51,911 bases of DNA from positions 1 to 51,911 of the forward strand of contig JANYJA010000117.1 in NCBI GenBank assembly GCA_025358575.1, read 5' to 3'. Made by a program: the position numbers and the translations under genes. The stretch comes from Terriglobia bacterium (GTDB lineage: Bacteria; Acidobacteriota; Terriglobia; Bryobacterales; Bryobacteraceae). Under the pieces are notes generated by a model. It was given only the letters and a program-made list of their open reading frames with translations, did no database searches and was not told the origin of the DNA. Position 1 is the stretch's first letter. The number at the start of each line of letters is the position of its first letter. Shown one piece after another: positions 1 to 51,911 of this stretch.

Positions 1-2740
1 CCACGGTGATTTTACGCGAGAGATCGCCCTTGGCGACGGCTGTCGTGACTTCCGCAATGTTGCGAACTTGGTTAGTCAAGTTGCCGGCCATGAAGTTCAC
101 ACTGTCTGTCAAATCCTTCCACGTTCCCGCGACCCCCTTTACAACCGCCTGTCCGCCCAGCTTACCTTCGGTGCCCACTTCGCGCGCCACGCGAGTCACT
201 TCCGAAGCGAACGAGCTGAGCTGATCCACCATGGTGTTGATAGTGTTCTTCAATTCCAAAATTTCACCGCGCACATCCACCGTGATTTTGCGCGATAAAT
301 CGCCGTTGGCCACCGCGGTAGTCACTCCCGCAATATTACGCACCTGGTTCGTCAGGTTGCTGGCCATGGAATTCACGCTATCCGTGAGATCTTTCCATGT
401 TCCGGCAACGCCGCGCACATCAGCCTGTCCGCCAAGCTTGCCTTCAGTCCCAACCTCGCGGGCGACGCGCGTAACTTCTGAAGCGAATGAACTGAGCTGA
501 TCTACCATTGTGTTGATGGTGTTTTTCAGCTCCAAAATTTCCCCGCGAACGTCGACTGTAATTTTGGTCGAAAGATCACCGCGAGCTACCGCGGTAGTTA
601 CTTCAGCGATGTTTCGCACCTGAGCCGTAAGGTTGCCTCCCATGGAATTCACACTATCCGTGAGATCTTTCCACGTTCCCGCGACCCCCTTCACATCGGC
701 TTGGCCGCCCAATTTACCCTCCGTGCCAACCTCGCGCGCCACGCGCGTGACCTCCGAAGCGAATGCATTTAACTGATCCACCATCGTATTGATAGTATTT
801 TTCAGTTCGAGAATTTCGCCGCGAACGTCCACGGTAATCTTGCGCGAGAGATCGCCTTTGGCGACGGCTGTCGTCACCTCGGCAATATTACGGACCTGAT
901 TAGTCAAATTTCCGGCCATGGAATTGACGCTTTCGGTAAGATCGCGCCATGTTCCCGCAACGCCACGCACTTCCGCTTGGCCGCCGAGCTTCCCCTCGGT
1001 ACCCACCTCGCGGGCGACGCGGGTTACTTCCGATGCAAACGAGCTGAGCTGTTCCACCATCGTGTTGATGGTGTTTTTCAGCTCCAGAATCTCGCCACGC
1101 GCGTCCACGGTGATCTTGGTGGTCAAGTCGCCGCGGGCCACGGCCGTTGTGACGCCCGCGATGTTACGGACCTGATTCGTCAGATTGCTGGCCATGGAGT
1201 TCACGCTCTCAGTGAGATCGCGCCATGTGCCCGCGACGCCTGTTACCTCCGCCTGGCCCCCAAGTTTCCCCTCTGTGCCGACCTCTCTGGCAACACGTGT
1301 AACTTCCGATGCGAATGAACTGAGCTGATCCACCATGGTGTTGATGGTGTTCTTCAGTTCGAGAATTTCGCCGCGAACGTCCACCGTAATCTTGCGCGAC
1401 AGATCGCCTTTGGCGACAGCCGTTGTGACCTCGGCAATATTACGCACCTGAGCCGTGAGGTTTCGGGCCATGGAGTTCACGCTCTCGGTGAGATCTCGCC
1501 ATGTTCCCGCGACTCCTCGTACCTCAGCCTGTCCGCCCAGCTTTCCTTCGGTGCCAACTTCCCGCGCCACGCGCGTTACTTCCGACGCAAACGAACTAAG
1601 TTGATCGACCATGGTGTTAATTGTGTTCTTAAGTTCCAAAATTTCGCCACGCACGTCGACCGTGATTTTGCGGGAAAGATCGCCGTTGGCCACGGCCGTT
1701 GTCACTTCGGCAATGTTACGCACCTGCGCGGTCAGATTTCCCGCCATGGAATTGACGCTGTCCGTAAGATCTTTCCACACGCCGCCGACACCCTTCACCT
1801 CCGCCTGCCCGCCCAGCTCTCCTTCGGTTCCCACTTCACGCGCAACGCGTGTAACTTCCGAGGCAAATGAGCTGAGCTGATCCACCATGGTGTTGATCGT
1901 GTTCTTGAGTTCCAAAATTTCGCCGCGCACGTCGACCGTGATTTTGCGGGAAAGATCGCCGTTGGCCACGGCCGTCGTTACTTCGGCGATATTTCGGACC
2001 TGTGCAGTGAGGTTACCGGCCATCGAATTGACGCTATCGGTCAAATCCTTCCACGTGCCGGCAACGCCTTTCACTTGCGCCTGACCGCCCAGCTCCCCTT
2101 CCGTACCCACTTCACGAGCTACGCGAGTTACTTCCGATGCAAAGGCATTGAGCTGATCCACCATGGTGTTGATGGTGTTCTTAAGTTCCAGGATTTCGCC
2201 TTGCGCATCGACGGTTATCTTGGTCGATAAATCTCCTCGCGCTACGGCCGTAGTTACACCGGCGATGTTACGAACTTGATTGGTCAAGTTGCCGGCCATG
2301 GAGTTTACGCTGTCCGTTAAATCCTTCCACACACCGCCGACGCCTTTGACCACAGCCTGTCCGCCGAGCTTGCCGTCGGTTCCGACTTCACGCGCCACCC
2401 GGGTCACTTCCGATGCAAACGAACTGAGCTGATCCACCATGGTGTTGATGGTGTTCTTCAGCTCCAGAATCTCGCCGCGCGCGTCCACGGTGATCTTACG
2501 GTGATCTTGGTCGTGAGATCGCCTTTAGCGACGGCAGTGGTAACGCCCGCGATGTTACGCACCTGGTTAGTCAAGTTGCTAGCCATGGAGTTTACGCTTT
2601 CGGTGAGATCTTTCCACGTTCCAGCCACGCCTTTCACAACGGCCTGTCCGCCCAGCTTGCCTTCGGTGCCGACTTCTCGCGCCACTCGGGTGGCCTCGGA
2701 AGCGAAGGAATTAAGCTGTTCCACCATAGTGTTCACCACC
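1..2740 (-). repeat. Tandem 276-bp HAMP-coding repeats, about ten units
   Basis: The landmark encoding MVDQL recurs at 221, 497, 773, 1049, 1325, 1601, 1877, 2153 and 2429 with a constant 276-bp step (92 codons), and then at 2716 with a 287-bp step caused by the 11-bp duplication. Units differ mainly before KITVD, reading either RKITVD or TKITVD. Neighbouring units such as 1601-1876 and 1877-2152 are nearly identical over long stretches, which suggests recent duplication or gene conversion. Confidence 0.93.
2487..2508. repeat. 11-bp direct tandem duplication causing a frameshift
   Basis: The 11-mer acggtgatctt occurs at 2487-2497 and again at 2498-2508. All other HAMP units carry one copy at the corresponding KITVD codons. 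The extra copy changes the unit length from 276 to 287 and creates the stop that ends at 2458. It may be a replication slip, a switchable site or an assembly error in a repetitive gene. Confidence 0.93.
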
Positions 2741-3277
2741 CGCGCGGTCCGCAAAAACTCGCCCTGAAGAGAGCGGCCGTCCACTTCGAGGGCCATGGTT
2801 TGGGAAAGATCGCCTTTGGCTACCGCGCCAATGACACGGGAGATTTCGGTTGAGGGTTGCACCAGATTTCCGATCAAGTCGTTAACGGCTTCCACGCACT
2901 CCGTCCAACAGCCCGCATTTACGCCAATAGAGGCCCGCTGACCGATCTTTCCTTCTTTACCGACGGCTCGCCCGATGCGCCCAAATTCCTTGGCCATCTT
3001 GTCGTTTAGTTCAAAGATGTCGTTAAGCACATCACAAATTTTGCCCTGCACGCCCGTCTTGTCGGCGGGCATGCGGACGGAAAAATCGCCCTTGCGGAAC
3101 GACATCAGAACGTTCAGGAGTTCGCTGGAGTCGAGTGCCTCCGGACTGTTGGGAAGCGCTTTAGTCGAGGGGGTTTTTGTCTTGGCCATGGAGTTGGAAT
3201 CCGTTTGATTCCACTATGCCACGGCGATGCGAATAGGCCCAAGGGGCTAGCGTTATCCTTAGGCGGCGATGATACAG

Positions 3278-4699
3278 TCAGGCCAGAATTTCTGACACGA
3301 CTCGGGCCGGGAACTGGTCGGTAAGACGCTCTTTGAGGCCGTGACGTTCGTAGGCCAGGTCGCGGTAGTTCATGCCAAGTTGATGCAGAATGGTGGCGTG
3401 GAAGTCATGCACGCTGACCCGGTTTTCCGCGGCCTTAAATCCGATTTCGTCGGTCGCGCCATGAACATAGCCGCGCTTGACGCCGGCTCCGGCCATCCAC
3501 ACGGTGAAGCCCTGGGGACCGTGATCGCGGCCGGGATCCTTGCCCGTCCCCTGCGAGATCGGGAGGCGGCCAAATTCTCCGCCCCACACGACGAGCGTCG
3601 TATCCAACAGGCCGCGTTGCTTTAGATCTTTGAGCATCGCGGCGACGGGCTTATCGGTTTTGCCGCAGGCGTACTTGAGGCCGCTTGTAAGGTCGCCGTG
3701 TGTGTCGAAGATTTGACTCTCGATATAGAGTTGAACAAAGCGGACGCCGCGCTCCACCAGCCGCCGCGCCATCAGGCAGCGCTTCCCATAAGAGGCGGTC
3801 AGCGGATCGTTAAGACCGTAGTCTTCACGAGTAGCATCAGCTTCCTTTGTGACATCAAGCGCGTCGGAAGCGGCTAACTGCATGCGCGCGGAAAGTTCGT
3901 AGCTGGAGATGCGGGCATCCAATTCCGGCTGATAAGGACGTCCCTTGCGATGCGCTTCGTCGAGCTTGCGCAGAAGGTTGCGCTCGGCTTCCACCAGTTG
4001 CGACGGCACTTCGGCGCGCGGCTCCAGGTTGAGAACCGGCGGGCCTTCGGTGCGGAAGCGAGTTCCCTGATAGATGGGCGGCAAATAAGCCGACTGCCAG
4101 TTTGAAATTCCATTAATCGGTAAGCCCTTGGGATCGTCGAGCACGACGTATGCTGGCAGGTTCTGATTCTCCGTGCCTAAGCCGTAGCTCACCCAGGAGC
4201 CGAGTGACGGGCGGCTCGCGATAGTTCGTCCGGTGTGCATTAGGAAGAGCGCCGGCTCGTGGTTGGCGTGCTCCCCATACATGGATCGGATTAGCGTAAT
4301 GTCATCCGCGCAGGTCGCCAAGTGAGGCAGCGCGTCGGAAATTTCCATGCCGCATTCGCCGTGGCGCTTGAAATCGAAAACGGCGGGATGCAGGACTCCG
4401 GCTGACTTACCATTCGAGATTGCGAATGCTAATTCGCGGTTGGGCGCTTTACCAGCGTGCTTCTTCAACTCGGGTTTCGGATCGAACAGATCGACCTGGC
4501 TCGGGCCGCCATTCATAAAAAGATGAATGACGGATTTGGCTTTGCCGGGGAAGTTAGAGGGCTTCGGTTTCAGATCGAAGACGTTCGAGACGGGCGCATC
4601 GGTGGCTCGAAGTTCGCTGGAAAGGAGGGTTGCGAGCGCAGCACCGTGCACTCCATCCACCATGGTGGAGAAAAAATCGCGGCGAGTGAATTTTGGCAT
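3278..4699 (-). CDS. DUF1501 family protein (pair 1)
   Basis: The 473-residue product opens with a twin-arginine-like TRRDFF motif ahead of a short hydrophobic stretch, pointing to Tat export. It has typical DUF1501 (PF07394) blocks: IHLFMNGGPSQVDLFDPKP near residue 60, GEHANHEPALFLMHTGR near 145, LVVWGGEFGRLP near 370 and GRDHGPQGFTVWMAG near 390. The fold is related to the alkaline phosphatase/sulfatase superfamily, but no substrate is established. It starts 20 bp after the stop of the cytochrome gene at 4719, with AGAGGA shortly upstream, so the two are co-transcribed. Such pairs are widespread in Planctomycetes and Acidobacteria. Confidence 0.93.
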   Translation of the reverse strand: MPKFTRRDFFSTMVDGVHGAALATLLSSELRATDAPVSNVFDLKPKPSNFPGKAKSVIHLFMNGGPSQVDLFDPKPELKKHAGKAPNRELAFAISNGKSAGVLHPAVFDFKRHGECGMEISDALPHLATCADDITLIRSMYGEHANHEPALFLMHTGRTIASRPSLGSWVSYGLGTENQNLPAYVVLDDPKGLPINGISNWQSAYLPPIYQGTRFRTEGPPVLNLEPRAEVPSQLVEAERNLLRKLDEAHRKGRPYQPELDARISSYELSARMQLAASDALDVTKEADATREDYGLNDPLTASYGKRCLMARRLVERGVRFVQLYIESQIFDTHGDLTSGLKYACGKTDKPVAAMLKDLKQRGLLDTTLVVWGGEFGRLPISQGTGKDPGRDHGPQGFTVWMAGAGVKRGYVHGATDEIGFKAAENRVSVHDFHATILHQLGMNYRDLAYERHGLKERLTDQFPARVVSEILA

Positions 4700-4718
4700 G
4701 ATGATCGGGGTTGTCCTC

Positions 4719-7484
4719 TTAATCGATAAAGCTGAATTCCGCAGTGTTCAGCATGGCGTGACAATAATTCGCCAAGGCCATCCACTTCGCCGTGGACGCG
4801 CGCGGGGAATCCGTGTTTTCAGTGGTGAGCCTTGCGGGCCAGCCTTTGCGAAACTCTGCAATGGCGTCCTCGCCTTCTTTTAATTCAAGCACGGACGGGG
4901 CGCGGGAAAAAGCGCGCATGTAAATGTCTTCGATCTGCTTAGCGGGTGCCTCGCCGGACTCATCAATCACGCGTCCGGCCATATAACGCGCGAGTTCCCA
5001 CGTCATGGAACCATTCATCATGTGCAAAGCCTGGGTGGCTACGTTCGAGTGCCGGCGTTCGGTGCAGTTGGGCGTCATGGTGGGCTGGTCGAAGGCGTCG
5101 AGCAGCGACATCGGAGTTTGACGGCGATGAAGCACGTAAATGCCGCGGCGCAGACCGGCGGCGGTAGCTTTGACCGTGACTTCTTTATCGGCCGTGATTT
5201 CAACTTCTACAGGCTCGCCGAATAGCGTCGGATCGATACGCCCGGTTGCAGTGAGGAGCGAGTCATAAAGCGTTTCAGCATCCATTCGCTGGAGCGGCAT
5301 GCGCGAGAGCCATTCGTTTTCGGGATCGGCCGTGATCGCCGCCGCGTCCACCAACGAACTCTGCCGGTATGCCTGCGAGGTCATTATGAGCCGGTGTATC
5401 GACTTCATGCTCCATCCTCGACTGACAAATTCAGTGGCGAGCCAATCGAGCAACTCGGGGTGCGACGGAGGCACGCCAGAGTGTCCAAAATTCGAAACGC
5501 TAGCGACGATGCCGCGTCCGAAATGTCGCAACCAGATCTGGTTTACGGCGACGCGCGCAGTCAGGGGGTGATTCGGCTGCGTAAGCCATTGCGCGAGCGC
5601 GAGCCTGCGTCCGCTTGCGCCAGGGAAAGGCGGGAACGGGTTGTATGGCTTTAGCAAGGCGCTGTCGAGAACTGTGGGAACACCGGCTTCCACCGGATCG
5701 CCGAAACCGATGGGATCGCCGCGACGGAGCAGGTAGGACTGCGACGGTTCCTGGTTATCGCTCAGAATGCGGACGTATGGCTTGGGCTTTAGCTTATCGC
5801 GGGCTTCCATGAGTTCCCGGTGAAGAGGCTGAAGCTGTGTCTTGAGATCCGGAAACTTCTTGATCAGTTCTTCTTCAGTCAGTTTTTCAGTGACTTGGGC
5901 GCGGAAGGGTTCGGAAATTCTCGATACTTGATCCTCAAGGCTCTTAATCTCTTTTTCCAATGGGGCGTCGAACGCCGCGACACTACTTCGTTCCCGCTCC
6001 AGAGAAAGATCGACGGTGCGCTCTTTTGGAGTGCGCCATTCGTAGGGATCGTAAGCGGCTTGAAGGATGGCAGTGAGGCGGTAGTAATCGCGCTGCGGAA
6101 TGGGATCGTATTTATGATTGTGGCACCGGGCGCAGCCGACGGTCATGCCCATCACGGACGACGTCAAGACTTCGGTTTCGTCCGCGATAATGTTCATGCG
6201 CTCGGCTAGGAGGCCACGCTCGTTGGAGTCGGTGGGGTCGGGAGTGTTGCGCAGAAAGCCAGTGGCCGCGAGCCGGTCGATAGTTTCCTGCGAGGCGTCG
6301 CCGCCCTTCTTCCAGTCGTCGGACATTTCGTCGCCGGCAAGTTGCTCGGTCAGAAAGCGGTCGTAGGGCTTGTCGGCATTGAGCGAGCGAATTACATAGT
6401 CGCGATAGCGCCAGGCGTAATGACGAACTCCATCGTCCTGGCCGAAACCTTCGGAATCCGAGTAACCCGCGAGATCGAGCCAGTGCTGACCCCAGCGTTC
6501 ACCATAGTGAGGCGATGCGAGAAGCCGGTCGACCAGATTTTCATAAGCATGCGGCGAAACGTCTTTTAAGTAAGCGAGGGTCTCGGCGGGCGTTGGGGGC
6601 ATGCCGGTAAGATCCAGGTAAGCCCGGCGCATGAGCTGTGATTTTCCGGCTTCATGCGAATAACGCATGCCTTTGACTTCGAGTTTCTGAAGCAGGAACG
6701 CATCTATAGGGTTGCGCACAAGCGCCTGATTCTTGACGACTGGAACGCCGGGGCGGACAGGCGGCTGATAGGACCACCACTTGCGATCGGAATCCTTAAC
6801 GAGCGGCTCTACCGCGACCTTGACGGCGTCGGGGGCGCCTTGCGCGATCCAAGCTTTCACCTTGGCAATCTCACCTTCGGTGGGGAGTTCAATTGCGAGA
6901 TCTTTCGCCATGTCGGCCGGAGGCATCTGTCCATTCGCCATGCGTTTATAAAGCAGGCTCTCTTCAGGCTTACCGGCCACGAGTGCGGGGCCCGATTTTC
7001 CGCCTTTGAGACGACTGGCAACCGTGCGAAGGTCGAGACCCCCTTGTTTGGCAAGACCACCGTGGCACCGAACGCAGCGCGCTTGGAAGACGGCGCGGAC
7101 TTCCAATTCGGTGACAACCGCGGGTGCTTCAGCCGGCGCGGCAAGATCTTTGTTGATCCAAGTCCGGACCGCGTCGATTTCCGCATCGGTCATCTTGTTC
7201 TTGCCCGGGGGCATTTGCCGGGTAACCACTTTGTCGATGATGAGACTCTTGTCGGCCTCTCCGGGCATGACCACGGGACCGGACTCGCCGCCTTTCAGGA
7301 TGGACTCGGGGGTGCGGAGGTCCAACTTGCCCATAGCCGCGACACCGTGGCAGGCGAGGCATTTGGCGGTGAAGACGGGCTTTACAGCAGTTTCAAATGA
7401 GGGCGGCGCTGTTTCGGCGCGGGACGACAATGCGCAACCGAGAAATACATATGAGACAGTCAGCCGGGCGACGAGGCGGAGCAT
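4719..7484 (-). CDS. PSCyt1/DUF1549/DUF1553 multiheme-type cytochrome c protein (pair 1)
   Basis: The 921-residue exported protein has an N-terminal signal sequence ending near SSRAETA. Two planctomycete-type cytochrome c modules follow, with heme motifs CLACH (about 42-46) and CVRCH (about 137-141), each followed by a methionine in QMPP. The DUF1549 region then carries a third motif, [11 protein letters not shown], and the C-terminal half is DUF1553 with [19 protein letters not shown]. The start at 7484 has AGAGGA nine bases upstream. The family accompanies DUF1501 proteins; a redox role in degrading polymers or other complex substrates is often supposed but not proven. It is the first gene of a two-gene operon. 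Confidence 0.94.
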
Positions 7485-7549
7485 AGGCGGAATTCCTCTA
7501 CTTTACCGCGAACTGAGCCTCTTCCTTTGACGAATGGGCCCGCTTGGGA

Positions 7550-8485
7550 TTAAGCGATGCGGGAAGGCTCCGGTTTTGCAAGTTCGCTGACGCGGTGCGT
7601 GTCTAGAATTAAATCGCCGCAGGCATCGATGTGGAAGGCTGGCGCGAACTTAGCGTTCCAGACGATTTCGTCGAAGCGGTAAGAGTAGCGAGCATGCACT
7701 ACTTGGCTGAAAGTGTCGTCAAAGCCCTTAATGAGAATCAGAAGCTCGGCCTGCATTCCTTTAAGATCGTCGGCGGTCTTGCCCCATAGCGGGCTTTCCG
7801 GCTCAATCGGATGCACAACTGTCCACGTGAGCGGGAAGAAATAAACACTGGGGCGTTCCAAATTTAGTTCCTGATACTTTCGCGCTAACGTGGGCGCGCT
7901 CGGGTCGACGGTCATAAGTACGACTTTGGCTTCGAGTTCCATGAGGTTGTTCGTTCGCCGGTTGGCAATTCGGAATTGCAGCGAAGTCTTATCCTGGTAC
8001 GGGGCAATCAACAATTTTTCACTAAAGGCGATGCGCGCGGATGGCTTGGACACGCGCCCAAAGAGCAACCCGGTGGCAAGCGCGAATCCCAGCAGCCCGA
8101 TCATGGCTTCGAACGCCGACAGGAAATTCGCCGCAATGCCCTGCGGATACATGTTGCCGTAACCCACAGTGGTGAGAGTGTGAGCACTGAAGAAGAAGGC
8201 GCTCCAGAACCTCAAAGCGGCGCTTGAGGTCTCGGCACCGGCGAGGTGCTGCGTGCCAATGAGCAGATAGACAATCGCGAAACCCGTATTGGTCAGAAGG
8301 TAGGAGAGCAGCACCCAGGCCCAAAAACCGGTCCACGGGATTCGGATTAAGTAGAGGTAAAGGCTTAGATTGCGCCAGTCGCCACCGGCCCGCTTGACGT
8401 TGAAGGAGCCGTCTTTATTGATTGCACGGCGGAGCTTGCCGCCGAACTGCTGCGTTAAACCGGGATCAAACGACTGTTGAGCCAT
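7550..8485 (-). CDS. Inward-rectifier potassium channel, KirBac family
   Basis: The protein of about 311 residues has the bacterial Kir layout: a cytosolic N-terminus, outer helix (WTGFWAWVLLSYLLTNTGF), pore helix and selectivity filter TVGYG, inner helix (FEAMIGLLGFALATGLLFGRVSKP) and a C-terminal immunoglobulin-like cytosolic domain (FSEKLLIAPYQD, LQFRIANRRTNNLMELEAKV). In this family the tetramer conducts potassium at the inner membrane and is gated by lipids or ligands at the C-terminal domain. I place the start at the ATG at 8485; an in-frame TTG at 8494 adds three residues. It lies upstream of DUF1553 pair 1 on the same strand but separated by 65 bp, so it may be transcribed separately. 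Confidence 0.93.
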   Translation of the reverse strand: MAQQSFDPGLTQQFGGKLRRAINKDGSFNVKRAGGDWRNLSLYLYLIRIPWTGFWAWVLLSYLLTNTGFAIVYLLIGTQHLAGAETSSAALRFWSAFFFSAHTLTTVGYGNMYPQGIAANFLSAFEAMIGLLGFALATGLLFGRVSKPSARIAFSEKLLIAPYQDKTSLQFRIANRRTNNLMELEAKVVLMTVDPSAPTLARKYQELNLERPSVYFFPLTWTVVHPIEPESPLWGKTADDLKGMQAELLILIKGFDDTFSQVVHARYSYRFDEIVWNAKFAPAFHIDACGDLILDTHRVSELAKPEPSRIA

Positions 8486-8643
8486 TGAATACAAAGATAC
8501 TGCACGGGCGCGATATCGCCGACGTTGCGGAAGAAGACACGTCGTCTCGACTTACAGTTGGTCTCAAAATGAAGGAAGAACTCGTTGCGGATGCCACACC
8601 GGCTCGCGCTCGTTCGTGCCTTACCGCTGTAGCGATTCCTGCT

Positions 8644-10155
8644 TTACCGATTCTGCGGAAATCCCAGGTCAACCTGGCCCGAACTCGCATCGGGCCAACG
8701 CGCGGTAACCACTTTTGCCTTCGTGTAGAACTGCACGCCTTCCGGCCCGTACATATGCAAGTCCCCGAATAGCGACGCCTTCCATCCGCCAAAGCTGTAA
8801 TACGACACTGGCACCGGAATCGATACATTGATTCCTACCATCCCCGCTTCCACATCGAATTGGAACTGCCGCGCCACGCCGCCATCGCGCGTGAAAATGG
8901 CGGCACCGTTGCCCATCGGATGGTCATTGATCAGAGTGAGGCCTTGCTCATACGTCGGCACGCGCACCATGCTTAGCACCGGTCCAAAAATTTCGTCATC
9001 ATAGCAGCGCATCCCGGGTTTCACGTTGTCGAGTAGAGAAGGTTTCAGGAAAAAGCCCGGTCGCCGCCTTATTGGGTCCTGCCGCCCGTCCACCGTAACG
9101 TCAGCACCCTCGCCCGCCGCTTGGGTCACATAGGATGCCACCCGGTCCCGATGCTCGCCTGTGATCAGCGGCCCCATTTCGCTCCCATCTTCCAATCCCG
9201 GCCCGGTTTTGATGCGAGCGATCCGGTCGCGAATCGCGTCACGGAGTCGATTGCCCACGCCGCCAACCGCCACGATAACCGAGATGGCCATGCACCGCTC
9301 GCCCGCCGAACCATACGCCGCCGACACCGCCGCATCCGCCGCCATCCCGATGTCCGCATCGGGCATCACCAGCATGTGATTCTTCGCGCCGCCTAGGGCC
9401 TGAACCCGTTTTCCGTTATCCGTCGCGGTTCGATAAGTGGACTTTGCCACTGGCGTCGAACCCACGAAGCTAACCGCCTTTACATCGGGATGCGCCAGCA
9501 GCCGGTCCACCGCAACACGGTCGCCCTGCACCACATTAAAGACTCCATCTGGAACTCCGGCCTCGCGCAGCAACGCCGCGAGATACACGCTCACCGAGGG
9601 ATCTTTCTCGGAAGGTTTTAAGATGAAGGTATTTCCGCATGCCAGCGAATTCGCGAACATCCACATCGGCACCATCGCCGGAAAATTGAACGGCGTAATG
9701 CCCACGGTCACTCCGAGCGGCTGGCGAATCTGATAAACGTCAATCCCGCGGCTCGCCTGTTCCGAGTATCCGCCCTTCAGCAGGCTTGGGACGCCGCATG
9801 CAAATTCGATATTTTCAAGCCCGCGCGCCACTTCGCCAAGCGCATCCGATAGCGTTTTCCCATGCTCGCTGGTGATTAGTTCCGCGATGTGCCTACGATT
9901 CCGATCCACCAGCTCGCGCATGCGAAACATTGTTTCCGAGCGCCGCGATAGCGGAGTCGCGCGCCACCCCGGAAATGCCGCCTTAGCCGCCGCAACCGCG
10001 CAATCCACATCTTCCGCCGTGGAAAAATGGACGTGCGCTTGCGCCTCGCCGGTTGCCGGGTCCCAAACCAATCCCGAGCGGCCCGCTCGCGAATCCTCGG
10101 CCTTCCCACCGATCCAATTCGTCACCATCCTGAGGCCGATCGCTCCTTCAATCAT
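8644..10155 (-). CDS. mmsA: Methylmalonate/malonate-semialdehyde dehydrogenase (acylating)
   Basis: The 503-residue aldehyde dehydrogenase-superfamily protein matches the CoA-acylating MmsA branch: FNFPAMVPMWMFANSLACGN, KPSEKDPS, and the catalytic cysteine in GSAGERCMAISV. MmsA converts malonate or methylmalonate semialdehyde with CoA and NAD to acetyl- or propionyl-CoA, which is the last step of beta-alanine and beta-aminoisobutyrate breakdown. It is the last gene of the pyrimidine operon, which fits that role. Its ATG at 10155 overlaps the end of the amidase gene by 8 bp and has AGGAAG nine bases upstream. A second ATG at 10128, giving MVTNWIGGK, resembles the usual N-terminus and is an alternative start. 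Confidence 0.93.
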   Translation of the reverse strand: MIEGAIGLRMVTNWIGGKAEDSRAGRSGLVWDPATGEAQAHVHFSTAEDVDCAVAAAKAAFPGWRATPLSRRSETMFRMRELVDRNRRHIAELITSEHGKTLSDALGEVARGLENIEFACGVPSLLKGGYSEQASRGIDVYQIRQPLGVTVGITPFNFPAMVPMWMFANSLACGNTFILKPSEKDPSVSVYLAALLREAGVPDGVFNVVQGDRVAVDRLLAHPDVKAVSFVGSTPVAKSTYRTATDNGKRVQALGGAKNHMLVMPDADIGMAADAAVSAAYGSAGERCMAISVIVAVGGVGNRLRDAIRDRIARIKTGPGLEDGSEMGPLITGEHRDRVASYVTQAAGEGADVTVDGRQDPIRRRPGFFLKPSLLDNVKPGMRCYDDEIFGPVLSMVRVPTYEQGLTLINDHPMGNGAAIFTRDGGVARQFQFDVEAGMVGINVSIPVPVSYYSFGGWKASLFGDLHMYGPEGVQFYTKAKVVTARWPDASSGQVDLGFPQNR

Positions 10156-11401
10156 CGGGTTGTACTTCCTGTATCCAGCGAACAGCCTTCCGCGCTAGCA
10201 GGTCGAATGCCGTCACCGCTAGTTCCAGGTGCTCTTCTTTCGAATTCTCAATCTTATTGTGACTGATGCTCCCCAGCGACTGAACGAACATCATCACCAC
10301 CGGAACTCCCGCGCGCGCCACCTCCGCCGCGTCATGCAGCGGCCCCGACGGAAGCTGCTGCGATATACCCGCTGTTTCGACAATCGCGGCGTCGCAGAAT
10401 TCAATCATCATTGGATGAAACGGCACCGGCTCGATACTCCAGATGCGCGACCATTCGACCGTGCACTTTTCTTCCGCCGCAAATCGCTCGCTAGCCCCGC
10501 GCGCTTCGCGATACATCTCCGCGAGGATGTCGGCGTCGAGATCGCGCATGTCTAATGTGGTTTCGCATCGACCCACAACCGCCGTCACAATTCCCGGAAA
10601 CGTTTTGACGCTCCCCATGGTGCAGACGGCGTCCTCATGTCTGCCCGCGATGTCGCGAATCTCGAGCGCCAATTTCGCGGCCGACGCCAGCGCATCACGC
10701 CGCACCTTCATCGGCGTCGAACCCGAGTGCGCTTCCTGCCCGAAGAAAGTGACGCTATGCCGCTCCACGCCCTTGGTTCCCAGCACCACGCCAAGCGGCA
10801 GGTCCCGCGCCTCCAGCACTGGACCCTGTTCGATATGTAGCTCGATATACGCCGCAACTCCATCGCGTTCGCGCCGCGCCTCGGGGAAGCGATCGATCTC
10901 GACCCCGCAGGAGCGCAACGCATCTTCCAGCAAAATCCCATCCTTGTCCGCTCGGACGCGATCGGCCGCAATGGAATCGGTGCCGGCGAAGGCCGACGAT
11001 CCCAGCAGGCTGCGACCGAATCGCGCGCCTTCTTCGTCGGCCCAGTCCACCACGCGGATCGTAATCGGAGGATGTCCATCGAACTCCCCCGCGAAACCGC
11101 GCAAAATTTCAAGTGCAGCCATCATGCCCAGGCAACCATCCAACCACCCACCGTTGGGGACGGAGTCTAAATGGCTGCCGATGACTAAGCTCCATTGCGA
11201 AGCGCCAGGAAGTGTTACCCAGTGATTGCCCGCCGCGTCGTAGTGATGCTCTACCGGCAGCCCCACCAGCTTCGACTCAAACCACGCGCGTGCTTTGCGC
11301 CACGTCGCTGTCCACGCGACCCGCTGCGCGCCGTTTTCATCGCCAGTCAATTCGCGGAGTTCTTTTAGTTCGGCGATGACCCGCCGCGGATTGACGCTCA
11401 T
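10148..11401 (-). CDS. Zn-dependent N-carbamoyl amidase (beta-ureidopropionase/AllC-like, M20 family)
   Basis: The product belongs to the hydantoinase/carbamoylase branch of M20 metallopeptidase-like amidases. Metal ligands are visible in GSHLDSVPNGGWLDG, in the acid pair of DWADEEGARFG, in ELHIEQGPVLE and in the late histidine of SISHNKIE. Between a dihydropyrimidinase and MmsA, the likely reaction is hydrolysis of N-carbamoyl-beta-alanine to beta-alanine, CO2 and ammonia. I chose the ATG at 11401 because AAAGGTGA precedes it and it falls just after the hydA stop. A longer frame to 11479 would overlap hydA and adds non-conserved residues. The substrate is inferred from the neighbours. Confidence 0.9.
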   Translation of the reverse strand: MSVNPRRVIAELKELRELTGDENGAQRVAWTATWRKARAWFESKLVGLPVEHHYDAAGNHWVTLPGASQWSLVIGSHLDSVPNGGWLDGCLGMMAALEILRGFAGEFDGHPPITIRVVDWADEEGARFGRSLLGSSAFAGTDSIAADRVRADKDGILLEDALRSCGVEIDRFPEARRERDGVAAYIELHIEQGPVLEARDLPLGVVLGTKGVERHSVTFFGQEAHSGSTPMKVRRDALASAAKLALEIRDIAGRHEDAVCTMGSVKTFPGIVTAVVGRCETTLDMRDLDADILAEMYREARGASERFAAEEKCTVEWSRIWSIEPVPFHPMMIEFCDAAIVETAGISQQLPSGPLHDAAEVARAGVPVVMMFVQSLGSISHNKIENSKEEHLELAVTAFDLLARKAVRWIQEVQPDD

Positions 11402-11411
11402 GGAATCACCT

Positions 11412-12790
11412 TTAGAAATGCGTCGGTTCGCGGCGCAGAAATCTTCCGCGCCCGCGCTCACCAACGAACACTCCATCACGAACTTGAACTTTGCCGCGCA
11501 CCGTCACCACCGAAGGTCTCCCTTCAATTTCAAATCCCTCGAAACCGGTGTAGTCGTTATTCGCGTGGTGGGTGCTGGCGGTAATCACACCTCGGTATTG
11601 CGGATCGTAAATTACCAGGTCCGCGTCACTCCCAACGGCGATGGTGCCCTTTCTAGGAAACAGTCCAAACAGTTTTGCCGCGCGCGTGCTGGCGGCGTCC
11701 ACAAACCGGTGCAGATTCAAACCGCCGCGCTTTACGCCATAGGTGTACAGCAGATTCACGCGCTCTTCGATCCCCGGAATGCCATTCGGAATCTGCGTGA
11801 ACGCGTCCGTGCCCAGCAGCTTCTGTTCCGTATCGAACGGACAGTGATCCGTCCCGACCGTATCGATGAGGCCTGCACTAAGTCCATTCCACAGCGCCTC
11901 CTGATTATGCTTCGCACGCAACGGCCGGGACATCACGTGCTTCATGCCTTCCACGCCGGGCCGTTCCGCGAAGCTCTTGTCGAGAAGGAAATGCGGAACG
12001 ACGGATTCCACGAAAAGTTTCACGCCGCGGGCTTTCGCGGCCACCGCCGCCTCCAGCGCCGGCTTGCAGGAGAGATGAACCACGTACCCCGTTGCCCCCG
12101 TATTCTCAAGGAAAATCGCGAACCGGCTGGTCCCTTCAGCCTCCACCGATTCCGGCCGGCTGGGCTCGTGCCACTCAGGCCGGTCTTTCCTCCGCCAATC
12201 AATTCCTGCTGAAGACGGCTCACCAGCTCCGCGTTTTCGCAATGCGCGGTAACGATCACGCCCAGTTCGCGCGCCAGCTTCAGCGTCTGGTACATCTCGC
12301 CATCGTCAACGCCAAAAAAACCTTTGTATGCGAGAAATATTTTAAATGACGAAATTCCATCGGCGACAATCGCGCGAAGCTGCTCGGCGCTGTTCTCTTC
12401 GAACTTCGTGACCGACATGTGGAAACTGTAGTCGCACGCGCTGTTGCCCTTAGCCTTCCCTTTCCACAATTGATAACCCGCAAGCGCATCTTCGCCACGC
12501 GACGGGCAGCACATTTCGATGAACGTAGTGGTACCGCCAATCAAGGCCGCGGTGCTCGCCGTCTGGTGGCTGTCCTTTGCGAACGTCGCCATAAAAGGCA
12601 AATAGATGTGAACATGCGGATCGATGAAACCCGGAAAAACAAACTTGCCGCGGGCATCGATAACTTCCGTATCGGGCGGAACTTTCAGATCCCGGCCAAT
12701 CCGAGTGATGGTCTCAGCCTCCACAAAAATATCGCCTTGGTAACGCGAATCGGCGGTAACCACTACTCCGTTCTGAATCAGCAGCGCCAT
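11412..12790 (-). pseudogene. hydA: Dihydropyrimidinase (D-hydantoinase), interrupted by one frameshift
   Basis: Two frames together make a full amidohydrolase of about 460 residues. The N-terminal part (from 12790) has the metal-binding HVH in PGFIDPHVHIYLPF, the carboxylated lysine in FKIFLAYKG and TAHCENAE. The C-terminal part (to 11412) has GYVVHLSCK, the aspartate/histidine in TVGTDHCPFDTEQK and NGIPGIEERVNLLYTYGV. The break is near 12178-12184: one missing base inside ggcc separates EGKTG-like sequence from PEWHEPSRPESVEAEG. The enzyme opens dihydrouracil or dihydrothymine to the N-carbamoyl amino acid. All catalytic residues survive across the two frames, so the shift is recent or a sequence error. 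Confidence 0.9.
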
Positions 12791-12793
12791 GAT

Positions 12794-14119
12794 TTAGTGA
12801 ATGTGAATATCGGTCTCTTCACGATACCGTTTCATCGCTTCCCAATCCTGCGTGACGTCGGGCTTCGCCTGAGTGAGCTCGCCCCACGTGATAGAGGGCC
12901 GGCACGCAGGCAGTTCCACCATTGAAATACATTTCTCGACCGGACAAACGTTGTAGCAGAGCCGGCAGCCCACGCAATCTTCCTCGCGAACGCGCGGCTG
13001 CGGCCGCTGGTTCACTTCGCTGACCAAGTCGATACACTGATGCGCCGTATCGTTGCACGCCACATAACAGAGATTGCATTTGATACAAATCCCCGGATTG
13101 ATGCGCGCGACCGCGCGAAAAGACAAATCGAGATTCTGAAATTCCGAAAGACGATGCAGGCTCTTGCCGCGCACATTGTCGATGGTCGTGAACCCTTTCG
13201 CGTCCATCCAATTCAACAGTCCGTCGCACAAATCTTCAATCAGCCGGAAGCCGTAATGCATCACGGCCGTACAAACCTGCAAACTGCCCGCGCCCAACAA
13301 TAAAAACTCGGCCGCGTCCTTCCAGGTATAGATCCCGCCCATCCCTGAAATCGGCAGGCCGGATTGCGCGACAACTGGGTCGGTACCCAGCGCCGAAAGC
13401 ATATTCAACGCGATGGGCTTCACCGCCGGGCCCGCGTAACCACCATGGCCCCCTTTACCGGCAATGCTGGGGGTAATCTCAAGCGTATCCAGATCGATTC
13501 CCACAATCGAGTTGATCGTGTTGATCAGTGAAATTGCGTTCGCGCCCGCAACGACCGCAGCCCGCGCGGGTGCGACGATGTTCGTGATGTTCGGCGTCAG
13601 TTTCACCAGCACCGGAATCGACGCGACATCCATAACCCATCGCGTAATCCGCTCGCAATACTCCGGCACTTGTCCGACCGCGCTTCCCATGCCCCGCTCG
13701 CTCATGCCGTGCGGACAACCCGTAGTTCAGCTCGATGCCGTCCGCGCTTGTATCCTGAATGCGGCGCACCATGTCGGCCCATATCTCCGGACACGATTCG
13801 ACCATCGCCGAAACGATCACCGCTCGATCCGGCCAAGCGCGCTTTACCTCGGCGATGTCGCGCAAATTGATTTCGATGGGCCGGTCGGAAATCAGCTCCA
13901 CGTTGTTGATCCCGAGCATGCGCTGGCTGTTATAGTGCCAAGCACCATAGCGATTCGAGACGTTCAGAACCGGAGGCCCAATCGTCTTCCAAACCGCGCC
14001 GCCCCACCCCGCCTCGAATGCGCGGTGAATCTGCGCCCCTGAATTCGTGGGGGAGCCGAAGCCAGCCAAAACGGATTCGGCGATTTGATTCCCGCGAAAT
14101 TGATGGAGAGATCAGCCAT
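12794..14119 (-). pseudogene. preA: NAD-dependent dihydropyrimidine dehydrogenase, catalytic subunit PreA, interrupted by two frameshifts
   Basis: The N-terminus from ATG 14119 reads MADLSINFAGIKSPNPFWLASAPP, as expected for PreA. It then jumps frame at a run of five G (14049-14053), where six would keep AFEAGWGGAVWKTIG in frame. A second shift near 13717-13722 (one extra base) separates GIELNYG from the expected cysteine-proline-HGMSERGMG. The C-terminal part has the FMN-barrel motifs KLTPNIT, SLINTINS and SGMGGIYTWKDAAEF and two 4Fe-4S clusters (CIKCNLCYVAC, CVGCRLCYNVCPVEKC). The first and last segments share one frame, so the two shifts cancel. PreA/PreT reduces uracil and thymine with NADH. 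The start overlaps preT by 8 bp. Confidence 0.9.
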
Positions 14120-15344
14120 GCATTAACCTTCGGTGCATCGCCGCGCTCGCCAGTTTGCCATCCTGACCGGCCATCACGGTTGACGCCGCCCCCTTCACGC
14201 GGATGCAATCTCCTCCCGCATAAACACCGGGAATGCTAGTAAAAAAATCTTCGTCAACTTGGATATAGCCGCCTTTCATCGCCACGCCGTCGACCGATAA
14301 TTTTTTCTGCCCGATCGCCTTCACAATCTGATCCGTGGCAAGCACAAACTCCTCACCCGGAATCGGCCTTGGAGCCGGCCGGCCGGACCGGTCGTTCTCT
14401 CCCAGAATTATCCGTCCGCAGGCCAGACCCGTCACCGAATCTCCTTCCGTCAGCACGCGCAGCGGTTGCGTCAAGAAAGAAAACTCAACGCCTTCGCTTT
14501 TTGCAAACGCATACTCATGCCCGTAGGCGGTCATCTCCCGAGCCGTGCGGCGATACAGAATAGTGACGCGCTCGGCCCCCAAGCGTTTAGCAATCGTGGC
14601 GCAATCAATCGCCGTGTTCCCAGCTCCGATCACGACGACGTTATGCCCCACCTTCAAATTCGCAACGTCCATTTTGCTTCGCTCGATGTAATCCAGCCCA
14701 TCGACAATGTGCTCCTCGCCCGCAATTCCCGCCGACGGACTTGTACCCAGACCGGCCGCGATAAACACTGCGTCATAAACAGCCTGCAGCCCCGTCAGTG
14801 TGAAATCTCGCCCAGATTCCCGTCCTGTTTCAAAGCGGACTCCCAGCCGCGCAATCATCGCCACTTCAGCCAGCGCGCGATCCACCGGTTCCCGCAGGGA
14901 AATGATTCCGTAAGTCGACAGTCCCCCGGCAAGCTCGCGCTTTTCGAACACCGTCACGCTGTGCCCGCGTTTAGCCAGTTCGCCCGCGCACGAAAGCCCC
15001 GCTGGTCCAGCCCCGATCACCGCGACCTTCTTCCCCGTTGGCGCGCTCAACTGAATTACCGAAATTGACCGCTCGTAGGCGTGGTCCATCGCATACCGTT
15101 GCAGCCGCCCAATCATGATCGGCTTATGTTCCGCGCCGAGCACGCACGCTCCTTCGCACAACTCCTGCACCGGGCACACTCGCGCGCATGTCGCCCCCAA
15201 TAAATTGAAATCGAATATCGCTCGCGCCGACCCAATCAAGTTATCCGTCGCAATCTTCTTGACGAAGCGCGGCACGTCGATGTGCGTCGGGCAAGCGTGC
15301 GTGCAAGGAGCGTCGTAGCAAAACAAGCACCGGTTTGCTTCCAC
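14112..15344 (-). CDS. preT: NAD-dependent dihydropyrimidine dehydrogenase subunit PreT (GltD-like)
   Basis: The 410-residue frame has the N-terminal Fe-S domain of the GltD/PreT family (ANRCLFCYDAPCTHACPTHIDVPRF, then CARVCPVQELCEGAC), an FAD site (VAVIGAGPAGLSCAGELAKRGHSVTVFEK) and an NAD site (VVVIGAGNTAIDCATIAKRLGAE), ending in YAGGDCIRVKGAASTVMAGQDGK. It passes electrons from NADH to PreA. The frame opens with GTG at 15344 without a ribosome site. A TTG at 15402, seven bases after AGAGGAG, begins a convincing PreT-like leader MGSTFSVLNAALAEQMPPLS in a different frame (one extra or two missing bases near 15345). The true start is therefore probably 15402, with a frameshift. This is the first gene of the operon. 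Confidence 0.9.
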   Translation of the reverse strand: MEANRCLFCYDAPCTHACPTHIDVPRFVKKIATDNLIGSARAIFDFNLLGATCARVCPVQELCEGACVLGAEHKPIMIGRLQRYAMDHAYERSISVIQLSAPTGKKVAVIGAGPAGLSCAGELAKRGHSVTVFEKRELAGGLSTYGIISLREPVDRALAEVAMIARLGVRFETGRESGRDFTLTGLQAVYDAVFIAAGLGTSPSAGIAGEEHIVDGLDYIERSKMDVANLKVGHNVVVIGAGNTAIDCATIAKRLGAERVTILYRRTAREMTAYGHEYAFAKSEGVEFSFLTQPLRVLTEGDSVTGLACGRIILGENDRSGRPAPRPIPGEEFVLATDQIVKAIGQKKLSVDGVAMKGGYIQVDEDFFTSIPGVYAGGDCIRVKGAASTVMAGQDGKLASAAMHRRLMHG

Positions 15345-15409
15345 TCAGTGGCGGCATTTGCTCCGCGAGCGCTGCGTTCAAGACTGAAAACGTAGACCCC
15401 AAATCGCTT

Positions 15410-15416
15410 CTCCTCT
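15410..15416 (-). promoter_or_regulatory. Ribosome binding site pointing to TTG start of preT
   Basis: On the minus strand AGAGGAG lies seven bases before a TTG at 15402. This is the strongest Shine-Dalgarno in the preT region and supports translation beginning there rather than at GTG 15344. Confidence 0.6.
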
Positions 15417-15468
15417 GGATTTCGGCAGTGTAGCAAACTCGGCCCTGCCCTGACGCTATTCTAAAAAA

Positions 15469-16449
15469 ATGCAGTACATCAAACTCGGCCGAACCGGTAT
15501 CGACGTGTCGCGTCTCTGCCTCGGGTGCATGACCTACGGCGTTCCTGAGCGCGGATCGCACGCGTGGACCATGGACGAAGAGACAAGCCGCCCTCTTATC
15601 AAACAGGCTCTCGAACTTGGCATCAACTTTCTCGACACCGCCAACAGCTACTCCGATGGCACCAGCGAAGAGATTGTTGGGCGCGCGGTTCGCGATTTTG
15701 CGCGGCGTGATGAAATAGTACTCGCCACCAAATGTTTTCATCCGTTCCGCAAAGGACCGAATGGAGCTGGGCTTTCACGCAAGGCTATTTTCACTGCGAT
15801 TGACGACAGCCTGCGCCGACTCGGAATGGATTACGTCGACCTCTATCAGATCCACCGCTGGGACTACGGCACACCTATCGAAGAAACGCTCGGAGCGCTG
15901 CACGATGTGGTGAAATCCGGGAAGGTGCGCTACATCGGCGCCTCATCAATGTTCGCTTGGCAGTTCTGCAAGTCTCTCTACATTGCCGATACGCACAGCT
16001 ATACCCGCTTCGTCACCATGCAGAATCACTATAATTTGATGAACCGCGAGGAAGAGCGAGAGATGATGCCCCTTTGTGCCGCGGAAGGAATCGGCGTGCT
16101 GCCCTGGAGCCCGCTTGCACGAGGTCGCTTAACGCGCGAGTGGAATGACAGCACTCCCCGCGTCGAGACGGACGAGGTCGGCAAGGTTCTTTATGATTCC
16201 ACCGTTGCCGCTGACCGACATATTGCTGAAAAGGTTTCTGAAGTCGCGAAGGTTCGAGGAGTTCCACGCGCCCAAGTCGCACTCGCTTGGGTCGCGCAAA
16301 AAGCCCCGGTCACATGCCCCATCGTTGGCGTGTCCAAGGCCCATCACCTTGTCGATGCGGTTGCGGCGTTATCGTTAGATCTCACGGCCGAGGAAATCGC
16401 CAACCTGGAAGCACCTTATATTCCGCATGGCGTAGTCGGTTTCAAATAA
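15469..16449 (+). CDS. Aldo/keto reductase
   Basis: The 326-residue TIM-barrel oxidoreductase starts KLGRTGIDVSRLCLGCMTYG. It has the catalytic aspartate and tyrosine in FLDTANSYSDGTSEE, the lysine in LATKCF, the histidine in LYQIHRWD and an NADPH-binding end (PIVGVSKAHHLVDA). It resembles the YajO/PdxI-like branch of short-acyl and aromatic aldehyde reductases; the substrate is unknown. It is divergent from preT, with about 66 bp between the proposed starts that must hold both promoters. Its stop is only 4 bp from the convergent small gene at 16454. No odd features were seen. Confidence 0.93.
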   Translation: MQYIKLGRTGIDVSRLCLGCMTYGVPERGSHAWTMDEETSRPLIKQALELGINFLDTANSYSDGTSEEIVGRAVRDFARRDEIVLATKCFHPFRKGPNGAGLSRKAIFTAIDDSLRRLGMDYVDLYQIHRWDYGTPIEETLGALHDVVKSGKVRYIGASSMFAWQFCKSLYIADTHSYTRFVTMQNHYNLMNREEEREMMPLCAAEGIGVLPWSPLARGRLTREWNDSTPRVETDEVGKVLYDSTVAADRHIAEKVSEVAKVRGVPRAQVALAWVAQKAPVTCPIVGVSKAHHLVDAVAALSLDLTAEEIANLEAPYIPHGVVGFK

Positions 16450-16453
16450 TTCG

Positions 16454-16723
16454 CTACCAATAACGCTTTTTCTCTAGACCCGGCGGCAAATGACCGGTGC
16501 GATCAACGTGTTTCTCAAGTCCCGGTGGAAGATTGGAACCTCTGTATCCGTTTCGATAGGCACCACTGCGACGAAATGCTCTGCGCTGGTGCCGGTCGCG
16601 GACACGATCACCGTGACGAAATAAGCGTCCATCGTCGCGGCTGTCACGATGTTCTTTAGCCTGTGCACCACCAACCCCTAAAAGTAGCGCTCCGGTGAAC
16701 AAATATTTTGCAAAACGTTTCAT
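16454..16723 (-). CDS. Small secreted basic protein with PPGLEK motifs
   Basis: The 89-residue product starts at ATG 16723, with GGAGGCG about six bases upstream. A cleavable signal peptide (MKRFAKYLFTGALLLGVGGAQA) is followed by an arginine/histidine/aspartate-rich stretch and two copies of a short motif, NLPPGLEKH and HLPPGLEKK, at the end. PPGL(E/Q)K tails occur in many small periplasmic acidobacterial and proteobacterial proteins of unknown function, some near RcnB-like proteins. It is divergent from the methyltransferase gene with 65 bp between them. A longer frame back to 16864 would run into that gene and is less likely. Function unknown. Confidence 0.7.
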   Translation of the reverse strand: MKRFAKYLFTGALLLGVGGAQAKEHRDSRDDGRLFRHGDRVRDRHQRRAFRRSGAYRNGYRGSNLPPGLEKHVDRTGHLPPGLEKKRYW

Positions 16724-16788
16724 GGTTTCGCCTCCCCAACCAACAGAGCATGCGGCGTGCCACAAATTGAAAATTATAATGAGAAGTA

Positions 16789-17531
16789 ATGAATCGCCAA
16801 ACCTGGAGCGCCGATGATTACGCCAGGAACGCGCGCTTTGTTTCCGATCTGGGCCAGCCCGCACTCGATCTGCTGGTACCCCAACCTGGCGAACGAATTC
16901 TCGACCTTGGCTGCGGAGATGGCGCTCTCACGACAATGCTGGCAGCGGCCGGTTGCTTGATTGTGGGCGTGGATCTTTCGCCAGACTTTGTGGCGGCCGG
17001 TGTGGCCCGCGGGCTCGATGTCCGTCTAGCCGACGCGCACCAACTAACATTCGACCATGAGTTCGACGCCGTATTTTCCAATGCCGCGCTGCACTGGATG
17101 CGCGACATCGATCTCGTACTTGACGGCGTTCGCCGCGCTCTCAAACCAGCCGGCCGGTTCGTCGGCGAGTTCGGCGGTCACGGCAACGTTGCCGCCGTCT
17201 GTACGGCGATGCGCGCGGCATTCGCCCACTTCGGCATCGAGCGGCAGGTGTCGTGGTATTTCCCTACCGCCCAAGAATTTAGAGCCAAACTCGAAGCCCA
17301 CGGTTTTGCGGCAGAGTCAAGCACTCTGCTGCCTAGACCCACGCCGCTTCCCTCCGGAATGGCCGCGTGGCTGCAGACCTTCACGCGCTATCTGCTCGAA
17401 GACCTTCCTGAACGTGACGCGGAACAAATTAAACGGTATGTGCTAGAACTCCTGCGCCCCGCTCTTTGCGATGCCAGCGGCAATTGGACCGCCCATAAAC
17501 TCGCCTGCGTTTCGCGGCGCACGCTAGATGA
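16789..17531 (+). CDS. SAM-dependent methyltransferase (trans-aconitate methyltransferase-like), C-terminus frameshifted
   Basis: The class I methyltransferase has motif I as ILDLGCGDGALTTMLAAAG, an acidic loop in VGVDLSPDFV, and FDAVFSNAALHWM typical of the Tam-like group. Family members usually end in a DYVRLRF-like strand. Here the frame reads NWTAHKLACVSRRT and continues into the next gene, but one frame over the sequence reads RLRFAAHAR followed by a stop at 17529-17531. A one-base deletion near 17495-17501 explains both facts, so the 433-residue continuous frame (16789-18090) is a spurious fusion. The catalytic domain is intact. The small-molecule substrate is unknown. Confidence 0.85.
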
Positions 17532-17592
17532 AGATCGCTTCATAAAGTCTCGCCGACGCAACTCTATTCAGGAAGCCCTCGTCATACGAAAC

Positions 17593-18090
17593 ATGATGCG
17601 ATGGATAAACCCCAAAACAGGAATAGCAGTAGGCGCTTTCTCTTTGTTGAGCGTTGTTGCCGCAATGGGTTGGAATCGCACGTCCTCACCCAGTGCGATT
17701 GTCGATCCTCAAGCGTTTGCACAACCGGCAACTCTTGCAAATGACGGCCATTCGGCTTACGTCCAAAACGCTTCGTATTCGAATGGCTACAACAACTACT
17801 ATGATCAGTCGGCTCCGGTCTATCGGCAGCGGTCGCACCGCCGTCATCACCGCTCACGCTATGTATCGAATAGCCGACGCTACTACCCCCAAACCTACAC
17901 CACGAGAAGCTATGTGAGACCTCGTTCCGGCAAAAAATCGGTCGCGATCGTGGCAGGGACGGCTGGTGTCGGAGCAGCTATTGGCGCACTTGCGGGCGGC
18001 GGGCGCGGCGCTGGTATCGGAGCCCTCTCGGGTGCCGGTGCGGGCTTCCTCTACGACCGGCTGACGCACCGGCATCCCCCGCAATTCTAA
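17593..18090 (+). CDS. Membrane-anchored glycine-zipper protein
   Basis: From ATG 17593 the product is about 165 residues: an N-terminal hydrophobic segment ([17 protein letters not shown]), a serine/asparagine/tyrosine-rich linker ([16 protein letters not shown]), an arginine/histidine-rich stretch, and a C-terminal glycine zipper ([29 protein letters not shown]) like those of the YMGG/17-kDa surface-antigen families. This indicates an envelope protein whose zipper packs in or on a membrane. It is in frame with the upstream methyltransferase only because of the deletion described there. No specific function can be assigned. Confidence 0.75.
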
Positions 18091-18115
18091 GGCAACTGGT
18101 ATATTGGGCGCGACT

Positions 18116-19138
18116 ATGAACGCGCTCTTTATTCAAGCTCCCAGTCAGACCGAATTGCGAACCATCGAGCCGCCAAAAGCAGCTAGCGGCGAAGTGCTCT
18201 TAAGGGTTCGAATGGTCGGATTGTGCGGTTCGGATTTAAATACCTTTCGAGGGAAAAATCCGATGGTCTCGTTCCCCCGCATCCCGGGCCACGAAATCGC
18301 TGGAACCATCGTAGAGTCTGGCGATGGCGTTCCGGAAAAGTTGGCGCGTGGCATGAATGTGACGCTTTCTCCGTATACCAACTGTGGTGCGTGCCCGGCC
18401 TGCAAGCGCGGACGCTTCAACGCGTGCCGCTTCAATGAGACGCTTGGGGTGCAGCGCGATGGCGCGCTCACGGAATTCATCACGGTTCCGTGGGGCAAGT
18501 TGAAAGTCTCGCCGAGTCTTTCCCTGCGCGAGCTCTCCATGGTGGAACCACTCACGGTTGGATTTCACGCCGTCGCCCGCGGTCGCGTGACTGAAGACGA
18601 TGTGGTTGCGGTACTCGGCTGCGGGACCATCGGGATGGGCGCAATCGCGGGCTCCGCGCACCGAAGAGCGCTCACGATCGCAGTGGATATGGACGACGCC
18701 AAGCTCGCCCTCGCGAGCAGGGCTGGCGCTTCGCACACCATCAATACGCGCAGCGCTTCACTGCATGACGAATTGCAGAAGCTCACCGGAGGCGATGGGC
18801 CTGATGTCGTTATCGAGGCCATCGGCACGCCGGGAACGTTTCGCGCGGCGGTTGAGGAAGTCGCATTCACGGGCCGTGTTGTGTATATCGGTTATGCCAA
18901 GGAACCGGTCTCGTACGAGACGAAACTCTTCGTGCAAAAGGAACTGGACATTCTGGGATCGCGCAATGCTATGCCCGACGACTTCGTCAGCGTCATCGAA
19001 ATGCTGGAGCGGAAGACGTTTCCAGTGGAGGAGTTGATCAGCCGCGTGGTTCCTCTGGAGCAAGCCGGTGACGCCTTGCGCGCTTGGGATGAGAATCCGC
19101 TGATTTTCACCAAGATCCTCGTGGAAGTCGCTCGTTAA
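18116..19138 (+). CDS. Zinc-dependent alcohol dehydrogenase (sorbitol/threonine dehydrogenase-like)
   Basis: The medium-chain dehydrogenase of about 340 residues has the catalytic-zinc cysteine in [12 protein letters not shown], the zinc-binding histidine/glutamate in [14 protein letters not shown], the structural four-cysteine loop ([15 protein letters not shown]) and a nucleotide-binding [12 protein letters not shown]. The loop and [12 protein letters not shown] resemble sorbitol, threonine and galactonate dehydrogenases, so a polyol or sugar-acid substrate with NAD is likely but not determined. I chose ATG 18116; an upstream TTG at 18104 would add four residues. It lies 25 bp after the glycine-zipper gene. 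Confidence 0.92.
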
Positions 19139-19172
19139 GTTACCGATTTAGTGAGGGATAATAGAGGGGCCC

Positions 19173-22100
19173 ATGCGTTTGTTCCCGGTCGCTGTCGTTG
19201 CGTTTCTGCCTGCTATGTGGGGGGCGACCGAGACTGTGGAATTCAATCGCGACATCCGGCCGATCTTCTCGGACAAATGTTTTGCGTGTCATGGCCCTGA
19301 CGCCGGGAATCGCAAAACGAAAATGCGTCTCGATCAGGAATCGGGCGCCAAGATCGCTCTTTCCGGCGGCCGAAATACGCTTGTTTCGGGCGATCCCGAG
19401 CATAGCGAAATCTTTCGCCGCATCACAAGTGAAAGCAAAACCCTGCGGATGCCCCCCGCTTATCTCGGTCGCGAAAAACTGACCGACCCTGAAATAGATC
19501 TGGTGCGCCGATGGATCGCGCAGGGCGCAACTTGGCAAAAGCATTGGTCTCTCATTCCGCCGGTTCGCCCCGCGGTTCCCGATATCAAGGCGCGTGAATG
19601 GCCGCGCAACCCGATAGATAATTTCGTCGCAAGTAAACTCGAGCGAGAAGGTCTTGTGCCTGCCGCCGAAGCCGGTAAGGCCACGCTTCTCCGCCGCGTG
19701 ACCCTCGATCTAACCGGACTTCCCCCTTCGCCCGCCGATGTTGATGCTTTTCTTAACGACAATTCCGCAAACGTGTATGAAAAGGCTGTGGACCGGCTTC
19801 TCGCCTCACCGGAACACGCCGAACGCATGGCGTTCCGATGGATGGAAGCGGCACGCTATGCCGATACCAACGGTTACCAAAGCGACGGCAATCGCGACAT
19901 GTGGCGCTGGCGCGATTGGGTTATCGATGCGTACCGGCGCAATATGCCGTTCAATCAATTCACGATTGAGCAGCTCGCCGGCGACCTGCTTCCGAATCCG
20001 ACGCTCGATCAGCGCATAGCCACGGCCTTCAATCGAAACCACCGCACCAGCGCGGAGGGCGGCATTGTGCCGGAAGAATTTCGCGTGGAATACGTCGCGG
20101 ATCGAACTGAAACCACGTCCAACGTGTGGCTGGGTCTGACACTCGGTTGCGCCCGCTGCCACGATCACAAATACGACCCTCTTCTCCAAAAAGATTTCTA
20201 CCGGATGTTCGCGTTCTTCAATAACGTCCCGGAGAAGGGACTGGTCTACAACTGGGGCAATGAGGAGCCGTACATCAAAGCCCCAACGCCGGCCCAGCAG
20301 CAGACGTTGAAGAAGTGGGATGACAAGATCGCCGCTTCCGAATCGCGCTGGAACGCACTCGCGCCCAAGGTCTCGAAGGATCAACTCAAGTGGGAAAAGA
20401 AGATGGCGAAATCGCGCGCCGCCGATTGGACACTTACCGATGGGTTGGTATTTCGCCAAGCGGGAGTCGGCGAAAAGATCACCGGATGTGGTGAGAAAGG
20501 TGTCGAGAAGCCCGGCGAGCACTGCAGCCTTCCAACTGCCGATGCGCCCATTGGCGCCGCTCGCGCGTTTGATGGCAAGCAATTTATCGAAGCCGGGCCG
20601 GATATCGCCAACTTTGAATATCTCGACCCGTTCACGTTTGCCGCATGGGTGAAGCCGGATTCCGCGAAGGGCGCAATCCTCTCGCATTCCGAAGAATATT
20701 TCGAAGGCACGGGCCACGGCCTTTATGTGATCGACGGCAAGCTTCGCCTGCACATCGTCTTCCGATGGACGGATATTGGCCTGCGCGTGGAAACTGCCGC
20801 GCCTCTGAAGCTGCACGAGTGGCAGCATGTACTGGTCACGTACGACGGTAAGCGGAAGGCCTCCGGCGTGACGATGTACGTCGACGGCAAACCACGGGAG
20901 ATGAAAATTCTCTTCGACGATCTAAACTGGCCCATGAAATCGAAGGTGCCGTTCCGCATCGGGGCCGGTGGAGGGTTGAGATTCAGTGGCGAGATCGGCG
21001 ACGTGCGCGTCTACAATTTCGCGCTCTCGCCAGAGCAAGCAGCGATAATTCCGTTGCGCCAATCCATTCATGAAATCGCCGCCATTCCATTTAGCGATCG
21101 CACCCCCGCGCAACTCGACAAGCTGCGGTTGGCTTTCCTCGCCAAAGCTTCTCCGAAAAATGTGCGTGCCGCCCAACAGGAACTCGCCGGACTTCGCGAA
21201 GGCCGTGAAGGCTATTACAAAACCATCCCGACGGTGATGGTGATGGTGGAAAGCGAGAAGCCGCGCGACGCATTCATTCTGCGCCGCGGCGCTTATGACA
21301 ATCACGGCGAAAAAGTGGTGGCCGGCGTTCCTGGGGTGCTTCCGCCGATGAAGCCGGAGTGGCCCAACAACCGTCTGGGGTTGGCCCGCTGGCTGGTTGA
21401 TCGCGGCAACCCTTTGACCGCCCGCGTCACCATAAACCGTTTTTGGCAGATGTACTTCGGCACCGGCCTTGTTAAGACCGTCGAAGATTTTGGATCGCAA
21501 GGCGAGTGGCCCGGTCACCAAGATCTTCTCGATTGGCTCGCGGTGGAATTTATGGATAGCGGCTGGGACGTACGCGCGCTCCAAAAGAAAATTGTGATGA
21601 GCGCGACCTACCGGCAATCCTCGCGGACAACTCCAGATCTCTTGCAGCGCGATCCAGAAAACCGGTTGTTGGCGCGCGGTCCGCGATTGCGGCTTGGCCC
21701 TGAAATGGTTCGCGATCAGGCGTTGGCTGTATCGGGTCTGCTCGTGGAGAAAGTGGGCGGCCCCTCTGTGAAGCCGTACCAGCCCGCGGGGCTATGGCAG
21801 GAGCTCGCTGGCGGCAAAGGCTACGAGCCGGATAAGGGCGAAGGGTTGTACCGCCGAAGCATTTATTCGTTTTGGAAGAGAACATCGCCGCCCCCGTTCA
21901 TGGTCAACTTCGATTCGCCAAATCGCGAAACGTGCACCGTGCGCGAGACGCGAACCGATACTCCGCTGCAGGCGCTGGACCTGATGAACGATGAGAGTTT
22001 CCTTGAAGCCGCCCGCAGACTCGGTGAACGCGTCATAAAGGATGGTGGCGCGTCACCAGAGGCGCGGATTGACTACGCTTACCGGCTCATGCTCGCACGC

Positions 22101-22307
22101 GCCCCAAAGGCTTCTGAAAAGCAGATAATGCTGCAAGCGCTCGATAGCTTCGACGCGCGCTACAAGGCGGACCCGAAATCCGCAACCGAATTTCTGAGTT
22201 ACGGATCGTCGGCGCGCGACGCGAACTTAAACACGGCGGACCTCGCCGCCTATACCGCAGTGGCGAGTCTACTTTTGAATCTTGACGAGACGGTAACAAA
22301 GCAATAG
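19173..22307 (+). CDS. PSCyt1/DUF1549/LamG/DUF1553 cytochrome c protein (pair 2)
   Basis: The 1044-residue exported protein starts with a signal sequence ([18 protein letters not shown]). It has one PSCyt1 heme motif, CFACH (36-40), a DUF1549 region with [11 protein letters not shown] (about 325), a concanavalin-like LamG/Laminin_G_3 insert from about 470 to 610 ([36 protein letters not shown]) and a DUF1553 region with [18 protein letters not shown]. The LamG module, absent from the first pair, may bind carbohydrate. Its partner DUF1501 gene follows 11 bp later. Compared with pair 1 it has one PSCyt1 heme module instead of two. Confidence 0.94.
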
Positions 22308-22318
22308 AGGACCCCCAA

Positions 22319-23791
22319 GTGAAACTTTCAATCGATCCGCTCGATGAACACTGCTCGTTATTAACCCGCCGCCATTTCTTTGGCAGGAACGCACGCGGTT
22401 TAGGAATCGCCGCATTGGCGGGCTTGCTGAACAAAGATCTCGCCGCATCGGAGACTCCCGCCAAAATCTCGCACGGCGCACTGCCTGGCCTCCCGCATTT
22501 CGCGCCAAAAGCCAAACGCGTCATCTATCTGTTTCAATCCGGCGGCCCGTCGCAGATGGAGCTTTTCGATTACAAGCCACGTCTGGTGGAGTTTCAAGGC
22601 AAGGACCTTCCCGAATCCATCCGCATGGGTCAGCGGCTCACGGGCATGTCGGCATCGCAGTCCAGCTTCCCGGTAGTCCCTTCGAAATTCGCGTTTGACC
22701 GTCATGGTAGCAGCGGCGCATGGGTCAGCGAACTACTCCCCTACACCGCCAAAATTTCCGACCAATTGACGTTTATCAAGTCGATGCACACTGACGCCAT
22801 CAATCATGATCCGGCCGTGACGTTTTTGCAGACCGGCGCGCAGATCGCCGGACGACCCAGCATGGGCGCGTGGGTTTCCTATGGCATCGGGAGCGAGACC
22901 GAAGATCTGCCCAATTTTGTCGTGATGATTTCGCCGGGTTCGGGCACGGGCGGCCAGCCGCTCTATGACCGGCTCTGGGGCAGCGGATTCCTTCCCAGCC
23001 GCTATCAGGGCGTAAAATTCCGTTCCGTCGGCGACCCCGTCTTGTTCTTATCGAACCCGAAAGGATTCACTTCGGATGATCGACGGCGCTATCTGGATAC
23101 GCTAGGCCAGCTCAACCAGATCGAACTCGACGATGTTGCCGACCCCGAAATCTCCACGCGCATCGCGCAGTACGAGATGGCGTATCGCATGCAGACGTCC
23201 GTGCCCGAATTGACCGACCTTTCGAAAGAGCCGCAAAGCGTGCTCGATCTTTATGGGCCCGACGTTAAGAAGCCCGGCACGTTCGCGGCGAACTGTCTCT
23301 TAGCGCGACGACTCGCCGAACGCGGTACGCGCTTCATTCAGCTCTATCATCGCGATTGGGATCACCATGGAAAACTTCCGCAGGATTTGCCCAAGCGTTG
23401 CAGGGAAACCGATCAGGCCGCTGCCGCCCTCGTGACCGATCTCAAACAGCGCGGGATGCTGGACGACACTCTTGTGATCTGGGGCGGCGAGTTCGGACGT
23501 ACGGTATATTGCCAGGGGCGATTGACCGAAACCGAATACGGCCGCGACCACCATCCGCGCTGCTTCACCGTGTGGCTGGCCGGCGGCGGCGTGAAACCCG
23601 GAGTCACCATGGGTGAGACGGACGACTACGGCTACAACGTCACCAAAGACCCGGTGGATGTGCACGATTTGCAAGCTACAATTCTGCACTGCCTAGGCAT
23701 CGACCACACGCGGCTGACTTACAAATTCCAAGGCCGCCATTTTCGGCTCACCGATGTTGCCGGCAATGTAGTGAAGCCGCTGCTCACCTGA
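22319..23791 (+). CDS. DUF1501 family protein (pair 2)
   Basis: The 490-residue protein has the DUF1501 blocks [20 protein letters not shown] (about 70), [25 protein letters not shown] (about 160), [13 protein letters not shown] (about 390) and [17 protein letters not shown] (about 410). An N-terminal [12 protein letters not shown] stretch suggests Tat export. It starts with GTG, reading [11 protein letters not shown]. It is the second gene of the pair begun at 19173. Its stop overlaps the stop of the convergent M28 peptidase gene by 8 bp, so the two transcription units end inside each other. Molecular function is not established for the family. Confidence 0.93.
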
Positions 23792-25358
23792 CGAACGGAA
23801 TCCGCTCGGCGGCGTTGGCTACATCCAGGCTGGTCAGAAAAATCAGCCGCACGATTTTTTCCATTTTTGAATAGTTAATGCGCTCGGGTGTGTCCTGCTC
23901 GGTGTGATAGTCGGGGTGTTCGCCAGTGTTGAAGAGAACCATCGGCACGCCTTCAATCGCGAACGGAAAATGGTCGCTTCGGGCGAACCATGACTCCGGG
24001 TCGCGCGCATCGGTTTTGTAGTCCAACTTTAAGCCAATCTCGCGGTTGCTCCGCTCAATCGTTTTTGCCAGAGCCGGATTGTACAAGGTTCCCACCACAT
24101 TCACGCTGTTTCGGTTCTGATCGGCCGGAGTTTTCCATGTCGGCGAATCTTCGTCCCGCCCGATCATGTCCATGTTGAGATTCGCGGCCGTGTTTTTCAG
24201 CGGAAAAATGGGGTGCCGGACATAATAAGCCGCGCCGAGTAATCCCTCTTCTTCGGCCTCGAACACCACGAACAGAACACTGCGCTTGGGTCGCACTCCG
24301 CCTTGCACATAAGCCTTCGCGATTTGCATCACGCCAACGGTGCCCGAAGCGTTGTCATCCGCCCCTCGATACATCCTGTTCCCCACGACGCCCATGTGGT
24401 CGTAATGCCCCGTGACCACGACAACTTCATCCTTCAGCGATGGGTCCGAGCCTTCGAGCAGCCCCACAACATTGCGGGTCGCAATCACTCGCCGGTCTTT
24501 GAGAGCCTTATCCATAGTCACGGTGATTCCGGGAACCACCATCGAGTGCGGCTGCAAACTCGCGTCGATCTCTTTCTGCAAAGCTTCCACGGTGGTTCCG
24601 GAAGAATGCAGAAGTTCATCGGCCAAGTCGGCTGAGATCGAGTAGGTCGGCAGATCCCAGAAATCCCCTGCCAAAGAGATCTCCGCTGCCGTTCCCGCCT
24701 GCATATTTGTGGGGCCGCTGGCGAGGCGTGGAGGCCGCACCGGTTTGCGATCCCGCACCATCAGCAGCCCCGCCGCACCCGCCCGCCGCACCTGTTCCAT
24801 CTTGTAATGCGAGTACGCGTGCACCGTGTTCCACGCGCCCTTAAACTTCGATTTCGGATCGAACTGCCGCGGCTCCCAATTCATCGCCATCACAATTTTC
24901 CCGCGCACATCCACTCCAGCGAAGTCGTTGTAGCCGTATTCCGGCGCGTTCACGCCATAACCCACGAAGACCAGCGGCCCGGACACCTTGGCGCTGTTGG
25001 CGCCCTGCCGCACCCACGCGAAATCGTGCTTGAACTGAAAATTTTTCTCGGCATCTCCGATGCGCGCCGAGAGTCCCATCTGCGCGTTGTCAAGGTTGAA
25101 CTGCACCAGATCGAAATTTTGGAAATAGGTCGCCCCATCCCCAACCGGCTTCAGCCCCAGCCGCTCGAATTCCGATGCGATGTAATCCGCTGCGATTCGC
25201 CCTTCCGCGCTACCCGCATTTCGGCCCGCCATGCTTTCCGCGGCCAGAAAAGTTATCTGCGCTTTGATGTCCCGCGAACGGATCAACTCCGCGGGGTTAG
25301 GGGCCTCCGCTGCCAGAGCGAAGGCTAGAAAAAATATCAGCCGACTTCTTCGGATCAT
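23784..25358 (-). CDS. M28 family zinc aminopeptidase with PA domain, exported
   Basis: The product of about 524 residues starts at ATG 25358 with a signal sequence ([19 protein letters not shown]). A protease-associated domain ([22 protein letters not shown]) is inserted before the catalytic domain. Metal ligands of the two-zinc M28 site are visible: [40 protein letters not shown] and the late histidine of [10 protein letters not shown]. It probably trims peptides in the periplasm. A longer frame back to 25526 runs into the divergent aminotransferase and lacks a signal peptide, so it was not used. It is divergent from the gene at 25390 by about 30 bp. Confidence 0.93.
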
Positions 25359-25389
25359 AAGCAAAATGTACACTATGGGGGACACTCCC

Positions 25390-26751
25390 ATGGCGCTCGA
25401 ATTCTCACTGGTTCCGCAATCCGTCCCGCGCATTGAAACCCAGCTGCGGCGCATCGTGACTCCGCTACCCGTTCCGGAATCGTTGCCGATACTCGAATCG
25501 CTGCATCGCTGCGAACCGGTCGCCATGCGCGGGCAAGCTCCCGTGCTCTGGGATCATGCCGAAGGTTTTCAAGTATTCGATGCTTATGGCAACAAATGGA
25601 TCGATTGGTCGTCAGGGGTGCTGATCACCAACGCCGGTCATGGGCGCAAGGAAATCGCCGAAGCCATCGCGGCGCAGGTTCGACACGGGCTTCTCACCAG
25701 CTACTGCTTCCCGAACGAGATCCGCGCGGAGCTCGTCGAGAAGCTGGCTTCGATTCTTCCCGATCCGCTGAAAAAGGTTTTCCTTCTCACCACGGGCTCC
25801 GAAACCGTCGAGTGCGCTATCAAGCTATGCCGCACTTACGGCCTGAAAGTCGGCGGACGGTCGAAGCACGTCATCGTCTCGTTCGACAAAGCGTTTCACG
25901 GTCGAACACTGGGCGCCCAACAGGCTGGCGGCATTCCGGCACTTAAACAATGGATCACGAACGTCGATCCCGGCTTCATCCAAATCCCTTTTCCCGATGG
26001 CTTCCGCACCACCGATGTCTCGTTCGAAGGGTTCGAGCGCGCGCTGCGCGAGAGTGGAGTGGAATCGCAAAACGTCGCGGGAGTGATACTCGAAACCTAC
26101 CAGGGCGGCAGCGCCGCCTTCGCTCCGCCAGCCTACATAAAGAGCCTCCAGCAATGGTGCAAAGGCCACAAAGCGCTTCTCGTCTGCGATGAAGTGCAGG
26201 CTGGCTTTGGGCGCACTGGAACTTTGTTTGGATTCGAGCACTACGGAATCGTGCCCGACATCGCCTGCTTCGGCAAAGGCATTTCGAGTTCTTTGCCGCT
26301 CTCCGCCGTTGCCGGCCGCCCCGACGTGATGGACCTGCACCCCGTGGGCAGCATGACGTCCACACACAGCGGTAACCCCGTGTGTTGCGCCGCGGCACTG
26401 GCCTCCATCGATCTGATCGTCGGTGAAAAACTGGCCGACAATGCCGCACGCGTTGGCGCGGTTCTTCATCGCTGTCTGAAAGACCTCGCGAAACTCCATC
26501 CGCAAATCGGCCGCATTGACGGAAAGGGTTTAGTCGCCGGTATCGCGTGCGTGCAGCCGGGGTCGAAGGAGCCCGACGCTAATCTCGCGTTCGATGTCGT
26601 TCGCCGTGCCTTCCATAAGGGCGTGCTGATGTTCACCCCCGTGGGCTACGGCGGCGCCACCGTGAAAATCGCACCGCCGCTGGTCATCACCGAAGAGGCG
26701 ATTTTGGAAAGTGCCGCCGTGCTAGCCGAAGCCTTCGCCGCCGCCGTATGA
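25390..26751 (+). CDS. Class III PLP-dependent aminotransferase
   Basis: The product of about 453 residues has class III features: SSGVLITNAGHGRKEI, TTGSETVECAIKLCR, VSFDKAFHGRT, CDEVQAGFGRTGTLFG and the PLP lysine in IACFGKGISSSLPLSAV. It resembles 4-aminobutyrate/beta-alanine aminotransferases. The ATG at 25390 is preceded by GGGGGAC; in-frame ATGs at 25366 and 25375 are alternatives. Its stop overlaps the next start (ATGATG), so it is co-translated with a Gfo/Idh oxidoreductase. A beta-alanine transaminase is the step missing from the pyrimidine operon, but assigning this enzyme to it is speculative; the coupled oxidoreductase suggests an amino-sugar or related substrate instead. Confidence 0.91.
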   Translation: MALEFSLVPQSVPRIETQLRRIVTPLPVPESLPILESLHRCEPVAMRGQAPVLWDHAEGFQVFDAYGNKWIDWSSGVLITNAGHGRKEIAEAIAAQVRHGLLTSYCFPNEIRAELVEKLASILPDPLKKVFLLTTGSETVECAIKLCRTYGLKVGGRSKHVIVSFDKAFHGRTLGAQQAGGIPALKQWITNVDPGFIQIPFPDGFRTTDVSFEGFERALRESGVESQNVAGVILETYQGGSAAFAPPAYIKSLQQWCKGHKALLVCDEVQAGFGRTGTLFGFEHYGIVPDIACFGKGISSSLPLSAVAGRPDVMDLHPVGSMTSTHSGNPVCCAAALASIDLIVGEKLADNAARVGAVLHRCLKDLAKLHPQIGRIDGKGLVAGIACVQPGSKEPDANLAFDVVRRAFHKGVLMFTPVGYGGATVKIAPPLVITEEAILESAAVLAEAFAAAV

Positions 26752-27956
26752 TGCCAAACGGGACTCCGCACGTCACCATCATCGGCGGCGGCATGATCAC
26801 ACACGATCAACTGCTGCCATCGATATTTCATCTGCAGCGGTTGGGACGCGTTGGACAGATCACCGTGTGCTCGTCGCGCGCCCAGACTGGCGCTGCGCTC
26901 GCGAGTTCCACGGTGCTTCGCGAGGCATTTCCAGGTCAAAGTTTCCGCGCGCTTCCACAAGGCGATTCGACGCAGCCTGAAGCTTTCAAGGAAGCGATTG
27001 CCGAATTGCCGGCTGGTCAAATTGTGATTGTCGCCGTTCCCGATCAGCTTCATTTCGAAGTGGTGCAGGCCGCGCTGCGCCAAGATCAGCACGTCTGCTG
27101 CGTCAAGCCGCTGGTGCTGCGGCATTCCGACGCGCTCGCCGTCCGCGACGAAGCGTTCGCGCGCGGCCTTGTCGTCGCCGTCGAATATCACAAGCGTTTC
27201 GACGACCGGAGCCTGATGGCGCGTCGCCGCTACCGGGCCGGATTGTTCGGCGAATTCCAGCTCGGCTCCGCGCGCTTAATGGAGAAATGGTATTACCGCC
27301 ACACCAATTTTCAGAACTGGTGCACCACCGAAAATTCCGATGCGTTCTCCTATATTGGGTGTCATTACGTCGACCTCGTCCACTTCATCACCGGCCTGTT
27401 GCCCGTCGAAGTCAGCGTCTACGGCATCCCCGATCAATATCCGAATGGCAAAATGGGCTACCTCTGGACGGACGCGCGCGTTATTTGGAATAACGGAGCT
27501 TGCCTCAATGTTCAAAACAGCCTGAGCTTTCCGGACGCTGCTCCGGGAACCAACACCCAGGGGCTTACTCTCTGGTGCCGCGGCGCGGAAAATGGCGCGC
27601 TGCTCACGCACTCCGATCAGTACCGCGGCGTGGAATACGTGTACACTCGCAATCCCGGGGGAGACGGTGCGACTATGTATGCCGAGCCGAGTCCGGACTA
27701 TTTTCAATATGTGGACCTAGGCGGCACGGGACTTACGCCAGTGGGTTACGGCTACCGATCGGTGGAGTGCATCGTCGCGGCATGCACGCGAATCGCGGCG
27801 GAACCCGACTTGGCCGCGCGCCAGAGGTTGCTGCTGGATCTTGACGCGGAGGGTCTCCTCGCCACTCCCGCAAACAGCGATTACAACGAGCGTCTGGTCG
27901 AGGCCGCGCGGCAATCCATATGCAACGGCGGAGTTTCGATAAGATTGACGGTATGA
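26748..27956 (+). CDS. Gfo/Idh/MocA family NAD(P)-dependent oxidoreductase
   Basis: The 402-residue product has an N-terminal Rossmann fold ([21 protein letters not shown]), the family lysine in [13 protein letters not shown] where EKP is usual, and EYHKRFDDR followed by a C-terminal substrate domain ([30 protein letters not shown]). Such enzymes oxidise or reduce sugars, inositols and related compounds. It overlaps the aminotransferase stop by 4 bp and its own stop overlaps the next ATG by 4 bp, so the three genes form a coupled unit. A replacement of the usual glutamate by valine in the EKP motif (VKP) is noticeable. Substrate unknown. Confidence 0.91.
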
Positions 27957-28294
27957 AAATACTGCGTTTGTTTGCTCTGATCACTCTGCTGTGTGCCGCG
28001 ATGGGGATCGCGCCAGCCCAGACCGCCCCCGCGAAGACGGTCAAAAAGTCGATGGCCAAGATGGCTGCGAAGACAGCCCCCGCAGCCGATCTGGTTGACC
28101 TTAACACAGCTACAGAATCCCAATTGAAGGCTCTCCCCGGCGTTGGCGATGCTTATTCGGCGAAGATTATCGCGGGTCGTCCTTATAAAAACAAGACCCA
28201 GCTAACGACTAAGAAAATCGTCCCCGCTGCCACCTACGCCAAGATCAAGACGCTGGTAATTGCGAGTCAGGCCAGCGCCCCCGCCAAGAAGTAA
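27953..28294 (+). CDS. Secreted ComEA-like helix-hairpin-helix protein
   Basis: The product of 113 residues starts at the ATG that overlaps the oxidoreductase stop (ATGA). A signal peptide ([23 protein letters not shown]) precedes an alanine/lysine-rich linker and a single helix-hairpin-helix: [36 protein letters not shown]. This domain is that of the ComEA family, which binds double-stranded DNA during uptake, although small stand-alone secreted versions are common and often not tied to competence. No other competence gene is nearby. It precedes ssb by 45 bp. Confidence 0.87.
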
Positions 28295-28339
28295 ATTGGG
28301 AAATTTGCGTCGCGATGCCGTTATGGTAAAGTGCGGCTT

Positions 28340-28816
28340 ATGGCATCGCGCAGCGTCAATAAAGTAATCCTCGTTGGTCATCTCGGCAAAGATGCCGAGA
28401 CGAAGTTCACTCCCGGGGGTACTTCGGTGACCAAGTTTTCCGTCGCCACCAGCCGTCGCTGGAAAGACCAGCAGTCTGGTGAATGGAAGGAAGAGACGGA
28501 TTGGTCTAATGTCACTCTCTGGCGTGGCGAAAACGTGTCTCCGTACCTGACGAAAGGCAAGCAGGTTTACGTTGAGGGCCGATTGCACACGCGCAGCTAC
28601 GAGGATAAGGACAATAAAAAAGTCTGGGCGACTGACGTGGTCGCCGAAGAGGTGATTCTGCTCGGAGGCCGCGGCGGCGAGGGCGGAGAGAGCGGCGGTG
28701 GCTATTCGCAGCAGCCTGTATCCATGCCCCGCAGCGCCCCGCGCCCGCAGTCGTCAACCCCGCAGCAAGACGACGCCTTCACCGGCGGCATCACCGACGA
28801 CGACGTGCCGTTCTAG
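28340..28816 (+). CDS. ssb: Single-stranded DNA-binding protein
   Basis: The product of 158 residues has an N-terminal OB fold (SVNKVILVGHLGKDAETKFTPGG, VATSRRWKDQQSGEWKEETDW, GKQVYVEGRLHTRSYEDKD), a glycine/serine/proline-rich linker and the acidic tip DDDVPF that recruits partner enzymes. This is a standard bacterial SSB, binding single-stranded DNA as a tetramer in replication and repair. I chose ATG 28340 (MASRSVNK); a GTG at 28331 would add three residues. It converges on the helicase gene, with a hairpin between them at 28855. Confidence 0.96.
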   Translation: MASRSVNKVILVGHLGKDAETKFTPGGTSVTKFSVATSRRWKDQQSGEWKEETDWSNVTLWRGENVSPYLTKGKQVYVEGRLHTRSYEDKDNKKVWATDVVAEEVILLGGRGGEGGESGGGYSQQPVSMPRSAPRPQSSTPQQDDAFTGGITDDDVPF

Positions 28817-28854
28817 GCGCTAATCCCAACGGAATCGCCTCGTGGAAGGTGCGT

Positions 28855-28871
28855 CGGGTTTTCCAAACCCG
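28855..28871. terminator. Hairpin between convergent ssb and rhlE genes
   Basis: CGGGTTT (28855-28861) and AAACCCG (28865-28871) form a 7-bp stem with a three-base loop in the 60-bp gap between two convergent genes. No clear U-run follows on either strand, so it may be a weak two-way terminator or a 3' end stabiliser. Confidence 0.45.
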
Positions 28872-28876
28872 GCCGC

Positions 28877-30016
28877 CTATCTCCCGCGCACTTCCCTCGT
28901 CACGTCATTTCCGATCGGCATTCGCTCCAACCGGACCTGCAGTTGTCGCTCAATCCGTCGGATTTCGCCCGCTTCTTCGCGCGTCGCAAAAGTAGACGCA
29001 ATACCCTTCAATTCAGCGCGGCCAGTTCGCCCGACGCGGTGGATGAAGTCTTCTGGAATTTGCGGCAAATCGTAATTCACCACATGCGCGATGCCATTCA
29101 CGTGAATACCGCGCGCGGCAACGTCGGTCGCCACTAGAACGCGATAACGCCCCTGCTGAAATCCTTGCAATGCGGCGGTCCGCTGCGCCTGACTGCGGTC
29201 ACCGTGAATACGTCCCGCCTCAATCCCCGCCTGGGTCAGTTTCTTCGCGAGCTTCTCTGTGCCATGCTTAGTCCGCGCGAACACCAGAAACGTCCCTTCT
29301 TCGCGGCCTAGCAGATTGCGAAGCAGTCCAAGCTTCTGGTCCGTCGCTACTTCAAACATCTGAAGCTTCACGCTGGAAACCGGACGCGCCGAAGATCCGA
29401 TTTCAATTCGCACCGGATTCTTGAGGTAACGCGCAATGAGCGGCGCAACCGAAGATTCAATCGTCGCCGAGAAGAACAGCGTCTGCCGCTCGGTCGGCAA
29501 TTGATCCACCACCGCTTTGATCGCGGGCTGGAAGCCCATATCGAGCATGCGGTCGGCTTCATCGAGCACCAGGATGCGGACTTTATCGAGCCGAACCAAG
29601 CGACGCTGCAGAAAATCCTGCAAACGTCCGGGAGTCGCGACAATCAACTGCGCACCGCGCCGAATCGCCTGCAACTGAGGGTTCTCGGAGAGGCCGCCAA
29701 CCACCAATGCGCCCTGAATGCCGGATTTAGGGCGAATCTTGGTGAAAGTATCCATTACCTGCATCGCCAGTTCGCGCGTGGGAACCAGGATTACCGATTG
29801 CACGCCGGTGGATGTCTTGGCATCCAGCCGTTCGAGTATCGGGATCAGGAATGCGAGGGTCTTGCCTGTACCCGTTTGAGCCGTACCCAGTACGTCCTTT
29901 CCGGCCAATGCCGGAGGGATCGCACCCACCTGTACGGGTGTCGGGTTTACAAATTGATTCTGTGCTAACTTCTCCTGCAAAGCAGAAGAAAGAGGAAATT
30001 CCGAAAAAGTTTTCAT
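28877..30016 (-). CDS. rhlE: DEAD-box ATP-dependent RNA helicase (RhlE-like)
   Basis: The 379-residue helicase core has the Q motif (NPTPVQVGAIPP), motif I AQTGTGKT, Ia PTRELAMQV, Ib TPGRL, II DEADRMLD, III SAT, IV FLVFARTK, V ATDVAARGI and VI HRVGRTGR. It lacks the long basic C-terminal tail found in some RhlE proteins, ending soon after motif VI. Such enzymes remodel RNA in ribosome assembly and decay. The start at 30016 is preceded by a 117-bp gap before the next gene, enough for a leader, but no conserved structure was recognised there. The gene symbol is by similarity to the RhlE group. Confidence 0.93.
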   Translation of the reverse strand: MKTFSEFPLSSALQEKLAQNQFVNPTPVQVGAIPPALAGKDVLGTAQTGTGKTLAFLIPILERLDAKTSTGVQSVILVPTRELAMQVMDTFTKIRPKSGIQGALVVGGLSENPQLQAIRRGAQLIVATPGRLQDFLQRRLVRLDKVRILVLDEADRMLDMGFQPAIKAVVDQLPTERQTLFFSATIESSVAPLIARYLKNPVRIEIGSSARPVSSVKLQMFEVATDQKLGLLRNLLGREEGTFLVFARTKHGTEKLAKKLTQAGIEAGRIHGDRSQAQRTAALQGFQQGRYRVLVATDVAARGIHVNGIAHVVNYDLPQIPEDFIHRVGRTGRAELKGIASTFATREEAGEIRRIERQLQVRLERMPIGNDVTREVRGR

Positions 30017-30133
30017 GTATGAAAATGCGGGGTAGAACTAAACCAGGAAACAGCGGAGGGAAACGATCTACGCGGAAAGTTTTGATCTACAACGGCTTAA
30101 GTGTAGCACAGGCTGCACCCAATGACTATCGAC

Positions 30134-30448
30134 TTACCCTAGCAGATCCAGCGCCGCCTGAATTTCGCTCATGGTGTGGCCGTCCCCGGTGCGCTTCGTC
30201 GACTCCAGCCCTCGCCGGTAAAATTCCCGCGCCTCGTCCATTTCGCCCAATTTCTCGCTTGCCTGCCCGCCGTGAAAGTAAGCCGCCGCATAATCGGGAT
30301 TGGTCTCGAGCAGCTTGCCGTACTCGGACACCGCCTGCTTCAGGTCCCCCGAATTTGCATACTCCATCGCTAACCCATAGCGCGCGAAACTATCATCGGG
30401 CTTCTGCGCAACCATGCTCTTCAATATTTCCAGCCGTTGAGTGGACAC
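30134..30448 (-). CDS. Small TPR-repeat protein
   Basis: The 104-residue product contains about two and a half tetratricopeptide repeats: KPDDSFARYGLAMEYANSGDLKQAVSEYGKLLETNPDY then AAAYFHGGQASEKLGEMDEAREFYRRGLE. It has no signal peptide and is likely a cytosolic protein-protein adaptor. It lies divergent from the thioesterase gene with 39 bp between them, and 117 bp upstream of rhlE on the same strand. Function unknown; small stand-alone TPR proteins like this are common in Acidobacteria. Confidence 0.85.
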   Translation of the reverse strand: MSTQRLEILKSMVAQKPDDSFARYGLAMEYANSGDLKQAVSEYGKLLETNPDYAAAYFHGGQASEKLGEMDEAREFYRRGLESTKRTGDGHTMSEIQAALDLLG

Positions 30449-30487
30449 TTCTTTTACGATACCGCGCGCAATCTATAATCGTTCGAG

Positions 30488-30964
30488 ATGCTTGAAGGAA
30501 AACCAGTCCGCTATTCCTATTCCGATTACTCGGAGCTTGCGCTCCCGAATGACGCTAACAGCCTGGGCAATCTTCTAGGCGGAAAAGTGATGCATTTGGT
30601 CGACCTGGCCGGCGCCATGGCCGCCATGCGCCATTCCCGAACTGTCGTTGTGACCGCCTCGGTGGATCACATGGATTTTATCCATCCGGTGCGCATCGGC
30701 CAGTTGGTTAAGCTGGTTTCCGCGGTGAATCGGGTGTTTCGCACCTCTATGGAAGTCGGCGTCAAGGTATTTGTCGAAGACCTAATTAAGGGCGAGATGC
30801 GCCACACCAGCTCGGCCTACCTGACGTTCGTCGCCATCGATTCAGCCGGCAATCGCATCCCAATTCCGCCTGTAATTCCGGAAACTTCTGTCGAAATCCG
30901 TCGCTACGAAGACGCTGGAGCACGACGCCAGTACCGACTCAGCAGCCGCAAGCCGCGCGAGTAA
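30488..30964 (+). CDS. Acyl-CoA thioesterase, hotdog fold (YciA/ACOT-like)
   Basis: The 158-residue product has the YciA/BACH-type hotdog layout: NDANSLGNLLGGKVMHLVDLAGAMAAMRHS with the catalytic asparagine and aspartate region, VTASVDHMDFIHPVRIGQLVKL, and HTSSAYLTFVAID. It hydrolyses acyl-CoA to free acid and CoA; chain-length preference is unknown. A second stretch, RYEDAGARRQYRL, is a usual C-terminal tail. It ends 7 bp from the convergent hfq stop. Confidence 0.92.
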   Translation: MLEGKPVRYSYSDYSELALPNDANSLGNLLGGKVMHLVDLAGAMAAMRHSRTVVVTASVDHMDFIHPVRIGQLVKLVSAVNRVFRTSMEVGVKVFVEDLIKGEMRHTSSAYLTFVAIDSAGNRIPIPPVIPETSVEIRRYEDAGARRQYRLSSRKPRE

Positions 30965-30971
30965 GCCAGCC

Positions 30972-31289
30972 CTATTCGCTCTCGTCTTTATACATATATT
31001 TGATATTGGGCTTATAGAGCAGCAGATTCGGCCCCTCCATGCGATTCACCTTCAGGCACGACTTGTCGTACCACTCAATCACCCCGTGTAAAGTCTCGCC
31101 ATCGCGCAACACAAAGACCATGGGCGTCTTGGTTTGCATCTGTTTTACGTAATAGAAGTTTTCCGCATTGGTCTGGTCGGGCGGAACAGGCTTCTTTAGG
31201 GGAACCTTGCGCGGAGGTGGCGGCGCCGCGGCCTGCTCTTTGAATTCATTGAAAGATGGACGAATCAATTTTCGATTGGCAGACTCCAC
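30972..31289 (-). CDS. hfq: Hfq-like RNA chaperone with N-terminal extension
   Basis: The C-terminal 65 residues are an Sm/Hfq domain: NAENFYYVKQMQTKTPMVFVLRDGETLHGVIEWYDKSCLKVNR (Sm1), then LLLYKPNIKYMYKDE in place of the usual YKHAIST of Sm2. Ahead of it is a basic, proline-rich extension (AAAPPPPRKVPLKKPVPP). I place the start at GTG 31289 because AAGGAAGG lies five bases upstream; the frame can extend to 31394 without a ribosome site. Hfq hexamers bring sRNAs and mRNAs together. The KYMY ending lacks the histidine of the usual proximal-face YKH, so RNA binding there may differ. Confidence 0.82.
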   Translation of the reverse strand: MESANRKLIRPSFNEFKEQAAAPPPPRKVPLKKPVPPDQTNAENFYYVKQMQTKTPMVFVLRDGETLHGVIEWYDKSCLKVNRMEGPNLLLYKPNIKYMYKDESE

Positions 31290-31294
31290 GGATA

Positions 31295-31302
31295 CCTTCC
31301 TT
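31295..31302 (-). promoter_or_regulatory. Ribosome binding site selecting GTG start of hfq
   Basis: AAGGAAGG on the minus strand, five bases before GTG 31289. The longer open frame upstream has no comparable signal, so this decides the start. Confidence 0.6.
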
Positions 31303-31513
31303 GAGACGAAACCGGCTTCGACGCTCCCGTGATCCCACAGCAAACAGGGAGGTTGGTTAGATGAATTGGTTCGACTTAGGTCTATTGTTATCACATGATA
31401 CGGAACCCCGCAAGATCCGTGGCGCCAAAATCGAGGGGAATCTCCTCATCTCTTCTCTCCTCTTACCATCCGTGGGATAGGGCTCAAGAACCGAAGCCCG
31501 CAGACGGATAGCC

Positions 31514-31883
31514 GAATCGGACCTCGGTTTGTGGAATGACGGGCACATCGAAAAACTGGCCCGGATCACGCGGATGCTTAAGAATGCAGCGCAGTGCCTG
31601 GAATCCAGCTTGCCCATAGGCGCAAGGGCAGCCGCCGTGCGCGCGGTTCGCGCGGGATTCGAAGTCATCGAGCTTGTGATTCCCGGTTCATGTCATGGCT
31701 TCTCCGAATTTCGGCGCAAGACTGGGCCGAAGGCGGGGGGCAACTGGAAGACTCACCGAGCCCAAGCAGGCCGACGACATAATCCGCGAAGGCAAAGCCG
31801 ACATCGTTCTTCTTGCCCGCGCGTTTTTGCACAATCCATACTGGCCCTATCGCGCCCCAAAGGTTGTGGGTTTTAAAAGATAA
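31514..31883 (+). pseudogene. Remnant of an Old Yellow Enzyme-type NADH:flavin oxidoreductase (NamA/YqjM-like)
   Basis: Fragments in three frames match successive parts of the family: SDLGLWNDGHIEKLARITRMLK, then VPGIQLAHRRKGS (family: GIQLAHAGRK), then AVRAGFEVIEL and HGFSEF (family: AGFEVIEIHAAHGY), then LTEPKQADDIIREGKADIVLLARAFLHNPYWPYRA and a stop at 31881. Most of the barrel between the HGF and LTEP segments is missing, as is the N-terminus, so only about a third of a normal gene of about 1.1 kb remains. It is a decayed, internally deleted copy. Names of segments rest on remembered family motifs. Confidence 0.78.
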
Positions 31884-32034
31884 GTGATGCCGGTGCAGTA
31901 TCAACGCGCCGAATAAGCTCCTCATCCCGCTCTTCCGTCACCGTCATCTCCACCCGTGCCGGATTCAGGTTGTGCATCAACTCTTCAATTTCGTCCGGAC
32001 CGCGCCCAGCAATAGCGCGCGGAGTTTATGTGGC

Positions 32035-32050
32035 AGGGACACATGTCCCT
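32035..32050. repeat. Short perfect inverted repeat
   Basis: AGGGACA at 32035-32041 and TGTCCCT at 32044-32050 are separated by two bases and followed by tttt. It could fold as a 6-bp stem with a four-base loop. It may be a weak terminator, a protein site or part of a dispersed repeat; nothing else in the window repeats it as far as I saw. Confidence 0.4.
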
Positions 32051-32348
32051 TTTCAGTAGTCGTAAAAGCGAAAGCGGTCTCAAGACCACGGCGCGAGCGG
32101 TTTATGAAACGAAAATTGACGGCGCTCTCGGCGGAGTCGCCGGAAAATACCGAAAGTTCGCAGGTTCGCGAGCGTCCGGTGTTGGAACACAACTGGCAAC
32201 GGCAACCGCGGCCACAATTGAATCATAGATCCCGCAGCGGAATGCCCGGATCTTTCTTTCATCGGTAAGTGCCAATTCCCCTATTGAATAGGGTTCTGTA
32301 TCGAAAATCCGACTTCCTCGCTGATATAGTAAGACCATTCGCCGTACT

Positions 32349-33068
32349 ATGGATTCCTTCGCTCTGTCCGACAAGGGGTTGGTCCGCACCAACAACGAAG
32401 ACTATTGCCGCGTCCTACCCGACCTCAGCCTTTACCTGCTTGCCGACGGAATGGGCGGCGCCAAAGGTGGCGAGACAGCCTCGCACCTCGCGGTTGAGAC
32501 CGTTACTGAAATCGTCTCCGCCGCTCCGGTGCGTGACGCTTCCGTCCTGCTGCATGCATTCGAGGAAGCCAACGCGCGCGTGCTGACGGCCGCAAGCCGC
32601 GATTCCAAATTGGAAGGCATGGGCACCACCCTCGTTGCCGCGCTCGCCATCGCGCCTCAGGAATTAGCCGTGGTCAGCGTAGGCGATAGCCGCGCCTATC
32701 TTTTTTCTAACGGCGAACTCAACCCGGTCACCGAAGACCAGACTTGGGTGCGCGAAGTGGGCATCCCCCTCGGTCTCGACGCCGATGCCATCAAGCGTCA
32801 CCCCATGCGCCACGTGCTCACCATGGCCATCGGCGTCAGCGCCACTCTCGTCAAGCGTTACTACTCCGTAGTCCTTGAACCCCTCGCAACGCTGCTTCTT
32901 TGCAGCGATGGACTGCATGGCGTAGTCGATTCCGCCCTCATCGCAAAGATTTTGGGAGAAAACGGAACGTCGGGAGCCACTTTGGAACTGAAGTGCAGAA
33001 ATCTGATCCAAGCGGCTTGCGAGGCCGGCGCGCCGGACAACGTTTCCGTGGTCCTCGTTCAGGCCTGA
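32349..33068 (+). CDS. PP2C-family protein serine/threonine phosphatase
   Basis: The 239-residue cytosolic protein has the PP2C metal and phosphate sites: RTNNEDYCRVLP, LLADGMGGAKGGE, SVGDSRAYLF, TLLLCSDGLHGVV and APDNVSVVLVQA. It dephosphorylates serine/threonine phosphoproteins or acts like PrpC opposite Hanks-type kinases, but no kinase gene lies in the window. It is the first gene of a four-gene unit whose other members are exported Ig-like and propeller-like proteins, an unusual association. Its 3' end overlaps the proposed start of the next gene. Confidence 0.94.
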   Translation: MDSFALSDKGLVRTNNEDYCRVLPDLSLYLLADGMGGAKGGETASHLAVETVTEIVSAAPVRDASVLLHAFEEANARVLTAASRDSKLEGMGTTLVAALAIAPQELAVVSVGDSRAYLFSNGELNPVTEDQTWVREVGIPLGLDADAIKRHPMRHVLTMAIGVSATLVKRYYSVVLEPLATLLLCSDGLHGVVDSALIAKILGENGTSGATLELKCRNLIQAACEAGAPDNVSVVLVQA

Positions 33069-33742
33069 CCGCCCTCACAGTAGCCGCGCTGCTGAGCGGC
33101 GCCCCGAATCTCTTAAGCCAAATCGCCATTCTGCAAGTGCAGGTTGTCGAAGGGGATGGAGCCGTTCATGCCACTGGTTCCAAGGCGTCCCGCCCCATCG
33201 TCGTCCAAGTCACCGATGAAACCGGCAGTGCAGTCGAAGGAGCCACCGTGAGCTTCCGCCTTCCCGACGAAGGCCCCACCGGGATCTTCGCGAGTGGTAT
33301 TCGCACCGATCTTGTGATTACCGACGCGCACGGCCGCGCCGCACTGCGCAGTCTACAGTTCGGTCGAACTCCCGGCCAGCTTCAGATACGCATCACGGCC
33401 GCGAAAGGCGAAGCTCGCGCGGGCACGCTCTCCACCCAAATTCTTGGAGGTAAAGGATCGCCTGCCGCCTCGACTCTTGCCCCGGCTTCCGTTGCTACGC
33501 GCGCGGCCGAAGCGCCCCCCAGTGGATGGACTCCCAACTCCGCTCCCTCCGGATTTGCGCGAACGGGTGCCGGTGACTCTCACCGCAAGCTATGGATCGT
33601 CATCGGTCTTGCGGCTGCTTCCGGAGCGGGCGCGGCATTCGCCTTCCGCGGCCGCGGACCATCTACCGCTTCCGCTGCCAGCACTTCGGGATCGTTGCCG
33701 CCCAACATCGGCCCCCCCACTATCACCATCGGGCACCCTTGA
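33017..33742 (+). CDS. Exported Big_1-like Ig-domain protein with C-terminal membrane segment
   Basis: The product has an N-terminal signal sequence (LTALTVAALLSGAPNLLSQ) and one bacterial Ig-like domain of invasin/Big_1 type: RPIVVQVTDETGSAVEGATVSFRLP, TGIFASG, VITDAHGRAALRSLQFGRTPGQLQIRITA. A serine/proline/alanine-rich linker, a hydrophobic segment (LWIVIGLAAASGAGAAFAF) and a short tail ending PPTITIGHP follow. No ATG is available. I chose TTG 33017 because it gives an arginine-rich n-region before the hydrophobic core; a CTG at 33065 overlapping the phosphatase stop is the other option. It is packed between the phosphatase and the gene at 33751. Function unknown. Confidence 0.78.
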   Translation: MRGRRAGQRFRGPRSGLTALTVAALLSGAPNLLSQIAILQVQVVEGDGAVHATGSKASRPIVVQVTDETGSAVEGATVSFRLPDEGPTGIFASGIRTDLVITDAHGRAALRSLQFGRTPGQLQIRITAAKGEARAGTLSTQILGGKGSPAASTLAPASVATRAAEAPPSGWTPNSAPSGFARTGAGDSHRKLWIVIGLAAASGAGAAFAFRGRGPSTASAASTSGSLPPNIGPPTITIGHP

Positions 33743-33750
33743 GAGGTTCT

Positions 33751-34560
33751 ATGAGACGCACGTTTCTGGTCACGGCCCTGTTTTCCGCGGCGCTGGCAGC
33801 GGGTCAATCTATCTCCGCGCCGCTGGTTGCCGTGTTTCGCGACGATTCGCAGCATCTGCAGCGCGCCCTCGGTGTCCCCGAAGCACTGACCGTTCGCGCC
33901 GCCTCCCAGCCCGATGTGGTCTGGAATTCGTCCTTTAATGGCAAGTCCGGAATAGTCAAGACCGCCACCCAGATCAGGATTCTTGACGAAACCGGTGCCG
34001 TCGCCAATTCCTTCGACGCTCCGGAAGGCGACGCCCTGTTCGCCTTCTCGGGCAACGGGTCGCCTGCCCTCGTGTTTTTCGCCTCCACCGGCGACGTTTG
34101 GCGCGTCACCGCCGATGGACTTCAAGACAGTCCCATGCCTACCGTCGGCCTCTTTGACGACGTACTGGCGATTGACGAAGCTTCAGCCCGCGATGTCGGC
34201 TTAGTCGCTCGATCCGGCGAAGACTTCTTCATCGCACGCATGAACTTCAATACCGGCGAAATCATCACCCGCGCAACCCTGCCCGCGATTACTGTGGCAA
34301 TTGCGATTGGGCCGTCGTTCCTTCTCGCCGACGAGCGGGGCCTGCTGCTCCGCTCGGCCGCCGGCCAATTGACTCGCCTCAGCACGGGCGTCGATCTCTC
34401 GCGCGGCGTGCACGCGCTTAACCGCGTCAGCGCGGACCGCGTGCGCATCGCTCTCCAGGACGAATCCTACCTGATGCGGCTCAGTTCCTCCGGAATCCCC
34501 GAAATGACGCGTCTTCCGGCAGCCGCCGCAACCGCCGCACCCCTCGGAGCACAGCAATGA
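33751..34560 (+). CDS. Exported protein with beta-propeller-like repeats, unknown function
   Basis: The 269-residue product starts at ATG 33751 after GAGAGG, with a signal peptide (MRRTFLVTALFSAALAAGQ). The mature part consists of short strand-like repeats such as IRILDETGAVANSFDAPEGDALFAFSGNGSPALVFFASTGDVWRVTADGL and FLLADERGLLLRSAAGQLTRL, which resemble blades of a beta-propeller, though I cannot name a family. Nine bases separate it from the preceding gene and it overlaps the next by 4 bp (ATGA), so all three exported proteins are made together. Confidence 0.8.
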   Translation: MRRTFLVTALFSAALAAGQSISAPLVAVFRDDSQHLQRALGVPEALTVRAASQPDVVWNSSFNGKSGIVKTATQIRILDETGAVANSFDAPEGDALFAFSGNGSPALVFFASTGDVWRVTADGLQDSPMPTVGLFDDVLAIDEASARDVGLVARSGEDFFIARMNFNTGEIITRATLPAITVAIAIGPSFLLADERGLLLRSAAGQLTRLSTGVDLSRGVHALNRVSADRVRIALQDESYLMRLSSSGIPEMTRLPAAAATAAPLGAQQ

Positions 34561-35942
34561 CGCTTCGTTTCCTCGCTCGCCTACTTCACGCGATCAGTCT
34601 GCTGGCCTTGCTCGCCGCGCCTGGCTTCGCGCAACTTGTTCTCAAAAATGGCGGCGACATCGTAGGCCCGTCTTTGACCTTGCCCTCAGTCACTCCAGGC
34701 GATACGCTCGATACCCTACTCACTCTCACCAATACGGGTGCCTCCACCATCACCGTATCCAAGCTCGCGCTCGGCGGCAGCGCTTTCTCGCTGCGCGACT
34801 ATCCCGCTTTGCCCAAGGTACTCGGCCCGGGCGAGTCGCTGACGTTTACTTTGCGCTTCGCCCCCACCCAAGTCGCATCGTACAGCGCATCGGTCATCGC
34901 CGGCACCGTGTCGTTCTTCGTTCTCGCCAAAACGACCTATGGTCCCACCCTCTACTACGCCGATGCCTCCGGGGCCCTTCAGCCAGTAATCGATACCCTC
35001 GGTGTCGATCTAGGACCTGTGCAGCGAGGCCTGCAAATCACCCGCAAATTCACTCTTCAAAACAACAACCTGCAGACCGTCACGGTGAATAGACTTTCCA
35101 TCGCCGGTGATTTTCGGCTCGCGCAAGTCATCTCAGCGCCATTTACTCTGGCCAGCGGCCAGCCCACCAGCTTCAATGTGATCTCCATTCCTGGGGCCGG
35201 CACGTCCGGAATTCTCAGCGGCACTCTTTTTGTGGACGCGAAAACCGTGTCCCTGCGCGGTCAGCTTGTCGCCCCCGTTTTACCCAAGCCGTCTATCGGC
35301 TTCTCCTCTACTGATGTGAACAGCTCAACGCAGACCGATGTCACCATCAATCTGGACGCCCCCGCCCCGTCAGCCGCCACTGGAACACTGGAACTAATAC
35401 TGCAAAACGGGCCGGTGGGAGCGGCTCCCGATTCCGGGATGATCTTTCCCGCCACCGGTGCCGCGAGTGCCACCTTTACGGTGGCGGCCGGAGAAAGCGT
35501 CGGCCGGTTCGCTGGAAAGCCTTCGATCACCGTTCAAACCGGGACCACGGCTGGCGATTTGCTCTTCACCGCGAAGCTCGGCGACACCCAGTCAACCGCG
35601 ACGTTATCCATCGCCAAGTCCGCGGTCGCCCTTACCACGGTCCATGCTACGCGAACTGGAACCGGACTTCAGGTTGAGCTAGTCGGCTTCGACAACACCC
35701 GTACCGTCGGCAGCATAGCTTTTACATTTTACGATGTTGTCGGACATCCACTGGGCTCCACCTATACCGTGAACCTGCTCAGTAACTTCCAAACTTATTT
35801 CCAAAGCTCCACCGTGGGCGGAATCTTCGATTTGAAAGCCGTCTTCCCGGTAACCAGCGGCTCTGTCAACGTGGTGGACACCGTGGACATCCGCATCGCC
35901 AACAGCGTCTCCGCCACGTCCGCCCCGCGCGCCAAGTTCTAA
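34557..35942 (+). CDS. Exported ASH-like/choice-of-anchor D domain protein
   Basis: The 461-residue product has a signal peptide (LLHAISLLALLAAPGFAQ) and at least two ASPM-SPD-2-Hydin/choice-of-anchor D-type Ig modules: PSLTLPSVTPGDTLDTLLTLTNTGASTITVSKLALGGSAFSL then LGPGESLTFTLRFAPTQVASYSA, and a second around GVDLGPVQRGLQITRKFTLQNNNLQTVTVNRLSI. Further beta-sandwich-like sequence follows. Such proteins are usually extracellular or periplasmic scaffolds. It is the last of the phosphatase unit; the ABC transporter ATPase follows 28 bp later. Confidence 0.84.
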   Translation: MTLRFLARLLHAISLLALLAAPGFAQLVLKNGGDIVGPSLTLPSVTPGDTLDTLLTLTNTGASTITVSKLALGGSAFSLRDYPALPKVLGPGESLTFTLRFAPTQVASYSASVIAGTVSFFVLAKTTYGPTLYYADASGALQPVIDTLGVDLGPVQRGLQITRKFTLQNNNLQTVTVNRLSIAGDFRLAQVISAPFTLASGQPTSFNVISIPGAGTSGILSGTLFVDAKTVSLRGQLVAPVLPKPSIGFSSTDVNSSTQTDVTINLDAPAPSAATGTLELILQNGPVGAAPDSGMIFPATGAASATFTVAAGESVGRFAGKPSITVQTGTTAGDLLFTAKLGDTQSTATLSIAKSAVALTTVHATRTGTGLQVELVGFDNTRTVGSIAFTFYDVVGHPLGSTYTVNLLSNFQTYFQSSTVGGIFDLKAVFPVTSGSVNVVDTVDIRIANSVSATSAPRAKF

Positions 35943-35970
35943 GCCGGCTTCAACGTGAAATAATAGAGGA

Positions 35971-36666
35971 TTGCCTCCGCCATCCCCGCGCCTGAAACTG
36001 TGTTCGGTTTTTAGGACCTATCGGATTAACGATCAGAAGCTCAACGCTTTGCAGGACATCTCCCTCTCCGCGGAAGCCGGCACAGTCACGGCTCTGCTGG
36101 GGCGCAGCGGATGCGGGAAATCCACTTTGCTCAATCTTGCCGGTGCCATGGACTTCCCCTCTTCCGGTGAAGTGCTCATCGAAGGCCGCTCCACCAGTTC
36201 ACTCAATGAAGCCGATCTCACCGCGCTTCGCCGCACGCGGATCGGATTCGTTTTCCAGTTCTTCCAGCTTCTTCCGACGCTCACGGTGCTTGAGAATGTG
36301 GAACTCCCGCTCCTTCTCTCTGGCGCCGCCAATGCCGCCCAGACCGCGCGCGACCGCCTTCAGTGGGTGGGCCTTGAAGACCGCGCCACTTCACTACCCC
36401 ACCAGCTCTCCGGCGGCCAGATGCAGCGTGTCGCCGTGGCCCGCGCCCTTGTGCAATCGCCCGATATCCTTATCGCCGATGAGCCCACTGGCAATCTCGA
36501 TACGGGCAGTGGCGATTTGGTTTTGAACCTGATCTCCCGCAGCGCGCGGGAATTTGGCGCCGCCGTTCTCATGGCGACGCACAGCGCTGAAGCCGCGTCC
36601 ATCGCCCAAGTCCGCGTGCGCATGCGCGATGGACGCATCGAAGACATCGAGCGTAGTCGAAACTAA
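35971..36666 (+). CDS. ABC transporter ATP-binding protein (LolD/MacB type)
   Basis: The 231-residue ATPase has Walker A LLGRSGCGKSTLL, the Q-loop FVFQFFQLLPTLTVLENVELPL, signature LSGGQMQRVAVARAL, Walker B DILIADEPTGNLDT and the H-loop MATHS. The FQ-LLP-TVLENVELPL stretch and DEPTGNLD are characteristic of the MacB/LolD/FtsE group, which drives mechanotransmission rather than transport through a channel. The permease at 36676 is its partner. The annotated TTG at 35971 has GAGGA immediately before it, too close to be an efficient ribosome site, so the start is uncertain. Confidence 0.92.
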   Translation: MPPPSPRLKLCSVFRTYRINDQKLNALQDISLSAEAGTVTALLGRSGCGKSTLLNLAGAMDFPSSGEVLIEGRSTSSLNEADLTALRRTRIGFVFQFFQLLPTLTVLENVELPLLLSGAANAAQTARDRLQWVGLEDRATSLPHQLSGGQMQRVAVARALVQSPDILIADEPTGNLDTGSGDLVLNLISRSAREFGAAVLMATHSAEAASIAQVRVRMRDGRIEDIERSRN

Positions 36667-36675
36667 GGCCGTCCG

Positions 36676-39174
36676 ATGCGAAGTCTAATCTCACTGTTCC
36701 GAACACTGATCGTGCGCCCGCTCAAGCGCGACCGGCTTCGCACGGCCCTGACCGTAGCCTCCATGGCCCTCGGGGTCGCTGTCGTGATCGCGATTGATTT
36801 GGCTGGCGATGCCGCCGTTGGCTCGTTCCAATCCTCTCTCACCACCATCGTGGGCAAGACCGATCTCGAAATTGTGGCAAACGGCGGCGTGGATGAGCAG
36901 TGGGTCGGCCGCCTCGCTCAACTCCCACTAAATGCCCATTTCGCCCCCGGGCTGGAACGTCAAGCGGAAATTCAGGGTTCCGGATTCGTAACGGTCTATG
37001 CGGCGGATTTCGTAGCCGAAGCCGCAGGCAACATTAGCTCTTCCGCGGCCGGTCCCGCCGATTGGGAGCACGCCGTGGTTGTTTCCGAAACCGTCGCGAA
37101 CCGCCTCCACATTCAAAAGGACAGTGCGATCACAGTCCAGGGCCACGCTTTCCGCGTTCTCGATATCGCCCCGGCCAAGACCGAATTCGTCGCGCTCGAC
37201 ATTGCCGCCGCGCAACGCCTCTTCAACGACTACAAGAAGCTCGACCGCATCGACGTTTTTCTGACAGCGCACGAAGATATCACGCGCGCCGAGCGCAGCA
37301 TCCGCGCCGCTCTCCCGGCCGGTTTCGAGGTGAACCGCCCCGGCACGCGCAGCGACGAAAATCAGCGAATGCTCCGGGCGTTCCGCTGGAACCTGCGTGT
37401 CCTCAGTTATATTTCGCTGGTGGTGGGCGCATTCCTCATCTACAACACCATCTCGGTCAGCGTGGTTCGCCGCCGCCCCGAAATTGGAATTCTTCGCGCC
37501 CTTGGAGTTAGCCGTTTCGGCGTATTCTGGCTCTTCCTCGCGGAAGCGCTGCTGATCGGGATCGCAGGGTCCGCGCTTGGGATCGCGGTGGGACGATTGA
37601 TGGCCAGCGGCATCGTCGTCCTGATCGCCCAGACCATCAATTCCCTCTATACCAGCAGCCGCCCTTCTGAGATAGCGCTCACCGGAGAGTCGGTCGCAGT
37701 CGCGATGACCGCGGGAACGCTGGTCGCATTTCTCTCCGCCGCCGGACCAGCCCGCGCCGCCATGCGCGTCGCACCCACCGAAGCCATGGGCAGGGGATCG
37801 CGCGAGACCGCCGTCCGCCTCCAATATCGGCGCAACCTGATCTTAGCCGCCGCGCTGGCCATAGCCGGGTTCGCCGCATCCACGCTAAAGCCGGTCGACG
37901 GCAAACCCATTTTCGGATACGCCGCCGCACTACTAGCGATTGGAGCCGGTGCCCTGGCCGCTCCCGCTCTCGTGCTCGGCGTCGTGCGTTCGTTGCGTCC
38001 GCTGCTCAGAAAAGCATTCGGTGCGGAAGGCCTGCTCGCGGGTCGCAGCCTCACCGCTTCGCTCGGCCGCACCTCCGTAGTAGTTGCGGCACTCGCCACG
38101 GCCATCGCCATGATGGCCAGCGTCGGCATCATGGTCGGCAGCTTCCGGGAAACCGTAATGGTCTGGCTCGACACCCAACTGCGCGCCGATATTTACATCC
38201 GCGCCGCTGGACCCGCCGGTGCCGGTCAATACCCTGCGCTGCCGCCGCAAACTTCTTGTCTCATCGCCGCCGTAAAAGGCGTGGCCGCCGTCGATACCTT
38301 CCACGGCTTCGAGTTCCGATATCAGGGCCAGCGCGCCATTCTCGGCGCCGGCAATATGGAAATCGTCAAGCAATACGGCGGCCTTCGCTTCCTTTCCGGC
38401 GACTCCAACACGATTCTCTCCTCGCTGCCGAACCACGACCGGGCCATCGTCAGCGAACCATTCGCCAACAAACACGACGTCCGCGTCGGCGAGCAGCTCG
38501 CGCTTAATCTTGGCGAGCGTCAAGTCCACGTCACCGTCGCCGGTATCTACTACGAGTATTCCAGCGAGCGCGGCTACGTGGTTCTCGACCGCTCAACGTT
38601 GCTCAAATACCTGCCCGGTCAGCCCGCCACCAACATCGCCGTCTATGTCGAGCCGGGTGCCGAATCGGGCGCGGTCCAGCGCCGGATCCAAAATGCCACC
38701 GCCGGATTACCCATCCTGGTCGCCCCCAATCAGCTTCTGCGCCGTGAAGGCGTGCGCATTTTCGACCGGACTTTCGCCATCACCTATGCGCTGGAAGGCG
38801 TTGCCATCATTGTCGCCATGCTTGGTGCCGCCAACGCGCTTCTCGCTCTGGTTCTCGACCGCCGCCGCGAACTCGGGCTCCTCCGCTACCTGGGCGCCGC
38901 CTCGCTCCAGCTTCGGCGCATGATCCTCGTCGAAGCCGCATTACTCGGCCTTCTGTCCAACATTTTGGGCTTGGTTCTGGGTCTCGCTTTGTCGTTTCTC
39001 CTCATATTCGTTATCAATAAACAGAGTTTTGGGTGGACAATACAATTTCACCCTCCGTACGGGCTGCTGGCCGCCGCCCTGAGTCTGGTCTGGTTCGTTA
39101 CAGTGCTGGCCGGCATTTACCCTGCGCGTGTCGCCGCGCGCCTCAACCCAATCGAAGTCATTCACGAAGAATAG
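36676..39174 (+). CDS. FtsX/MacB-family ABC permease
   Basis: The 832-residue protein has two FtsX-type halves. Each has a large periplasmic domain and a bundle of hydrophobic segments: VLSYISLVVGAFLIYNTISVSVVRRRPEIGILRALGVSR in the first half and ALEGVAIIVAMLGAANALLALVLDRRRELGLLRYLGA in the second, with the conserved (R/E)-E-IG-(I/L)-LRALG coupling motif in both. It begins with the RTALTVASMALGVAVVIAIDLAGDAA helix typical of MacB_PCD. With the ATPase 10 bp upstream it forms one exporter; family members extract lipoproteins, release peptides or act in envelope stress. Substrate unknown. Confidence 0.93.
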   Translation: MRSLISLFRTLIVRPLKRDRLRTALTVASMALGVAVVIAIDLAGDAAVGSFQSSLTTIVGKTDLEIVANGGVDEQWVGRLAQLPLNAHFAPGLERQAEIQGSGFVTVYAADFVAEAAGNISSSAAGPADWEHAVVVSETVANRLHIQKDSAITVQGHAFRVLDIAPAKTEFVALDIAAAQRLFNDYKKLDRIDVFLTAHEDITRAERSIRAALPAGFEVNRPGTRSDENQRMLRAFRWNLRVLSYISLVVGAFLIYNTISVSVVRRRPEIGILRALGVSRFGVFWLFLAEALLIGIAGSALGIAVGRLMASGIVVLIAQTINSLYTSSRPSEIALTGESVAVAMTAGTLVAFLSAAGPARAAMRVAPTEAMGRGSRETAVRLQYRRNLILAAALAIAGFAASTLKPVDGKPIFGYAAALLAIGAGALAAPALVLGVVRSLRPLLRKAFGAEGLLAGRSLTASLGRTSVVVAALATAIAMMASVGIMVGSFRETVMVWLDTQLRADIYIRAAGPAGAGQYPALPPQTSCLIAAVKGVAAVDTFHGFEFRYQGQRAILGAGNMEIVKQYGGLRFLSGDSNTILSSLPNHDRAIVSEPFANKHDVRVGEQLALNLGERQVHVTVAGIYYEYSSERGYVVLDRSTLLKYLPGQPATNIAVYVEPGAESGAVQRRIQNATAGLPILVAPNQLLRREGVRIFDRTFAITYALEGVAIIVAMLGAANALLALVLDRRRELGLLRYLGAASLQLRRMILVEAALLGLLSNILGLVLGLALSFLLIFVINKQSFGWTIQFHPPYGLLAAALSLVWFVTVLAGIYPARVAARLNPIEVIHEE

Positions 39175-39186
39175 AAAGAAAGCCAA

Positions 39187-40998
39187 ATGAGCAATACGGA
39201 ACTACATCACCAACAGGGAACCCGGAATATCGCGATCATCGCGCACGTCGATCATGGCAAGACCACGCTGGTGGATGCCATGCTGCGGCAGAGCGGAATT
39301 TTCCGCGTCAATGAAGAGGTGGCCGAGCGCGTCATGGATTCGAACGACCTGGAACGCGAGCGCGGCATCACCATCCTTTCAAAAATCACCGGCATCAAAT
39401 ATCACGGGTCCAAAATCAACATCGTCGATACGCCCGGCCACAGCGATTTCGGCGGCGAAGTGGAGCGCGCCCTGAAGATTGTCGACGGCGTCATGCTCCT
39501 GGTCGATGCCAGCGAAGGTCCCCTGCCCCAAACGCGCTACGTTCTGATGAAAGCGCTCGAAGCTCACCTTCCTCCCATCGTGGTGATCAACAAAATCGAC
39601 CGCCCCGACGCGCGGGTCCAGGAGGTGCTTAATGAAGTCTATGATTTGTTCATCGATCTCGATGCCACCGAAGATCAGCTGAGTTTCCCCGTGCTCTACA
39701 CCAACGGGCGCGCAGGCATCGCCAAGGCCACCATGGAAGATCCATCGACGGATCTACGTCCGCTATTCGAAAGCATTCTGCAACACATCCCGTGCCCCGT
39801 GGGTGACCCGGACGGCATTACCCAGATGCTCGTCGCGAATCTCGACTACAGCGATTATCTGGGTCGTCTCGCCATCGGCCGTGTTTTCGCCGGCACCTTG
39901 CGCCTGGGCGACGACGTCGGCATCGTAAAACTCGACGGCTCGCTCCAGAAAACGCGCATCACCAAGCTCTATTCGTTCGAGGGCTTGAAGCGCGTCGATG
40001 AGACCGCCGGCGAACCGGGCGACATCCTGGCCATTGCGGGCGTTGAAGGAATCACTATTGGAGAGACCATCACGCACCCCGATACGCCGAAGCCGCTGCC
40101 CCGCATTCAGATTGATGAACCGACCATAGCGATGACGTTCATGATCAACACTTCGCCCTTCGTTGGCAAGGAAGGGACTTACGTCACGTCCCGCAATTTG
40201 CGCGACCGCCTGGACAAAGAACTGCTTACCAATGTTTCGATCCGCGTGGAGCAAGCCGGCGGCCCCGACGCTTTCAAAGTAATGGGCCGCGGCGAACTCC
40301 AGCTAGCCATCATCATCGAAATGATGCGCCGGGAAGGCTTCGAAATGATGGTCGGCAAACCCGAAATCCTGACCAAGTCCATTGATGGCAAGATGCACGA
40401 GCCCGTCGAACTTCTGGTCATCGATTGCCCCGAAGCTTTCATCGGTGTTGTGATTGAAAAGCTCGGCTCGCGCAAGGGCAAGATGTCCAAGATGATCAAT
40501 CACGGCTCGGGGCGAGTGCGCCTCGAGTTCCAAATTCCTTCTCGTGGACTGATCGGTCTGCGCAGCGAGATTCTGACCGACACGCGCGGCACCGCGATCA
40601 TGAACTCGCTCTTCCACGGTTACATCGAGTGGCAGGGGGAGATCCCCACGCGTCCCACCGGATCGCTCGTGTCGGATCGCGCTGGAAAGTCAACCGGCAA
40701 CGCCATCTTCAACCTCCAGGAGCGCGGTGAAATCTTCATCAGCCCCGGCACCGAAGTCTACCAGGGAATGATCGTCGGGGAGAACGCCCGCCACTCCGAC
40801 CTCGACGTCAACATCGTCAAGGAAAAGAAGCTGACCAACATGCGCGCGTCTTCAGCCGATGAAGCCATCCGCCTGGTCCCGCCGCGCCTGCTCAACCTGG
40901 AGCAAGCCATCGAGTTCATCCGCGAAGACGAACTGGTAGAGGTGACGCCGAAGTCCATCCGACTGCGAAAGAAGGTATTGCATGCGAATCAGCGATAG
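39187..40998 (+). CDS. typA: Ribosome-associated GTPase TypA/BipA
   Basis: The 603-residue translational GTPase has G1 [16 protein letters not shown]2 [11 protein letters not shown]3 [16 protein letters not shown] and G4 NKIDRPDA, followed by EF-G-like domains and the BipA-specific C-terminal domain ([50 protein letters not shown]). BipA assists 50S assembly and growth under stress or low temperature. It starts 12 bp after the permease stop with AGAAAG upstream, so it may share the transcript of the ABC pair. Length is normal. Confidence 0.97.
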
Positions 40999-41093
40999 AA
41001 CCAGGTCGCGTTTGCACAAAGGTACTAAAACACCCGAAGATAGTTAAAAAATAAATAAAAAATGTGATATTTGGCCCACGCTCGACGCGCTAA

Positions 41094-41102
41094 TGGTATG
41101 AT
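41094..41102 (+). promoter_or_regulatory. Possible extended -10 element upstream of the PEP-CTERM gene
   Basis: TGGTATGAT matches the TGnTATAAT extended -10 pattern, about 24 bases before ATG 41127, inside a 128-bp AT-rich gap. No convincing -35 is present. An AAGGA ribosome site follows nearby. Confidence 0.4.
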
Positions 41103-41126
41103 TGAACCCAAGTCAAGGACCCTTTC

Positions 41127-41777
41127 ATGCCCGCTTTTATACGCCGATCCCTCATAATCTTCGCCGTCGTTTTCGCGTTTTTTACAGTTCGTTCCGAAGC
41201 CTCGATGCTGTACACCTATTCGGTCACGGGAACTTTTGCGACGCCCCCCATTAGCGGTGCCGATGGACTGCACTTCGCCGGTTCTCAGTTCCTGGTCCAA
41301 GCGATAGTGGACGCGAGTCTCCCGCCCATCAGTACAACTTCCAATTCCGCCACGTACACGGTGTTGTCCCTTACGGCGACTGTAAAGGGCAATCAGACCT
41401 TAACCATTATAGGCCTGACCCCGACGCTCATCATCTCAGACCCGGTGGGCCAGACATACGACACGTTTGCTCTGGATTTCACCTACGTCGCTCCGGTGAT
41501 TGGTCCGTTAACGTTCACCTCGGCTATTTTTCTGCCGGAAGGGACGATCAAAGGAAATGTGCCGCCTTCGCTCTTTAATCCCACCGGCGTGAGCATTTCT
41601 AACAGCGTCCTGACCTATTCGAACGCCACGAAGGGAACCACTTTGGGTTTTAAGCCCGGCACCTTGGCATCTGCCAAGACTGGGACTACGACGCCGGAAC
41701 CTGCCACGCTTTTGCTGCTCGGTTCCGGCCTGTTGGGGTCGATTCTACTTCGCCGTAAACTTTCCTATCGCTTATAA
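41127..41777 (+). CDS. PEP-CTERM sorting domain protein
   Basis: The 216-residue product has a signal peptide (SLIIFAVVFAFFTVRSEAS), a beta-rich mature domain (YSVTGTFATPPISGADGLHFAGSQFLVQ) and a C-terminal PEP-CTERM signal: TPEPATLLLLGSGLLGSILLRRK, with the PEP motif, a hydrophobic helix and basic end. Such proteins are processed by an exosortase and go to the cell surface or extracellular matrix. Neither exosortase nor PEP-CTERM partner genes are in the window. The gene converges on the small gene at 41765 and the two coding ends overlap by 13 bp. Confidence 0.9.
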   Translation: MPAFIRRSLIIFAVVFAFFTVRSEASMLYTYSVTGTFATPPISGADGLHFAGSQFLVQAIVDASLPPISTTSNSATYTVLSLTATVKGNQTLTIIGLTPTLIISDPVGQTYDTFALDFTYVAPVIGPLTFTSAIFLPEGTIKGNVPPSLFNPTGVSISNSVLTYSNATKGTTLGFKPGTLASAKTGTTTPEPATLLLLGSGLLGSILLRRKLSYRL

Positions 41778-41968
41778 GCCCGTGACGGGCGCGGGTGATA
41801 GGCGCTCTCAACCGCGCCCAAGTTCCAAACAGACACCGCGGCCAAATGCCGGCGGTTCGCGATGTACTCTTTCAGCGCGGCAGATACCGTTTCTCTCTTT
41901 GATTTGTGGCGCCCGAGGCGAAGGGCTTCGTCCAAAAGTCGATCGTTTATGGCCAGGTGCGTCTGCAT
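41765..41968 (-). CDS. VapB-like antitoxin (DUF2191 type), without a toxin gene
   Basis: The 67-residue product has the compact N-terminal ribbon-helix-helix-like block of DUF2191/VapB antitoxins: MQTHLAINDRLLDEALRLG, HKSKRETVSAALKEYIANR. The normal partner VapC toxin would follow downstream on this strand, but that region codes for the PEP-CTERM protein on the other strand, so it is an orphan. Its C-terminal part (GAVESAYHPRPSRAYKR) differs from usual toxin-binding tails. The ribosome site is weak. A functional orphan regulator or a relic are both possible. Confidence 0.62.
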   Translation of the reverse strand: MQTHLAINDRLLDEALRLGRHKSKRETVSAALKEYIANRRHLAAVSVWNLGAVESAYHPRPSRAYKR

Positions 41969-42030
41969 CTGTTCTTATTGTCACTCAAAAGGCCCGGCGG
42001 CGCAGTAGCTCAGAATACTTACAATAGGAT

Positions 42031-43374
42031 TTGCGACCTTGCATTCATGTCATTGGGGCTGGGCTTGCCGGTTGCGAAGCCGCTGGGCAGATCGCCCTTG
42101 CCGGGCTCCCCTGCATCCTCTTCGAAATGCGGCCGGCGCGCTCCACCCAAGCCCATCAGACTGACAAATTCGCAGAGTTGGTCTGCAGTAACTCCCTCAA
42201 GAGCGACAGATCGCCTTCCGCCTCCTGGCTGTTGAAAGAAGAACTGCGGCGCCTCGATTCCCTGGCGATGAAAGCCGCCGAAGCCGCGCGCGTCCCCGGT
42301 GGCCAAGCCCTCACCGTCGATCGGGGTATTTTCGCCGATGAAATGACCCGCGCTCTGAGCGCCAACCCGTTAATCGAAATCCGCCGCGAAGAAGTTACGG
42401 CTTTCGATCCCGCCGCCATCCAGATCATCGCCACGGGACCCCTCACCAGCGACGCCCTCGCCCTCGAAATCGCCCATTTAACTGGCTCAGACCGACTGTA
42501 TTTCTACGATAGTATTAGCCCCATCGTGGACGCTGAAACGGTCAACACGGCCATCGCTTTCCGGGCTTCGCGCTACGGCAAATCGCTCGATGGCACCGAC
42601 GACTATCTCAACTGCCCGTTCGATAAACAAGAGTACGATCGCTTCGTAGATGAATTGCTCGCCGCCCAATTCGTCGAAGCCCACATCCCTGAAGACGTTC
42701 CCTACTTCGAAGCCTGTCTGCCCATCGAAGAGATAGCCCGCCGCGGTCGGGACACGCTGCGCTTCGGCCCCATGAAGCCGATGGGCCTTACCGACCCCCG
42801 CACCGGCCGCCGCCCGTACGCCTGCGTGCAGCTTCGCCAGGAAAACCTGCGCGCCGATAGCTGGAATCTGGTCGGCTTCCAGAATCACCTGCGCTTTGGC
42901 GAACAGAAACGCATCCTGCGCCTGATTCCCGGTCTGGAGAATGCCGAATTTCTGCGCTACGGCCAGATTCATCGCAACACCTATATCAACGCGCCGGCGC
43001 TGCTCACCCCGACGCTCCAACTGCGAACGCGCCCACAAATCTTCTTTGCCGGACAGATATCCGGCGTCGAGGGCTACGTGGAATCTATCTCCACGGGATT
43101 GATCGCGGGTCGCCACGCCGCAGCCCTCGCAAAGAACCAGCCATTCCGCCCATTCCCCCGCGCCACGGCCCTCGGATCGCTCTGCCACTACATCTCCGGC
43201 GCTGATCCCGCCCGCTACCAGCCCGCCAACATCGCGTTCGATTTGTTGCCTTCACTCGATGAGAGTGAGAAGCGCCGATTCCGCCACGATAAGAAGGCGC
43301 GCCATGCCGAAATCTGCCGCCGCGCGCTGGTGGCGCTCGACGATTTCATGATGCCCGAGCCAACCCATGTCTGA
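42031..43374 (+). CDS. trmFO: Folate-dependent tRNA (uracil-5-)-methyltransferase TrmFO
   Basis: The 447-residue FAD protein has the nucleotide-binding motif IHVIGAGLAGCEAAGQIAL, the family block FEMRPARSTQAHQTDKFAELVCSNSLKSD with its cysteine, YLNCPFDKQEYDRFVDELL, FGPMKPMGLTDPRTGRRPYA and FAGQISGVEGYVESISTGLIAG. It methylates U54 of the tRNA T-loop using methylene-tetrahydrofolate. It starts with TTG at 42031 and is divergent from the antitoxin. Its last codons overlap the xerC start by 8 bp, the same gene order known from Firmicutes. Length is normal. Confidence 0.95.
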   Translation: MRPCIHVIGAGLAGCEAAGQIALAGLPCILFEMRPARSTQAHQTDKFAELVCSNSLKSDRSPSASWLLKEELRRLDSLAMKAAEAARVPGGQALTVDRGIFADEMTRALSANPLIEIRREEVTAFDPAAIQIIATGPLTSDALALEIAHLTGSDRLYFYDSISPIVDAETVNTAIAFRASRYGKSLDGTDDYLNCPFDKQEYDRFVDELLAAQFVEAHIPEDVPYFEACLPIEEIARRGRDTLRFGPMKPMGLTDPRTGRRPYACVQLRQENLRADSWNLVGFQNHLRFGEQKRILRLIPGLENAEFLRYGQIHRNTYINAPALLTPTLQLRTRPQIFFAGQISGVEGYVESISTGLIAGRHAAALAKNQPFRPFPRATALGSLCHYISGADPARYQPANIAFDLLPSLDESEKRRFRHDKKARHAEICRRALVALDDFMMPEPTHV

Positions 43375-44263
43375 ACTGGAATCGGGCATCGCCGCCTACC
43401 TCGAAGAGTTGCAGCGCAAGAACGTCTCCGCCCACACGCTGAACGCATACCGCTCCGACTTGCGCGCTTTCCTGGCCTACTTCTCACCGCCCGATTCCGC
43501 CCCTCTGAACCCGAGCGCTTTCGAAGTTCTACACATTCGGGAATGGATGGCGCACCTCCACCAAACGCGCCTCTCCACGGTGACCATTCGCCGCAAAGTC
43601 GCCGCCGTCCGCATGCTCTTCCAATACCTGGTACGCGAAGGTGCCGCGCGCGCCAACGTGGCCAAGCTCGTCCGCCTCCCCAAAGCGCCCCAGAAACTGC
43701 CCGCCGTCATGACCGCGGAACAAACCGGCGTTCTGCTCGACGGTGCGGGACCCAAATCCGAGGAGCGGCCTTTTCCGCAGCGGGATGTCTCGATTCTGGA
43801 GCTGCTCTACGGCTGCGGCATCCGCGTGAGTGAACTCGTCGGGCTCAATGTCGAAGATCTCGATATCTCCCAGCATTGGCTGCGCGTGCGCGGCAAAGGC
43901 CGCAAGGAGCGGCAGGTGCCGTTTGCGGGGAAAGCTGGAACCGCACTAACCGCGTATCTCGATGTGCGCCGTCCCGCCATCGAAGAGCGCGCCGTATTCC
44001 TGAACCATCGCGGACATCGCCTGTCCGATCGCGCGGTCCGCGCAATCGTAAAGCTCTACGCCACCACCTTGCTGGGCGATTCCTCGATCCACCCTCACAG
44101 TTTTCGACACGCGTTCGCAACCCACCTGCTTAGCGACGGGGCAGATCTGCGCTCGATCCAGGAACTTCTGGGTCACGCGCGTCTTTCGACGACCCAAAAG
44201 TACACCCAGCTTTCGCTCACCGACCTAATGCACGTCTACGATCAAGCGCATCCCAAAGCCTGA
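43367..44263 (+). CDS. xerC: Tyrosine recombinase XerC/CodV-like
   Basis: The 298-residue recombinase has an N-terminal SAM-like core-binding domain (ISAYL-like start, SAHTLNAYRSDLRAFLAYF) and a catalytic domain with arginine in CGIRVSELVGLN, lysine in VRGKGRKERQVPF, HPHSFRHAFATHLLSDGADL and the nucleophile in GHARLSTTQKYTQLS. XerC/D resolves chromosome dimers at dif. It overlaps trmFO by 8 bp and ends one base short of the convergent propeller gene. It is not flanked by mobile-element genes, supporting a housekeeping role. Confidence 0.94.
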   Translation: MSELESGIAAYLEELQRKNVSAHTLNAYRSDLRAFLAYFSPPDSAPLNPSAFEVLHIREWMAHLHQTRLSTVTIRRKVAAVRMLFQYLVREGAARANVAKLVRLPKAPQKLPAVMTAEQTGVLLDGAGPKSEERPFPQRDVSILELLYGCGIRVSELVGLNVEDLDISQHWLRVRGKGRKERQVPFAGKAGTALTAYLDVRRPAIEERAVFLNHRGHRLSDRAVRAIVKLYATTLLGDSSIHPHSFRHAFATHLLSDGADLRSIQELLGHARLSTTQKYTQLSLTDLMHVYDQAHPKA

Positions 44264-44264
44264 A

Positions 44265-45254
44265 TTACTCTGGCATCGTAGCTTCGACGCGCTTGGGATC
44301 GAGCCGCCACACCGTCCCAGCCTCCAGGTTCGACAGCCACACCGAGCCGGCCCCTACGCGGATGGCATCGCCGCCTTTTCCCACAAACTGCTGCGCCACT
44401 TTGTTCGATGCCGGATCGATCCGCGACACCGGAAAGCCGAACGACGTCACCCAAACCGATCCCTCCCCAGCCGAGATATCGCCCCCCTCTCCGGGAACGC
44501 CGACTTCGATAGTCGCGACTACCTTATTCGTCTTCGGATCGATCCGAGACACGTTGCCTTCCGTCTGATTCAGCGTCCACACCGCACCCTCGCCTACCGC
44601 AAGGAAGCGCGGCCCTTTACCCACCGCGATCGTTTCGACCACCAAATTGGTATTCGGATCCACCCGGCTCACCGAATTGCCCGCGCTGCTGGTCACCCAG
44701 ATCGCTTTCTCTCCAAACACCGGGCAGAACGATCCTGGCGGCAGCGTGATTTCGGCGACGATTTTGTTGTCCGCCGGATCGATGCGCGCCAGCGTCCCCT
44801 TGGCGTCCGTCATCAGCCAGACGCTGCCAGCCCCCGCCGCGATATAGCCTTCCGTATTCCCGATTGTGATGGGAAAAGTAGCGGTCACTTTGGCGGTCTT
44901 CAGATCCACGCGCGAGATGGTCTGGTCGCCGCAGTTGGGCACCCACAGGCTGCCAAATCCGATAGCCAACCCTGAGCACGGCTTATTCCCGACGGTCACG
45001 ACCTCGGCAACCTTGTTGGTTTTCGGATCCAGCTTAAAAACCGCGTTCTTCGGCTTGTTAGATACCCAAATCGCATCGCCGACCACCACCAGCCAGTCCG
45101 GCGCCCCTGGGACGGGAAAGACCGCTTCTGGCGTGAGTTTGGCGATTGGAGTCTGCATGCCCGGCGTCTTCACGCCTGTTTTTGGGGCGGCTTTCTGAGC
45201 GGCCATGCAAGAGGACACAAAAAGCAACGCGGAAGCCGCGTGACGGATGCGCAT
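44265..45254 (-). CDS. Beta-propeller (virginiamycin B lyase/YVTN-like) lipoprotein
   Basis: The 329-residue protein has a signal sequence with a lipobox-like FVSSC, suggesting a lipid-anchored form. Repeats with a common core (GAPDWLVVVGDAIWVSNKPKNAVFKLDPKTNKVAEV, GSLWVPNCGDQTISRVDLKT, GSVWLMTDAKGTLARIDPAD and similar) form about six to seven propeller blades. Vgb-like propellers act as enzymes or as binding scaffolds; this one lacks evidence for a particular activity. It is divergent from iscR with 100 bp between them. Confidence 0.88.
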   Translation of the reverse strand: MRIRHAASALLFVSSCMAAQKAAPKTGVKTPGMQTPIAKLTPEAVFPVPGAPDWLVVVGDAIWVSNKPKNAVFKLDPKTNKVAEVVTVGNKPCSGLAIGFGSLWVPNCGDQTISRVDLKTAKVTATFPITIGNTEGYIAAGAGSVWLMTDAKGTLARIDPADNKIVAEITLPPGSFCPVFGEKAIWVTSSAGNSVSRVDPNTNLVVETIAVGKGPRFLAVGEGAVWTLNQTEGNVSRIDPKTNKVVATIEVGVPGEGGDISAGEGSVWVTSFGFPVSRIDPASNKVAQQFVGKGGDAIRVGAGSVWLSNLEAGTVWRLDPKRVEATMPE

Positions 45255-45298
45255 ATTCTAGCTTAAGCTGGTATCGCCTAAAAGTGACGACCGCTGCC

Positions 45299-45327
45299 TT
45301 GACAGTCTCTTTCCGAAGCGGTACCTT
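45299..45327 (+). promoter_or_regulatory. Sigma-70-like promoter of the isc operon
   Basis: A perfect TTGACA (45299-45304) is followed by a 17-base spacer and TACCTT (45322-45327). Transcription should start near 45334, within the IscR operator just downstream, and 20 bases before the iscR ATG. Confidence 0.65.
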
Positions 45328-45328
45328 G

Positions 45329-45353
45329 ATATGGGACTGAATTAGTCCACTAT
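45329..45353 (+). promoter_or_regulatory. Type-1 IscR operator
   Basis: The 25 bases before iscR match the E. coli type-1 IscR consensus (ATA-n3-GACT-n5-AGTC-n3-TAT) at about 21 positions, including every fixed base: ATA at 45329-45331, GACT at 45335-45338, AGTC at 45344-45347 and TAT at 45351-45353. It is an almost perfect palindrome, lies over the predicted start point and would let [2Fe-2S]-IscR repress its own operon. Confidence 0.72.
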
Positions 45354-45354
45354 C

Positions 45355-45828
45355 ATGCTCAAGCTTACCAAAAAGGCCGATTACGGTTTGCTGGCGATGC
45401 GGCATTTGGCGGTTAGCGCGCGCGGGGCGGCGAGTGCCAAAGAGATCGCCGACGCTTATTCAATCCCGCTGCCTCTTCTGGCGAAAATTCTGCAGAAGTT
45501 GACGAAATCGGGGGTTTTGCAGTCACTGGCGGGGACAAACGGGGGCTATAAGCTGGCCCGTCTACCTCAGAAGATCAGCGCGCTTGAGGTGATTCGGGCG
45601 CTGGATGGACCCATCGTCCTCACGTCTTGTACGGGGAGCCACGGGGATTGCGACCAGTCCGAAAAATGCACCATCCGCGAGCCGTTGCGGCGCGTGCATG
45701 AGGCCATCGTCGAGTTGTTCAACGGATTGAGCATCGCTGAGATTGCAACCGATGGACCTAAACAGGAAGGTCCGTCATCTATTCATCATGCGCGCGCGGG
45801 CGAACCCGCGGGGCTGCATGTGTTGTGA
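45355..45828 (+). CDS. iscR: Rrf2-family Fe-S cluster assembly regulator IscR
   Basis: The 157-residue product has the Rrf2 winged helix-turn-helix (KLTKKADYGLLAMRHLAV, SIPLPLLAKILQKLTKSGVLQSLAG, NGGYKLARLP) and three cysteines at about 92, 99 and 105 that ligate a [2Fe-2S] cluster. The spacing is C-x6-C-x5-C, one residue longer in the first interval than the E. coli C-x5-C-x5-C. The start sits directly after a type-1 IscR operator and a promoter, indicating autorepression. It is the first gene of the isc operon; iscS follows 12 bp later. Confidence 0.95.
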   Translation: MLKLTKKADYGLLAMRHLAVSARGAASAKEIADAYSIPLPLLAKILQKLTKSGVLQSLAGTNGGYKLARLPQKISALEVIRALDGPIVLTSCTGSHGDCDQSEKCTIREPLRRVHEAIVELFNGLSIAEIATDGPKQEGPSSIHHARAGEPAGLHVL

Positions 45829-45840
45829 GGAAAGTTATTC

Positions 45841-47055
45841 ATGAAGACGCCGGTTTATTTCGATAATCACGCTACCACGCAGATGGACCCGAGAGTCCTG
45901 AAGGCAATGCTGCCTTATTTCACAGAGCATTTTGGGAATGCGGCGAGCCGCAACCACAGCTTTGGATGGGAAGCCGAGAAGGCCGTCGACAAGGCGCGCA
46001 AGCAGATTGCGGATCTGATTGGCGCGACGCCGAAAGAGATCATTTTTACCAGCGGGGCCACGGAGTCGAACAACCTGGCGATTAAAGGCGTGGCGGAGAT
46101 GTATGGCGAGAAGGGCAACCACATTATTACCGCGGCCACGGAGCACAAAGCGGTGCTCGACACGTGCAAGAAGCTCGAGAAGGAAGGCTTCCGCGTTACC
46201 TATCTGCCGTTGAAGGAAGACGGGCTGCTGGACCTGGATCTGCTGCGGCAAGCGATCACCGACAAGACGATTCTGGTCACGATCATGTACGCCAACAATG
46301 AGATTGGCGTGATCCAGCCGATTGCCGAGATCGGCAAGATTTGCCACGAGCGGGGCGTCTTGTTCCACACCGATGGTGTGCAGGCGGTGGGCAAGGTTCC
46401 GGTGAACGTGATCAAGGACAACATCGACATGATGTCGATCACCGGGCACAAGATTTACGGACCGAAGGGCGTCGGCGCGTTGTATGTGCGACGGAAAGGT
46501 CCGCGGGTGCAATTGACGGCGCAGATGGATGGCGGGGGACATGAGCGCGGGATGCGGTCCGGCACTATGAATACGCCGGGTATCGTGGGCCTGGGCGAAG
46601 CCTGTGCGATCTGCCAGCAGGATATGGCGGAAGAGTCCAAGCGCCTGAGCCACCTTCGCGACAAGCTGAAGAGCAAGCTGGAATCCGAGCTGGACGAAGT
46701 GTTCATCAATGGCTCGATGGAGCACCGACTGCCGCACAATTTGAACATGAGCTTTGCGTACGTCGAGGGCGAATCGCTGTTGATGGGCATCAACGATATT
46801 GCGGTGTCGAGCGGATCGGCTTGCACTTCGGCGACTCTGGAACCGAGCTACGTCTTAAAGGCTCTGGGGGTGGGTGACGATCTGGCGCATACGTCCATTC
46901 GTTTCGGCTTGGGCCGGTTCAATACCGAAGAAGAAGTCGACTATGTGGCCGACCGGATGATATCCGTGGTGCGCAAGTTGCGCGATCTTTCGCCGCTTTA
47001 CGAAATGGCGAAAGAGGGGATCGATTTGAGCAAGGTTCAGTGGGCAGCCGAGTAG
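45841..47055 (+). CDS. iscS: Cysteine desulfurase IscS
   Basis: The 404-residue PLP enzyme has the same length as E. coli IscS. It shows [41 protein letters not shown], the PLP lysine in [20 protein letters not shown] and the catalytic cysteine loop [21 protein letters not shown]. The loop and the C-terminal tail ending [11 protein letters not shown] are those of group I IscS rather than SufS or NifS. It supplies sulfur for clusters on IscU. GAGGAAA lies 8 bases upstream of ATG 45841. Confidence 0.98.
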
Positions 47056-47093
47056 GACGCTAGTTTAGACGAGACGAGAAGAGGAGAATCGAC

Positions 47094-47510
47094 ATGGCTT
47101 ATTCCGATAAAGTTTTGGATCATTACAACAACCCGCGCAACGTGGGTTCAATGGATCGCAACGACCCCAATGTGGGCACGGGCATGGTAGGGGCACCCGA
47201 ATGCGGTGACGTGATGAAGCTGCAGTTGAAGGTGAACGAAACTTCGGGGATCATTGAAGACGCCAAGTTCAAGACGTTCGGCTGCGGCAGTGCGATCGCT
47301 TCGTCGTCGCTGGCGACTGAATGGCTGAAGGGTAAGTCGGTGGATGAAGCGCTGTTGATTAAGAACACGGCGATTGTGAACGAGCTCAGCTTGCCGCCGG
47401 TGAAGATTCACTGCTCGGTGCTGGCCGAAGATGCGATCAAGGCTGCAATTTCCGACTACAAGAGCAAGCAGACGACGCGCAAGCCGGTTGCGGAAGCGGT
47501 CGCTCACTAA
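47094..47510 (+). CDS. iscU: Fe-S cluster scaffold protein IscU
   Basis: The 138-residue scaffold has the cluster ligands in GAPECGDVMKLQ, the second cysteine in KTFGCGSAIASSSLATEW, and the third in LPPVKIHCSVLAEDAI, where LPPVK is the segment recognised by HscA. An AGGAGA lies 8 bases before ATG 47094. It builds [2Fe-2S] and [4Fe-4S] clusters that HscA/HscB release to targets. The alanine/lysine-rich C-terminal tail (TTRKPVAEAVAH) is slightly longer than in E. coli. Confidence 0.98.
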   Translation: MAYSDKVLDHYNNPRNVGSMDRNDPNVGTGMVGAPECGDVMKLQLKVNETSGIIEDAKFKTFGCGSAIASSSLATEWLKGKSVDEALLIKNTAIVNELSLPPVKIHCSVLAEDAIKAAISDYKSKQTTRKPVAEAVAH

Positions 47511-47522
47511 GGAAACACGTCA

Positions 47523-47858
47523 ATGGTGGAAACGGCTGCGATTCAGGTAACTCCGAAGGCGATCGCGAAAATCAAGAACGCGTTCGCCAAAGAAGGGGTG
47601 GAGGGCGGACTGCGCCTCGGCATTCTGGGCGGGGGTTGTTCCGGGCTGAGCTACCAATTCAAGTTCGACACGAAGACGAGACCCAATGACCGCGTTTTCG
47701 ACTTCGATGGTGTTAAGATTCTGATCGATCCGAAGAGCTTGGTATATCTGGCAGGCCTGACGCTGGATTATAAGGAGTCGCTGATGCAGTCCGGGTTTGT
47801 CTTCGATAATCCGAACGCGCAGAAAAGCTGCGGCTGCGGCACGTCTTTCGCGGGCTAG
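47523..47858 (+). CDS. iscA: A-type Fe-S carrier protein IscA
   Basis: The 111-residue HesB/IscA-type carrier has the three conserved cysteines: LGGGCSGLSYQF and CGCGTSF at the C-terminus. It carries clusters from IscU to apo-enzymes, mostly [4Fe-4S] ones. It follows iscU by 12 bp and precedes hscB by 15 bp. No unusual features. Confidence 0.97.
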   Translation: MVETAAIQVTPKAIAKIKNAFAKEGVEGGLRLGILGGGCSGLSYQFKFDTKTRPNDRVFDFDGVKILIDPKSLVYLAGLTLDYKESLMQSGFVFDNPNAQKSCGCGTSFAG

Positions 47859-47873
47859 GCGGTTGGTTTTTTC

Positions 47874-48503
47874 ATGGCCGCGGAAGAAATTTGCTGGAAG
47901 TGTGGCCAACTTTTTTCCGGGCATTTTTGCAATGCATGCGGGGCTATTCAGCCCCCGGCAGCGAACTACTTTGACTTCTTTGAACTGCCACCACATTTGA
48001 ACCTGGACGCGGCGGAGTTGGAGAAGCGCTTCTATGCGCTGAGCCGCCGATTGCATCCTGACGTGTTTGCGCGGCGAAGCGAGCGAGAGCAGCGATATTC
48101 GCTGGATGCGACAGCGGTCTTGAACGACGGTTATCGGGCATTACGCGACCCCATCAATCGAGCTGAGTACCTGCTGAAAGAGAGCGGGTTCGATATTGGG
48201 GAGCAGAAATCGAACCCAGTGCCGCCGGAGCTGCTGGAAGAGGTGTTCGAGCTGAACATGGCGCTAGAGGATCTTCGGTCGGGCGACTCGGACGCGGCTC
48301 CTCAGCTCGAAGACGCGCGCACGAAGTTTGTGGCGATGCGCGAACACATTGATCGCGATCTGTCGGCGAAGTTCGCGGCGTACGACGAATCGGAATCGCG
48401 CGAACTGTTGACGGAGATTCGCGGCGTGCTGAATCGCCGGCGGTACGTGCGCAACCTGGTGAATGAAGTGGAGAAGGCGTTGAGCGGCTATGTTCCAAAT
48501 TGA
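47874..48503 (+). CDS. hscB: Fe-S biogenesis co-chaperone HscB with N-terminal four-cysteine zinc-ribbon-like module
   Basis: The 209-residue J-type co-chaperone has HPD in [12 protein letters not shown] and a C-terminal three-helix IscU-binding domain ([21 protein letters not shown]). Before the J domain are two CxxC knuckles, [16 protein letters not shown], followed by [17 protein letters not shown]. coli HscB lacks these; human HSCB has a similar tetracysteine metal-binding module (CWNCG...CPQC) that leads into the J domain through an almost identical linker. The module probably binds zinc. The gene overlaps hscA by 14 bp, as expected of partners. Confidence 0.95.
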
Positions 48504-50331
48504 TTTCGGCGAAAGTTCGGAGACGGTGGTCGGCATCGACCTGGGCACGACTAACAGCCTGGTGGCTTACATGGATGCCGCAACGCCGCGGGTGATTCGC
48601 GGCGAGGATGGCGACAATCTGGTTCCGAGCATTGTGTCGCTGGCGCCCAATGGCGAAATTGTGGTGGGGAATCCGGCGCGGCAGATGCTGATCGACCGTC
48701 CCGACCGGACGGTGTATTCCGCAAAACGGCTGATGGGCCGCGGCATTGGGGACGTGCAGGATGAGCTGAAGCTGTTCCCGTTCCGCGTGGCTGAGGGCAG
48801 CGAGCAGGTTGTTCGGATACAGTTGGGCGAGAAGCAATTCACGCCGCCGGAGATTGCCGCATTCGTGCTGCGGCAGTTGAAGAAGAACGCCGAAGCGGCT
48901 CTGGAGACGCAGGTGACGAAAGCCGTGATCACGGTTCCGGCTTACTTCAACGATGCGCAACGTCAGGCAACGAAGGATGCGGGGCGCATTGCCGGGCTTG
49001 AGGTGCTGCGGCTGGTGAATGAGCCGACCGCGGCCGCACTGGCATATGGTCTCGATAAACGCAAAAAGGGAACGGTCGCGGTTTATGACCTGGGCGGCGG
49101 GACTTTCGATATTTCGATTTTGAAACTGCACGACGGAATTTTCGAAGTATTGGCGACCAATGGGGATACCCACCTGGGTGGCGACGACATCGATAATTTG
49201 CTCATCCATATTGCGCTTGAAGATATTCAAAGCGAGTGGGGCGAGGACCTTTCAATCCATGGCGAAGCGGTGCAGACGCTGCGGCGCGCCGTGATCGCGG
49301 CGAAAGAATCGCTCTCTTTCTTGCCATCGGCGCAGATGGAATTTGCGTTTCACGGCAAGACGTACCATCGCGAAATCACGCGGGAATTATTTGACCGGCT
49401 GATCACCGGGATTGTGGATCGCACGCTAGGCCCCTGCCGCGATTGCATTCGGGACGCGGGCGTTTCCGTTGAGCAGATTGATGAAGTGGTGCTGGTCGGG
49501 GGGTCGACGCGCATTCCGTTGGTGCGCTCGGCGGTCGAGAAGCTGTTCCGCGCCAAGCCGCACACGGATCTGAACCCGGATGAAGTGGTGGCGCTGGGAG
49601 CGGCGGTGCAAGCTGGCATTCTCTCCGGCACGCTTGAGGACAATTTGCTGTTGGACGTGACGCCGCTTTCGCTCGGTATCGAGACAATGGGAGGGGTGGT
49701 GTCGAAGATCATCCATCGGAACTCGACGATTCCGGCCAGCGCGAGCGAATCGTTTACGACTTCAGTCGATGGCCAGCGCAATGTTCTGATTAATGTGGTG
49801 CAGGGTGAGCGCGAACTGGTGAAGGATAACCGTCCACTGGCGAGGTTCGATCTGAAAGATATCGATCCACTGCCGGCCGGTATGGCGCGAATTGAAGTGC
49901 GCTTCCTGATTGACGCGAACGGGATTCTGAACGTGACGGCGCGCGATGCTCGCACGGGTAAGGAGCAGTCGATGGACGTGAGGCCGATGTATGGGCTCAC
50001 GGATGAGCAGGTGGAGGCGATGTACAAAGCTTCCATAGACAATGCGGAAGCGGATTTTCACGCACGGCAGCTGGCGGAAGTCCGGGTGGACGCCGACGCG
50101 ATTCTTGCCGCGACGGAGAAGGCGCGGCAGAGCGATGCTTATACCGACCTTCCCGAGGAAGAGCGGCAGGCAATCGCGAAGGCTGTGAACGAGCTGCTGC
50201 TGTTGTATCACGGTCAAGATCATCTGCAGATTCGGTCGAAGATCGAAGAGCTGAATGCGGCCACCATGACGCTGGCTGAGAACATGATGAACGCGGCCGT
50301 GAAAGGCGCGCTGAAAGGAACTAAACTTTAA
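48490..50331 (+). CDS. hscA: Hsp70-family Fe-S chaperone HscA
   Basis: The 613-residue chaperone has the Hsp70 ATPase signatures [27 protein letters not shown] and [16 protein letters not shown], and a substrate-binding domain ([38 protein letters not shown]). Its order after hscB and its size (about 616 in E. coli) mark it as HscA rather than DnaK. It binds the LPPVK segment of IscU with HscB and drives cluster release. Its start lies inside the last codons of hscB; iscX follows 3 bp after its stop. Confidence 0.97.
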
Positions 50332-50334
50332 ACC

Positions 50335-50547
50335 ATGCCTGGACTCACGTGGGACCACACCGAAAATATTGCGCTGGCGTTGCAGGAGGCGCACCCGGAG
50401 ATCGATCCGCTGCACATTCGGTACACCGATTTGCACAAGTGGATTACGGAACTAGCGGACTTCGGCGACGACCCGACGAAGTCAACCGAGGGCAAGCTTG
50501 AAGCCATCCAAATGGCTTGGTATGAAGAGTTTCAGGAAAATCAGTAG
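50335..50547 (+). CDS. iscX: Fe-S assembly protein IscX
   Basis: The 70-residue acidic product matches Isc[53 protein letters not shown]. It binds IscS and iron and modulates the desulfurase. In the classic operon fdx, coding for a [2Fe-2S] ferredoxin, lies between hscA and iscX; only 3 bp separate them here, so fdx is absent from this operon. It ends the isc cluster; rpmI follows 38 bp later. Confidence 0.97.
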
Positions 50548-50585
50548 GCTGTGATACTATTGAAAAGTTCCCGAGAAAATTCGAT

Positions 50586-50780
50586 ATGCCGAAGTTAAAG
50601 ACTCACAAAGGCGCGGCCAAGCGGTTCAAGAAGACTGGAACCGGTCTAGTGGTGCGCTCACACGCGTTTGGGCGTCACATTCTGACGTCTAAATCGCGTA
50701 AGAGAAAAAATAAGCTTCACACCACTGTGGTTGCCGATAAATCAGACCAAGCCAAGTTGAAGCGGATGATTCCCTACTAG
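50586..50780 (+). CDS. rpmI: 50S ribosomal protein L35
   Basis: The 64-residue basic protein is typical: [34 protein letters not shown]. It is followed after 85 bp by rplT. The infC gene that normally precedes rpmI-rplT is not here; iscX lies upstream. A 38-bp gap separates it from iscX and no clear promoter was recognised in it. Confidence 0.97.
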
Positions 50781-50865
50781 GGGATCGACCCAAATCCGTG
50801 AGCGGACGGTGCTCTTCGCACGTGCCCGATTCGCCAAACCCAAATCAAAATACAGGAGTTGAAAC

Positions 50866-51267
50866 GTGCCCAGAGTCAAACGTGGTTCCAAACGCAGAGC
50901 GTCGCGCGCTAAGACCTTAGAACGCGCTTCCGGATTTTTCCTAACCAAGAGCAAATTGCACCGCGCCGCGCAGGAAGCGGTAGAGCGCGCGTTGAAGTTC
51001 GCCTACACGGGGCGCAAACACAAGAAGCGCGAGTATCGCTCGCTGTGGATAGTGCGAATCAATGCGGCCTGTAAAGAAGCCGGGCTTTCTTACAGCCGGT
51101 TCATGCACGGATTGAAACTAGCCGGCATTGAGCTGGACCGCAAGGTGCTGGCGGAAGTGGCTTATGCCGACGCAGCGGCTTTCGCCGTGCTAGCGGGGTC
51201 AGCCAAAACGGCGCTGGATGCCAAGCCGAAACCGTCGCAAGCTGTAAGACCTGAGCCGACTAAGTAA
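50866..51267 (+). CDS. rplT: 50S ribosomal protein L20
   Basis: The 133-residue product has the L20 core ([73 protein letters not shown]). It is longer than the usual 118 or so because of a C-terminal extension ([23 protein letters not shown]). It starts with GTG at 50866 nine bases after CAGGAG. L20 is an early 23S rRNA assembly protein. The stop overlaps the next ATG (TAATG). Confidence 0.97.
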
Positions 51268-51509
51268 TGGGCATTCTCGATCAGGAAACTGATTCGCTGG
51301 CGGGCCTTGAGGATCGCATTCAAAAAGCGGTTCAACTGGTCACGCGTTTGCGGCAGGAGAAGGAAGCGGCATTGAAAGATGCCGCCGACGCACATGCACA
51401 GACGGCGAAGCTGGCGCATGAGCTGGAATCGCTTCAAGCCGAGCGGAAGCAAGTTCGCGGGCGGATAGAGAAGCTGCTGGGCCACATCGATCATTTAGGC
51501 ACGAGTTAG
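51267..51509 (+). CDS. Small coiled-coil protein, ZapB-like
   Basis: The 80-residue product is almost wholly helical with a heptad-like pattern (LAGLEDRIQKAVQLVTRLRQEKEAALKDA, KLAHELESLQAERKQVRGRIEKLLGHID). Small coiled coils next to zapA in many bacteria are ZapB-like Z-ring stabilisers, so that role is inferred from position. The ATG overlaps the rplT stop by one base, and zapA starts 10 bp after its stop. Confidence 0.8.
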   Translation: MGILDQETDSLAGLEDRIQKAVQLVTRLRQEKEAALKDAADAHAQTAKLAHELESLQAERKQVRGRIEKLLGHIDHLGTS

Positions 51510-51519
51510 AACTTCCTTC

Positions 51520-51780
51520 GTGGAACCCGCCGCCAAAAAACCGGTCCGCGTCACCATCTTTCATCAGCAATACGCACTCCTCACACAGGGTGATCCGCGC
51601 GAGGTGGAAGCGGTGGCGCAGACAGTGGATGATCTCATGGTTTCGATCGCGTCGAAGGCGCCGACTGCGGATTCCACGCGTATTGCGGTGCTGGCGTGCC
51701 TTGAGTTGGCGGATAAATTGAGATCGCTGGAGCAGAAGACGGCGCAATTGAATTTACTGCTGGGGCAGTTGGTCGAGTAG
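51520..51780 (+). CDS. zapA: Cell division protein ZapA
   Basis: The 86-residue product matches ZapA: VRVTIFHQQYALLTQGDPREVEAVAQTVDDLM, then RIAVLACLELADKLRSLEQKTAQLNLLLGQL. It crosslinks FtsZ protofilaments at mid-cell. It begins with GTG at 51520, close behind the coiled-coil gene, forming rpmI-rplT-zapB-like-zapA. The 131 bp that follow reach the window edge and hold no gene I could recognise, apart from an inverted repeat at 51818. Confidence 0.92.
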   Translation: MEPAAKKPVRVTIFHQQYALLTQGDPREVEAVAQTVDDLMVSIASKAPTADSTRIAVLACLELADKLRSLEQKTAQLNLLLGQLVE

Positions 51781-51817
51781 GACTGCCTGCCTTACTTTCC
51801 CGGAACAATGTTGATCG

Positions 51818-51832
51818 AGTTCAGCCTGAACT
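51818..51832. repeat. Inverted repeat after zapA
   Basis: AGTTCAG and CTGAACT flank a single central base. As RNA it could form a 5-bp stem with a five-base loop. It lies in the post-zapA region, where many bacteria carry the 6S RNA gene, but nothing else ties it to that RNA. Confidence 0.35.
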
Positions 51833-51911
51833 AGGTGTGCGCCGCATTGAGTTAGGTGAGTTTGGACAGCGATAGTAAACCGTACGTCTTTGTATCATTC
51901 GTCACCGATCC

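Follow-up and report, generated by a model that had tools for sequence, protein, structure and literature searches.

A conserved GGAC-N7-GTCC operator at the isc promoter of an acidobacterium and its probable reader, a SUF-regulator/RisR-like Rrf2 protein

The isc locus and its genome

The window, by which we mean the whole 51,911-nt stretch of DNA that was analysed, holds an isc operon headed by the gene of an Rrf2-family regulator, with a candidate operator between this gene and its promoter. The best named matches are MAGs of the Bryobacterales, an order within Acidobacteriota, Terriglobia, in agreement with the first-pass annotation, which had presumed an acidobacterial host from the letters alone. 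The features referred to below are as follows.

45299..45304, + strand: -35 hexamer TTGACA (from the sequence; position of TTGAC conserved in relatives)
45322..45327, + strand: -10-like hexamer TACCTT after a 17-nt spacer (from the sequence; spacing conserved in relatives)
45329..45353, + strand: predicted operator (type-1 fit, uniqueness, 25.4 bits under a motif learned without the window)
45355..45828, + strand: Rrf2-family regulator, SUF-regulator/RisR-like by profiles, tree and alignment, 157 aa, with Asp9, Cys92, Cys99 and Cys105
45841..47055, + strand: iscS, cysteine desulfurase (TIGR02006, 661.6 bits, cut-off 643.2)
47094..47510, + strand: iscU, scaffold (TIGR01999, 222.7 bits, cut-off 192.4)
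47523..47858, + strand: iscA-type carrier (TIGR00049, 123.2 bits, cut-off 58.8)
47874..48503, + strand: hscB, co-chaperone with an N-terminal CxxC-x8-CxxC extension (TIGR00714, 53.9 bits, cut-off 46.75)
48490..50331, + strand: hscA, chaperone (TIGR01991, 729.6 bits, cut-off 708.55)
50335..50547, + strand: iscX (TIGR03412, 92.4 bits, cut-off 40.4)

The iscA-type carrier lies under the IscA equivalog cut-off (108 vs 150.6), and HscB is also matched by HSCB_C (25.6 bits, cut-off 22.1). No ferredoxin gene lies between hscA and iscX, since the former ends at 50331 and the latter starts at 50335. Downstream of iscX follow a 64-aa frame that by eye resembles ribosomal protein L35 and then rplT (window 50331-50780). 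The N-terminal extension of HscB (47874-48503) reads CWKC-x8-CNAC and has no Pfam match at E 0.001; it presumably resembles the metal-binding extension of eukaryotic HSC20, a feature that we take to be absent in E. coli.

SufB was not found in the window's genome by a search that was positive in 14 of 14 control genomes, 12 of them over the cut-off. It is present in 32 of the 61 genomes of the class sample and in two of nine in the window's own family; its absence is true of the window's genome and of many, not all, of its relatives. Because no SufB was found, a switch of the E. coli type-2/suf kind is not expected here. The genome encodes a second Rrf2 protein (L001, on G000:C7), 28% identical to the regulator, and the region upstream of its gene is without an operator of the GGAC-N7-GTCC type.

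The operator and the promoter

Positions 45329-45353 of the forward strand read ATATGGGACTGAATTAGTCCACTAT, a 25-bp imperfect palindrome with the core GGAC-N7-GTCC. Against the E. coli IscR type-1 consensus ATASYYGACTRWWWYAGTCRRSTAT, as given in excerpted text of PMC6599224, 21 of 25 positions fit, including every one of the fixed bases ATA, GACT, AGTC and TAT; the deviations fall at positions 4, 5, 6 and 20. This count upholds the first-pass estimate of about 21 matches with all fixed bases present, as the sequence upholds the placement of the site between TTGACA-n17-TACCTT and the regulator ATG. The runner-up 25-mer in the 51.9-kb window scores 18, and shuffling the mononucleotides of the 100-bp intergenic region 20,000 times never produced a score as high as 21. 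A scan of the genome for further sites, proposed together with that annotation, returned 45329-45353 as the sole match in the 4,766,175-base assembly (4.77 Mb, 95.6% complete) of the relaxed pattern AWNNNVGACYNNNNNRGTCBNNNWT, which is symmetric and was drawn up after the relatives' sites were known; the reversed control gave no match in the same assembly.

Three of the four mismatches to the type-1 consensus, T4, G6 and C20, are the commonest bases of the operator in relatives; G5 is not. These three fit the operator of a group other than IscR, GGAC-N7-GTCC, for which footprints of Myxococcus RisR are described in excerpted text of PMC9973013.

The operator directly follows TACCTT and ends 1 nt before the regulator ATG at 45355. 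TACCTT agrees with TATAAT at three of six positions, which is weak, and a consensus promoter scan did not report the TTGACA-n17-TACCTT promoter; the promoter is called because its spacing is conserved in relatives. Of the 127 loci in what we call the isc-type helix group, 60, the window included, have a TTGAC whose first base lies between -33 and -30 relative to the operator, and TANNN[TG] peaks at -8 to -6 with 71 occurrences; the corresponding distances in the window are -30 for TTGAC and -7 for TACCTT. The distance from operator to -35 element is narrow in this group and the distance from operator to ATG is wide, with 5th and 95th percentiles of about 24 and 91 for the 127 sites. Judged from the position of the -10 element, the operator in the window would lie over the expected start point.

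Conservation in front of regulator homologs

Relatives were represented by 170 loci from Acidobacteriota genomes, window included and L001 left out; they comprise the best hits per search and a hand-picked weaker range, and a genome may in some cases have entered twice. IscS is encoded downstream of the regulator gene in 109 of the 110 nearer loci, window included, and the one locus that lacks it stops at a contig end; of the 60 loci with more distant homologs, no more than 28 gave an IscS hit. Over the 127 loci that contain both genes, regulator and IscS distances are correlated (Spearman 0.761; 0 of 500 permutations as high). To the alternative raised by the first-pass annotation, that the circuit was either kept or acquired with the operon, this correlation adds an argument in favour of a common descent of both genes inside the phylum.

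The 160 non-redundant upstream regions, with the window left out, yielded a palindromic 25-mer motif at a log-likelihood of 1506, as compared with 35-41 when three shuffled sets were used. Conservation in it is strongest at A1, GAC (7-9), GTC (17-19) and T25. This relatives-only motif gives 25.4 bits for the window site; of the best scores from shuffled upstream regions, 99% fall under 6.4 bits, the level referred to here as the 99% null. A single E. coli isc site was scored, which we take to be iscRB; it fits the type-1 consensus at 22 of 25 positions and reaches 8.3 bits under the relatives' motif. Counting training data, 158 of the 170 homolog loci pass the 99% null; nine of the 12 loci that lack a site over this null have an IscS gene. 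When the motif was learned from 76 regions, 71 of the 84 others exceeded the 99% null and 57 exceeded every shuffle.

Variation of the operator seems to go along with the protein. At half-site position 7, a base other than G occurs in at least one half in 16 of 21 sites of homologs with V, I or A at residue 42, where GTAC often replaces GGAC, and in 0 of 127 sites of the isc-type helix group, all of these sites having been chosen by means of the motif. GAC/GTC operators are kept at six loci of the isc-type helix group without an IscS hit (L121, L130, L131, L134, L145 and L146), three of which (in G014, G134 and G028) have SufB just downstream; two further IscS-less loci, L114 and L143, have no operator site. 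Upstream of plasmid-borne homologs from Paraburkholderia, Legionella adelaidensis and Cupriavidus, drawn from 438 records with a match, the motif scores 18.4, 24.7 and 21.6 bits; two of these homologs are annotated as SUF regulators and stand before sufB, the third is unannotated. Overall, the operator seems to track the regulator protein rather than the pathway, which descent may explain. When protein positions were compared with operator bases by mutual information, the recognition helix did not stand out. With Glu40, 46 of 70 half-sites have C at operator position 6, as against 26 of 138 with Pro40, an association that may reflect shared descent.

Identity of the regulator

The regulator belongs to the Rrf2 superfamily (PF02082, 113.3 bits, cut-off 30). 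On the two IscR equivalog models it scores 73.8 bits (TIGR02010, cut-off 207.55) and 55.3 bits (NF008110, cut-off 275), whereas the E. coli IscR control reaches 220.2 and 344.7 bits, respectively. Among equivalog models, TIGR02944 (SUF regulator) fits it best; with 103 bits it stays below the cut-off of 110.65 and is therefore not a formal member, while one homolog, L126, passes with 116.3 bits. The regulator is 27% identical to E. coli IscR, 30% to T. potens IscR and 31% to CymR; for three proteobacterial homologs of SUF-regulator type the values are 34-38%. In a quick tree, rooted by hand on CymR and T. potens IscR, the regulator groups with these three homologs, and E. coli IscR falls outside, the excluding node being supported at 0.95; several inner nodes are weak. 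The structure model (pLDDT 84.8) gives Z scores of 18.2 to CymR, 16.2 to IscR E43A and 14.4 to NsrR, a fold comparison that does not tell IscR, NsrR and CymR apart.

E. coli IscR holds its [2Fe-2S] cluster through Cys92, Cys98, Cys104 and His107, according to excerpts of PMC6599224. The regulator keeps three cysteines and has Arg108 in the place of His107, and Pro, Ala and Lys stand where IscR has its recognition residues Ser40, Glu43 and Gln44. Among the 161 non-redundant homologs, window included, the three-Cys motif is found in 160, Asp at position 9 in 158 and Lys at position 44 in 159, and a His at the IscR ligand place occurs in one. The first-pass annotation had taken the protein for a [2Fe-2S] IscR; with the TIGR02010 score far below its cut-off, the missing histidine and the exchanged recognition residues, this identification is not supported. 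IscR orthology was rejected on profile scores, tree, ligands and recognition residues, and judged by them the regulator is a SUF-regulator/RisR-like Rrf2 protein. The site at 45329-45353 is a real, conserved operator that had been assigned to the wrong regulator; it fits the type-1 consensus at 21 of 25 positions, and three of its four mismatches follow the half-site of the other group.

Excerpted text of PMC5411485 on ScNsrR offers a precedent for the alternative chemistry. There, the [4Fe-4S] cluster takes its fourth ligand, Asp8, from the partner subunit, Ala44 and Lys45 occupy the places of IscR Glu43 and Gln44, and an IscR with Glu43 changed to Ala is described as binding type-1 sites in its apo form. 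Since the regulator has Ala43, it would be unsafe to assume for it the IscR link between site choice and cluster state. A [4Fe-4S] cluster is predicted, with Cys92, Cys99 and Cys105 as ligands and, probably, Asp9 from the other subunit as the fourth; Asp9 is a guess in this scheme, because Arg12, which forms a salt bridge with Asp8 in ScNsrR, is missing in the regulator and not conserved in the alignment. It is important to point out that ligand arguments are not absolute, since proteins named IscR differ in ligands and Cys spacing: Caulobacter IscR is given ligands Cys95/105/112/His115 in excerpts of PMC11475020, and Rhodobacter IscR is called a new type in a publication title.

Comparison with known systems

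The closest parallel is RisR of Myxococcus xanthus. Sourice et al. (PMC9973013) describe it as an Rrf2 repressor distant from IscR, placed in a group (IS6) that includes Acidobacteria, with a spectrum that suggests [4Fe-4S]. Its footprints, T(t/g)GAC-N7-GTCC(t/a), lie over the -10 element and the start of isc; it represses isc as holo-protein, and a Cys mutant loses repression; it is encoded with suf and controls both isc and suf (PMC9973013). The window site fits the footprint sequence at nine of the ten specified positions, the exception being the outer T of one half. The window thus shares with RisR an operator core GAC-N7-GTC over the -10 element and isc start, three cysteines and the lack of the IscR recognition residues. 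It differs in that the regulator heads the isc operon of a genome with one site and no SufB found, and in Cys spacing (C92/C99/C105 as against C92/C102/C108 in RisR). The regulator probably belongs to the RisR group and would work like RisR.

The SUF regulators of TIGR02944 are its best equivalog model and share the operator family, as seen in front of the three plasmid-borne homologs; unlike them, the regulator scores below the cut-off, its predicted target is isc, not suf, and its site has GGAC on both sides, whereas the V/I/A-42 group often has GTAC on one. With E. coli IscR it would share the logic of the circuit, a GACT-N5-AGTC core and ATA/TAT ends; cluster ligands, recognition helix and core-flanking bases differ, and the window's genome is without a found suf operon for a type-2 branch. 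The likeness to ScNsrR, as far as excerpts of PMC5411485 go, consists in the Asp at 8/9 and the Ala-Lys of the recognition helix; targets are different, and Arg12 is absent.

Extent of the regulon

A large regulon in the window's genome was considered and rejected: a pattern allowing two mismatches has 642 forward matches vs 609 in the control. Of ten near matches chosen for scoring among the matches listed, the best reaches 15.7 bits at window 887-911, in repeated sequence that by eye was taken as coding. Window 1-1500, which includes this near match, shows repeat units of about 280 bp that share near-identical phrases; by eye they could be tandem HAMP-type repeats in a long sensor protein encoded on the - strand.

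Summed over the class sample, the relaxed pattern has 106 forward matches vs 72 in the control, and 16 vs 1 in nine genomes of the window's family. Twenty matched stretches were read. Two genomes of the window's family have sites ahead of A-type carrier genes and three other genomes have them ahead of FTR1 permease genes, identities that rest on Pfam for one protein per kind; several of the remaining stretches fall within long open frames and have the look of chance matches. Of 30 FTR1 loci tested, five have the operator, four of them from one genus; of 30 A-type carrier loci tested, two have it. The window genome's own FTR1 gene and second A-type carrier gene have no site within 250 bp. In the window's genome, then, the circuit appears to serve isc autorepression alone, and in some relatives it appears wider, the FTR1 sites hinting at an iron regulon there. 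FTR1-type iron permease genes with an operator upstream are found at L235, L236, L237, L243-L246 and L265. One genome, G061 (L237-L242 and L143), has 13 pattern matches and a second regulator homolog, 47% identical; by eye, some of its sites precede TonB-type receptor-like and CbiX-like genes.

A model of isc autoregulation and its alternatives

We consider autoregulation of isc by a SUF-regulator/RisR-like repressor with a predicted [4Fe-4S] cluster the best reading, at a probability of roughly 0.77. A homodimer of the regulator loaded with its Fe-S cluster would bind the two GGAC half-sites of the operator and occupy both the stretch immediately downstream of the -10 element and the expected start point, so that the holo-protein represses its own operon, presumably transcribed as the single unit regulator-iscS-iscU-iscA-hscB-hscA-iscX. 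When clusters become scarce, under low iron or oxidants, the regulator would lose its cluster and leave the DNA, and the operon would then be expressed until cluster supply recovers. The operator of an Rrf2 regulator over the promoter of its own, neighbouring gene makes autorepression probable; of the [2Fe-2S]-IscR autorepression first proposed, this part stands and the identity of the regulator as IscR does not.

A genuine IscR circuit, with a [2Fe-2S] ortholog on a type-1 site, would account for the 21/25 consensus fit, for a regulator at the head of an isc operon and for three cysteines near the IscR spacing. Yet the regulator falls far under equivalog cut-offs that E. coli IscR exceeds, has neither the His ligand nor Ser40/Glu43/Gln44, and is closer to the SUF-regulator kind in identity (34-38% vs 27%) as well as in the tree (0.95); in relatives, moreover, operator positions 5 and 6 are not as a rule pyrimidines. 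We hold this reading to be improbable. The same operator and regulator could also answer to another signal, as a RirA-like iron sensor or an NsrR-like nitric oxide sensor: Asp9 and Ala43/Lys44 are as in ScNsrR, and relatives carry the operator before FTR1 (5/30 loci) and A-type carriers (2/30). However, the isc operon has the sole full match in the window's genome, and by eye no NO-defence gene was recognised among the frame starts inspected, which leaves a sensor of this kind unlikely, if worth bearing in mind.

Another reading has the palindrome work at the RNA level, folding into a 5'-terminal hairpin beside the start codon; it is suggested by the possible pairing of GGACT-GAATT-AGTCC and by an expected transcript that begins inside the operator, with the ATG about 20 nt later. 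Across 129 sites, however, the operator halves vary nearly independently, as expected of a dimer on DNA and not of an RNA stem: observed vs expected complementarity is 0.51/0.39 at position 6 and 0.60/0.50 at position 4, and the other ten positions are at most 0.01 over expectation. The wide ATG distance and narrow -35 distance speak against it as well, and 45150-45600 has no Rfam match up to E = 1. On the independence of the half-sites and the Rfam result we rejected the RNA hairpin, to which we give very little credence. A chance resemblance without function is least credible of all and practically negligible in view of uniqueness, conservation, held-out prediction and shuffle test.

Concluding remarks

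The autorepression logic proposed here is ordinary. What looked like an E. coli-like IscR circuit in an acidobacterium is reassigned to another regulator class, and the case carries a caution, namely that a type-1-like site beside an 'iscR' gene is no proof of a [2Fe-2S] IscR. Among the literature matches listed, no title concerned an acidobacterial isc operator; the motif described here comes from many Acidobacteriota and is open to immediate test.

Tentatively, and with more doubt than confidence, the operator code ATA-N3-GAC-N7-GTC-N3-TAT may be common to Rrf2 Fe-S repressors of different cluster chemistry across phyla, that is, to [2Fe-2S] IscR and to [4Fe-4S] RisR/SUF-regulator types. Its reader in Acidobacteriota would be an Asp-ligated [4Fe-4S] regulator, possibly extended in some lineages from isc autorepression to iron import in a RirA-like manner. 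The genome of the window has ISC, yielded no SufB and carries a single predicted site; it would offer a simple setting in which to ask how Fe-S supply is sensed without SUF backup.
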